A stretch of 43,357 nt of DNA from Magnetococcales bacterium (GTDB taxonomy: Bacteria; Pseudomonadota; Magnetococcia; Magnetococcales; Magnetaquicoccaceae). A model generated the notes under the pieces. It saw only the letters and a list, made by a program, of their open reading frames with translations. It had not been told where the DNA came from and did not search any database. Shown in pieces: positions 1 through 43,357 of this stretch; the stretch's first letter is position 1, and each line of letters opens with the position of its first letter. The stretch spans positions 1 to 43,357 of the forward strand of contig JADFYM010000006.1 of assembly GCA_015233035.1 (NCBI GenBank), in the 5' to 3' direction. The translations under genes were made by a program, and so were the position numbers.

Positions 1-13
1 TAATCATTCTATC

Positions 14-76
14 AAGGGGGTCCGGGGGGGATTATCCCCCCCGGTGGGGTCCAGGGGCAAAGCCCCTGGGGGTTGC
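14..76. repeat. Family A palindromic repeat
   Basis: Two stacked GC-rich palindromes: a GGGGGG-ATTAT-CCCCCC hairpin, then GGGGCAAAGCCCC. The preceding TAATCAT..ATCAAGG matches the junction that links family B to family A elsewhere in the window, so the window probably starts inside a composite repeat. The repeat abuts folP directly. Translated, it gives the false N-terminus MGSRGKAPGG. Confidence 0.9.
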
Positions 77-103
77 AACAATGATCCAGGCTCTCTGTGG
101 TCC

Positions 104-1138
104 GTGCGTATTATCGGTTGGCAAGGGGCGGTGCCAGCCGGTTTAGCGGTGGATGCGCACCAACAGATAACAGGGGTACTGCCGCGTTGGGTGTTGGAGC
201 ACTGGATTGCGCAGTTGGCTGTGGCGGAAGATGCGCTGGCCGAGCAATTGTCCCAGACCCTGACGGCTCATGCGGCGACGGCTCCGGTGTTGCGCTGGGG
301 ACGTTGGTGTCTGGATCTCTCCCGTCCCCACATCATGGGCATTATCAATGTGACGCCGGACTCTTTTTCCGGGGATGGTCTGGATCGTTCGGTGCAGGCG
401 GCGGTGGCCCAGGGGGTGCGCATGGCGGCGGAGGGGGCGGACATACTGGATGTGGGGGGAGAATCCACCCGTCCGGGTGCTGCGCTGGTGCCGGTCGAGG
501 AAGAGTTGCAGCGGGTGATACCGGTGGTGCAGGCCTTGAGGCAGGCGGTGGATCTGCCCATTTCGGTGGATACCAGCAAATCGGAGGTGATGCAGGCCGC
601 CCTGGCGGCGGGGGCTGCCCTGATCAACGACGTGACCGCCTTGCGGGGTGAAGGGCGGTTTGTGCAAGAGGTGTTGGCCCAGCGGACGGAACCGGTGGTG
701 TTGATGCACATGCAGGGGGTGCCGGCCACCATGCAGGGGAATCCCGTTTATCGGGATGTGTTGGCGGATGTGTATGGTTTTTTGGCCGAGCGGGTGCGGT
801 GGTGTGTGGCCAACGGGATTGCCCGGTCGCGATTGATTGTGGATCCGGGTATCGGGTTTGGCAAGAATCAGCGGCATAATTGGGCGTTGGTGCGCCATCT
901 GCGTCTGTTTCGCGGCTTGGGTCTGCCGATTTTGTTGGGGGTATCGCGCAAGCGGTTGGTGGGAGCCATGCTGGGGGAGACGGTGGCCGAGCAGCGCGAT
1001 GTGGGCAGTCATGTCCTGGCGGCATTGGGAGTGTTGAACGGGGCCCAGATTGTGCGGGTGCACGATGTGGCCGGGGCGCGGCAGGCGGTGGCCGTGGCGC
1101 AGGGTTGGGCAGAGGGTGGGGCGTTTTTGAACGATTGA
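104..1138 (+). CDS. folP: Dihydropteroate synthase
   Basis: Condenses 6-hydroxymethyl-7,8-dihydropterin diphosphate with p-aminobenzoate to make dihydropteroate in cytoplasmic folate synthesis. The core begins about 70 residues in with MGIINVTPDSFSGDG (pterin/phosphate site). It continues with DVGGESTRPGA, PISVDTSK, LINDVTAL, VLMHMQG, DPGIGFGK and GVSRK, all family signatures in the right order. A roughly 70-residue N-terminal extension precedes the barrel. The frame stays open back to 44, but those codons translate the upstream repeat. A GTG at 104 just before RIIGWQG is therefore preferred, with moderate certainty. folP is normally followed by glmM; here two unrelated genes intervene. Confidence 0.95.
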   Translation: MRIIGWQGAVPAGLAVDAHQQITGVLPRWVLEHWIAQLAVAEDALAEQLSQTLTAHAATAPVLRWGRWCLDLSRPHIMGIINVTPDSFSGDGLDRSVQAAVAQGVRMAAEGADILDVGGESTRPGAALVPVEEELQRVIPVVQALRQAVDLPISVDTSKSEVMQAALAAGAALINDVTALRGEGRFVQEVLAQRTEPVVLMHMQGVPATMQGNPVYRDVLADVYGFLAERVRWCVANGIARSRLIVDPGIGFGKNQRHNWALVRHLRLFRGLGLPILLGVSRKRLVGAMLGETVAEQRDVGSHVLAALGVLNGAQIVRVHDVAGARQAVAVAQGWAEGGAFLND

Positions 1139-1219
1139 GAAAGTGGCAGCAGACGAAAAAGGGTGGACTTTTGCTTGGGAATCCGATGGAAAACACTTTG
1201 ACAATCATTGAGAAGCCAA

Positions 1220-1702
1220 ATGAATCAAAATGATGTGGAGATGCCATCCATGGCTTTTGTTTCCTATCCATCGCGCCTGTTACCTATGGAAAAGGTCTGC
1301 TTGAATTCGCCAAGGGATCTCTTGCGCAGAGAAATATTGTCGTACAAGGATCTTTCTGAAGGATGGGACGGGGATGATGGTCGCCCTCCCCTCGAGCAGA
1401 CTCTTGACGATGCCGTAAGATTTATCGATCAAATTCCAGAAAATTCGGATCAATTCCGTGTTCCTCTGCCAATACCATCTTTGGGGGGAGATGGAGAGCT
1501 TGTTTTGTATTGGAGATTTAAAAGGTCTTACGCGGAGGCATCATTCCTCGGAGATGGGGTCTTTTCGTTTTATTCTGCGATCAACAGAAAGAAAGTTTAT
1601 TGCCCTGGAGACCAGGATATACCAGGATCCGTGAATGGCGAGATGAGAAAAATCGCATCCGTTTTGATTCATGTAGAGCACGCATCGCATGAGTTGTCGT
1701 GA
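1220..1702 (+). CDS. Hypothetical protein with a GWDG motif
   Basis: Not recognised as a named family. About 160 residues, soluble, no signal peptide or membrane segment. It contains LSEGWDGDDGRPP, and GWDG-x-PP stretches of this sort recur in small proteins of accessory loci (recollection, not a database result). A WRF..AEASFLGDGVFSFY stretch looks like a compact beta-rich core. ATG 1220 is chosen because GAGAAG lies just upstream; an earlier TTG at 1208 is possible. Its last 14 bases overlap the next gene, so the two are probably translated as a pair. Base composition is visibly AT-richer than folP and glmM, which suggests acquisition. Confidence 0.6.
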   Translation: MNQNDVEMPSMAFVSYPSRLLPMEKVCLNSPRDLLRREILSYKDLSEGWDGDDGRPPLEQTLDDAVRFIDQIPENSDQFRVPLPIPSLGGDGELVLYWRFKRSYAEASFLGDGVFSFYSAINRKKVYCPGDQDIPGSVNGEMRKIASVLIHVEHASHELS

Positions 1703-2237
1703 TTTCGTGCAAAAGACAGGTTCCCGGTGTGCCGAGTTTGCCAAATTGGCGGCGTGTCAGTGCGAAAATGTCACCACATCTGAACACTCGCCGGGTTCTG
1801 TGGCAAACGGGGAATCTTTGATTCGGCATATATTTTCTTCGCAACAGTACCATGCAGAGACCGGGACATTAAGGGCAAATGCTTTTGATGACATTTGGGG
1901 GGATGGCCTTTCTGTCACCCGGAAAGACCATGTTTCATGTGGAGATTTTGCGTCATTGACTTCGGATCTTCTCGAGGTCAAGAAGAAAAGAAACCCTCTC
2001 ACTAAACTGGAGGGGGTGCTGTTGATTTCTGTTAATGCGATTCGTGGTATGTGTTGGGATGCTGACTTGAGTCGTATGTTGTGTGTATACGATACGGGAA
2101 CAGAATCAAACCCTGCACACGCGGATGTTTGTACGCCACGCATCCCGTTGACCAAGGACGAAAAGGCAGAGTTGCGGGATTTTCTGACGGAGATTTCTGG
2201 TACCCTCTGTGTGGATTGGAGGCCATTGTTCCGTTGA
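1689..2237 (+). CDS. Hypothetical protein, partner of the GWDG protein
   Basis: Not recognised. 182 residues with no signal peptide or membrane helix. Visible landmarks are RHIFSSQQYHAETG, then AFDDIWGDGLSVTRKDHV in the middle, and a C-terminal PLTKDEKAELRDFL helix. A histidine-rich segment followed by a GLSV-type strand occurs in several uncharacterised small proteins. The ATG lies inside the end of the preceding gene in a different frame, so translational coupling is likely. Codon use is AT-rich, as in its partner and unlike the flanking biosynthetic genes. A two-gene toxin-antitoxin or defence role is conceivable from context but not shown by any motif. Confidence 0.55.
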   Translation: MSCRDFVQKTGSRCAEFAKLAACQCENVTTSEHSPGSVANGESLIRHIFSSQQYHAETGTLRANAFDDIWGDGLSVTRKDHVSCGDFASLTSDLLEVKKKRNPLTKLEGVLLISVNAIRGMCWDADLSRMLCVYDTGTESNPAHADVCTPRIPLTKDEKAELRDFLTEISGTLCVDWRPLFR

Positions 2238-2277
2238 AGTTTTTGAAAGCAGAGTGTGTCTTGAGGTGGTTTCACGC

Positions 2278-3693
2278 ATGACCGATTCCAAAAAACATGT
2301 TCGCAAGCTGTTCGGCACCGATGGGGTGCGCAGTCGGGCCAATACCTACCCGATGACGGCGGAACTGGTCCTGCGTTTGGGTCGGGCGGCGGGTGTGGTG
2401 TTTCGGGGCCAGGGAGCGGTGCCGGCTCGGCCACAGTCGGGAGCCAGCGTGTCGCGGGTGGTGATTGGCAAGGATACCCGCCTGTCGGGCTATTTATTTG
2501 AGTCGGCGTTACGTGCTGGCTTTACCTCGATGGGAATTCATTGTATTCAGGTAGGTTCCCTGCCGACGCCCGCCATTGCCTTTTTGACGCGGGCACTCAG
2601 GGCGGATGCGGGGGTCATGATTTCGGCCTCACACAATCCCTTTTATGACAACGGCATCAAATTTTTTAGTGCCAATGGCATGAAATTGCCGGACAGTGTG
2701 GAAGCCGAGATCGAACGTCTGCTGTTCGAGGACGATCTGGACCGCTACCAGCCCTCGGCTTTTGAGTTGGGCAAGGCCACCCTCATCGAGGATGCTGGCG
2801 GGCGTTATATTGAATTTTGCAAGAATTGTTTTCCCAAAGAGTTGCGTCTGGATGGTCTGCGGGTGGTGGTGGACTGTGCCCATGGGGCCTCCTACAAGGT
2901 GGCTCCGGCGGTTTTTTGGGAGTTGGGGGCGGAGGTGATCCCGATCGGGACGGCTCCCAACGGGTATAATATCAATGACGGGTTTGGTGCCCTGCACCCG
3001 GAGACGATCCAGAAAAAGGTGTTGGAGGTGCGGGCCGATATCGGCGTGGCCTTTGACGGGGATGCCGACCGTTTGCTGGTGTGTGACGAAAAAGGCCGCA
3101 TTTTGAATGGCGACCATGTGTTGGCCATGAGTGCCTTGGCCATGCAGAAAGAGGGCACCTTGCGCGGGGGCGGGGTGGTGGCCACGGTGATGTCCAACCT
3201 GGGGTTGGAACGGTTTCTGGCCCAGCATGATCTGGCTTTGGTGCGTACCCAGGTGGGTGATCGGTATGTTTTGGACCATATGGTCCAGCATGGCTACAAC
3301 CTGGGCGGCGAACAATCCGGGCACATGATTTTTCTGGACAAAAATACCACCGGCGACGGTATTGTTTCGGCCTTGAAAATTCTGGAATTGATGGTCTCCG
3401 AGCGCAAGCCGTTGTCGGCGTTGATCACGGGCATGGGGCGTGTGCCCCAGGTGTTGCAGAATGTGGTGGTGGCGGCGAACCGGGATCCGTTGGCAAATCC
3501 GACGGTTCAGGAGGCGATTGCCGAGGTGGAGCAGTCGTTGGCGGGGATGGGGCGGGTATTGGTGCGCAAGTCCGGTACCGAACCGCTGGTGCGGGTCATG
3601 TTGGAAGGCGACAATCAGGAGCGCATCGAGGTGATGGCGGCTGAATTGTGCCAGGTGATCCAACGGGTTGCAGGGATGGGCAAGGACGAATAA
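2278..3693 (+). CDS. glmM: Phosphoglucosamine mutase
   Basis: Interconverts glucosamine-6-phosphate and glucosamine-1-phosphate for UDP-GlcNAc, peptidoglycan and lipopolysaccharide precursors. The start [19 protein letters not shown] is typical. The phosphoserine loop [17 protein letters not shown] is present (active Ser near residue 118). The metal loop FDGDADR, the sugar loop GGEQSGHM and the phosphate-binding [12 protein letters not shown] follow in order. At 471 residues it is longer than usual because of an insertion around residues 44-60 ([12 protein letters not shown]). ATG 2278 has GAGGTGG upstream; longer frames run into the preceding hypothetical gene. thrS begins two bases after its stop. 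Confidence 0.96.
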
Positions 3694-3695
3694 CA

Positions 3696-5606
3696 ATGAT
3701 TCAGGTGACACTGCCGGATGGTTCGGTCAAATCTTTTGCGGGTCCGGTGACGCTGGGTGGTGTGGCGGCGGCCATTGGCCAGGGATTGGCGCGGGCGGCA
3801 CTGGCCGGTACCGTGGATGGGCAACTGGTGGATCTGGATCACCCACTGGAGGCCGATGCCCTGGTGACCATTGTGACCGCCAATTCGGAGGCGGGCCTGA
3901 AGATTATACGTCACTCCACCAGCCACTTGATGGCCCAGGCGGTGAAGGAACTGTTCCCGACGGTCCAGGTGACGATTGGCCCGGCGGTGGATAACGGTTT
4001 TTATTATGATTTTGCCTTTGAGCGGCCGTTTACGCCCGACGATCTGGCCGCCATTGAGGCGCGGATGCAGGAGATCAGCCTGCGTGCCTTGCCGGTGCAG
4101 CGGGAGAGGATGGACCGTGCGGAGGCCATCGCCTTTTTTCAGGCGCAGGGCGAATTTTTCAAGGCGGAAATCATTGCTGATTTGCCCGCCGACCAGGCCA
4201 TTTCGCTCTATCGACAGGGCACCTTTGTCGATTTGTGTCGCGGTCCCCATGTGCCGAACACGAGTTGTCTGAAGGCGTTCAAATTATTGTCGGTGGCAGG
4301 GGCCTATTGGCGGGGGGATGCGCGCAACCGGCAGTTGCAACGGGTGTATGGCACGGCCTGGCCGGACAAGAAGGCGTTGGATGCCTATTTGCGGCAACTG
4401 GAAGAGGCGGAAAAACGGGATCATCGCCGTCTGGGTCGGGAATTGGATCTGTTTTCCCTCCATGAAGAGGCGGGTGGGGGGTTGGTCTTTTGGCATCCGA
4501 TGGGGGCACGGGTGCGGCAGGTGATCGAGACCTATTGGAAAAAAGTCCATGTGGAGGCGGGCTATGAGCTGCTGTTTACGCCCCATATTGCCAACCTGGA
4601 TCTGTGGCGCACCTCGGGTCATCTCGATTTTTACCAGGATTCCATGTTCAGTCCGATGATGGTGGATGAGCAACCCTACCAGATTCGGCCCATGAACTGC
4701 CCGTTTCATATTTTGATCTACAATACCCATCTGCATTCGCACCGGGATTTTCCCTTGCGTTGGGCCGAGTTGGGGACAGTCTACCGTTATGAAATGTCCG
4801 GGGTGTTGCATGGTCTGTTCCGGGTGCGCGGCTTTACCCAGGATGATGCGCATGTCTTTTGCCGGGAAGATCAGATCGAGGCGGAAATTTTGGGCATTCT
4901 CGACCTGACCCTGGCGACGTTGAAGGCCTTTGGTTTCAGCCAGTTTGAGGTCAATCTGTCGACGCGGCCCACCAAATCGGTGGGTTCGGATGCCATCTGG
5001 GAAAAAGCCACGGCGGCTTTGAAACAGGCGATTGTGTTGCGGGAACTGCCCTTTGTGGAAGATGTGGGCGGGGGAGCTTTTTATGGCCCCAAGATTGATG
5101 TCAAGATTACCGATACCATCGGGCGCAAATGGCAATGTTCGACCATTCAGTTGGACTTTAATTTACCCGAGCGATTTGATATATATTATATCGGGGAAAA
5201 TGGCGGGCGGAAGCGGCCGATCATGATCCACCGTGCCTTGTTGGGTTCGCTGGAGCGGTTTTTTGGTATCCTGATCGAGCATTATGCCGGCTATTTCCCG
5301 GTCTGGCTGGCACCCGTGCAGGCGGTTGTCCTGACCATCACCGATGACCAGAACGACTGGGCGGTGACGGTGCGGGATCGTTTGCGGGCACGGGGTTTGC
5401 GGGTGGAGGCGGATACACGCAGCCAGAAAGTGGGCTATAAAATTCGCGAGCATACCTTGAAAAAGGTGCCCTGGTTGCTGATTGTGGGGGACCAGGAGAA
5501 GAGAGAGGGGGCGGTCAGTCCGCGGGATTGCAGTGGGAAGACCTACGGCACAGTTCCGGTGGAGCAGTTCATGGACCGTCTTCTGGAAGAGACCAACCAA
5601 CATTAA
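3696..5606 (+). CDS. thrS: Threonyl-tRNA synthetase
   Basis: Charges tRNA-Thr. Domain order is complete over 636 residues. An N-terminal TGS domain starts [10 protein letters not shown]. The editing domain has [12 protein letters not shown] and [15 protein letters not shown]. The class II catalytic core includes [47 protein letters not shown] and the motif 3 region [13 protein letters not shown]-terminal anticodon-binding domain follows. The ATG lies two bases after the glmM stop with AAGGA upstream, inside glmM, so the two are co-transcribed and probably coupled. The downstream order infC-rpmI-rplT-pheS is the classical translation cluster. Confidence 0.97.
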
Positions 5607-5621
5607 CGGGGAGAGAACGCC

Positions 5622-6254
5622 ATCGCCAAACCACCTTTAAAACCGAGACCGCCGTCGCCTACGCCTCATCACGCGCCGGCCGCCCCAGCGGCAGCACCTG
5701 CCGCCGCAGTGGATACCGCACGCATCAACGAGCAGATTCGGGTTCCCGAGGTGCGTTTGATCGACGAGAAGGGCGAACAGGTCGGCATTGTCAGCCGACA
5801 GGAAGCACTCTCGCGTGCCATTGAGGCCAGTTTGGATTTGGTGGAGGTGGCACCGCAGGCCAAGCCACCGGTCTGCAAGATTATGGACTACACCAAATTC
5901 AAATATCAGAAGGCGGTGCGTGAACGGCTGGCGCGCAAGAAACAGACCCGTATCGATATCAAGGAGATCAAGTTTCGTCCTGCGACGGATGTGCATGACT
6001 TTGACGTGAAGGTCAAGAGCATTCGCAAGTTTTTGGAGGATGGCGACAAGGTCAAGTGTACCTTGCGTTTTCGGGGGCGGGAGATGGCGCATCAGGATTT
6101 GGGCATGGCCTTGTTGCATCGGGTGCGCGATGTGTTGGGAGAAGAGGCCAAGGTGGAGCAGCCGCCCAAGCTGATGGGGCGGCAGATGACCATGGTGTTG
6201 GCACCGGGTGTGGCCCCCAAAAAGGTGGGTGGGGCTGCCGAAGAGGCCGAATGA
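5622..6254 (+). CDS. infC: Translation initiation factor IF-3, AUC start
   Basis: Binds the 30S subunit, prevents 50S joining and proofreads the initiator codon. The conserved body starts [21 protein letters not shown]. It runs through [15 protein letters not shown] (linker) and [17 protein letters not shown] to a C-domain ending in the basic KKVGG tail region. I place the start at ATC 5622, 15 bases after thrS. The frame is open from there, GGGGAGAG lies a few bases upstream, and infC genes characteristically use AUU/AUC-type codons that IF-3 itself discriminates against, giving autoregulation. This adds a 29-residue Pro/Ala-rich leader to the alternative GTG at 5709, which would begin almost on the conserved core. 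Confidence 0.9.
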
Positions 6255-6280
6255 GAGGCTGATTGCCCCTTAAAAATGAT

Positions 6281-6331
6281 TAAAAAAAAAGGGTGGAGGG
6301 GTCTGGGGAGGCGGTTCTCCGCCTCCCCAGA
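6281..6331. repeat. Family B hairpin repeat
   Basis: An A-run, then GGGTGGAGGGGTCTGG, then the hairpin GGGGAGGCGG / CCGCCTCCCC. On the reverse strand it reads as a strong hairpin followed about 13 bases later by T9. Here the T-run is on the strand opposite infC, so unlike most other copies it is not oriented to terminate the preceding gene. Confidence 0.85.
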
Positions 6332-6410
6332 AAGGGTGTTCAGCAACCTGTCGGATCGGCTTGGTCGTCCCGGCCGTGGGGCGACAAAGCGATATTGCGC
6401 ACGGTCAGTA

Positions 6411-6652
6411 TCGTCATTCCCGCGTAGGCGGGAATCCAGGAGTCGTCAGACGTGCCGTATAGGCGGCATCCAGTATCGTCATTCCCGCGCAGGCGGGAAT
6501 CCAGGAGGTCCAACAGACCAAATGGATTTCCGCTTTCGCGAGAATGACGGAACAGAAAGTATCACTGATGACCGCGTGCAGTATAAATTGACAGGTCTGG
6601 CTTTGATCATCGGCCTCCCTGGATGCCCGCCTTCGCGAGCATGACGGAAATA
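6411..6652. repeat. Family C repeat cluster between infC and rpmI
   Basis: Several copies of the CGTCATTCCCGC...GCGGGAATCCAGG palindrome and decayed half-copies (about 6412-6441, 6477-6505, 6522-6549, 6611-6645). TTTGATCATCGG near 6602 resembles the end of the larger family C element. No gene is seen in 6255-6954, which splits infC from rpmI although they are normally adjacent. Confidence 0.8.
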
Positions 6653-6739
6653 GTCGCAGGATGAGGCGTGCCCGTCAATTTAGGTTTGTCAGCCCAGTAG
6701 TGGCTCAACCGGGCGGATTGGATGGGTAGGCGTTGCCAG

Positions 6740-6824
6740 TGGGGGCTTTGCCCCCAACCCCACCAGGGGCTTTGCCCCTGGACCCCACCGGGGGGGATAA
6801 TCCCCCCCGGACCCCCTTGATCAT
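6740..6824. repeat. Family A palindromic repeat (reverse orientation)
   Basis: Three consecutive palindromes (GGGGGCTTTGCCCCC, GGGGCTTTGCCCC, GGGGGGATAATCCCCCC) ending in CCCCCTTGATCATGATT. It lies about 130 bases upstream of rpmI, in the leader region where L20-type autoregulation might be sought. Confidence 0.88.
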
Positions 6825-6954
6825 GATTTTTAAAAACGGGGGGGGCCAGGTGTTTCAGTAAACTCCTGGGGTCGTTGGGATCCCGGAGTCGGTTTATTTT
6901 TTGCGATGCCGTGTTGCGGCATTGCCGTGATGGTGCAAGGAGTGAAAGAGAGTC

Positions 6955-7158
6955 ATGCCCAAGATCAAGACCCATCGAGGGGCGGCCAAGCGTTTCAGGA
7001 CGACCGGTTCCGGTAAGTTGTTGCGCAACAAGGCGTACAAACGCCACATTTTGACCAAGAAGAGTCCCAAGCGGAAGCGCGGCATGTGTGGTGTTGGCAT
7101 GGTCGCCGGTGTGGACCAGGCCGCTGTGCGCCGTATGTTGCCCAATATCAATCTATAG
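6955..7158 (+). CDS. rpmI: 50S ribosomal protein L35
   Basis: A 67-residue highly basic protein with the family start [14 protein letters not shown], followed by [18 protein letters not shown] and KRKRG. It is a small constituent of the large subunit. AAGGAG lies about 13 bases before the ATG. It is separated from infC by about 700 bases of repeats, so it may be expressed from its own promoter. rplT follows after 24 bases. Confidence 0.96.
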
Positions 7159-7182
7159 AGTTTTTTACAGGGAGACACGGCC

Positions 7183-8591
<1,409 letters not shown>

Positions 8592-8624
8592 GTGGGGCTG
8601 GCCGGATGCAACAGGGGTCTCCAT

Positions 8625-9746
8625 GTGATCAAGAAAATATATATCAATAATTTTCTATGCTTCGTCAACTTTGAGATCAATCTGGGTCAGATCAATTTGC
8701 TGCTTGGTCCCAACGGGGCGGGCAAGTCGACCGTTTTCCTTGTGCTGGACCGCCTGGTCCATTTTATCGTCCGGGAAGGACGAGTGGCCGATCTTTTTCC
8801 TCTCAAGGATTTCACCCGGTGGGAATCTGCCGCTGGTTCAATGGTCCAGCATTTTGAGTTGGAATTGGATGACCAGGAGCGAGGCACATACCAATACAAG
8901 TTGGATATTGAGCACGACTCCGAGAGGAGACTGTCGCGGGTACGTGAGGAGAGTCTGAACTTGGACGGACGGCCTTTGTTTCATGTCCGAGAGGGGGAGG
9001 CACAACTCTACAAGGATGATCATAAAGAAGGGCCGCAATTTCCGATGGACTGGAGTCAATCCGGCGTGGGTTTTTTGCGGGAACATCCCTCCAACCGGAA
9101 GCTGACCTGGTTCAAGGAGCGGTTGCGCCGGGTATTGGTGCTGCAAATGAACCCGGCCATCATGCAGACGGAAACCCGTGCAGAGGCAGACTTTCTGCAA
9201 CGGGATCTCTCCAACTTTGCTTCCTGGTACCGCTATCACAGCCAAGTCAATACGCGCGGCATGGTGGATCTCTTCGACAGGTTATCCGGGATCTTGCCGG
9301 GCTTTGACTCCATCAAGCTCAAACCGGCTGGCGAGGCGAAAATTTTGGCTGTTGATTTCAGGCATGCGAATGGCAAGACGTTCGAGATTCCCTTTGATAT
9401 GTTGTCCGATGGTCAGAAGGCTTTGATCGTTCTCTATGCCGTTCTGGCTTTTTTGTCTGACGGACCTGCCTGCCTGTGTGTGGACGAGCCGGAAAATTTT
9501 TTGGCTCTGCCGGAAATTCAGCCATGGATGGACTCAATGGATGATTTTTCCGAAAATGGCGGACATCAGATATTGATCATCTCCCACAATCCAGGACTGA
9601 TCAATTTTTTGGCGAAGGATGTCGGCTTGTGGATAGAACGCCATCAGGGAACCGGTCCTGCTCGGGTGAAGCCGATCAGCCAATCCCAGGAGGATAGCGG
9701 TTTGCTGCTGTCCGAGTTGGTTGAGCGCGGCTGGCTCTTCCAGTAG
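8625..9746 (+). CDS. AAA/ABC-type ATPase of a putative defence module
   Basis: About 373 residues. Starts IKKIYINNFLCF, the usual opening of RecF/OLD/SMC-like ATPases. Walker A is GPNGAGKST (about 28-36). The signature-like MLSDGQKALIVLYAVLAFL, Walker B CLCVDEPENFLALPE and H-loop LIISHNPGLI lie near the C-terminus, with a variable middle. GTG 8625 is chosen because AGGGG lies just upstream and homologues begin at this point; GTG 8592 is an alternative. The next gene encodes a TOPRIM/RloB-like protein nine bases away. ATPase plus separate TOPRIM-like partner is the layout of RloA/RloB, AbiL and related phage-exclusion systems. The function is inferred; no helicase partner as in Gabija is present. 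Confidence 0.8.
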   Translation: MIKKIYINNFLCFVNFEINLGQINLLLGPNGAGKSTVFLVLDRLVHFIVREGRVADLFPLKDFTRWESAAGSMVQHFELELDDQERGTYQYKLDIEHDSERRLSRVREESLNLDGRPLFHVREGEAQLYKDDHKEGPQFPMDWSQSGVGFLREHPSNRKLTWFKERLRRVLVLQMNPAIMQTETRAEADFLQRDLSNFASWYRYHSQVNTRGMVDLFDRLSGILPGFDSIKLKPAGEAKILAVDFRHANGKTFEIPFDMLSDGQKALIVLYAVLAFLSDGPACLCVDEPENFLALPEIQPWMDSMDDFSENGGHQILIISHNPGLINFLAKDVGLWIERHQGTGPARVKPISQSQEDSGLLLSELVERGWLFQ

Positions 9747-9755
9747 GGGGCGGAC

Positions 9756-10307
9756 ATGCCTGACAACCGCCCCGCAGTGACTGTGTTGTGTGAGGATCGC
9801 GCCCATTATCGTCTGGTCAGAGGTTTTCTGACGCGACGGGGGTTTGATGGCAGGCAGATTTATCCCAAGCAGGCTCCGGCAGGATGTGGCGATGCCAAGG
9901 CCTATGTGCAGAAGCAATACCCGGTCGAGTTGCAGGCCTTGCGGTCGGGATCTGTCTATTGTGCCCTTGTTGTGGTCATTGATGCGGATAATTTGTCTGT
10001 CGCAGAGCGTAAAAGGTTTCTGGAAAGCTTGTTGGAACCTCGCGAAAAACGAAAACCAGAGGAACTGGTCGTACACATCGTGCCCAAGTGGCAATTGGAA
10101 AACTGGTTATACTATCTGGACACCAGAAAGGTCGACGAGGACCGGCGTTTGGGGTATCCAGAGTACACGAACCATAACTCCAACCCGTTTGCCAAAAGGC
10201 TCCATGAATTGTGCATGAGTTGGAACAACGGTGTGCCGGAAGATGGGGTGCCGCCCTCGCTACGGGACGCCTGTCATGAATGGGCCCGTTTCAAGAGCCT
10301 GCTGTGA
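9756..10307 (+). CDS. TOPRIM-like (RloB/DUF4276-type) protein
   Basis: 183 residues. The pattern VTVLCEDRAHYRLVRGFLTRRG near the N-terminus (Glu13) and CALVVVIDADN (Asp76, Asp78) matches the acidic positions of TOPRIM folds. PKWQLENWLYYLD (about 111-123) resembles the conserved P-x-x-E-x-W segment of RloB/DUF4276 proteins. Such proteins act with a partner ATPase as nucleases or tRNA-targeting effectors in abortive infection. It lies nine bases after the ATPase gene, with AGGGGG upstream, so the two are co-translated. Family assignment is by eye; activity is not demonstrated. Confidence 0.7.
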   Translation: MPDNRPAVTVLCEDRAHYRLVRGFLTRRGFDGRQIYPKQAPAGCGDAKAYVQKQYPVELQALRSGSVYCALVVVIDADNLSVAERKRFLESLLEPREKRKPEELVVHIVPKWQLENWLYYLDTRKVDEDRRLGYPEYTNHNSNPFAKRLHELCMSWNNGVPEDGVPPSLRDACHEWARFKSLL

Positions 10308-10361
10308 ACCCTGCGCGCATAGGCGAACATCGGCATTGCTTGGAGAGTAGGGGGCGGGCGC

Positions 10362-10784
10362 ATGATCGACTACGCTAAACTCAAAAAATCGCTCCAGCAT
10401 CTTGAATGGCAATGGGCCAACCACGAACGGGCGCGGTATCGTCCCGAACTGACGGACCTGGATCGGGAGGGGATTGCCGAGTCTGTCATTCAACGATTCG
10501 AGACCTGTTACGACACCTTGTGGAAAGAGATCAAACGCTACCTCATCGAAGAAAACGGTCTGGCGGATGTGCCCAACAGCCCCAAACCCATCCTCAAGCT
10601 GGCTGGCCAGAATGATCTGTTGCCATCCCCCGTGGAGCAATGGCTGCTCTATGCGGATGCGCGCACCAACACCACACATGATTATAGCGGGGACAAGGCG
10701 GCGGCCACCCTCCTGATCGTCCGCGATTTTATTGATGATGCCATTGGCGTGTACCAGACGATGTCTGGATCCCCTTGGGAATAA
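10362..10784 (+). CDS. HEPN toxin, HepT-type
   Basis: 140 residues, all alpha. It resembles the nucleotidyltransferase substrate-binding HI0074 type: SLQHLEWQWAN, a central ESVIQRFETCYDTLWKEIKRYL and C-terminal VRDFIDDAIGVYQ. The motif RTNTTHDY (about 101-108) fits R-x4-H-x-Y, the RNase motif of HepT toxins whose tyrosine is AMPylated by the cognate MntA. The adjacent downstream gene is exactly such a minimal nucleotidyltransferase. AGGGGGCGGG precedes the ATG. It probably forms the second half of a four-gene operon with the ATPase and TOPRIM-like genes, 54 bases upstream. Confidence 0.87.
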   Translation: MIDYAKLKKSLQHLEWQWANHERARYRPELTDLDREGIAESVIQRFETCYDTLWKEIKRYLIEENGLADVPNSPKPILKLAGQNDLLPSPVEQWLLYADARTNTTHDYSGDKAAATLLIVRDFIDDAIGVYQTMSGSPWE

Positions 10785-10792
10785 CGGCTGCC

Positions 10793-11098
10793 ATGAACCT
10801 GACGCCGGATCAGCACGCCTTGTTACGGGCATTCTTGCGCCGGTTTATTCCGGGTGTGGCGGTGTGGGCCTATGGCTCGCGCGTGCAGGGGACCGCACGT
10901 GTCAACTCGGACCTCGATCTCGTTGTTTTTGCACCGCCCGCGCAACGCCAGCGGGTGACAGAACTCAAAGAGGCCCTGGACGAGAGCAATCTGCCGTTTC
11001 TGGTGGATGTGCTGGTCTGGGACGAACTGCCCGACCATTTTCACCGCACCATTGCGGCGCGGTATGTGGTGGTGCAGGAGGCGGGTATACACTCGTAA
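10793..11098 (+). CDS. MNT-domain nucleotidyltransferase antitoxin, MntA-type
   Basis: A 101-residue minimal nucleotidyltransferase. WAYGSRVQGTARVNSDLDL gives the GS-x10-D-x-D signature (Gly28-Ser29, Asp40, Asp42), and the third acidic residue lies in FLVDVLVWDE (Asp72). All catalytic positions look intact. In characterised HEPN/MNT pairs this protein transfers AMP to the toxin tyrosine and neutralises it. ATG 10793 is eight bases after the toxin stop. No gene follows for 255 bases. Confidence 0.88.
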   Translation: MNLTPDQHALLRAFLRRFIPGVAVWAYGSRVQGTARVNSDLDLVVFAPPAQRQRVTELKEALDESNLPFLVDVLVWDELPDHFHRTIAARYVVVQEAGIHS

Positions 11099-11154
11099 AC
11101 AGGCCATGCTCCAGGGCTGCCATCGCTAAAAGACCCGTCTGGCGAAATTGAAAA

Positions 11155-11184
11155 TTGACTTTTTTTTTCCCCCTCTGCTACTAT
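11155..11184 (+). promoter_or_regulatory. Sigma-70-type promoter upstream of ppk2
   Basis: TTGACT, an 18-base T/C-rich spacer, then TACTAT. It is the best promoter-like match in the gap between the antitoxin gene and ppk2, implying a 5' leader of roughly 160 bases. Confidence 0.55.
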
Positions 11185-11353
11185 CACCTGTCAACGTTGG
11201 TCCGCCTGTACACCGGGCTTTAGACCACGGACCCGCCATCCAGGCGGGTGGAAACGGCGGGAACGGGTGGATGATCGACCCATTGGGGCCTGTCCATGAG
11301 GGCGTTCTGGCGGCGTTTCGACGAACCAAAACCAGCATACTGGGAGTGAATAA

Positions 11354-12157
11354 ATGTCCAAAGATAAAAAAACAGAGCACGATGGCCAGAACAACCAGCC
11401 CACCATCCCCGCGATGGAGGAGTCCGAATATGCACAACTGATCGCACCCCTGCATATCGAACTGCTGAAAATGCAAAACTGGGTCAAGGAACATGGACTG
11501 CGCGTCGTGGCACTGTTCGAGGGACGAGACGCCTCGGGCAAAGGGGGCACCATCAAGCGGTTGACCGAACATATGAATCCGCGCGGGTGCCGGATCATTG
11601 CCTTGCCCAAACCCACGGAAAAAGAGATCACACAGTGGTATTTTCAGCGTTATGTCCGCCATCTGCCCGCCGCTGGCGAAATCATCCTGTTCGACCGCAG
11701 CTGGTATAACCGCGCCGGGGTGGAACGGGTCATGGGTTTTTGCAGCAAGGCAGAAGTCCGGGAATTCCTGCGCAGTGTGCCCGAATTTGAAACCATGCTG
11801 GTCAACTCCGGGATCATCCTGTTTAAATTTTATTTTTCGTTCAGCAAGGAAGAACAACGCCGTCGCTTTGACCATCGGATGAACGATCCCCTCAAGTGGC
11901 GGACCCTCAGCCCGGTGGAACGGGATGCCCAGGATAAATGGGACGAATATACCAAGGCCAAAGAGGATATCTTCGCCCATTCCTCCACCGACGGGTGTCC
12001 CTGGACCATTATTAAATCGGTGGATAAAAAACGCGCCCGGATCGAAAGCATCAAATATTTTCTCAGCCAGATGGACTATCCAGACAAAGCCGAAGCGTTG
12101 CTACAGTGTGATCCACGCATCGTGCGGACGGTGCAGGCAGAGATGGGTATTGACTGA
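11354..12157 (+). CDS. ppk2: Polyphosphate kinase 2
   Basis: Transfers phosphate between polyphosphate and nucleoside diphosphates/monophosphates. 267 residues. Walker A FEGRDASGKGGTIKRL (about 55-70), HMNPRGCR, the PTEKEITQWYFQRYVRHLP segment, Walker B FDRSWYNRAGVERVMGF, the lid region and FKFYFSFSKEEQRRRF identify a single-domain PPK2. WRTLSPVERDAQDKWDEYT and TIIKSVDKKRARIESIKYFL are typical of the class I (nucleoside-diphosphate-phosphorylating) group; the class is inferred. It appears monocistronic with its own promoter, and a 205-bp inverted-repeat element begins on its stop codon. Confidence 0.93.
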   Translation: MSKDKKTEHDGQNNQPTIPAMEESEYAQLIAPLHIELLKMQNWVKEHGLRVVALFEGRDASGKGGTIKRLTEHMNPRGCRIIALPKPTEKEITQWYFQRYVRHLPAAGEIILFDRSWYNRAGVERVMGFCSKAEVREFLRSVPEFETMLVNSGIILFKFYFSFSKEEQRRRFDHRMNDPLKWRTLSPVERDAQDKWDEYTKAKEDIFAHSSTDGCPWTIIKSVDKKRARIESIKYFLSQMDYPDKAEALLQCDPRIVRTVQAEMGID

Positions 12158-12361
12158 TACCAAATTGCAATCAGACGGGTAACAGCGTTGGCTGTGTCGT
12201 TACTGCACGCAGTCGTGAGTGACACTTCCTTATTCCGTCATTCCCGCGCAGGCGGGAATCCAGCTGGCCTCGCGAACTCCTGGATTCCCGCTTTCGCGGG
12301 AATGACGATAACGGGTGCCCGTGCCTGTCGCCTTGTTCCCCGTTCGATTGCAATTTGGTAT
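12157..12361. mobile_element. MITE-like element with 28-bp terminal inverted repeats
   Basis: Bounded by ATACCAAATTGCAATC at 12157-12172 and its exact reverse complement at 12346-12361. The inverted repeat extends to about 28 bp with three mismatches. Two family C palindromes (12236-12307) sit in the middle. There is no coding capacity and no clear target duplication. The left end coincides with the last base of the ppk2 stop codon. Confidence 0.75.
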
Positions 12362-12442
12362 GAGAGTGTGTTTGCACTTGCATTGCCGTTTGTGGCCGGA
12401 CTGTTTGGTTTGCGTGGACGGTTCGGTTGTCGGAAGTGTTGA

Positions 12443-12585
12443 ACCAGGGGCTTTGCCCCTGGACCCCACCAGGGGCTTTGCCCCTGGACCCCACCGGGGG
12501 GGATAATCCCCCCCGGACCCCCTTGATCATGATTACAAAAAAAAGTGGAGGGGTCTTCTGGGGAGGCGGTTCCCCGTCCCCCCGG
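12443..12585. repeat. Composite family A plus family B repeat
   Basis: Two GGGGCTTTGCCCC palindromes and a GGGGGGATAATCCCCCC palindrome, then CCCCCTTGATCATGATT, an A-run and a family B hairpin. On the reverse strand the hairpin-plus-T-run follows fmdB and could terminate the rpsF-to-fmdB operon. No gene is seen in 12158-12600. Confidence 0.85.
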
Positions 12586-12600
12586 CACTGGCCAACCCCA

Positions 12601-12831
12601 TTACCTCATCCCACACATCCCACCCGCACAGCCACCGCCGCCAGCACAAGGAGGCGGGACGTTCTGCCCCGCCGATCCAGAGTTGCGAATGCTGATCCCG
12701 CCTGTGGAGAGTATCTTGCGAACCTGTTGCGCCCCACACTCTGGACAAACCCGTACCGGCGGGGCCGACATGGGATGATCCACCTCAAAACGGGCGGCAC
12801 AACCGTCGCATTTATAATCATAAAGCGGCAT
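12601..12831 (-). CDS. FmdB-family zinc-ribbon protein
   Basis: 76 residues. Starts MPLYDYKCDGC, the standard FmdB opening. Cys8/Cys11 and Cys29/Cys32 form a single zinc ribbon (KCDGC..VCPEC), followed by VRKILSTGG and a Gly/Cys-rich tail (GGGGCAGGMCG). The name comes from a putative regulator of formamidase genes, but most members have no known role. It is the last gene of the reverse rpsF operon, 17 bases after rplI. Confidence 0.9.
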   Translation of the reverse strand: MPLYDYKCDGCAARFEVDHPMSAPPVRVCPECGAQQVRKILSTGGISIRNSGSAGQNVPPPCAGGGGCAGGMCGMR

Positions 12832-12848
12832 GTTCTTCTCCTGAACGG

Positions 12849-13301
12849 TTACCGATTGGCCCGACGGGTGATCGATACCGTGATTTCCGGAACGACATCA
12901 GGATGCAGACGAATGCGGATCAAATGATTGCCCAGCGTGCGAATGGGCCGGGGCACATCAATCGTGCTGCGGGGGACCGTCAGCCCCTTGTCCTGGAAGA
13001 AGCCCGCAATGTCGGCATTGGTGACCGAGCCAAACAGCTTGTCCGAGGAGCCGGCTGGCCGATCCAACACCACCATGATCTCCTGAATCTGCGCGGCCAA
13101 CGTCTCGGCATTGTTTTTGATCGTCTCCTGGCGCGCCTCAAAGGCCAGACGTTCCTTTTCAAAGCGGGCCCGATTGACCGAAGTCGCTGGCAGAGCCTTG
13201 CCTTGCGGAATTAAAAAATTGCGCCCATAGCCGTTGCGCACCTTCACAACAGCACCCAGATCACCCAATTTACCTATTTTTTCCAGCAAAATCAATTCCA
13301 T
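12849..13301 (-). CDS. rplI: 50S ribosomal protein L9
   Basis: 150 residues. The N-domain MELILLEKIGKLGDLGAVVKVRNGYGRNFLIPQGKA is the L9 signature; a long connecting helix (residues about 45-75) and a C-domain with GSVTNADI follow. It binds 23S rRNA domain V and protrudes from the large subunit. It starts six bases after the DUF2232 gene and sits in the conserved S6-S18-L9 order. Confidence 0.97.
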   Translation of the reverse strand: MELILLEKIGKLGDLGAVVKVRNGYGRNFLIPQGKALPATSVNRARFEKERLAFEARQETIKNNAETLAAQIQEIMVVLDRPAGSSDKLFGSVTNADIAGFFQDKGLTVPRSTIDVPRPIRTLGNHLIRIRLHPDVVPEITVSITRRANR

Positions 13302-13307
13302 GTTAAG

Positions 13308-14264
13308 TCATCTCCCAGAAGGGGTTTGCCCTTCTCTGTTGTGAAAAAAGCGAAGACGGAAATCAATCCAGGTATCAAACAGCCCGATCAAAAGCACCAA
13401 CAGGACCATTCCCGTCCAGAAAAACAGGACTGTGAAGAGTATTCCTCGCACAACCCCCCCGACATTATACCACTGAAAGGCCCGCTGAATAATGGCCAAC
13501 CCTTGAAAAAAGTAGGGAATGGCCAAGAAAATACCCCAGTTCATGCCCAGGTGACGCAGAGTCCCGTGCGTGAGCATGGCCAACAGGCCCATGGCAATCA
13601 CCATCCAGACCAGCGCAAAAGGCAGACGCATCTCGGCCAAATTTTCGTCCGCCAGCCATTTTTCCCCCCACCGGTTGAGAAGGGCGCGGGCCGCCAGCAG
13701 ATTGCCCACCTGTAGCAAAAACCAACTGGTCAACAACATGACCGGCAGCAACAGACTGACCACAGCGATCAATTGGTCGATACCGTTGCGAAACTCTGCC
13801 TGGGCAAAAGGGCTGACGCCCTGCGTGGTGAGGGTGGCCAGCACCTCTTCCTTCAATGCGTTCATCTCATGGGTGAGTTGAACAGGCAGATCCACGCCAC
13901 TCAGCGCGGCCCAACCCAGGGTGCCAAGCAAAACCAGATTGCCGAGCAAAAAAGCAACCAGGGCACACTGACTGGTCCGCCAACCCGCCCGCAGCAACCA
14001 GGCGGCCAGCAGCGGAAAGCCGGCAAAGAGCAAAAACACCGCCAATGGGAAGACCACCCCACCGCTGATCAGCCAGGCACAACTGAGCAGGATGGCCACA
14101 GCCCACCCGCCCGCCCGGTTGCCAGAACGCAAAGCCACCAGCAGCAACGGCAACGGCACAACGCCCTGTACGGGGGTCAGGAGTGGCGTCCACAGTGGCA
14201 GCAGCAGCAGCCCGGCGGACAGTAACCCGGACCAGACCGAATGGGTCGTTATTTTATTCAGCAT
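13308..14264 (-). CDS. DUF2232 (YybS-like) integral membrane protein
   Basis: 318 residues with about eight hydrophobic segments: LLSAGLLLLPLWTPLLTP, LPLLLVAL, WAVAILLSCAWLISG, VFPLAVFLLFAGFPLLAAWL, ALVAFLLGNLVLLGTLGWAAL, LIAVVSLLLPVMLLTSWFLL, FALVWMVIAMGLLAML and a C-terminal VLFFWTGMVLLVLLIGLF. A 5'-operon position before rplI is the usual place for DUF2232 proteins, whose function is unknown. The gap to rpsR upstream holds two hairpin repeats, so expression relative to rpsR may be reduced. Confidence 0.85.
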   Translation of the reverse strand: MLNKITTHSVWSGLLSAGLLLLPLWTPLLTPVQGVVPLPLLLVALRSGNRAGGWAVAILLSCAWLISGGVVFPLAVFLLFAGFPLLAAWLLRAGWRTSQCALVAFLLGNLVLLGTLGWAALSGVDLPVQLTHEMNALKEEVLATLTTQGVSPFAQAEFRNGIDQLIAVVSLLLPVMLLTSWFLLQVGNLLAARALLNRWGEKWLADENLAEMRLPFALVWMVIAMGLLAMLTHGTLRHLGMNWGIFLAIPYFFQGLAIIQRAFQWYNVGGVVRGILFTVLFFWTGMVLLVLLIGLFDTWIDFRLRFFHNREGQTPSGR

Positions 14265-14312
14265 GGCTTTACCAAAGCAATTCCGGCACGCCTTTCGACA
14301 GTTTTGGCCAGT

Positions 14313-14547
14313 TTGGGGGGATGCCCCCAGAGTCCAGCAATAGTTGAACTATTAAAAAAAAAGGGTGGGGGGGTCTGGGGGGGCGGTTCACCGCCCTCCC
14401 CAGAAGAGGCACTTCTGGACCCCACCAGGGGCGTTGCCCCTGGACCCCACTGGGGGGGATGATCCCCCCCAGACCCCCGCAATAGTTTGACTATTAAAAA
14501 AAATGGGGGTGACTGGGGGGGCGGTGCACTGCCCTCCCCAGAAAAAA
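14313..14547. repeat. Tandem B-A-B composite repeat inside a ribosomal operon
   Basis: Two family B hairpins (14352-14402 and 14493-14541) flank a family A block. Each B copy is preceded by a short ATAGTT(T)GA(A)CTATTAAAA dyad. On the reverse strand both hairpins are followed by T-runs, directly downstream of rpsR. They would act as terminators or attenuators between rpsR and the DUF2232-rplI-fmdB genes. Confidence 0.85.
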
Positions 14548-14559
14548 GTCCCCCGCTGC

Positions 14560-14874
14560 CTACGAAACCAAATGGGGCAGCAAGGCAATATTGCGCGACC
14601 GTTTGATGGCCTTGCTCAAATGCCGCTGATGGGGTGCGCAGACGCCGGTGATGCGACTGGGCACCATTTTTCCCCGCTCCGTAATAAAACGCAGGAGCAG
14701 TTTCGGATCTTTATAATCGATGGAGACCGTCTTGTCGGCGCAAAAAAGGCAGACCTTCCGGCGACGCAAGAAGGGACGACGAAAGCCGGTGGATGGCCGG
14801 GCACCGCCGTCACCAGCCGGTTCACCCGAGCGAGGGCCCGAGTTGGATGACTCGGCAGAAGCATAATCAGACAT
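14560..14874 (-). CDS. rpsR: 30S ribosomal protein S18
   Basis: 104 residues. The core [63 protein letters not shown] is diagnostic. A Ser/Gly-rich N-terminal extension of about 30 residues precedes it. ATG 14874 (MSDYAS) is chosen; a TTG seven codons earlier is less likely. S18 dimerises with S6, encoded two genes upstream, on the 30S platform. Confidence 0.95.
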
Positions 14875-14913
14875 AGAATGTGAAATCCTCTCCAATTTGA
14901 GTGCAGAATGTGA

Positions 14914-15351
14914 TTAAGTCCCCGGCGATGTGTTGCCTTGTGTCATTTCTGCCGGAGACGACGCGGCGGAACCACTGTCCCGCTGGTCCAACTGGTTTTG
15001 TTCCATGACCCGGATTTGGTGGGCCTGCAACTCGATTTGTCCCCAGCGAATCTTGCCGTCCCGGATCCAGCGTTTTTGATTCAGATTGCCTTCCACATGC
15101 AGCGACGTGCCCTGTGCGAGGGGACGACACCGCTCGGCCAGAACCCCCAGGGCCAGCACCGGCATTTGCAACTCCATGCGCTGCGGTTGCCCGCCGGTGT
15201 CCGGGGCGGTTTCCTGGGACAGATGCTCGACATACAGACGCGCCATCAAGCGTCCCGCTGGCGTGCAACGAAACTCCGGTGCGGCGGCCAGTCTCCCTTC
15301 CAGAACCACCTGGTTGGTCAGGACTGGCCCCCCAACAGTCGCTTCCGGCAC
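14914..15351 (-). CDS. priB: PriB-like single-stranded DNA-binding protein
   Basis: 145 residues with an OB-fold pattern: NQVVLEGRLAAAPEFRCTPAGRLMARLYVEHLS, then LQMPVLALGVLAERCRPLAQGTSLHVEGNLNQKRW and QIELQAHQIRVM. A Ser-rich tail follows. Primosomal protein N (PriB) classically lies between rpsF and rpsR, as here, and helps restart stalled forks; SSB-like paralogues are the alternative. The GTG start shares a base with the rpsF stop (TAGTG), indicating coupled translation. Confidence 0.82.
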   Translation of the reverse strand: MPEATVGGPVLTNQVVLEGRLAAAPEFRCTPAGRLMARLYVEHLSQETAPDTGGQPQRMELQMPVLALGVLAERCRPLAQGTSLHVEGNLNQKRWIRDGKIRWGQIELQAHQIRVMEQNQLDQRDSGSAASSPAEMTQGNTSPGT

Positions 15352-15764
15352 TAGACAGCCTCGAAGGCGTTGATGGCCGCTGCGGCCTCTTCCTCTTCAT
15401 TTTCAAGCAGTCTCTCCGGAACTTCACCCTCCGGGCGTTTGTCTTCGAACGGCACCAGGGGCGAGGGGCCTGTCTTGGGCTTGCGTACCGAGATGGTCTG
15501 GTACTTCAACACGTCTTCGTTGATTTTCAGCCAAGACTCCAGCGTGGCGACCAACGGACCGCCCCCTTCCACAGCGTGGAAGACGTAGAAGCCCTTGCTC
15601 GTCTTTTTGACGGGATAGGCCAGTTGACGGCGTCCCCACAATTCGGTTTCCAAAATTTTGCCACCCTGGGCGGCAATAATGTCGGCAACCCGCTTGTTGA
15701 TCTGCTCCACTTGCTCAGTGGAGAGGTCAGGACGTAAGATGTAGATAGACTCGTAAAAAGCCAC
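15351..15764 (-). CDS. rpsF: 30S ribosomal protein S6
   Basis: 137 residues. VAFYESIYILRPDLSTEQVEQ, then GGKILETELWGRRQLAYPVKKTSKGFYVFHAV and a C-terminal acidic tail RLLENEEEEAAAA, which resembles the glutamate-rich tail modified by RimK in enterobacteria. I start at GTG 15764 because a near-perfect AAAGGAGG lies five bases upstream. The frame stays open for another 133 codons, but that stretch overlaps the divergent pgeF region and is not S6-like. It is the first gene of the reverse operon. Confidence 0.96.
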   Translation of the reverse strand: MAFYESIYILRPDLSTEQVEQINKRVADIIAAQGGKILETELWGRRQLAYPVKKTSKGFYVFHAVEGGGPLVATLESWLKINEDVLKYQTISVRKPKTGPSPLVPFEDKRPEGEVPERLLENEEEEAAAAINAFEAV

Positions 15765-15914
15765 AGTGCCTCCTTTCGGCTCGTGTGATAAAACAGTTCC
15801 AGGATCGTCTGCCGCATGAACACCGTTTTGGCAACCCGTTTGGAACAAAACAGCCCCGGCCACACCCGTGCCCGGAGCAAGGAAGATTGGCTCATGCAGA
15901 AAAAGTGTAACAGT

Positions 15915-16733
15915 ATGACAGGACCGCTCACTGAAAATCAAGAGACTATTCCACTGATCCGGCCAGAAAGATGGATGGCGGTTCCGGGTGTGCAATTTTT
16001 CTTTACCACCCGTCGAGGAGGGGTCAGTCAAGGGCGTTATGCCAGCTTGAATCTGGGAGGGCATGTGGGCGACGATCCCGGTGCCGTGGCCTGCAACCGG
16101 GCCAGAGTGGAGGCCATCTGGGCTGGGCGTATCCAGCAGGTGTGCTATCTCAACCAGGTGCACGGTACCACCACCGTGGAAGCAGGGAACTGGTCACCCT
16201 CCACACCACCGGACGCCGACGCCCAGGTGACCCGGCAACCCGGTCTGGTACTGGCCATTTTGACGGCGGATTGTGCCCCGGTATTGTTGGCCGACGGGAC
16301 GGCGCGGGTGATTGGTGCGGCTCATGCCGGTTGGCGCGGGGGGCTGTCCGGTGTGTTGGAATCCTGTCTGGAGGCCATGCTCCGCCTGGGCGCACACCGG
16401 GAACGGATCCACGCCCTGATCGGTCCTTGTATCCGCCAATCGGCCTATGTTGTTGACGAAACCTTCCAGGCCGCCTTTATCACCCATGCCGAAAAAAATG
16501 CACTGGATTGCAAAAAATTCTTTTCAAAACAGAATAATGCTGGTAGACTGCACTTTGATTTGCCTGGATACCTTCAGGCGAGATTGAAATCTTGTGGTCT
16601 ATCAGAAGAGAGAATACATGATGCTGAACTGTGTACTTACTCGAAAAATAACGATTTTTTCAGTCACAGGCATGCTACGCACAGGGGGTTGGCCCCCTGC
16701 GGAAGACAGATCGGGGGTCTCTTCCTGGTATAA
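15915..16733 (+). CDS. pgeF: PgeF/YfiH-type peptidoglycan editing factor (laccase domain)
   Basis: Multicopper-oxidase-like fold of the DUF152/YfiH family, which removes wrongly incorporated L-Ser from peptidoglycan precursors and has purine nucleoside activity in some members. Metal-site motifs are intact: YLNQVHG, ILTADCAPVLL, GAAHAGWRGG and IGPCIRQSAYVV. A C-terminal DAELCTYS..FFSHRHATHRGLAPCGRQIG follows. ATG 15915 gives 272 residues; ATG 15894 is also possible. It is divergent from rpsF and overlaps the next gene by about 60 bases. Its last third is AT-richer. Confidence 0.9.
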   Translation: MTGPLTENQETIPLIRPERWMAVPGVQFFFTTRRGGVSQGRYASLNLGGHVGDDPGAVACNRARVEAIWAGRIQQVCYLNQVHGTTTVEAGNWSPSTPPDADAQVTRQPGLVLAILTADCAPVLLADGTARVIGAAHAGWRGGLSGVLESCLEAMLRLGAHRERIHALIGPCIRQSAYVVDETFQAAFITHAEKNALDCKKFFSKQNNAGRLHFDLPGYLQARLKSCGLSEERIHDAELCTYSKNNDFFSHRHATHRGLAPCGRQIGGLFLV

Positions 16734-17529
16734 GAAACGGCCTTTTTTCCTCTGGGGGGTGGCGACCCTGATTGTGCTGTCCACCTCTTTTGCCTGGGCC
16801 AGTTCGCCCAAATTAAGCTCTCTTATTGGTCAAGTCGCCCAGCAGGAGGGGTTGGATCCCAACCTCCTGAAGGCGGTGGTTGCCATCGAGTCCAAGTTTG
16901 ACACTGTTTCTGTCTCGAACCGGGGTGCGGTGGGGCTGATGCAGCTCATGCCGGACACGGCGCGACTGTTGGGTGTCAGCAACCGTTTCAACCCGGAACA
17001 AAATCTTCGGGGTGGGGCGCGGTATTTGCGCCAAATGATCGAACGTTATCCCGACAGTCTTCCCATGGCTTTGGCGGCCTACAACGCTGGCCCCTCTGCC
17101 GTCAACCGTTTCGGTGGCGTGCCTCCCTTTCCGGCGACCAAACGCTACATCGACAACGTACTAAGCTACTTCGCAAAAGCAGTGCCAGGCAGCAACCACT
17201 CCCCCCGCAAAATTTACCACTATCACAAACGGCAGAACACCGACATGGCTGTCCTGGCCAATACGCATCAGCGCATCGTTCGCCTGTTGGGCGATACGGA
17301 TGATGACGAGGAGGTTCCTTCTGTGCGTTCGCCCAGGCCGACACCTGCGCCCAAGGCGGTGCATACCTCCCGGAATGGCTCTGCTCATCCCTCGGCCAAG
17401 GCATCGTCTGAACCGGCCCGTTCCTTGCGGCTGATTCCGTATGCGTCGGCCCGTCCTTTGACACGGTACCAGGTGAAAAACGCGCAGAGCGACTCCGAGG
17501 AGATCCCTGTCGTGATCTTGCGTCGCTAG
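16672..17529 (+). CDS. Lytic transglycosylase (SLT domain), exported
   Basis: Cleaves peptidoglycan glycan strands. After a short leader, KKRPFFLWGVATLIVLSTSFAWA forms a signal peptide. The SLT domain follows: VVAIESKFDTVSVSNRGAVGLMQLMPDTARLLGV (catalytic Glu in AIES), ARYLRQMIERYP and LALAAYNAGPSAVNRFGGVPPFPATKRYIDNVLSY. A low-complexity Ser/Pro/Ala tail extends to residue 285. ATG 16672 overlaps the end of pgeF. A peptidoglycan editing enzyme next to a peptidoglycan lyase suggests a cell-wall maintenance unit. Confidence 0.9.
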   Translation: MLRTGGWPPAEDRSGVSSWYKKRPFFLWGVATLIVLSTSFAWASSPKLSSLIGQVAQQEGLDPNLLKAVVAIESKFDTVSVSNRGAVGLMQLMPDTARLLGVSNRFNPEQNLRGGARYLRQMIERYPDSLPMALAAYNAGPSAVNRFGGVPPFPATKRYIDNVLSYFAKAVPGSNHSPRKIYHYHKRQNTDMAVLANTHQRIVRLLGDTDDDEEVPSVRSPRPTPAPKAVHTSRNGSAHPSAKASSEPARSLRLIPYASARPLTRYQVKNAQSDSEEIPVVILRR

Positions 17530-17655
17530 TCGGATGCCATGGCAGGAGTTGTCTATCACCATGCCAGGATTGTGCCATAAATGGATGTTGCCTCGTATAG
17601 GGTGTGATCGGGTCCGGGGCGCGGGATCCCGGTGCTTTGTGTATTGGCTTGATCT

Positions 17656-17961
17656 GTGCGTGCTTTAGTCTCGTTTTTATTGGGCTTGTTGGTCATCGGC
17701 GGGGCGTTTTACGGCCTGCGTCTCTTGTGGTATGCCATTTTCCCGTTCCAGGGGGAGTCGGCTGTGTTGACCGGCAAGGGTGGGCGTCCGGTGCTTTCTC
17801 CGTGGGAACGCCGAGTGGGCTGGGTGCTGCTGTTGGTGGTTGTCCTGTTGTTCGTGTTGATGGTGGTGGACCGGTTGCGTGTTGATGGTGAGACGCCAAC
17901 TGATTGGACCGTATCGCCGCCTGTGCGAGGTCGCACCACGGTGCCGGATCATCGCTATTAA
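17656..17961 (+). CDS. Small two-helix membrane protein
   Basis: 101 residues, GTG start. Two hydrophobic helices (about 3-28, SFLLGLLVIGGAFYGLRLLW; about 53-72, GWVLLLVVVLLFVLMVVDRL) are separated by a basic loop (TGKGGRPVLSPWERR). The tail is polar. No family recognised. It lies 126 bases after the transglycosylase and may be its last operon member. Confidence 0.5.
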   Translation: MRALVSFLLGLLVIGGAFYGLRLLWYAIFPFQGESAVLTGKGGRPVLSPWERRVGWVLLLVVVLLFVLMVVDRLRVDGETPTDWTVSPPVRGRTTVPDHRY

Positions 17962-18003
17962 CCGTCGTTCCTGTTGCGCAATCCCTGCACAAGTTCGAAT
18001 CAG

Positions 18004-18090
18004 ATTGTACAGTTATAGGGGTCCAGGGGGATTATCCCCCTGGTGGGGTCCAGGGGCAAAGCCCCTGGTGGGGTTCGGGGCGAAGCCCCG
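18004..18090. repeat. Family A repeat with conserved flank
   Basis: TTGTACAGTTATAG followed by a GGGGGATTATCCCCC palindrome, GGGGCAAAGCCCC and GGGGCGAAGCCCC. The same flank occurs reversed near 26632-26650, so the element boundary includes it. No gene is seen between 17962 and 18486. Confidence 0.85.
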
Positions 18091-18117
18091 CACGCGAAAC
18101 GACGCACCTCGAGACAG

Positions 18118-18266
18118 CCTTGATCATTGTTTCGGCCATTCCAGTCAGAACCCTGGATTCCCGCCTTCGCGGGAATGACGAGCGAATTTCGTGTCATACC
18201 CATTCCCGTCATGCCCGCGAAGGCGGGCATCCAGGAGAGTTCGTGGACGCAACGATGATCAAGGCT
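18118..18266. mobile_element. Family C MITE-like element, copy 1
   Basis: 149 bp bounded by CCTTGATCATTGTTTCGG and CGATGATCAAGG, containing two palindromes (GGATTCCCGC...GCGGGAATGACG and CATGCCCGCG...GCGGGCATCC). It is flanked by CTCGAGACAG (18108-18117) and CTCGGGACAG (18267-18276), a 9/10 match consistent with a target-site duplication. Confidence 0.75.
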
Positions 18267-18363
18267 CTCGGGACAGGTGCGGTTCAGGTGTCATAACTTT
18301 GTCAGAGGCAGTCTGTTCTTTGACAGCGACGTCGTTTTTTTCAACGGACATGAGAGATGGGAA

Positions 18364-18392
18364 TTGAACTGTTCCCATGTAGCGTGTAGTAT
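18364..18392 (+). promoter_or_regulatory. Promoter upstream of the HlyD-type gene, with leader hairpin
   Basis: TTGAAC, 17-base spacer, TAGTAT: a good sigma-70 match. The predicted leader of about 90 bases contains a hairpin at 18429-18453 (AGCAGAG..CCAG / CTGGCTCTGCT) with no T-run after it. No obvious ribosome-binding site precedes the ATG at 18487. Confidence 0.55.
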
Positions 18393-18486
18393 GCAAAAAA
18401 AAAGAGGGGTGCCCTGGACTCCTTACGGAGCAGAGAGCCAGTCTGGCTCTGCTCGGCCTTCCGACTGGAACTGACCTAAACCGAAC

Positions 18487-19890
18487 ATGGCATCTTTCAT
18501 CACCAAAATTCCCCTGAGACGTATCAAGCAAAAAGTCACCGCTGAAGCCATTCCCTTTCAGACTGGCATCGGTCCTGTTACCGAGGTGGATCCGCCGGTC
18601 GTGATGATGGGTGTCTATTACCTGATCATGGCCATGTTTATTGCGGTCATTGTGATTGCGTCGGTGGCCAATACGGATATTGTGGTGGTGGGGGCTGGCC
18701 AGTTGACCACCGACACGCCGCCGATTCAACTGCAACCGGTGGATCGGGCCATTATTCGTGAGATAAAGGTGAAGGCGGGGGATGTGGTCACCAAGGGGCA
18801 GGTGTTGGCGACCTTCGATCCGACCTTTGCGCGTGCGGATTTGGCCTCCTTGCTGGTGCAGCAACAAGCCCTGCTGGCGCAGATTCATCGTCTCGAAAGC
18901 GAGATGAACAATACAGAATTTGTCTCCGACGCCAATTCCAATACGGACGAACAACTGCAGGCCACTCTCTTGCGCCAGCGTCGCTCGCAATACAAGTCGC
19001 GCTTGCACATGTTTGACGAAGAGATTCAGGGACTGCAAGCCAGTATTCGTACCACGGAGGACAATCGTACTCATCAAGAAAAGCTGATGGCGATCAACCG
19101 GGATGTGGAGGGCAAACGTCGGGATTTGGCCAAATCCGGTACGGGCACCCATTTGCAATACCAGGAGTCCCAGAGCAGCAGTATTCGCGCCGAGCAGGAT
19201 TTTCAGGCTTCGGTCAACCATCTTGCGGAGTTGCAGCACAATCTGCTTTCCAAAAAAGCGGAGCGGCAGACGTTCATGGATGACTGGGCGCGGCAGGTTT
19301 TGGACAGTCTTGTTTCCGTGCGCACGGAATTGGCCAAGGTGGATGAATCGGTGACCAAGGCCAAACGGATCACAGACTTTGAAGTCTTGACGGCCCCGGC
19401 GGATGGTGTGGTCCTGGATGTGGCCAAGCGGTCTGCGGGGGCGATCTTGCAGGGGGCGGAGTTGCTCATCAGTATTGTGCCGTCCGATGCGGTCTTTGTG
19501 GCTGAAATCTCGATTCAATCCCGCGATATTGGCTATGTCAAGGTCGGCGACAAGGTGGTGATCAAGATTGATGCCTTTCCCTACCAGCGTCACGGCATGT
19601 TGGAAGGCCGGTTGCGTTTTATCAGCCAGGAATCTTTTGGGGGGGCCGGTGAAACGGCGGGCAGCAAGGAGGGCAATGCCAGCAACAGCAAGGACAAGCC
19701 GGCGGTGGGTGCCGTGCATACCGGTCGGGTGGAACTGCTCAGTACCAAATTGTATAATCTGCCCGAAGGGATTCGTCTGATTCGTGGCATGACGTTGAAT
19801 GCCGAGATCAAGGTGGGTTCGCGCAGTATTGCCTCGTACATTCTCAATCCCATCACCCGTTCTTTCAGCGAAAGTTTGCGGGAACCGTAA
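18487..19890 (+). CDS. HlyD-family type I secretion periplasmic adaptor
   Basis: 467 residues. A cytoplasmic N-terminus is followed by one membrane anchor (about 41-62, MGVYYLIMAMFIAVIVIASV), a beta/lipoyl half (IREIKVKAGDVVTKGQVLATFDPTFA) and a long coiled-coil hairpin (about 105-290). The second lipoyl half (FEVLTAPADGVVLDVA..GAILQGAELLISIVP) and a C-terminal beta-barrel ending in GMTLNAEIKVGSRSIASYIL complete it. Such adaptors bridge an inner-membrane ABC exporter and TolC. No ABC transporter, TolC or secreted substrate lies nearby, so this adaptor is an orphan here. It has its own promoter. Confidence 0.9.
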   Translation: MASFITKIPLRRIKQKVTAEAIPFQTGIGPVTEVDPPVVMMGVYYLIMAMFIAVIVIASVANTDIVVVGAGQLTTDTPPIQLQPVDRAIIREIKVKAGDVVTKGQVLATFDPTFARADLASLLVQQQALLAQIHRLESEMNNTEFVSDANSNTDEQLQATLLRQRRSQYKSRLHMFDEEIQGLQASIRTTEDNRTHQEKLMAINRDVEGKRRDLAKSGTGTHLQYQESQSSSIRAEQDFQASVNHLAELQHNLLSKKAERQTFMDDWARQVLDSLVSVRTELAKVDESVTKAKRITDFEVLTAPADGVVLDVAKRSAGAILQGAELLISIVPSDAVFVAEISIQSRDIGYVKVGDKVVIKIDAFPYQRHGMLEGRLRFISQESFGGAGETAGSKEGNASNSKDKPAVGAVHTGRVELLSTKLYNLPEGIRLIRGMTLNAEIKVGSRSIASYILNPITRSFSESLREP

Positions 19891-19893
19891 CGA

Positions 19894-19942
19894 TTAAAAA
19901 AAGGGTGGAGGGGTCTGGGGAGGCGGTTTTCCGCCTCCCCAG
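19894..19942 (-). terminator. Family B hairpin, terminator-like for cheV
   Basis: GGGGAGGCGG / CCGCCTCCCC hairpin; on the reverse strand a T-run follows about 14 bases after the stem. It fills the gap between two convergent genes. The distance between stem and T-run is longer than in a textbook intrinsic terminator. Confidence 0.55.
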
Positions 19943-19965
19943 GCAAGACGCCCATGCGCGCGTGT

Positions 19966-20910
19966 TCAGTCCAGCAACCGATTGGCCTTTTCAACCTGTT
20001 CGATCACAATTCTGGCCATATTGTCCGGGGTAAACTTGGGGATAAAATCGTCTGCCCCCATCTGTTGTGCCTTTTCCTCGTTGGACCGATTGCTCAAAGA
20101 GCTGTTCATGGCCACATAAATATGGGCCAGTCTCGGGTTGTTCTTGATGTTGCGCGTGAAGGTGAAGCCGTCCATGATCGGCATTTCAATATCGGTGAAG
20201 ACCATGGTATAGGTGCTTTTTCCCTCTTTGTTGATGGATTTTTCAAGCATTTCCAATGCTTTGGGAGCTTCGTCCACCACGGTGTGCTGGATCCCCATCT
20301 GATTCAGGACCGCCTGGATCAGATGACAGGCCGCCTTGGAATCATCCACCGCCAAAATATGATGCTCTTTGCGGACAATCTGGCGACCTTTTTCGATCAG
20401 TTCCGGGGATATTGTAATGTTAATGCCCACAATATCATTCAACGCTTTTTCCACGTCGAGCATTTGAATTGGTTGGCCTTCATGGTAGGTGATGGCGGTC
20501 AAGCAACTGCTTTCGTAGATGCGGCCAGTGGGCTTGATAATTTCCTCCCATCCCTTGGTGACCAACACATTGGGCCGATAGACCAGAAAGCCTTGAATGG
20601 TCGTGCTGTACTCGCACACCAGCACATAGCTGATTTGATTTTTAAAATCAATCGGCTCCATGCCCAGATATTCACCCAGATCAATCAAATTGATGGGGTG
20701 GTCACGAAAGTTGATCTCCCCTTTGATGGTCGGATGCGAGCGGGGAATCCGGGTGATCCCTTTGGGGGTCTCCAGAATTTCAATAATTTTGAAGACATTC
20801 AGCCCGTACAGTTGCTTATCTTTCAGGTAGAACGTCAGCATTTCCACTTCATTGCTCATGGCCAACTGGGTTCGTTTGTCCACTTCCGCAAACAACTGGT
20901 CTTGTGCCAT
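19966..20910 (-). CDS. cheV: CheV chemotaxis coupling protein
   Basis: 314 residues. An N-terminal CheW-like domain (about 20-165) couples chemoreceptors to CheA: EMLTFYLKDKQLYGLNVFKIIEI, TIKGEINFRDHPINLIDLGEYL. A receiver domain (about 183-310) follows: ILAVDDSKAA, phospho-acceptor Asp240 in MVFTDIEMPIMDGF, and conserved Lys in DDFIPKF. Phosphorylation of CheV is thought to aid adaptation. It lies on the same strand as two receptor genes upstream but about 700 bases of repeats away. CheA, CheW, CheB and CheR are not in the window. Confidence 0.95.
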   Translation of the reverse strand: MAQDQLFAEVDKRTQLAMSNEVEMLTFYLKDKQLYGLNVFKIIEILETPKGITRIPRSHPTIKGEINFRDHPINLIDLGEYLGMEPIDFKNQISYVLVCEYSTTIQGFLVYRPNVLVTKGWEEIIKPTGRIYESSCLTAITYHEGQPIQMLDVEKALNDIVGINITISPELIEKGRQIVRKEHHILAVDDSKAACHLIQAVLNQMGIQHTVVDEAPKALEMLEKSINKEGKSTYTMVFTDIEMPIMDGFTFTRNIKNNPRLAHIYVAMNSSLSNRSNEEKAQQMGADDFIPKFTPDNMARIVIEQVEKANRLLD

Positions 20911-21030
20911 TTTTTTTCCCTATACCACGTATAAATCTCAAAGAGTGATTTCGGCAACGCCTGCCTCAGATTACCAGGATTGCGGCACAAACAGCAACCC
21001 AAAAATGCCCCCTCTGCGCGGCAATGCTCT

Positions 21031-21137
21031 ATACACACATCTCAACAAGTCGTTAATATTTGCAGGGGTCCAGGGGGATTATCCCCCTGGTGGGGTCCAG
21101 GGGCAAAGCCCCTGGCGGGGCTCGGGGCGGAGCCCCG
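21031..21137. repeat. Family A repeat with long flank
   Basis: TATACACACATCTCAACAAG..GTTAATATT leads into the standard stack of palindromes ending GGGGCGGAGCCCC. The flank resembles those at 21552-21582 and 43240-43270. Confidence 0.8.
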
Positions 21138-21140
21138 ATG

Positions 21141-21287
21141 AAGGACATCGTTTCGGCCATTCCAGTCAGAACCCTGGATTCCCGCCTGCGCGGGAATGAC
21201 GAGCGACTTTCGTGTCATACCCATTCCCGTCATGCCCGCGAAGGCGGGCATCCAGGAGAGTTCGTGGACGAAACGATGATCAAGGCC
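21141..21287. mobile_element. Family C MITE-like element, copy 2 (left end decayed)
   Basis: Nearly identical internally to the 18118 copy (GTTTCGGCCATTCCAGTCAG at one side, GAGTTCGTGGACGAAACG at the other) and ending ATGATCAAGGCC. The left terminus reads AAGGACATCG instead of CCTTGATCATCG and no flanking duplication is seen. It abuts the preceding family A repeat. Confidence 0.7.
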
Positions 21288-21336
21288 ATATAGCAGCAAC
21301 ATGTTAAACCGCACCTGTTTTGGAATTTGTAGCTTC

Positions 21337-21582
21337 CGTCATCCCCGCGCAGGCGGGGCTCCAGGTCTCGCATGTACCACCTGGATTCCCGCCTGCGCGG
21401 GAATGACGTTTAAAAAACCACGTTGCCCGTGGTGGGTGCGGTTTGGTTTATCCAACTCCAGGGGCTTGTTTTTCCGGGGCTTTGCCCCGGACCCCACCAG
21501 GGGCGTTGCCCCTGGACCCCACCGGGGGAGATAATCTCCCCCGGACCCCCGCGAATAATAACAATTTTTTGCGATGTGTACA
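21337..21582. repeat. Family C palindrome pair followed by a family A repeat
   Basis: 21337-21408 holds two ATTCCCGC/GCGGGAAT-type palindromes around a CTCGCATGTACC spacer. 21473-21552 is a reversed family A stack. Its flank through 21582 (AATAATAACAATTTTTTGCG, then ATGTGTACA) is the reverse complement of the flank at 43240-43270. No gene is seen in 20911-21610. Confidence 0.8.
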
Positions 21583-21610
21583 ACGGACCTCCCTGCCACG
21601 TGATACCGGC

Positions 21611-23647
21611 TCAAAAGCTCTCAAATTCATCATCCGAATGGCCTTTTGATCCCATCTTTACGTCAATCCCGCCGCTCTTTTTCGCAGGGGCGGGCAGCGA
21701 TTTGGGAGTACTTTTTTTGCTGGAAGAGACGGCCTTGGGCGGCTGGGCCGGTTTGTGCCGAACCGCCCTGCTCGTTTCCTGGCCCGTATGGAAGAAGGCA
21801 ATGGACTGGATCATCATGTCGGATTGAGCACTCAACTCTTCCGCCGTGGCGGCCATCTCCTCGGAGGCTCCCGCATTTTGCTGGATCACCCGATCCAGTT
21901 GCTGAATCGCCTGGTTGACCTGGGCGGCTCCCTGGTTTTGTTCCCGGCTGGCGACGGCAATCTCTTCGATCAATTCCGCCGTTTTTTGAATGTCCGGGAC
22001 CAGTTTGTTGATGATGCCCCCCGCCTTCTCCGCCACTTCCACACTGGAAGCGGAAAGATGACTGATCTCGCCCGCCGCAGACTGACTGCGTTCCGCCAGT
22101 TTTCTGACCTCGGCGGCCACTACGGCAAACCCCTTGCCATGCTCGCCAGCCCGCGCCGCTTCAATGGCGGCATTCAAGGCCAGCAGGTTGGTCTGGCGGG
22201 CGATCTCTTCGATGATGCCAATCTTGGTCGCAATCTCGCGCATGGCCGCAACCGCTTCGCTCACTGCGCTGCCGCCATTGGCGGCATCCTTGGCTGCCTG
22301 TTGGGCAATATTTTGCGTTGTGCTGGCATTGTCGGTGTTTTGCTGAATGTTGGCCACCATCTGCTCCATGGCGGCAGAGGTCTCTTCGATGGAGGCGGCC
22401 TGATCGGCGGCTCCCTTGGCCAGGGTCTGGGCGGCATCCGAGATTTCGTTGCTGCCCGATCCCACCTGTTCCACCGCAATGGAAAGATCGGACACCACCT
22501 GCTTCAGATTGCCCACCATGGCCGTCAGGGCGATGCCCAACTGACCGGTTTCATCCCCCTGGTTGATGCAAATGCTGGTGGTCAAATCGCCGCCCGCAAT
22601 GCTTTTGGCGCAGGAGACCCCCTGGGTCAGGGCCTGCACAATCGTGCGGGTGAGAAGAACGGCCACCAGCAGACCAAACACTACCGCCCCCAGGCTGAAG
22701 CCAAACAGGACGGAATCGGAGGCCGCGACCTGCGCCACCGCCTGCTTTTGTTGGCCTTCATCTGTCGCGCTGATCTTTTCGTCTGCCGCCCGGCGGGCCA
22801 CAATCATCTCCTGTTCGTCTTTGGCCTGCTCCTGGATGGCGGTGAGAATGGTCTGCATCTCTTTCTGGTATTGCTCGATACCGGCCATGACCTTTCTGGC
22901 ACGGTCCATGTTTTCTGGGTGAATCAGCGTGGGCAGCACCTCCTGCACGATTTTCAAGGCCGCTGCCATGCCTTCCTGATTGCGTTTGAGCTGCTTGTCG
23001 TTTTTGCCATTGGCGATGATCACCTCTTTCTCGCCGATGCGGGCATCCTTGAAGAGAACCTGCGCTTGCGCCATCCGAAGTGCCATGTTGCCCCGCTCCG
23101 CCACGGTGGCCAACTTGGCCGCCATGGCCGTCTTGTCGGTGGTAACCTCACCTGGGCTGGTCAGTTGGGCGATCTGTTCACGCATTTTGTTGGCCAGATC
23201 CTCCTGTAACGCCACAAAGGTGGCGTTGGTTGCCTGGGCGGTCTCCCGGATGCGGGTCATGGCCTCGTCGCTCTTTTTTTGCGCCTGGACATAGTCCGCA
23301 AATCCTTTGCCGTAGGTCGTTACGGCCGCGATGATGTCGTCCAACTGTTTCTGGTCCGCCGGGTCATGAAACTTTTGCTCGCGGGCGGTCTGGGCCCGTT
23401 TTTTGATCTCCTCGACGGCCTTCTGATTGGTTTCCGCATATTTGGCTTCTTTGCGGCTCACAAAGTTTTTTTCCGCCTGCATGGCACTGTTCAGGGTATC
23501 ATTTATGGCGGACATGTCATGACTGCGGTCAATGACGTTGGCCAGCATGGTCAACCCATAGTGGCCAGCGAAGGCGACCAGTATGGTCAAAAGCAGTACA
23601 ACACCGAAGCCCAACCCCAGTTTAACCCCCAATTTTAAACGCTTCAT
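21611..23647 (-). CDS. Methyl-accepting chemotaxis protein, HBM-type sensor
   Basis: 678 residues. First membrane helix about 7-30 ([19 protein letters not shown]). A periplasmic alpha-helical region of about 270 residues with [13 protein letters not shown] looks like a helical bimodular (HBM) ligand-binding domain. The second helix is [20 protein letters not shown], followed by HAMP and the receptor signalling hairpin with tip [43 protein letters not shown] 23647 is preceded by GAGGAG. The frame upstream of it belongs to the rhodanese gene. No CheR-tethering pentapeptide ends the protein. HBM receptors often sense organic acids; the ligand here is unknown. Confidence 0.93.
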
Positions 23648-23657
23648 GGTGACTCCT

Positions 23658-24188
23658 CTAATCTGTTCGAGATGACGAAAAAACAAACCCTTCCGAGGCC
23701 AGTTTGCGGAAGGCCGGGTTCGGGGACGAGCGCAGCAGACGGTCAATGATGGTGCGAAAGAGGGCGGGTGCCGTTTCGCGGTTGGTCAAGGCCAGCAACA
23801 GTTGGGTCATGGTCTTTTCCCGCTTTTTGGAATCCCGGTAGGGATGTTCATGAATCAGGCGGGAGATCATGGTCAAATAGGCGGACATGCCCCCAGCCAG
23901 ACTCTGCACCCGGAATTTTCTGGAAAATTTTTCTTGCAGATAAAGGCTGCCGTCCCCCTGGCCACAATAAAGCAAAAGGGTACGGGTGGCCAGTTGTGCA
24001 GCAAACCGGTTTTCGAATTCCCTGGTCCGTTCATCCAGATCCAGCAGATAGACCCGCTTGGAACCGGGGATGGCGGGATCTCCGTCGGCACTGCCGCGCA
24101 CATCAATCAGGATGGGGGCGGTGGGATTGGCCAAAAATTCTTCCATGGACATTTCGGCCCTGTGGCCATGAAAAAAAATATTAATCAT
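23658..24188 (-). CDS. Rhodanese-domain protein between two receptors
   Basis: 176 residues. The rhodanese fold is visible: [19 protein letters not shown], a central [18 protein letters not shown] with candidate catalytic Cys75, and [17 protein letters not shown]. The C-terminal 60 residues are extra: [25 protein letters not shown]. The ATG overlaps the stop of the upstream receptor by eight bases, and the next receptor starts ten bases downstream, so all three are co-translated. Sulfur transfer, redox sensing or a non-enzymatic docking role are all possible. A run of eight T lies just after the start codon. Confidence 0.8.
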
Positions 24189-26037
24189 AGGCTGTTCTGA
24201 GTGCCGGTTGGCCGGTTTGGAAAAAGGCGATGGTGCGGAGCATCAATTCGGCCTGGGCACTCAACTCTTCTGCCGTGGCCGCCATCTCCTCGGAGGCTCC
24301 CGCATTTTTCTGGATGACCTGATCCAGTTGTTGGATCGCCAGGTTGACCTGGGCGGCTCCCTGGTTTTGTTCCTGGCTGGCTGTGGCAATCTCCTGAATC
24401 AATTCTGCCGTCTTTTGAATGTCCGGCACCAGTTTGTGGATGATGGCTCCGGCCTTTTCGGCCACGGTGACGCTGGAGGTGGAGAGATGACTGATCTCTC
24501 CCGCCGCCGCCTGGCTGCGTTCGGCCAGCTTTCTGACCTCGGCGGCCACCACGGCAAACCCTTTGCCCTGTTCGCCCGCCCGTGCTGCCTCAATGGCGGC
24601 ATTCAAGGCCAGCAGGTTGGTTTGCCGGGCAATCTCTTCGATAATGCCAATCCGGGTCGCAATCTCGCGCATGGCGGTGACCGCCTCGCCCACCGCATGG
24701 CCACCGCTGGCGGCTTCCTTGGCCGCCTGCTGGGCAATGGTTTGGGTCCTCTGGGCGTTGTCGGTGTTTTGCTGAATGTTCGCTGCCATTTGCTCCATGG
24801 CCGCCGAGGTCTCCTCAATGGAGGCCGCCTGATCGGTGGCCCCACGGGCAAGCGTTTGGGCCGCATCGGAAATTTCGTTGCTGCCAACAGAAACCTGCTC
24901 GGCTGTCTCCGCTATTTCCCCGATAATTTCCCGCAGCTTGCCAGCCGTGGTCGATATGCCGGATGCCAGCAAGCCCAGTTCATCCCGGCCCCGCGCGCTG
25001 CAACCGATGGTCAGGTCACCCTGGGCGAGGCGGCCAAACATGCCGGTACACGTACCCAACGGGCGGGTAATACTGCGGGTGAGAAAAATGGTGACCAGCA
25101 GTCCCAGCAGCACGGCTCCCAGGCTGGAGCCAATCATGACCGTAACGGCACGCGCCATCTGGGCCGCCGACTCCTTCTGTTGACCGGCAATGGTCGCATT
25201 GATCTTTTCGTCTGCTGTCCGGCGCGCCACGACCATTTCCTGATCCATCCCCGCTTGGGCCTGGATGGTCTCCAGAATGACGTTCATCTCTTTTTGATAA
25301 CGTTCGATCCCACCGATCATCTTCTGGACATGTTCCCGGTCGGCGGGCGATGGCAAGGTGGGTTGCAGTGCGCGCGCAACCTGGAGTGCCATGGTGCTGG
25401 CTTCCCGGTTGCGCTGGATCGGGTCTTCGCTCTTGCCTTGGGCGAGCGCGGTATCTTTTTCGGCGGCGGCGGCGTCCTTGAAATAGGCGGTCAATTTTTG
25501 CAGTTGCTTTTCATCCTTGCCTTTGCTGAGAAGAATCTCTTTCTCTGCCGTGCGTGCCCGCTCGAACGAGATCAATATCTGCGCCGTTTCTCCCGGCAGA
25601 GCGGTGGCCGCAATGCGCACCAGACGGTCGGCCTCCTGGATGTGGGTCAGACCTTCGTTGCACTGTTTTTCGGTCGCCACATACCGCGCAAAAGCCTTGC
25701 CATATTTTTCCACCGCCGCCATGACTTCATCCATGCGCGTCTTGTCGGCGGGATCCTGAAATTTTTGATCCCGATCAATGATGGCCTGTTGCCGGATTTT
25801 TTCGACGGCTTTTTGATTGAGTTCCAGATATTTCATATCCTTGCGAATGACAAAATTTTTCTCTGCCCGCAAAGCCTCCCCCAGCGTATCACGCAGCACA
25901 CTCATATCCTGATTTTTGTCGGTGTGGTCCACCAGGCCAATCAGGCCATGATAGCCGGTGAGAGCCACCAGGACGGTCAAAAGCAGCACAACGCCAAAAC
26001 CCAGTCCGAGTCTGACGCCCAATTTTAAATTTTTCAT
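24181..26037 (-). CDS. Methyl-accepting chemotaxis protein, HBM-type sensor
   Basis: 618 residues, clearly paralogous to the receptor two genes downstream. N-terminal [26 protein letters not shown], an HBM-like periplasmic region ([24 protein letters not shown]), second helix [29 protein letters not shown], and a signalling domain with tip [33 protein letters not shown]. The sensor parts diverge more than the cytoplasmic parts, as expected after duplication with ligand change. ATG 26037 is chosen because it aligns exactly with the paralogue start. First gene of the receptor-rhodanese-receptor operon. Confidence 0.93.
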
Positions 26038-26263
26038 GGCTATCCCTTGAGTGACTGGTTTGTTAAGCAGGCCAGCATGTAACTGGAGACAACAATATCC
26101 GACGGATGGTACCAGGAAGAGGAGAAAGGGGTCAAGTTGGATGGGGACCAGTGCGCAGGGCCATCCCATGTAAAATGCCCGCCTTTCCTGGGACCGCAGG
26201 CGTCCCGCCCGCTTTTTCCTCTCGGTGCCATTGTTGTGGCGGGCGAAATGGGTGTGACCTCAG

Positions 26264-26407
26264 TCTTGATCATCGTTCCGTCCACGAACTCCCCTGGATG
26301 CCCGCCTGCGCGGGCATGACGGGAATGGGTATGAAATTCGCCCGTCATTCCCGCGAAAGCGGGAATCCAGGGTTTTGACTGGAATGGCCGCAAGAATGAT
26401 CAAGGCC
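26264..26407. mobile_element. Family C MITE-like element, copy 3
   Basis: 144 bp, opposite orientation to the 18118 copy, from TCTTGATCATCG to ATGATCAAGGCC. It is flanked by GTGACCTCAG (26254-26263) and GTGATCCCAG (26408-26417), 8/10 identical. No gene is seen in 26038-26937. Confidence 0.75.
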
Positions 26408-26433
26408 GTGATCCCAGTCCTGCTGGCTTCTCC

Positions 26434-26880
26434 CCAGGGGCTTTGCCCCTGGACCCCACCCTACCCTATGCACACATCTTTTGCAGGGGTCCAGGGACCG
26501 TCACGGTCCCCGGTGGGGGTTTGGGGGCGAAGCCCCCAACGGGTTGATATTGTATGCCTCACGGGGCTTCGCCCCGGACCCCACCAGGGGCCTTGCCCCT
26601 GGACCCCACCAGGGGGATAATCCCCCTGGACCCCTATAACTGCACAATATGATTCGGATTTTTTGTCAACATAAAGATGTGTGCATAGGGTAGGCACCCC
26701 ACCAGGGGGGATGATCCCCCCTGGACCCCGCAATAATATTATAAAAACTGCGGACAGACGGCTATGTTAGCGCATATGGGGCGAAGCCCCCAAACCCCCA
26801 CCGGGGACCGTGACGGTCCCCGGACCCCTGCAAAAGATGTGTGCATAGGGTAGGGTGGGGTCCAGGGGCAAAGCCCCTGG
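26434..26880. repeat. Large inverted repeat built of family A units
   Basis: Arms 26434-26528 and 26786-26880 are reverse complements over 95 bp with a single mismatch that I can find. Each contains TACCCTATGCACACATCTTT and a GGGACCGTCACGGTCCC palindrome. The 257-base spacer holds further family A palindromes, a third copy of the AAGATGTGTGCATAGGGTAG stretch (26674-26693) and the flank ATAACTGCACAA (26636-26647). Confidence 0.85.
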
Positions 26881-26937
26881 TGGGGTTGGGGGCAAAGCCC
26901 CCACTGGCAACGCCAACGCATTCGATTGGTTGACCCA

Positions 26938-27777
26938 CTACTGTGGTTGGGCTCTATCCTGGAAAGGCCGCTCCACCGCAAACCCGGCATACAATTCGAG
27001 TGCGGAAAACCAATTGGCGGCAAAAGGCTTATCGACCATCTGCCACTGATGCGCCGTATAGTTGACCTCTGTCCCGCCCGGCAGCAAAACGACCTGGATA
27101 TGGGCAGGCATTGGCAACGACGATTTGTCCACTGCTTCCGGCCATTGATATACCACGCGATAGGAACCACCGGCCTCGGTCTGCCCGGACCGCTCCTGCA
27201 TCAGACCGGTTTCCGGGTCCAGAACCAGCCGTTCCCCCATTCGGGTCAGCCAACCATTCGAAATATCGGTCTCCCGTTCGGTCAATTCGCCAGCCAACCC
27301 GATCATGGCTTCCAGCAACTCTTCGGGTTGCAAACCGATGCCGATCAAATGGTTCAACCCTTCGGCACTGGCGGGCACTTCCACAATCCGCTGTTTTTCT
27401 GCATCCACCAGGCGGATTTCCTGGGAACCGGCAAACAACACCGCCACCACCTGCTGCATAAGACCCAGCAGGGAGACTCTGGCCTGTTGCGCGGCTTCTC
27501 CCCGAATTTCCGTGCGATAACGTCGGCTGCCTCTTTCGGTGATCACCTCCAGAACGCCAGAGACCTGCCAGCGGTGCAGGCGGTCCAGTCGTTGTTGCCG
27601 ATCCGCCTGAAACCGTTCCTGGGTGATGCGGGGATCGACCCAACGGGCACTCTCTTTTTTAGGCAAGGTTGTGCAGCCAGAGACCAGGAGGGCCAGCAAA
27701 ACCGCCCGGCACAAAAGGCCACCCAGGGGAGATCCCCCCCCTCGGATCCCCTTGCCATGATTAAACGAGAGGCGCAT
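26938..27777 (-). CDS. lolB: LolB-like outer-membrane lipoprotein
   Basis: LolB accepts lipoproteins from periplasmic LolA and inserts them into the outer membrane. Lipobox LLVSGC places the lipidated Cys at about residue 35. The mature part has LDRLHRWQVSGVLEVITERGSRRYRTEIRG, the LolA/LolB-type half-barrel opening, then AQQARVSLLGLMQQVVAVLFAGSQEIRLVDAEKQ and a C-terminal INYTAHQW-like strand (VNYTAHQWQMVDKP). The N-region GKGIRGGGSPLGG is encoded by a family A repeat fragment. A TTG giving MCRAVLLALLVSGC would bypass it. It follows the TPR lipoprotein gene by 27 bases. LolB sequences are weakly conserved, so DUF4292-type lipoproteins remain an alternative. Confidence 0.7.
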   Translation of the reverse strand: MRLSFNHGKGIRGGGSPLGGLLCRAVLLALLVSGCTTLPKKESARWVDPRITQERFQADRQQRLDRLHRWQVSGVLEVITERGSRRYRTEIRGEAAQQARVSLLGLMQQVVAVLFAGSQEIRLVDAEKQRIVEVPASAEGLNHLIGIGLQPEELLEAMIGLAGELTERETDISNGWLTRMGERLVLDPETGLMQERSGQTEAGGSYRVVYQWPEAVDKSSLPMPAHIQVVLLPGGTEVNYTAHQWQMVDKPFAANWFSALELYAGFAVERPFQDRAQPQ

Positions 27778-27804
27778 CAAAGCGGCATCCGACCCAACGG
27801 CCAC

Positions 27805-29712
27805 TCAGGGCGCAGATGTCTGGCCATTCGCCTGAATTTTTTTCTGTAATTTTTCATTGGTGGGATCCAATTCCAGTGATTTTTTCCAGATACCGACGGC
27901 CTCGTCCGTTTTGCCCATGGCATGCAGCACGTCGCCCAAATGTTCGTTGATGGTCGGATCTTTTGGTTCCAGGCGCACGGCCTCCCGCATCCGCAACGCG
28001 GCTTCATCCAGGCGGTGCAACCGGAACAAGGCCCAGCCCACACTGTCGGTGATAAAACCGTCCCCCGGCGACAAGAGCAGGGCCTTTTCCAGTAACGCGA
28101 GGGCCTCGCCCAGATGTTCGTTGTGTTCGACCCAGGTATAGCCCAGATAGTTCAATGCATTGGCATCTTCTGGATTCTGCTTGAGATACAACTGCAAATC
28201 CTTTTCCGCTTCCGGCCAGCGATCCAGTTTGTCCAGGGCAATGGCGCGGTTGAAGCGCAGGCGGCCATGATCCGGATCCAGGGTCAAGCCTTGCGAAGTG
28301 GTCTCCACCACATCGGCATACTGCTCGTCCTGAATGAGCAACACGCTCAGGGCAACGAGCAACGTGAGACGTGACTTGGGATCATTGGTGGCGTCCGGGG
28401 GGGGGGACGGTGCGTCGTCAGAGTGTGTGGCGGGCTGGGTCGCCGCCATGGCCAGCAGGGCGCGTATCCGGCGAATGCCATCCGCTTTCCGACCCTCTTC
28501 CGCCTCCAGAAAGGCCAGACGTAACTGGGCATCGGAGTAGAACGTTTCGCTGGCCTTCACCTTGGCGTAGGCCTCTTCCGCCTCCTTGAAACGATCCAGG
28601 GATTCCAGTACCTGACCCAGATAGTAGGAGACACGGTTGTCTTCGGGCTTTGACGCTTCCGCCAAACGCAACTCTTGCAGGGCCTCTTCGTACCGCTTTT
28701 GACTCAACAAAATCAGTGCGGAGGTCAGGCGGGCCGGAATGCTGTCTGGCGAAATTTGACTGATCGCCTGGAACTCGGTCAAGGCGGCGTCCTGATTGTC
28801 CTCATTCAATAACAGGCGACCCATACGGGCATGAATCTCTTTGCTGTCCGGGTGGTTGGCCAAAAAATGCCGATAAACCGTTTCCGCCTCTTTGGGACGC
28901 TTCAGCTCTTGCAAGGCGGCCCCCAAGGCCAGCACCGATTCCAGCTTGTCCGGATCCAGTTGGCACGCCTTGCGAAACTGGACCACCGCCTTTTCCATGT
29001 CGGGTACACTGACATAGGCCCGCCCCAGGGCCAGATAGGCCTTCCAGGCTTGGGCCGGTTTGTTGAACAACGGGGTCAAAGCCTTGCGTGCCTGCTCCAT
29101 TTTATTGGCTCGACCATACAACTGGGCCAGTTGCAAACGTGCCACCAGTTGGGCGGGATTGATTTTCAGGATCTCTTCATACTGCTCCGCCGCTTTTTCA
29201 AAAAATCCGGTTGCAGTCAGCAGACCCGCCAACAATTGGCGGGATTTTTCATCCTTGGGGTCCAGGGCGACGCCCTCTTCGGCAAAACGGGTGGCCTTTT
29301 GCAGATCACCTCGTTGGGTCGCCAAATGCGCCACCAGCATTCGGGTTTCAACCGATGTGGCATCGGCCTTGGCGACCTCCGTCAGAGCCTTCTCTGCATC
29401 GTGCCAGTTGCGTTCACGTAACAGTATCTGCCCCAACAGATAATAATAATAGGCACTGCCATCCTGGATCTTGACATCAAAGGCCGTTGTCCCCGACGCA
29501 ACCGCCCTCTTGCCACCCTGGGTGATCGCAGGCGTGACGGCAAGGACGGGATCTTCCTCGGCCGCCAGGGCAGCACCGGGCATCGTATCGGGGGGATCGC
29601 TCACTCCCGGCGCAATACACCCCCCCAGACAGGCGGTCAGGGCAGACACAACCAAGCCCGCAGACAACCCAATGCGGACCCATCTTTTTGACCACAATTG
29701 ACTCAAGTCCAT
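27805..29712 (-). CDS. TPR-repeat lipoprotein
   Basis: 635 residues. The signal peptide ends LGGC (lipidated Cys about 32). About 15 tetratricopeptide-like helical pairs follow, e.g. AYYYYLLGQILLRERNWHDAEKAL, EEILKINPAQLVARLQLAQLYGR, YLKQNPEDANALNYLGYTWVE and HLGDVLHAMGKTDEAVGIWKKSLELDP. A Pro/Asp-rich break (about residues 425-440, DDAPSPPPDATND) divides two arrays. Such lipoproteins scaffold outer-membrane or secretion complexes. Pairing with a LolB-like gene fits envelope biogenesis. ATG 29712 is preferred over one eight codons earlier. Confidence 0.88.
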   Translation of the reverse strand: MDLSQLWSKRWVRIGLSAGLVVSALTACLGGCIAPGVSDPPDTMPGAALAAEEDPVLAVTPAITQGGKRAVASGTTAFDVKIQDGSAYYYYLLGQILLRERNWHDAEKALTEVAKADATSVETRMLVAHLATQRGDLQKATRFAEEGVALDPKDEKSRQLLAGLLTATGFFEKAAEQYEEILKINPAQLVARLQLAQLYGRANKMEQARKALTPLFNKPAQAWKAYLALGRAYVSVPDMEKAVVQFRKACQLDPDKLESVLALGAALQELKRPKEAETVYRHFLANHPDSKEIHARMGRLLLNEDNQDAALTEFQAISQISPDSIPARLTSALILLSQKRYEEALQELRLAEASKPEDNRVSYYLGQVLESLDRFKEAEEAYAKVKASETFYSDAQLRLAFLEAEEGRKADGIRRIRALLAMAATQPATHSDDAPSPPPDATNDPKSRLTLLVALSVLLIQDEQYADVVETTSQGLTLDPDHGRLRFNRAIALDKLDRWPEAEKDLQLYLKQNPEDANALNYLGYTWVEHNEHLGEALALLEKALLLSPGDGFITDSVGWALFRLHRLDEAALRMREAVRLEPKDPTINEHLGDVLHAMGKTDEAVGIWKKSLELDPTNEKLQKKIQANGQTSAP

Positions 29713-29773
29713 AACAATTCTATACCCGACACGCACACAGCGGAAATAATGGGTTTATAAAAGCAGCATTCTT

Positions 29774-29998
29774 TCAGTGGGAAGGGGGGGTCGCACCGAC
29801 CGTTCTATCCATCGCGTACACCTGCTGGATCAGGTGCTGCATGTCCAATTTGTACATGCGCGCCACATCCTGCAACGTGTCCACCTGGGAGGCCATGCAC
29901 TCTGCACATTCGATGCCCTGTTGCCACAAGATGCGGGCCAAATGCGGATATTCACGGACCAATTGGGCCATGCTCTTCGTTGGGTCAATTTCCTTCAT
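29774..29998 (-). CDS. DUF1858 CxxC-containing small protein
   Basis: 74 residues. MKEIDPTKSMAQLVREYPHLARILWQQGIECAECMASQVDTLQDVARMYKLD matches DUF1858, the hybrid-cluster-protein-associated redox disulfide domain. Cys31 and Cys34 form the CxxC. Members occur as stand-alone proteins and fused to redox enzymes; the role is unproven. ATG 29998 starts exactly at the domain; the frame is open 18 codons further up. It sits 61 bases upstream of the TPR lipoprotein on the same strand and is divergent from rpmB. Confidence 0.85.
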   Translation of the reverse strand: MKEIDPTKSMAQLVREYPHLARILWQQGIECAECMASQVDTLQDVARMYKLDMQHLIQQVYAMDRTVGATPPSH

Positions 29999-30087
29999 CC
30001 TCTCAATCTCCAACGGAAAACGTGCTACACGGAACTTGCTGCGCATACCCAATGATCGACCAGCATGTCCACTCCGAAATCATATTC

Positions 30088-30117
30088 TTGACGAACACCC
30101 TCAGGCAAGGATAGAAT
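30088..30117 (+). promoter_or_regulatory. Sigma-70-type promoter for rpmB
   Basis: TTGACG, 18-base spacer, TAGAAT, ending about 60 bases before the rpmB ATG. A GGAACAGGACATC segment just before the ATG supplies a weak ribosome-binding site. Confidence 0.65.
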
Positions 30118-30177
30118 AGCGCGTTTTTATGAAATCATCCAGCACAATCATCCCTGCATTTAAAGGAACAGGACATC

Positions 30178-30477
30178 ATGGCCAGGAAAGCTACCCTTGG
30201 CGGAAAAGCCCTTCAAACCGGCAACAACGTCTCCCACTCGCATCGCAAAACCAAGCATCAATGGATGCCCAACATGCAGGAGAGATCTTTGTACAGCATG
30301 GCACTGGGCCGTTTTATCCGTTTGACTTTGCCCGTTTGCGTCTTGCGCTCGGTCGACTTGGCCGGAGGGCTGGACAATTATCTGCTCAGTATACCCGCAG
30401 AGCAACTGGAACAGCCCATTCGGGCGGTGCGGAAACTGATCGCTGCACAGAATGCAAAAACCGCAGCCGTCGCCTGA
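30178..30477 (+). CDS. rpmB: 50S ribosomal protein L28
   Basis: 99 residues. MARKATLGGKALQTGNNVSHSHRKTKHQWMPNMQERSLYS is the L28 signature, followed by FIRLTLPVCVLRSVDLAGGLDNYLL. It has the alphaproteobacterial-style C-terminal extension of about 25 residues. rpmG, its common neighbour, is not present. A hairpin-plus-T-run follows the gene. Confidence 0.95.
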   Translation: MARKATLGGKALQTGNNVSHSHRKTKHQWMPNMQERSLYSMALGRFIRLTLPVCVLRSVDLAGGLDNYLLSIPAEQLEQPIRAVRKLIAAQNAKTAAVA

Positions 30478-30515
30478 TAGCATCTCTTGGGCTTTGAACC
30501 GTGTTGCGGCCATTT

Positions 30516-30653
30516 CCGGGGAGGCGATAAACCGCCTCCCCGGGCCCCTCCACCTTTTTTTTAATCATTATCAAGGGGGTCCGGGGGAGCTTATCCCCCC
30601 GGTGGGGTCCAGGGGCAAAGCCCCTGGTGGGGTTGGGGGCAAAGCCCCCACTG
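30516..30653 (+). repeat. Composite B-A repeat; terminator-like after rpmB
   Basis: GGGGAGGCGATAAACCGCCTCCCC hairpin (split by an AT loop), then GGGCCCCTCCACC and T8 on the forward strand, 40 bases after rpmB. AATCATTATCAAGG then joins it to a family A stack ending next to the apgM stop. Confidence 0.8.
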
Positions 30654-30673
30654 GCCGAACTCAATCTGTGCCA

Positions 30674-31867
30674 TCAAGCCAAACCCAGTAACGTGCGCAT
30701 CATGCGGGTACCCGGATCAAAAACAAGCGATCCCGTCTCCAACAGGCGTTCGTCATAGGCGGTGTTGCCGTCTGGCACAATGCCGGTGCCGTACAAGGCG
30801 AAGGGGACGGGGTCCGCATTGTGGGTCCGAATGGCAATGGGGGTCGGATGATCGGGCAGGGCTATGGCGCGAAAATCACCCTGCGCGGCCAAGGCCGCCA
30901 ACACCGGTCCCACCAACCGCCGATCAAAATCTTCAATGGCCTGAATCTTGTAATCCAAACGACCGGCATGACCTGCCTCGTCCGGGGATTCAACGTGGAC
31001 AAACATCAGATCGTGCCGGGTCAGCCCCTCGATACAGGCGCGGGCCTTGCCTTCATAATTGGTGTCAATCCACCCGGTTGCTCCCGGCACCTGGATCGGT
31101 TCAAAACCGATGTGCAGGGCAATGCCACGCATCAAATCCACCGCCGAAATCATCCCCCCCGAATACCCGAACCGATCCTGAAACTGCTCCAACTCTGGTT
31201 TTTTGCCTTGTCCCCACAACCAAATGCTGTTGGCGGGTTTTTCGCCCCGTTCTTGCCGGGCCCGGTTGACGGGATGATCGGCGAGGAGTGGCCAGGAGGC
31301 GCGCATGAGTTGCACCACCGGTGCGGCATTCAGACCCGTGGGCAGATGTTCCTGAATGGTCTGATCGGCGATGTCGTGCGGTGCCACACAGTGCACCGCA
31401 CTACCACCATCCCGCCAGACCAGCAGATGTCTGTAGCTGACGCCCGGATAAAACTGACACCATCCGGACGCCAGATTCTGGTTCAAATAGTCAATCAGTT
31501 CGGCAGCCTGATCGGTGGGTATGTGTCCGGCGGAAAAGTCTTCCATGACCGTGCAATCCGGGGACAGGGAGACCAGATTGCAGCGAAAGGCTACATCCCG
31601 TTCTCCCAGCACAACCCCCATGGCCGCCGCTTCCAGAGGACTGCGTCCGGTATAACTCTGTGCGACATCATACCCCAGCACACCCAGATTGGCCACATCA
31701 CTGCCAGGGTAAAAACCCGCCGGGGTGTTGCGTGACCAGCCGCCCACCCCATCCCGCACCATGCGGTCCAGGTTGGGCGTGCGCGCCACCATCAAGGGTG
31801 TCCGGCCATCCAGTTCCGCCATTGGCCGGTCACTCATTCCATCACCCAGAAATATAACGAACTTCAT
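30674..31867 (-). CDS. apgM: Cofactor-independent phosphoglycerate mutase (ApgM-type)
   Basis: Interconverts 3- and 2-phosphoglycerate. It belongs to the archaeal-type alkaline-phosphatase superfamily enzyme rather than GpmI. 397 residues. The start KFVIFLGDGMSDRP gives the metal-binding Asp. TPNLDRM, GSDVANLGVLGYD (nucleophile Ser), SPLEAAAMGV, FVHVESPDEAGHAG and ALPDHPTPI supply the other metal ligands. Found in deep bacteria and archaea as well as some proteobacteria. It follows mdh by 30 bases, making a small central-carbon unit downstream of ffh. Confidence 0.93.
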   Translation of the reverse strand: MKFVIFLGDGMSDRPMAELDGRTPLMVARTPNLDRMVRDGVGGWSRNTPAGFYPGSDVANLGVLGYDVAQSYTGRSPLEAAAMGVVLGERDVAFRCNLVSLSPDCTVMEDFSAGHIPTDQAAELIDYLNQNLASGWCQFYPGVSYRHLLVWRDGGSAVHCVAPHDIADQTIQEHLPTGLNAAPVVQLMRASWPLLADHPVNRARQERGEKPANSIWLWGQGKKPELEQFQDRFGYSGGMISAVDLMRGIALHIGFEPIQVPGATGWIDTNYEGKARACIEGLTRHDLMFVHVESPDEAGHAGRLDYKIQAIEDFDRRLVGPVLAALAAQGDFRAIALPDHPTPIAIRTHNADPVPFALYGTGIVPDGNTAYDERLLETGSLVFDPGTRMMRTLLGLA

Positions 31868-31897
31868 GCCGTTCTCCGAAAAAAACTGCCGATTATG

Positions 31898-32878
31898 CTA
31901 TTTCAACAAATCTTTCACGACTTCGCGTTCTGCACGCAACTCGTCCAACACGGTATTGAACTGTCCCTGTGCCCACGGCGAGAGGGTCAACCCTTCAACA
32001 ATTTCCTGGGTGCCGTCGGCACGGGTGCGCACCGGCAGACCACAGATCAAACCGGCGTCGGCCCCATAGGCTCCATTGGAGCAGATGGCGGCGGAGATCC
32101 AATCCTTGTCAGCGGTGGGCTGGAAGAGCGAGGTGACATGATCCAGGGCCGCATTGGCCGCCGAAGCCGCACTGGAAAGCCCACGGGCCTTGATAATATC
32201 GGCTCCCCGTTCCTGCACGGTGGTGACAAAGGTGGTCTGCAACCAGGGCAGATCGGTAATGACTTCGGTGACAGGACGACCATTGATCCGGGCATTTTCA
32301 AAGTCGGGATATTGCTTGTTGGAATGGTTGCCCCATACGGCCAGGTTGGAAATGGCGGTCACGGGATTGTTCGACTTGGTGGCCAGCAACGCCTTGGCCC
32401 GGTTCTGGTCCAGGCGCATCATGGCGGAAAAGCGATCATTCGGCACATCGCTGTTGTTCATGGCAATCAGACAGTTGGAATTGCACGGGTTACCCACCAC
32501 CATGATCCGCACATCCGAGGCACTGCGATTCAAGGCCTTGCCCTGACCGACAAAAATCGGACCATTGATCTTGATCAGGTCTGCCCGTTCCATGCCGGGG
32601 CCGCGCGGACGCGAACCGATCAGCAGGGCCCAGTTGATGCCATCGAAGGCAACTTCCGCCTGGTCGGTAAGGGTGATGCCCGCCAGAGTGGGGAATGCAC
32701 AATCCTCCAACTCCATGGCCACGCCTGCCACGGCGTTCATGGCGGGTGGGATTTCCAACAGGTTGAGATGAACGGGACGATCCTTGCCAAACAATTGACC
32801 AGAGGCAATGCGAAACAAAATGCTGTAAGCAATTTGACCAGCGGCACCTGTGACTGCAACGCGAATCGGATTAGACAT
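31898..32878 (-). CDS. mdh: Malate dehydrogenase
   Basis: Oxidises malate to oxaloacetate with NAD. 326 residues. Rossmann start [47 protein letters not shown], substrate-loop arginines in [27 protein letters not shown], and the catalytic His in [13 protein letters not shown] mark the cytosolic/SF1 MDH type rather than the LDH-like one. ATG 32878 has GGGAG upstream. The frame upstream is open but not conserved. It lies 191 bases after ffh; that gap shows no gene. Confidence 0.95.
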
Positions 32879-33069
32879 ACTTTTCTCCCATGCTGTTATG
32901 ATTGACCATGCGTGGATTTCCCGCTCCAAGGGGCAGACCGCAGCGACTTGCGTCTCTCCGGCCGGATAACCCGCGACACCATTCTGGTTGGCAAGGATGA
33001 CGCACCTGGGACAAATTCGCAAGCCTTGCTCTTCGCGAACGGGAGGTTTCGCCCCCGGTTTTTCGGGCG

Positions 33070-34422
33070 TTAAAAAGGTCGCCGGGACATTCTCGGCAAC
33101 CCGCCGCGCAGCATCCCTTTTTGTCCCAGTCGGCCCAGGCGTTTCATCAAGGTTTGCGCATCCACAAACTGTTTCAACAGTTGATTCACATCCTGCACCG
33201 TCGTCCCGGACCCCTTGGCAATGCGTCGCTTGCGCGAGGCATTGAGCAGCATATGTTTTTGTCGTTCCTGCCGGGTCATGGAGAGAATGATCGCCTCGGT
33301 CTTCTTGAATTGTGCCTCCCCCAGGGCCATGTCCTGCCCCTTGAGGGCCTGTTTGACGCCGGGGATCATGTTCATCAGTTCACTCAACGAGCCCATTTTT
33401 TTGACTTGGCCCATTTGGGTCAAAAAATCTTCCAGGGTAAAGGAGGCGGTCTGGATTTTTTGTTGCAGTTTGGCTGTTTCGGCCAAATCCACATTGGCCA
33501 TGGCGGTCTCGACCAGGGTCAGGACATCGCCCATGCCCAGAATGCGGGAGGCCAACCGTTCGGGATGAAACGGTTCCAGTTTGTCCAATGCCTCGCCGGT
33601 CCCCAAAAATTTGATCGGTTTGCCCGTGACATGTCGGATGGAGAGCGCGGCCCCCCCCCGGGCATCGCCATCCGCCTTGGTGAGGATGACCCCGGTCACG
33701 TCCAACTGTTCGTTAAAACTCCGGGCCACCGTGACCGCATCCTGACCGGTCATGGAGTCGGCGATCAGCAAAATTTCCACCGGATGCACATGATCCCGCA
33801 CCACCTGCAACTCCTGCATCAACTCTTCGTTGATGTGCAGTCGACCCGCCGTGTCCAAAAACAGGAGATCATAACCGCCGTTCCGGGCCGCCTCCAGGGC
33901 GCGCAGGGCAATCTCCAGGGGCTTTTGGCCAATCTGGATGGGCAGCGTGGCCACGTTGACCTGTTGCCCCACCGTGGCCAATTGTTCCATGGCGGCGGGG
34001 CGGTAGACATCCAGGGAGGCCAACAGGCATTTTTTGTTCTCTTTTTCGCGCAACCAGCCCGCCAGTTTGGCGGTGGTGGTGGTTTTGCCCGAACCTTGCA
34101 AACCGACCATCATGACCACCGCCGGGGGTTGGGTGGCCCAATTCAGACGCGCATTCTTCTCCCCCATCAGGAGAACCAGCTCCTCATAGACCACCTGGAT
34201 CACCTGCTGGCCCGGCGTCAGGGAATCCAGCACCTCCCGGCCAATCGCCTTTTCCGTCACCTTGGCAATAAAGGCCTTGACGACGCTCAGGTGTACATCC
34301 GCCTCCAGAAGAGCCATGCGCACCTCGCGCATCGCCTCCTGAATATTGGTCTCATTGAGGCTGCCACGGCCCCGCAGTTTTTTGAAAACGGCATCAAAAC
34401 GGTCTGAAAGGGCATCAAACAT
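33070..34422 (-). CDS. ffh: Signal recognition particle GTPase
   Basis: Binds 4.5S RNA and signal sequences of nascent membrane proteins and docks with FtsY. 450 residues. N domain about 1-90; G domain with G1 [19 protein letters not shown]2-like [12 protein letters not shown]3 DTAGRL and G4 [10 protein letters not shown]. The methionine-rich M domain follows ([69 protein letters not shown]). rpsP, the usual next gene, is replaced by mdh. It starts 38 bases after the HD-GYP regulator gene. Confidence 0.97.
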
Positions 34423-34460
34423 GGTATTTTTCCTGACTATGAATGTTTAAGTTTCCGGTC

Positions 34461-36035
34461 TCATGCGACCGTATTCGGCAAGGCATACTGAATGGTCTGA
34501 AATTCCGTCAGATTGGCCAAAAACAGATCCACCAGCCGGGGATCAAACTGTCTGCCGCGTCCTTGCTGGATAAATTCAACGACCCGCGCCATCTCCCAGG
34601 ATTTTTCATAATACCGGTCGTGACACAGCGTATCAAAGACATCAATCAGGGTGGTGATCCGGGCAAAGATGGGAATCTCTTCGCCCGCCAATCCCTGCGG
34701 GTAGCCCAGACCATCCCACTGTTCGTGGTGCATCTCGGCAATGGTGGCTCCCACCCGCAAGATGCGATGACTGTTGTTTTTCAACAAGCGGGCCCCCACA
34801 TCGGTGTGTGCCTGCATGACCTTCCACTCCTCCGGGGTCAGTTTGCCCGGTTTGGTCAGAATCAGATCGGGAATGGCAATCTTGCCCAGATCGTGCAACG
34901 GGGCGGCCAGCCACAACAATTCCACCTCTTCTTCCACCAGACCGGCCAGGCGGGCCAACAGACGGGAACCATCGGCCACCCGACGCAGATGATGTTCGGC
35001 CTGAAGCGAGTGGGAATCGACAATGGTTCCCAGCGAAAAGGTCAATTCCCGCTGCGCATCCAGCATCCCCTGGTCCAGGTAGGCATGATCAAAGGCCAAC
35101 GAGACATTGACCGAAAAAATTTCAATCAATTTTTGATCCATCGCATTCAGCGGCTTGTTGCCCTGGAGAAACAGCAGATTCAGCAAACCATTCCGGGTAA
35201 GAAAATAACCGACATAACAGTTTTCTTCGCACAGGCTGGCCTTCGCCCGGATGGCCCGTTCGACCAGATCCATGGTTTGGACATCGGAGGCTTCCCGAAC
35301 CGTCTTGCCGATTTGGCCTTCATAAGTACCGGTACCGGCATACAGCTTCAGTTGGTTTTCGTGTGCCTCGGCATCGGTGGCGGCAAAACCGGCGGGTTGG
35401 ATATACAGGGCACCTTCCTCCAACTCCAACAGGGCCACCAATTGAATGAGGACACCTGTGGCCAATTTTTTCAACGATTGCGGTTCAAACAGACTCTGGG
35501 TGGCGTGGATGATTTTTTCCAGTCCCCGCCGGTTTTCCTCGATAATGCGGAGATCGCGATAGGCCCGCAGGGAGGCTGTGATGGTGGTGGTCAGTTTTTG
35601 CGCCGTCAGTTCGGTCTTTTCCTTGTAATCATTGATATCATAGGCGGTGATGACCCGCTGTTCCGGGGCACGCCCCGGCTGCCCGGTACGCAAGATGATG
35701 CGTACAAACTGATTTTTCAAGACATTGCGGATATACTGGACCGCCTCCAGCCCGGACTCTTCCCGCTCCATGACCACATCCAGCAACAGGATGGCGGTGT
35801 CGGGATGGTCCGTCATCAGTTGTTTGGCCTCTGCGCCCGATCGACTGAAAAAAAACTGCAACCCGCGTCCTTCAAACACAAAATCCCGCAACACCATGTG
35901 CGTGAGGGTATGGACATCGACATCATCGTCCACCACCATGATCTTCCACGGGGCATGGCCCCGCAGGCGGCTGGGCAATGCGGTCGCGCCAGGAACCACC
36001 TCCTGCGCAAACGCAATGGAATCGTTGTCTTGCAT
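34461..36035 (-). CDS. Response regulator with DUF3369 and HD-GYP domains
   Basis: Likely cyclic-di-GMP phosphodiesterase. 524 residues. Receiver domain about 30-155 with KIMVVDDDVDV and phospho-acceptor Asp86 (ILLLDVVM). A GAF-like DUF3369 follows (about 165-330). The HD-GYP domain follows with APLHDLGKIAIPD (His381-Asp382), AHTDVGARLL and HHEQWDGLGYP (436-446), so the catalytic HD and the GYP motif are intact. It starts six bases after the sensor kinase, its presumed cognate partner. Confidence 0.95.
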   Translation of the reverse strand: MQDNDSIAFAQEVVPGATALPSRLRGHAPWKIMVVDDDVDVHTLTHMVLRDFVFEGRGLQFFFSRSGAEAKQLMTDHPDTAILLLDVVMEREESGLEAVQYIRNVLKNQFVRIILRTGQPGRAPEQRVITAYDINDYKEKTELTAQKLTTTITASLRAYRDLRIIEENRRGLEKIIHATQSLFEPQSLKKLATGVLIQLVALLELEEGALYIQPAGFAATDAEAHENQLKLYAGTGTYEGQIGKTVREASDVQTMDLVERAIRAKASLCEENCYVGYFLTRNGLLNLLFLQGNKPLNAMDQKLIEIFSVNVSLAFDHAYLDQGMLDAQRELTFSLGTIVDSHSLQAEHHLRRVADGSRLLARLAGLVEEEVELLWLAAPLHDLGKIAIPDLILTKPGKLTPEEWKVMQAHTDVGARLLKNNSHRILRVGATIAEMHHEQWDGLGYPQGLAGEEIPIFARITTLIDVFDTLCHDRYYEKSWEMARVVEFIQQGRGRQFDPRLVDLFLANLTEFQTIQYALPNTVA

Positions 36036-36041
36036 GATGAT

Positions 36042-38036
36042 TCAGGCCTCTTCTGCCAAAGGTTTGGTGGGAATGCTGATCTCGTAACGGGTGCCCTGAC
36101 CGGGGCTGCTGATGCAGCAAATGGTCCCCCCCAGGCTTTGGGTGACCAGATTGAAGACAATGTGCAACCCCAGACCGCTCCCCCCACGATGACGGGCGGT
36201 CGTAAAAAACGGCTCAAAGACACGCAGCCGGTCTTTCTCCTCCATCCCGCGGCCATTATCGGAGTAACAAAAGAGTATGTCACCCTCTCTCCTGGTCACC
36301 TGAAAAAGAATTTTGCCCGCTTCGTGCTCCTGAAAACCGTGCAGGAGCGAATTGACAATCAGATTGCTGATGATTTGCGAAAAAGCACCCGGATAGCTGT
36401 CAATCTCCAACGTCTCCGGGCATTCCACCGTAACCGTATGCTGGGTCTTTTTCAGGCGCGGGCGGAGACTGAGCAAAATATGGTCAATGTATTCATGCAG
36501 ACGAAAGGTGCGCCGTTCCTCATTGGTCCGGTCAACCGCCACCTGTTTGAAACTGCGCACCAGTTCGGCGGCCCGGTTCAGGTTGTGAAAAATCATCTGG
36601 GTGGATTCGATCACATCCCGGAAAAAACTTTCCAGTTCCGATTTGCGCAACGAGCCGTCCGCCAACTGGGCGGCACATTCCCGGCTTTTCCGTTCCAGAA
36701 AGGAGGCCGCTGTCACCCCGGTGCCCACCGGAGTATTGATTTCATGGGCCACCCCCGCCACCAGACTGCCGAGTGACGCCATTTTTTCCGCCTCCACCAA
36801 CTGGGATTGGGTCTGTTTGACCATGACCAGAGTCTTTTGCAAGGCCTCATTGGTCGCTTGCAGTTCCAGCCGGCGGGCCTTTTCCCGATAGCGGGAATGC
36901 AGAATCTCGTTGGTCATCCAGTGAAATTGCTCTTCCATGATCAGCAGTTGATCACCGGATTCGACACTCTGCTTTTCCAGATCCAGTTGTTCGATGGCCG
37001 TTTTGACCATATTTTCGGTAAAGCGTTGCACACTTCTGGCGACCGAATAGACCAATGTCAGGAAAACGGTCGCCAACAGCACATACCCGATGGCGCGCTG
37101 TCGTCGTTCCGCATCCACAATGGTATCGCTGATCCGGGCAATCTCCTCCAGGGAGACCAGTGTGGCAAAATGGATCGGAATATCAATCGCAAAATTGTAA
37201 TCCAAAAATTTTTTGCCAAAAATCATATAATGCGGGGTCAATTGGTCCACGGTCATACCCGTCTTGATCAAGTCGGGCTGACTGCTGGCGAACACCTGGT
37301 TGGTCTCCCCATGGATGAGGGCAACGGCACTGTTTCTTTCGGTTTTGCTATAGAATACCGAGAGAAAATGATCGTCCAGGGGGGCCACCAGGACCAGAAA
37401 GGCCTTGGGGTGGGCGGTCGTCCTGGCGTCCTCTATCCCGGTGGCCGTGATCAGGTAAAGGATGCCATGGTCATTGGCCACAATATGGCTCCGTTCGTCC
37501 AGCGTCAGCAGGTCCGCCAGCGCATGGTCGCGATAGGTGCCGGGGGGATCCAGCAAACCCTCCTCCCGGATAAAAAGTTCCCGCAGCCGTTTTTTGTCAT
37601 CCAGCAAAAGCATATAGGGGGCCGCGATCAGGCCACGTATCACCGAGCGCGGGGGCAACCAGGGGGGGCGATTGGTCCGACTCCAGCGGGTGATGGGGGC
37701 AGGGTCGGTTTCCCAGTGCGCCGCCGTGGCCTCCACATAATGGACCAGCGGGGCAAAATAAGAGAGCATGCGTACCGCCTGTTCCTGTTGCAGCACATAA
37801 TCGTTGAACAGGATGCGATCCCGTCTGGCCTGAATGTTGAGTTCTTCCAACCGTTTTTGGCGCAAGATGGTCCTGACCTGGGTGGTCTGCCAGACATCGG
37901 TACTCACCCAGAACAGGATGCCCAGGAAAATGGCAACCAAGACGGCCTTGGCCGTCAGCGGGATGCGCCGCCAGAGGGTTTGCCAGGACGAACGGGGGGG
38001 AATTATCGCTTCTGCCATCCGGGTTTCCCAATCCAT
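36042..38036 (-). CDS. Membrane sensor histidine kinase
   Basis: 664 residues. Membrane helix 1 about 28-46 (AKAVLVAIFLGILFWV), a periplasmic sensor of about 265 residues, helix 2 about 315-335 (IGYVLLATVFLTLVYSVA), then a coiled coil. The H-box is SLGSLVAGVAHEINTPVGTG (His431), followed by N-box QIISNLIVNSLLHGF, G1 SDNGRGMEEKDRLRVFEPFFTT and G2 GGSGLGLHIVFNLV. The HEINTPVGTGVTAASFLE variant commonly accompanies DUF3369 HD-GYP regulators. The ligand is unknown. It lies 40 bases after the Sel1 gene. Confidence 0.94.
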   Translation of the reverse strand: MDWETRMAEAIIPPRSSWQTLWRRIPLTAKAVLVAIFLGILFWVSTDVWQTTQVRTILRQKRLEELNIQARRDRILFNDYVLQQEQAVRMLSYFAPLVHYVEATAAHWETDPAPITRWSRTNRPPWLPPRSVIRGLIAAPYMLLLDDKKRLRELFIREEGLLDPPGTYRDHALADLLTLDERSHIVANDHGILYLITATGIEDARTTAHPKAFLVLVAPLDDHFLSVFYSKTERNSAVALIHGETNQVFASSQPDLIKTGMTVDQLTPHYMIFGKKFLDYNFAIDIPIHFATLVSLEEIARISDTIVDAERRQRAIGYVLLATVFLTLVYSVARSVQRFTENMVKTAIEQLDLEKQSVESGDQLLIMEEQFHWMTNEILHSRYREKARRLELQATNEALQKTLVMVKQTQSQLVEAEKMASLGSLVAGVAHEINTPVGTGVTAASFLERKSRECAAQLADGSLRKSELESFFRDVIESTQMIFHNLNRAAELVRSFKQVAVDRTNEERRTFRLHEYIDHILLSLRPRLKKTQHTVTVECPETLEIDSYPGAFSQIISNLIVNSLLHGFQEHEAGKILFQVTRREGDILFCYSDNGRGMEEKDRLRVFEPFFTTARHRGGSGLGLHIVFNLVTQSLGGTICCISSPGQGTRYEISIPTKPLAEEA

Positions 38037-38076
38037 GCCATGCGACCGAATGCGGGTTTGCGTAGGTGCGCCATGC

Positions 38077-40251
38077 TCATTGACAAGACTGCTGCTCCAC
38101 CCAGGCCCGCACGAGACGTTGCGACTCGGTCAACTGGGCGCGGGTCATTTGTTGCGCCAGTCTGTCCCGGTCCTTGGCCGCCGTCTTGTAGCCGTTCATG
38201 GTGGAAAGCGTATACCACATGTGGGCGGCAACCGGGTCTTGCAATTGTCCCTGTTCGTCCCCGTACAGGGTGCCCAAATTGTTTTGCGCCTCGGCGTGGC
38301 CCTGTGCCGCCGCCTGACGATACCACCGCGCCGCCTCCTGTTCATCCTGGGGGAGACCATCCCCATAGGCGTACAGATTACCCAAATGATTTTGTGCCTC
38401 GGCGTGGCCCTGTTCCGCTGCCCGGCGATACCAGGAGACCGCCTCGGCATAATCGGTGGCCACCCCCCGCCCATCCCGATACCGGGTGCCCAGGCAATTC
38501 TGGGCGTGGGCATCATTCTGCCCGGCGGCCTTGCGATACCAATAACAGGCCTCCTTGTCGTCCTGGGGCAGGCCCCGACCTTCGGACAGGCGGTCAGCCA
38601 ACAGGGTTTGCGCCGCCACATGCCCGGCTTTGGCCGCATTACGACATAACAACAGGGCCTGTCGGTCGTCCTGGGGCACCCCCTGTCCTGCCCAGTAGAG
38701 GATGCCAAGCTGATATTGTGCTTCCAGGTTGCCCTGTTCCGCCGCCAGACGATACCAGCGGGCGGCCTCGGTCGGATCCTGGGGCACCCCCTGCCCGCTG
38801 GCATACAAGAGACCCAAACGCAGACGGGCCACCGCATTGCCCTGTTCCGCCGCCTTGCGATACCAGGCAGCGGCCTCGCGGCACTCCTGCGGGAGACCAC
38901 GGCCCTGCTCATAGTGCAGCCCCATGTTCAACTGGGCACCCGGGTGGCCTTGCGCGGCGGCCTTGCGGTACCAGAAAACGGCCTCCTTGTCATCCGCGCC
39001 ACCTGCCTCGCGCGTGCTGCCCTGTTTCTCGCCGGTCTCCGGGCGGAGCACGCCGATGCCATTGGCGAGACAATTGCCGAGATTGTTCTGGGCGATGGCA
39101 TGGCCCTGTTCGGCGGCCTGACGATACCAGAAGGCTGCCTCATCCGCCGACCGGGGCACCCCCTTGCCACTGCGGCAGAGGTTGCCGAGATTGTTTTGGG
39201 CATTGGCGTGGCCCTGTTTGGCCGCCTGACGATACCAGTCGGCGGCCTCTTGATAATCCTGGGCAACCCCCTGGCCCTCCGCATAGCGGGCACCAAGGCT
39301 GCTTTGCGCGCCAGCATGGCCCTGCCTGGCGGCTTTCAGATACCATGAGACGGCCTGCTGATCATCTTGTGGCACCCCCTGACCCTTGTGATACAGGGTG
39401 CCCAGCGTATATTGGGCCTCGGCATGGTCGGCCTCCGCTGCCTTGCGGTACCAGGTCATGGCTTCCCGTTCGTCCAGAGGGAGACCCTGGCCTTTGCTGT
39501 AGGCCTGCCCCAGGAGAAACTGGGCGCAGGCGTCCTTTTGTTCGGCGGCCTTGTAATACCAGTAGACCGCCTCTTCGGGATTTTGGGCCACGCCGCGCCC
39601 CTGGGCATAGGTCAGGCCGAGTTGGACCTGGGCGGTGGTGTTGCCTTGTTCGGCGGCTTTTTGATACCAGGCCAGCCGTTCCCGATCATTCTGAAACAAC
39701 TCCTGGCCACTGGCATACAGGGCATCCAGGGCAGACTGGGCCCCGCGATGTCCCTGGAGGGCGGCCTTGCTGTACCAGTCGGCGGCCTCCTGGTCATTTT
39801 TCGGGGTGCCCTGGCCGGTGCTGATCATCTGGCCGAGGCTGAACTGGGCATCGGCATTTCCTTGTTCCGCCGCCTTGCGGTACCAGACCACCGCCTCCGC
39901 AGGATCCTGAGCCGTGCCCTGGCCGTTGCAATAGATATGACCCAGGAACAGTTGATGCTCCGCATGACCCTGTTCAGCGGCCTGGCGATACCAGAAAACC
40001 GCCTGTTCGCCCTCTGGTGGCACACCCTCCCCATCGCTGTAGAGATCACCCAAAAATAATTGGGCCTCCAACACACCCTGTTCGGCGGCCTGGCGTCCCC
40101 ACCGGAGGGCCTCGGCATAATCCTGGGCGGTCCCTTTGCCCTCACTATAGCAGACCGCCAGCTTGAACTGGGCGACCGCATCGCCTTGCTGGGCCAGGGT
40201 ACGCAGTTCGTCAACAGACGGTTGGCGGGTCTTTCTCAAAATGGCTGCCAT
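38077..40251 (-). CDS. Sel1-like repeat protein with 18 repeats
   Basis: 724 residues made almost wholly of 36-residue Sel1 units (consensus AQ-x2-LG-x-LY-x-x-GxGVPQD-x-x-EA-x-WYRKAAEQGHAE). I count 18, followed by a C-terminal cap ending VEQQSCQ. Unit 11 carries an extra loop of about 18 residues (ETGEKQGSTREAGGADDK). No signal peptide: it starts MAAILRKTRQPSVDELRTLA, so a cytoplasmic scaffold is expected. ATG 40251 has GGAGAAG upstream. It precedes the sensor kinase and HD-GYP regulator on the same strand, suggesting a scaffold in that pathway. Confidence 0.93.
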   Translation of the reverse strand: MAAILRKTRQPSVDELRTLAQQGDAVAQFKLAVCYSEGKGTAQDYAEALRWGRQAAEQGVLEAQLFLGDLYSDGEGVPPEGEQAVFWYRQAAEQGHAEHQLFLGHIYCNGQGTAQDPAEAVVWYRKAAEQGNADAQFSLGQMISTGQGTPKNDQEAADWYSKAALQGHRGAQSALDALYASGQELFQNDRERLAWYQKAAEQGNTTAQVQLGLTYAQGRGVAQNPEEAVYWYYKAAEQKDACAQFLLGQAYSKGQGLPLDEREAMTWYRKAAEADHAEAQYTLGTLYHKGQGVPQDDQQAVSWYLKAARQGHAGAQSSLGARYAEGQGVAQDYQEAADWYRQAAKQGHANAQNNLGNLCRSGKGVPRSADEAAFWYRQAAEQGHAIAQNNLGNCLANGIGVLRPETGEKQGSTREAGGADDKEAVFWYRKAAAQGHPGAQLNMGLHYEQGRGLPQECREAAAWYRKAAEQGNAVARLRLGLLYASGQGVPQDPTEAARWYRLAAEQGNLEAQYQLGILYWAGQGVPQDDRQALLLCRNAAKAGHVAAQTLLADRLSEGRGLPQDDKEACYWYRKAAGQNDAHAQNCLGTRYRDGRGVATDYAEAVSWYRRAAEQGHAEAQNHLGNLYAYGDGLPQDEQEAARWYRQAAAQGHAEAQNNLGTLYGDEQGQLQDPVAAHMWYTLSTMNGYKTAAKDRDRLAQQMTRAQLTESQRLVRAWVEQQSCQ

Positions 40252-40375
40252 CGCTTCTCCTTTAAAACGGCGTGAACCGGGTTCATGGTAACACAGAGTG
40301 GGTCGTTTTAAACGCTTCCAACTAACTGACTGCCACTTTTTCCTCAGACACAACCTGAAAAAGTTGAAATCACAA

Positions 40376-40524
40376 TCATTTTACTCTTTTGACAAGGTTG
40401 TTCCTCTGTTGATCCGTGTGACGCTTTTCATAATCCGCCAGTGACTGTTGAACATAGGGCGTGCCATAGCGCAAGAGGGCATAGACAAGTCGGGCGACCA
40501 TGTGTGGACCTGCTGGTCACCAAC
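40376..40524 (-). pseudogene. C-terminal remnant of an insertion-sequence transposase
   Basis: The reverse strand reads PAGPHMVARLVYALLRYGTP, then YVQQSLADYEKRHTDQQRN, NLVKRVK and stop. The ARLVYALLRYG-x-x-YV....YE pattern is the usual C-terminus of many IS transposases, as I recall it. Only about 45 codons survive; no N-terminal part, DDE motif or terminal repeats are seen in 40252-40607. It marks an old insertion upstream of the Sel1 operon. Confidence 0.6.
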
Positions 40525-40607
40525 GATAAAATGAAACTGTTGCCATGCATCCATCTTTTACATCAGGTGGTTCTGTCTGGTATGATGGGGGCGCGTTGGT
40601 GGTAGGG

Positions 40608-40817
40608 CCTTGATCATCATTTCGTCCACGAACTCTCCTGGATGCCCGCCTTCGCGGGCATGACGGGAATGGGTATGACACGAAATTCGCTCGTCATTCC
40701 CGCGAAGGCGGGAATCCAGGGTCAGATTGCTGGCCTCGATCAACTCGCCCAACGTCATTCCCGCGAAGGCGGGAATCCAGGGTTCTGACTGGAATGGCCG
40801 AAACGATGATCAAGGCC
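40608..40817. mobile_element. Family C MITE-like element, copy 4, with perfect 10-bp duplication
   Basis: 210 bp bounded by CCTTGATCATCATTTCG and CGAAACGATGATCAAGGCC. It contains three palindromes because one unit (CGTCATTCCCGC...CCAGGGT) is duplicated at 40692-40722 and 40755-40784. It is flanked on both sides by GGTGGTAGGG (40598-40607, 40818-40827), a perfect direct repeat. It lies directly upstream of the ion-channel gene. Confidence 0.82.
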
Positions 40818-40966
40818 GGTGGTAGGGATACCGTCCACTTCCAGGTTTATCAGGTTGATGACTCGTCAGCGGTTTGGCATCGCTCCACGGTTTTGCTTTT
40901 GCTGTTGGTTTGCGCCCCTGCGGGGGGGCATCATGTTCCGGCTATCTGTCCAGGGAGAAATTGTCT

Positions 40967-43192
40967 ATGCTTCGTTCGATTATTGCGGTGATTGCCTTTC
41001 TGACGTGCTTGTCCTCGACTGTAGCGATGGCCGATACTTTTCGGATCGGCGTACTGGTTCCCCTGTCGGGGGACAAGGCGGAAAAAGGCGTACCGATAAA
41101 AAACGCCGTCGCCTTGTTTGCCGAACGCTTCAATGACCAGGCCACCGGCAGCAAGCTTGAACTGGTGGTCAAGGACGATTTCGACGACCCGGACAAGGCA
41201 CGCGCCGCTGCCATCGAGTTGGTCAAGGATCCGTCGCTGTTGGCGGTGGTCGGCCACTACTACCCTGATGCTGCCATGGCCACCGCCAAGGTATTCTCCG
41301 ACGCTCATGTTCCTTTCATCTCGCCCAACGTCAGCAATCCCGAGGTTTTCCGTGGCAATCCGTGGGCCTTCACCGCCAATATCCCGGACGATGCCCAGGG
41401 AGCCTTCATTGCCACATACATCAAAGAGGTACTGAAGAAAGACAACGTGTTGGTTGTACACACCACCGACCCGTTCGGAGTCGCTCTCAAAGAGGCCTTC
41501 CTGGCCAAGGCGGGCCGCATCGGGCTCAAGGTGCTGAAGGAGCAGGGGGTGGACAAGAACGCCACCCTGGCCAAGGACTGGGCCGCCACTGCCTTCCCTG
41601 ACAAGGCTGCCAACGCCCAGATCGGCGTTGTTGCCGCACTGACCCACAGTGAGGTGGGCCTGCAATTTCTGCCGCAACTGCGCGACATCGGCATTGCCAC
41701 ACCGGTGATGGCCGCCAACACATGGTCCAATCCACGCATCCTCAAGGAACTCAACGAAAAGGTCACCAATGATGTCTATCTGACCTCGGCTTTCCTGTGG
41801 GAGATCGCCAATCAAAAGGCATCGCACTTCGCAACCGCCTATGCGAAAAAATTCGGTGATCGCCCCTCGATTGCCGCCGCCATGGCCTATGACTCGATGG
41901 AGTTGCTGAGTGGGGCCATGGCCAGCAGCACCAAACCAACACGGGAGAGCATACGCAACCATTTGGCTGGCATCGACTGGCACCATTTTGTCGAAGGGGT
42001 GACCGGCAATCTGTTCTTCAAGAACGGTCGAGCCATGTCGGCTGAATGGGTTGACAAATATCTGCACGATAATGGCCAGCCACCGGCCCCGCCGCCGATC
42101 AGGGATCTGACGGTGCAGGCGGCGGAACGCGATATCTTCGTTGCGATGATCAGGGACGGTCGTTTCAAGGTCGCCTCGGTGCAACTGGTACAACCACACG
42201 AGGCTTACGTGCTCAAAGAGTTGGGGGAACGGATCGGTAAAGGACAGTTGCTCCTGGTTGACGGAGAGCCTTTTCACGTGGTTGATGCGGTGTTTGTCGG
42301 CGTCGACATCATCCGCATCAACGACGTCAACATCAAGGACATGCTGTGGGACGCCGACATGTTCATGTGGTTCAAGTGGGGCGGTCCCCGTCTGGATCCC
42401 AAGGATATCGAGAAGATCACCGCCGTCAATGCGGTCAAGGAACAGGCGACACTGCTCAAGGAGGATCTGTCGCATGCCACCAAGTACCGCGCCTATCGCA
42501 AGCGTCTGACACTTGGGGTGTCGTTCGATTTGTCCTCCTTTCCCTTCGATTCACAGGTTCTGCCGCTGCAAATCGCCCACGCGAATAAAAACTCGACTCA
42601 CATCATGTTGGTTCCAGATACGCGGCACATGGAAACAGGGCCGGTCACGGATGTAAAACCACAGGAGTGGACTTACATAAAGCGGGCGGTTTTCTCGGAC
42701 CTTTTTCGCTATGAATCGACCTTTGGCGACCCTGACTACCGCATGGGTACTGGCTACAAGAGCCCAGTTTATTTCTCCACGGTCAACCTGGAAATCGAAC
42801 TGAAGCGGATGATCAAGCCTTACCTGTTCACCTTTTTCCTGCCGCTGCTGATCATCCTCGGCATCATACTTCTGGTGCTGTGGGTACCGCTCGACCAGTT
42901 CGCTCCGCGCATCAACGCCGCCATTTCTGGTCTGATCGGTGTACTGGTCTATCATATGTCGCAGAAAAACTCGTTCCCCAAGGTCGGGTATACGATGACT
43001 GCCGACTACTATTTCCTGATCGCTTATGCCTTCGTGGTTGCGATGATCATATGTATCATCATTACCCAGACCATGATGTCGGCCGGTCAGAAAGATCTGG
43101 CCAAGGGATGGAACAAGAAACTGAGCTATGGTGCCTTGATCGCCGTCGTCTGCATCTATGGAGTAGTCACTCTGCTTTCCGTACTCACATGA
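40967..43192 (+). CDS. Periplasmic-binding-protein / pentameric ligand-gated ion channel fusion
   Basis: 741 residues. Signal peptide 1-22 (IIAVIAFLTCLSSTVAMA). Residues about 24-370 form a type I periplasmic binding protein of the branched-chain amino-acid/ANF-receptor class: TFRIGVLVPLSGDKAEKG, LLAVVGHYYPDAAMATAKVF, NVLVVHTTDPFG, AAAMAYDSMELL. After a PPAPPP linker (372-377), about 385-615 is a Cys-loop-type extracellular domain with the Pro-loop core FPFDSQVLPLQI (525-536). M1 about 617-640 (PYLFTFFLPLLIILGIILL), M2 about 646-666, M3 about 680-703 and M4 about 720-740 complete the channel. ATG 40967 has GGGAG upstream. Presumably an inner-membrane pentamer gated by a periplasmic solute; ligand and ion are inferred. 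Confidence 0.92.
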   Translation: MLRSIIAVIAFLTCLSSTVAMADTFRIGVLVPLSGDKAEKGVPIKNAVALFAERFNDQATGSKLELVVKDDFDDPDKARAAAIELVKDPSLLAVVGHYYPDAAMATAKVFSDAHVPFISPNVSNPEVFRGNPWAFTANIPDDAQGAFIATYIKEVLKKDNVLVVHTTDPFGVALKEAFLAKAGRIGLKVLKEQGVDKNATLAKDWAATAFPDKAANAQIGVVAALTHSEVGLQFLPQLRDIGIATPVMAANTWSNPRILKELNEKVTNDVYLTSAFLWEIANQKASHFATAYAKKFGDRPSIAAAMAYDSMELLSGAMASSTKPTRESIRNHLAGIDWHHFVEGVTGNLFFKNGRAMSAEWVDKYLHDNGQPPAPPPIRDLTVQAAERDIFVAMIRDGRFKVASVQLVQPHEAYVLKELGERIGKGQLLLVDGEPFHVVDAVFVGVDIIRINDVNIKDMLWDADMFMWFKWGGPRLDPKDIEKITAVNAVKEQATLLKEDLSHATKYRAYRKRLTLGVSFDLSSFPFDSQVLPLQIAHANKNSTHIMLVPDTRHMETGPVTDVKPQEWTYIKRAVFSDLFRYESTFGDPDYRMGTGYKSPVYFSTVNLEIELKRMIKPYLFTFFLPLLIILGIILLVLWVPLDQFAPRINAAISGLIGVLVYHMSQKNSFPKVGYTMTADYYFLIAYAFVVAMIICIIITQTMMSAGQKDLAKGWNKKLSYGALIAVVCIYGVVTLLSVLT

Positions 43193-43200
43193 TCATTATG

Positions 43201-43349
43201 CGGGGGTCCAGGGGGATTATCCCCCTGGACCCATCCCGTTATACACATCGCAAAAAGTTGTTATTATTCATGGGGGTCCGGGGGAGATCATCTCCCCCGG
43301 TGGGGTCCAGGGGCAACGCCCCTGGGGGGGTCCGGGGCGAAGCCCCGGA
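43201..43349. repeat. Two family A repeats after the channel gene
   Basis: A short single palindrome (43202-43230), then TATACACATCGCAAAAAG and TTGTTATTATT flank, then a full stack ending GGGGCGAAGCCCC. Hairpins begin about 10 bases after the channel stop but lack a T-run. Confidence 0.85.
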
Positions 43350-43357
43350 AAAACAAG

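Follow-up and report, generated by a model that had tools for sequence, protein, structure and literature searches.

A gene close to the end of a contig from a Magnetococcales bacterium raises the question of whether a solute-binding protein and an ion channel can work as one polypeptide and, if so, what opens the pore. The first-pass annotation read it as a signal peptide, a whole type I periplasmic binding protein (PBP) and a whole pentameric ligand-gated ion channel (pLGIC) in a single frame. This reading held in the window (the whole stretch of DNA analysed, 43,357 nucleotides). The gene occupies 40967–43192 on the forward strand (741 codons plus TGA), its frame runs uninterrupted from ATG to TGA to give a product of 741 amino acids, and both folds were recovered. 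A Shine-Dalgarno-like AGGGAG, identified from the sequence, lies nine bases 5' of the ATG (40952–40957, forward strand). The features of the gene described below are all on the forward strand.

Relatives of the gene and their neighbours

Class A, the rare branch to which the window gene belongs, consists of the window gene, L002, L059, L003/L060 and L004/L061, and the earlier suggestion that the same architecture be sought in other genomes was thus borne out, in other assemblies. The channel of the window protein is 66% identical to that of L002 and 73% identical to that of L059, and the PBP of L059 is 57% identical. The closest named homologue, L059 (JAJAYN010000016.1), comes from a contig of 6 kb in a MAG catalogued under Burkholderiales. 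Either lateral transfer or mis-binning may explain this placement, the two being indistinguishable. Comparison of the window gene with L059 gave dN values of 0.17–0.31 and dS values of about 2–3 (saturated) in the PBP, the ligand-binding domain (LBD) and the transmembrane (TM) part. All three domains are under purifying selection.

These data also bear on the reading of the gene as an artefact, in which assembly joined the binding protein gene of an ABC transporter to a channel gene in a chimeric contig. The draft assembly is in 434 contigs, which leaves room for such a join, but the probability of this reading is vanishingly small. No frameshift or join was found in the intact frame, homologous fusions (L002, L059, L060 and L061) are present elsewhere, and the gene is under purifying selection. 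The chimera was rejected on these grounds, the occurrence of the identical architecture in other assemblies excluding it.

A second group, class B, is widespread in Magnetococcales, has a channel with about 22% identity to that of the window protein, and apparently carries an N-terminal membrane anchor. The window's own genome has a class B paralogue (G000:C392; L034:3080-6844). Among the loci outside Magnetococcales that were read in a 398-genome sample of the phylum, a set that leaves out a few other long frames (G356, G403), only those in G164 and G243 combine a PBP and a channel. Searches of plasmids and phages returned channel matches that were partial (Azospirillum) or, among the matches listed, covered the PBP half only. 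A Pfam search of the window's own genome with Neur_chan_LBD gave zero matches, but as the same model missed all controls too, this negative carries no weight.

At every class B locus with downstream sequence (19/19, in 17 genomes; L034, L066-L083), an MCP-like gene comes next on the same strand with nothing in between, which suggests that the class B channel and this chemoreceptor-like gene form a conserved pair. The signalling tip of the MCP-like product is degenerate and departs from the canonical form. The partner belongs to class B; class A genes are without such a neighbour, 165 bp being visible downstream of the window gene. The contig ends at this distance past the stop codon and the 3' neighbourhood lies beyond it, and the description of the gene as standing alone had to be withdrawn.

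Several other features of the neighbourhoods were recorded. The divergent upstream gene in the window (38077–40353, reverse strand) encodes a 758-aa protein made almost entirely of Sel1 repeats, and the L059 contig likewise has a Sel1 protein upstream. The promoter-side gap of the window contains, at 40606–40817, two 31-nt copies of CGTCATTCCCGCGAAGGCGGGAATCCAGGGT, a further copy in inverse orientation, and inverted repeats of 23 nt at either end, a palindromic cluster that looks like a small REP/MITE element. An ordinary MCP with HAMP and MCPsignal domains (E = 1e-32) is encoded at 24181–26169 on the reverse strand, so canonical chemoreceptors are present as well. In G011 (L030:7418-10925), the 3' end of the PBP-channel gene is overlapped by the next gene downstream, which has the same orientation and encodes a short PBP-less LBD-4TM protein, a possible heteromeric partner. 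In nW5bin1, two genes of the voltage-gated-channel family (Ion_trans) lie immediately upstream of the class A gene on the same strand (L060:7118-8821). The same search found no Ion_trans genes around L032, the closest relative of L060, and for this reason these neighbours were dropped as evidence.

Ligand pocket, channel fold and pore

The signal peptide MLRSIIAVIAFLTCLSSTVAMA (residues 1–22; 40967–41032) was read from the sequence, and the model has a helix at residues 2–16. The type I PBP follows at residues 23–407 (41033–42187). Peripla_BP_6 matched residues 25–356 with an E-value of 2.2e-45 (156 bits against a Pfam cut-off of 31.7), PDB sequences similar to the first half were LIVBP-type proteins (3hut, E = 4e-25), and Foldseek recovered the two-lobe type I fold, again with 3hut (4.6e-17). 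The Pro-rich residues 372–377 had been taken for an interdomain hinge. They lie in a variable Pro-rich insert at about residues 366–388 (42062–42130), which is missing in L060/L061 and in class B and is longer in L059. In the alignment, the window protein, L002 and L059 have a Pro- or Ala-rich insert of varying length ahead of the final PBP strand, whereas the preceding element joins that strand directly in class B and L003/L004. Because the insert-less relatives continue straight into the last strand, the Pro-rich stretch 373–378 is a loop within the PBP, and the hinge was abandoned.

The ligand pocket was compared in an alignment of 32 PBP sequences including LivJ, whose sequence was confirmed to be identical to 1z15. 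The LivJ residues that contact the alpha-amino and carboxyl groups of the ligand are taken here to be S79, A100, T102, Y150 and E226. All five are replaced in the window PBP (S79 by P, A100 by N, T102 by S, Y150 by F and E226 by N), which consequently has none of the S79, T102, Y150 and E226 set expected of an LIVBP-type amino-acid binder; the same four are retained in 18/18 class B PBPs. With these contacts replaced, gating of the window protein by an amino acid is unsupported, contrary to the amino-acid-type ligand proposed at first. To judge by these residues, a plain alpha-amino acid is unlikely to be its ligand but is a plausible one for class B.

Between the PBP and the channel lies a coupler of about residues 408–435 (42188–42271), predicted as a helix and a strand. 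It was placed by alignment, is conserved across the classes, and has low confidence in the AlphaFold model (pLDDT of about 40–60). The pLGIC extracellular domain (ECD) extends over residues 436–613 (42272–42805), as placed by profile alignments to GLIC and ELIC, and forms a beta sandwich in the model. Its Pro-loop FDLSSFPFDSQVLPLQIAHA (residues 520–539; 42524–42583) aligns with those of ELIC and GLIC and has no Cys on either side, and hence lacks the Cys pair of a eukaryotic-type Cys-loop. The motifs FPFDSQ at 525–530 and LKRMIKPY preceding M1 also align with pLGICs. About 18 residues around beta4/loop A that are found in GLIC and ELIC are absent from the channel profile, which was built from residues 403–741 and six loci. 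The PBP-less relatives are similarly shortened there.

Assignment of the channel half was made by profile and by structure. Of the Pfam domains that the first-pass annotation had named for a search, Peripla_BP_6 was recovered; Neur_chan_memb (E = 0.0019) and Neur_chan_LBD (E = 0.027) both fell below the Pfam cut-offs. A phmmer search of the PDB matched ELIC at residues 519–720 (E = 8e-10), and the channel profile matched a GLIC-GlyR chimera (E = 1e-27) and ELIC (2e-23) over nearly its full length. A channel-only AlphaFold model, made as a single chain from six sequences, combines a beta sandwich with four helices (pLDDT 76, pTM 0.66), and its best PDB matches in Foldseek are GABA-A, GlyR, ELIC and GLIC with a TM-score of about 0.7. 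The channel half does therefore adopt the pLGIC fold, as had been proposed. The full-length model with four sequences (pLDDT 46) is too shallow for the channel, and the contact between PBP and LBD lies beyond that model.

The model helices M1 (residues 617–639; 42815–42883), M3 (678–705; 42998–43081) and M4 (709–740; 43091–43186) have a short link between the last two, and the pore helix M2 (645–665; 42899–42961) was placed by an ungapped alignment to M2 of GlyR. In this register the window M2 has A-2', P-1', R0', N2', S6', I9', V13', M16' and K19', and L002 and L059 have the same residues except for V at 9'. None of these three proteins has the acid at -1' or -2' of a cation-selective pore. 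The M2 of L003/L004 has D-2' and K0', and its 19' residue is not basic. Tasneem et al. have given a rule in which an acid-basic pair denotes cations and an Ala-basic pair anions (PMC549065). By this rule the window pore, having no acid at -2' or -1', is anion-like, and D-2' makes L003/L004 cation-like. Jaiteh et al. have found their phylogeny to be no guide to selectivity beyond the Cys-loop clade, and because of this the anion-type reading has the standing of a prediction. The window pore is predicted to be anion-preferring or non-selective.

Possible exchange of the pore among relatives

Proteins of about 1040 aa, in which a PBP and a pLGIC-like LBD are followed by an MscS-type channel replacing the four-helix pore, were found in the sister genus and in other Magnetococcales families (L028:121-3243, L027, L025, L024, L017, L029, L110, L111 and L113). 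They match Peripla_BP_6 and MS_channel_2nd (1e-12 to 1e-18), and a coupler-like segment precedes their LBD also. Their middle domain matched the class A/B channel profile with 99.3% probability (E = 1.8e-20); in the PDB it had no direct pLGIC match. A literature search did not find an MscS pore fused to such a domain, most subscription journals being outside its coverage. An unrooted tree of 29 ligand-binding domains, which has long branches, separated the PBP-fused domains (class A, class B, L102 and the MscS-fused group) from the PBP-less ones with support of 100/99, and placed the MscS-fused group with class A and L102 (90/87). This topology fits a history in which PBP and LBD were joined once and the pore was exchanged later. 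Because the PBP-fused LBDs group together and the coupler is kept with the MscS pore, the PBP, coupler and LBD seem to act as a unit.

A bolder proposal would treat the PBP and the pLGIC ECD as a portable receiver able to gate any pore attached to it. The four-helix pore would then be anion-selective and gated by the clamshell, in response to a solute other than an amino acid and without use of the inter-subunit site; the sisters would use the MscS pore, and some branches would be wired to chemotaxis. Taken as a whole, this proposal is rather unlikely.

Proposed gating and comparison with known systems

The domain make-up finds support, as does the suggestion that every subunit of a channel opened by a solute bears its own clamshell; the pentamer and its gating are inferred. 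The window protein is somewhat more probably than otherwise a subunit of an inner-membrane ligand-gated channel, probably homopentameric, that has one clamshell per subunit and is gated by a solute through the coupler. A small solute would shut the periplasmic LIVBP-type clamshell. Its motion would, as the fold implies, be passed through the coupler (408–435) to the pLGIC ECD and Pro-loop and from there to M1/M2 and the M2-M3 region. The pore, with its predicted anion-preferring or non-selective character, would then open, and the ion flux would presumably be the sensory signal, as was suggested for bacterial ART-LGICs in 2004. The MCP-like neighbour of class B is the sensory context of a sister class and is counted in favour of the sensory reading, while its tie to class B and not to the window gene weighs on the other side.

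Other roles for the PBP have been considered. Tasneem et al. (PMC549065) have put forward that it merely captures and concentrates a ligand, and that the agonist opens the pore from the ordinary inter-subunit site of the ECD. Enough of the LBD is present for it to fold in the model, but about 18 residues around beta4/loop A of the canonical site are missing and the PBP-coupler-LBD unit was retained when the pore was swapped, so that this role is improbable. The same low probability is given to a modulatory or assembly role, the channel responding mainly to some other stimulus (e.g., pH or divalent ions, on the pattern of GLIC or DeCLIC). The regulatory, calcium-sensitive N-terminal domain (NTD) of DeCLIC (PMC9897478, PMC12664993) is a precedent, and the pocket has lost the standard ligand contacts; an altered pocket is, however, also compatible with a new ligand, and the PBP is present across the whole group and under purifying selection. 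Slightly less probable again is a channel that forms as a heteromer only, with a short PBP-less subunit or the class B paralogue. Such a short gene overlaps the PBP-channel gene in G011 and the paralogue is present in the window's genome, but a short subunit was sought and found neither in that genome nor beside L059, and the paralogue's channel is just about 22% identical. Gating by a solute through the clamshells of the subunits is preferred to these alternatives.

As of PMC4795631, a biological role was known for no pLGIC of a unicellular organism. In the literature that was covered, neither a structural or functional study of a clamshell-fused pLGIC nor a tested member of the fusion was found, and no description was met with of the pairing with an MCP-like gene, of the relatives that have an MscS pore, or of the features that this branch shows in its pore and pocket. 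In the receptors of this branch the sensor domain is easily screened for ligands, and the relatives provide handles in the conserved MCP-like gene pair and in a natural swap between the pLGIC pore and that of MscS. Should the pore turn out to be anion-selective, it would bear on the origin of anion selectivity outside the Cys-loop clade.

The architecture itself is no surprise, as the same fusion was already published in 2004, when Tasneem et al. reported PBP-I domains fused to pLGICs in Magnetospirillum and Bradyrhizobium (PMC549065). The window protein belongs to the class as they defined it, with a PBP-I directly N-terminal to a pLGIC core in one chain. The fusions of Magnetospirillum magnetotacticum and Bradyrhizobium japonicum have their parts arranged as in the window protein (signal peptide, then PBP type I, then pLGIC ECD and four TM helices) but in other hosts; the likeness drawn here is one of described architecture. 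LivJ/LivK and other Peripla_BP_6 binding proteins share the whole PBP type I fold of residues 23–407, but those of the LivJ/LivK type serve an ABC transporter, whereas the window PBP is joined to a channel and has its alpha-amino-acid contacts replaced. ELIC and GLIC have in common with the window protein the ECD, the Pro-loop PFDSQ, four helices and a short M3-M4 link. They have no N-terminal domain, and the window protein differs in being without the residues at beta4/loop A and in having no acid at -1'/-2'. DeCLIC from Desulfofustis likewise carries an extra periplasmic domain ahead of the pLGIC core, but the lobes of its NTD relate to other regulatory domains and not to an LIVBP-type clamshell. 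Ionotropic glutamate receptors and class C GPCRs also place a clamshell on a membrane receptor; this is an analogy of layout, as the pore of the former and the 7TM core of the latter are unrelated to pLGICs.

Follow-up and report, generated by a model that had tools for sequence, protein, structure and literature searches.

The locus and its gene

The stretch of DNA analysed here (the window) comprises 43,357 nucleotides from a bacterium of the magnet-sensing Magnetococcales (GenBank assembly GCA_015233035.1, contig JADFYM010000006.1, forward strand). At its downstream end, a gene identified by Pfam and structure models as encoding a pentameric ligand-gated ion channel (pLGIC) subunit fused to a periplasmic binding domain (PBP) occupies 40967..43192 on the + strand and specifies 741 amino acids plus a stop codon (43190-43192). 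In the list of open reading frames and its translation, the frame is taken from the ATG at 40967, the probable start codon; upstream of it, the frame stays open as far as TTG 40874, the first listed start. The contig ends 165 bases past the stop. The long frame upstream (38077-40353) lies on the opposite (-) strand, and therefore no operon is visible around the gene. By eye, the 758-residue translation of this upstream frame resembles Sel1-type repeats, and short repeats of the type ATTCCCGCGAAGGCGGGAATCCAGGG, both direct and inverted, can be seen at window 40635-40790, upstream of the PBP-pLGIC gene.

Domain architecture

The protein begins with a probable signal peptide (residues 1-22; 40967..41032), judged from sequence and model, in which a hydrophobic N-terminal helix (residues 2-15) is followed by AMA-D. 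Next comes a type I periplasmic binding domain of LivJ/LivK type at about residues 23-411 (41033..42199), recognised both by a Peripla_BP_6 match in Pfam (residues 25-356, E 2.2e-45) and by its fold; the best solved structures for the N-terminal part of the model are LivJ (4gnr) and LivK (3td9), at Z 41.6 over about residues 22-411. The pLGIC extracellular domain, a beta-sandwich in the model that the ELIC alignment covers from residue 519 onward, spans about residues 427-614 (42245..42808) and contains the Pro-loop FPFDSQ (525-530). Four helices follow in the full-length model, all encoded on the + strand: M1 (residues 616-637; 42812..42877) with proline P626, the M2 pore helix (residues 645-669; 42899..42973, or residues 645-667 in a model of residues 427-741), M3 (residues 678-705; 42998..43081), and M4 (residues 709-740; 43091..43186). 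Among 18 aligned sequences, P526, F527, D528, and Q530 of the Pro-loop are invariant and the M1 proline is nearly so.

The channel part is recognised by Pfam only below threshold, as two neurotransmitter-gated channel families score 18.9 and 14.3 bits against cut-offs of 28.1 and 26. A phmmer search of PDB sequences pairs residues 519-720 first with ELIC (1e-10) and next with GABAA and glycine receptors (from 4.4e-8) among the best 60 of 235 matches. An AlphaFold2 model of residues 427-741, built with 27 sequences, has a beta-sandwich and four helices (mean pLDDT 86.3), and a full-length model (18 sequences, pLDDT 85.3) adds the flytrap domain; both are single chains. Against solved structures, the channel part reaches Z of up to 24.6 over 279-288 residues with GABAA and GluCl among the matches listed, and Foldseek gives a best E of 6.1e-21, with ELIC and GlyR among the matches. 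The ranking of folds toward GABAA receptors was rejected as evidence of selectivity, as the 50 listed matches lie within 0.8 Z and families absent from them could still belong there.

By sequence and model, the 741-residue protein joins a LivJ-like periplasmic binding domain to a full pLGIC subunit. It has the beta-sandwich ectodomain, four transmembrane helices, Pro-loop motif, and M1 proline of the superfamily, and the type I binding domain is N-terminal to the channel as in PBP-I-fused members. Glycine and GABAA receptors carry a Cys-loop disulfide; the window protein has no cysteines in its ectodomain, its only cysteines being at residues 14, 696, and 729. The ectodomain (433-614) is near neutral, with a net charge of -2.

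Fusions of this type have been described before. The available text of Tasneem et al. (PMC549065, dated December 2004) reports PBP-I fusions in Magnetospirillum and Bradyrhizobium, and by its description these prokaryotic ART-LGICs have the same order of binding protein, pLGIC ectodomain, and four transmembrane helices. The likeness is drawn on domain order, not on pore sequences; the gene in the window comes from Magnetococcales and has A-P-R at the pore mouth. DeCLIC is also a bacterial pLGIC with an extra N-terminal module, but its N-terminal lobes are jelly-rolls and its cytoplasmic mouth has two acidic rings, according to PMC9897478.

The pore mouth

The M1-M2 link and M2 read W-VPL-D643-QF-A646-P647-R648-INAAIS654-GLI657-GVLV661-YHMSQ-K667-NSFPK. 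The intracellular pore mouth is formed by A646 (-2'), P647 (-1'), and R648 (0') at 42902..42910, followed by N650 at 2', S654 at 6', I657 at 9', V661 at 13', and K667 at 19' (42965..42967), the extracellular end of M2. The initial annotation arrived at these assignments, from Ala -2' to Lys 19', by aligning M2 with GLIC on S-x-L-I and x-P-K. That alignment is indeed gapless, and the frame translation, the ELIC alignment, and the models agree with the numbering.

The phmmer alignment of M1 to M3 with ELIC contains a single gap, where the window's M1-M2 loop is two residues longer, and places the selectivity glutamate E229 on P647 and R230 on R648. In both AlphaFold2 models, A646-P647-R648 sit in the first turn of the M2 helix. 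The nearest acid before M2 in the alignment is D643 at -5' (42893..42895), and bringing it to -2' or -1' would take a shift of 3-4 residues. A register shift of M2 was ruled out by the agreement of the phmmer alignment, multiple alignments, and two models; across prokaryotic and animal channels, the multiple alignment of M2 keeps this register, as do the orthologues. An acid at -5' was considered as an anion-type sign and dropped as non-discriminating, since ELIC (Glu) has one too, besides GlyR alpha1 (Asp) and GABAA alpha1 (Glu).

Cation-selective pLGICs are recognised by an acidic ring at -2' or -1', where the window protein has A646 and P647. With Arg at 0', A-P-R instead has the pattern of anion-selective animal Cys-loop receptors, namely no acid at -2'/-1' and a basic 0'. 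The multiple alignment upholds the earlier reading that the acidic ring of cation channels is absent and that 0' and 19' are basic. The proposed likeness to the pore end of glycine and GABA receptors stands for the missing acid, Arg 0', and basic 19', but not for the order of residues, as GlyR alpha1 and GABAA alpha1 have P(-2')A(-1')R(0'). These receptors also differ in having Thr at 13', where the window has Val661 as in alpha7, and in lacking a binding-protein domain. From 19' onward, the window sequence KNSFPKVGY resembles RNSLPKVAY of GABAA alpha1.

The distance from the M1 proline to 0' is 22 in the window, GlyR alpha1, and GABAA alpha1, 21 in the alpha7 nAChR, and 20 in ELIC and GLIC. 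The window therefore has the longer M1-M2 loop of animal anion receptors, a feature that is non-discriminating among bacteria. The suggested anion-type filter thus keeps its charge pattern and a GlyR-like M1-M2 length and loses ground on Val 13' and the swapped proline and alanine. Over the membrane domain (M1-M3 block), BLOSUM62 local z-scores from 500 shuffles are 14.8 for ELIC, 13.0 for GlyR, 12.7 for GABAA, 7.4 for GLIC, and 5.6 for alpha7. ELIC (Erwinia/Dickeya), the closest solved sequence among the best 60 of 235 matches, shares the fold, Arg 0', and the acid at -5', but differs in having Glu229 at -1', cation selectivity, no binding-protein domain, and an M1-M2 loop two residues shorter. 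GLIC, whose M2 aligns without gaps, differs in its Glu -2', Asn 0', and Glu 19', in a loop also two residues shorter, and in being proton-gated.

Orthologues and the sister branch

The pore-mouth sequence DQFAPRIN is identical in the window protein and two close orthologues (3/3), one from a genome (G009) of the window's own family (L007) and the other on a 6-kb contig binned as Burkholderiales (L090). Among the three, conservation is highest in M1 and M2. Residues 643-668 are identical to the window at 22/26 (L007) and 23/26 (L090) positions and M1 (617-639) at 19/23 and 21/23, compared with 180/356 and 218/356 in the binding domain and 17/36 and 16/36 in residues 706-741. Because DQFAPRIN is kept in all three above the level of binding-domain identity, its conservation, judged from these alignments, is not chance. 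The L090 gene (4001-5068, JAJAYN010000016.1) is the closest match, at 73%; its presence in a Burkholderiales bin may reflect gene transfer or mis-binning, which the present data do not distinguish. A plasmid collection yielded 8 records, all Azospirillum, and the best place covers 40-50% of the query.

The sister branch (L008/L009) has 31-33% identity to the window and reads DKFDIKLN or DKFDVKLN, with Asp at -2' and Lys at 0' in a loop of the same length. In the tree of survey sequences, the pair of window and G009 has SH-aLRT support of 100, and the set that includes L008 has 99.

The window's genome has a second PBP-pLGIC gene (L006, 4670-6844, - strand, G000:C392) with T-A-S-R before M2 and no acid at -2'/-1'. 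By eye, its N-terminus looks less like a cleaved signal than like a membrane anchor, and strong relatives (E 6.9e-134 or better) occur in 17/48 genomes of the order, its own genome counted. In G009 (L158, 3915-7425, - strand, contig C24), the orthologue of the window gene (5098-7425) is directly followed by a pLGIC gene free of a binding domain (3915-5120), with G-P-R before M2. This arrangement suggests a possible two-subunit channel; in the window's own assembly, only the two PBP-pLGIC genes match the binding-domain-free protein.

Survey of bacterial relatives

Genomes for the survey of bacterial relatives came from the phylum to which the window belongs, from a single class within that phylum, from the order containing a Pseudorhodoferax genome, and from the phylum containing a 'candidate division WS1' genome; this sample is not a census. 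From 157 loci (repeat loci and the window's included) came 96 candidate ORFs, 73 of them with a membrane-domain hit; of these, 72 had sufficient length, and the 58 left after removal of redundancy formed 47 clusters at 80% identity. The window and L090 make up one cluster and G009 another. Among the 23 candidates left out for having no membrane-domain hit are MscS fusions and ORFs truncated at the end of a locus or contig. PF02932 was rejected as a search model for the counts: it matched 20/48 genomes of the order at E 0.1 or better, only 2/48 above its cut-off, and also 3/14 control genomes. Some loci found with it entered the survey after a profile check.

No acid at -2'/-1' together with a basic 0' was found in 27/47 clusters; some of the 47 rows, those with long loops (L083, L132, L145, and others), are uncertain in their alignment. 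An acid accompanies a basic 0' in 12/47 and stands without one in 5/47, and neither is present in 3/47; altogether, 30/47 clusters lack an acid at these positions. When a 10-cluster clade representing one paralogue of the window's order is left out, the anion-like pattern occurs in 17/37. Pro at -1' with Arg at 0' is found in nine of the 47 clusters and exact P-A-R in one (L150). The L150 protein (from G1146, a genome in the same order as G657, the Pseudorhodoferax genome that carries L093) is a plain pLGIC in a 346-residue frame with P-A-R at -2'..0' and spacing 22. The initial annotation had held that a bacterial member of anion type would be unusual, a view that does not survive these counts. 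Moreover, the pattern and the expectation were already in print: according to the available text of PMC549065, six bacterial sequences share a basic residue with anion channels and about eight have a glutamate, and both selectivities are expected. Both the binding-protein/pLGIC fusion and the expectation of anion-selective bacterial members are thus already published there.

Spacing 22 occurs in 38/47 clusters (25 without and 13 with an acid), as counted from the aligned column, since the M1 anchor column has proline in only 30/47. Loop length as an ion discriminator fits the animal references and fails in bacteria, where 13/38 spacing-22 clusters carry the acid. Among basic-0' clusters, an acid at -5' is present in 13/27 without an acid at -2'/-1' and in 1/12 with one; 10 of the 13 belong to one clade. 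A quick tree built from the 47 rows with the residues before M2 masked, by a short search and with several long branches, requires the acid/no-acid state to change at least 9 times. By this comparison, the state at the pore mouth has switched repeatedly.

A possible portable sensor on MscS-type pores

Frames of 993-1192 residues were also encountered in which a binding-protein domain and a pLGIC-ectodomain-like region are joined to an MscS channel domain. Ten of those met were tested (L085, which is G033:C27 with 1022 aa, and L027, L032, L034, L082, L087, L089, L134, L135, and L136). All ten have Peripla_BP_6 and MS_channel_2nd in Pfam, and two of them carry a cyclic-nucleotide-binding domain in addition. 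With a profile of the ectodomain alone, the ten score 19.4-63.1 bits, compared with a best of 4.2 in 1000 shuffled sequences; the match spans nearly the whole ectodomain in 4/10 and the first half to three quarters in 6/10. A loose pattern for the Pro-loop motif was found in none of the ten. These matches support, without proof, the idea that the binding domain and pLGIC ectodomain together are a portable sensor. In the literature search, no paper was shown to describe the combination of binding protein, pLGIC ectodomain, and MscS, and the MscS-fused sensor may be more novel than the pLGIC pore.

Predicted mechanism and ion selectivity

The gene is predicted to encode one subunit of a probably homopentameric ligand-gated inner-membrane channel. 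A small periplasmic solute would close the flytrap domain, and this closure would move the pLGIC ectodomain and open the pore. The ligand is most likely a small solute, for example an amino acid, an amide, or a carboxylate, since the fold neighbours LivJ and LivK bind such solutes. Anions would be admitted by the five arginines at 0', the lack of an acidic ring at -2'/-1', the proline in the first turn, and an M1-M2 loop as long as that of GlyR, and Lys at 19' would aid their entry. Once open, the channel would draw the membrane potential toward the equilibrium potential for anions, or serve to release anions. One guess at its role is the sensing of solutes in osmotic or taxis responses.

Most likely the pore lets anions through, and it is probably selective for them, a reading to which we assign a probability of about 0.55. 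It is favored because proline replaces the glutamate, Arg lies behind it, and the loop has the length of GlyR; an anion-type pore is a reasonable inference from these residues, though unproven. Counted against it are Val 13', the A-P-R order, the cation selectivity of ELIC (the closest PDB sequence among the best 60 of 235 matches), and the sister branch with Asp -2' at equal spacing. Some of these same features would fit a weakly selective or non-selective pore that passes both cations and anions, with selectivity set by the ectodomain and other rings. This is a serious though lesser possibility, to which the V13' shared with alpha7 lends weight, as does the occurrence of the binding domain and pLGIC-ectodomain-like region on MscS-type pores. 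MscS-type pores discriminate poorly between ions. In the available text of PMC3119659, ELIC E229A becomes less selective and small anions pass, and it is not stated to be anion-selective; the window, however, has more than a lost glutamate, namely Pro -1', the GlyR-length loop, and K19'.

Bacterial pLGICs in the literature compared, as far as its available text goes, are cationic: ELIC by measurement, GLIC by treatment, and DeCLIC by classification from its acidic rings. The literature search, which covered few subscription papers and not the selectivity of sTeLIC, brought up no functional report in which a bacterial pLGIC is anion-selective. The channel could be cation-selective despite its pre-M2 sequence, which we consider unlikely. 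The accessible part of PMC6800317 reports that switching the alpha7 nAChR to anions needed a proline insertion besides neutralisation of the glutamate, and that neutralisation with or without V13'T, and without the insertion, left a cation channel; in the excerpt available from PMC4795631, the selectivity site is in general insufficient. ELIC as nearest solved relative and the sister-branch Asp point the same way. Yet the window has no acid at -2', -1', or 19' and has Arg at 0', and known cationic members are all said to have an acidic filter (PMC9897478, in the part available). Least probable is that the pLGIC part is not mainly an ion channel on its own, acting as a signalling or structural receptor or needing a second subunit to conduct. 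The gene pair in G009 (L158) would suit such an arrangement, and the literature search found no conductance report for a PBP-fused pLGIC; however, a search of the window's assembly with the second protein of that pair finds only the two PBP-pLGIC genes, though the contig ends 165 bases past the stop, and conservation of the protein peaks in M1 and M2.

Implications

A broader picture can be offered tentatively, at somewhat less than even odds. The window gene would encode a naturally occurring bacterial pLGIC of chloride type, with a LivJ-like flytrap as its gate control; most bacterial pLGICs of the kind surveyed (27/47 clusters) would be anion channels, with the well-studied GLIC and ELIC, which have the acidic ring and a short M1-M2 loop, as the exceptions; and charge selectivity would have switched often before animals. 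The gene is a well-defined candidate bacterial anion channel, and its sister proteins, equal in architecture and loop length but with Asp at -2', provide a natural paired control. This pair bears on whether charge selectivity was already changeable in bacteria, and on whether the rule from animal channels that contrasts an acid with a proline at the pore mouth also applies to other organisms.
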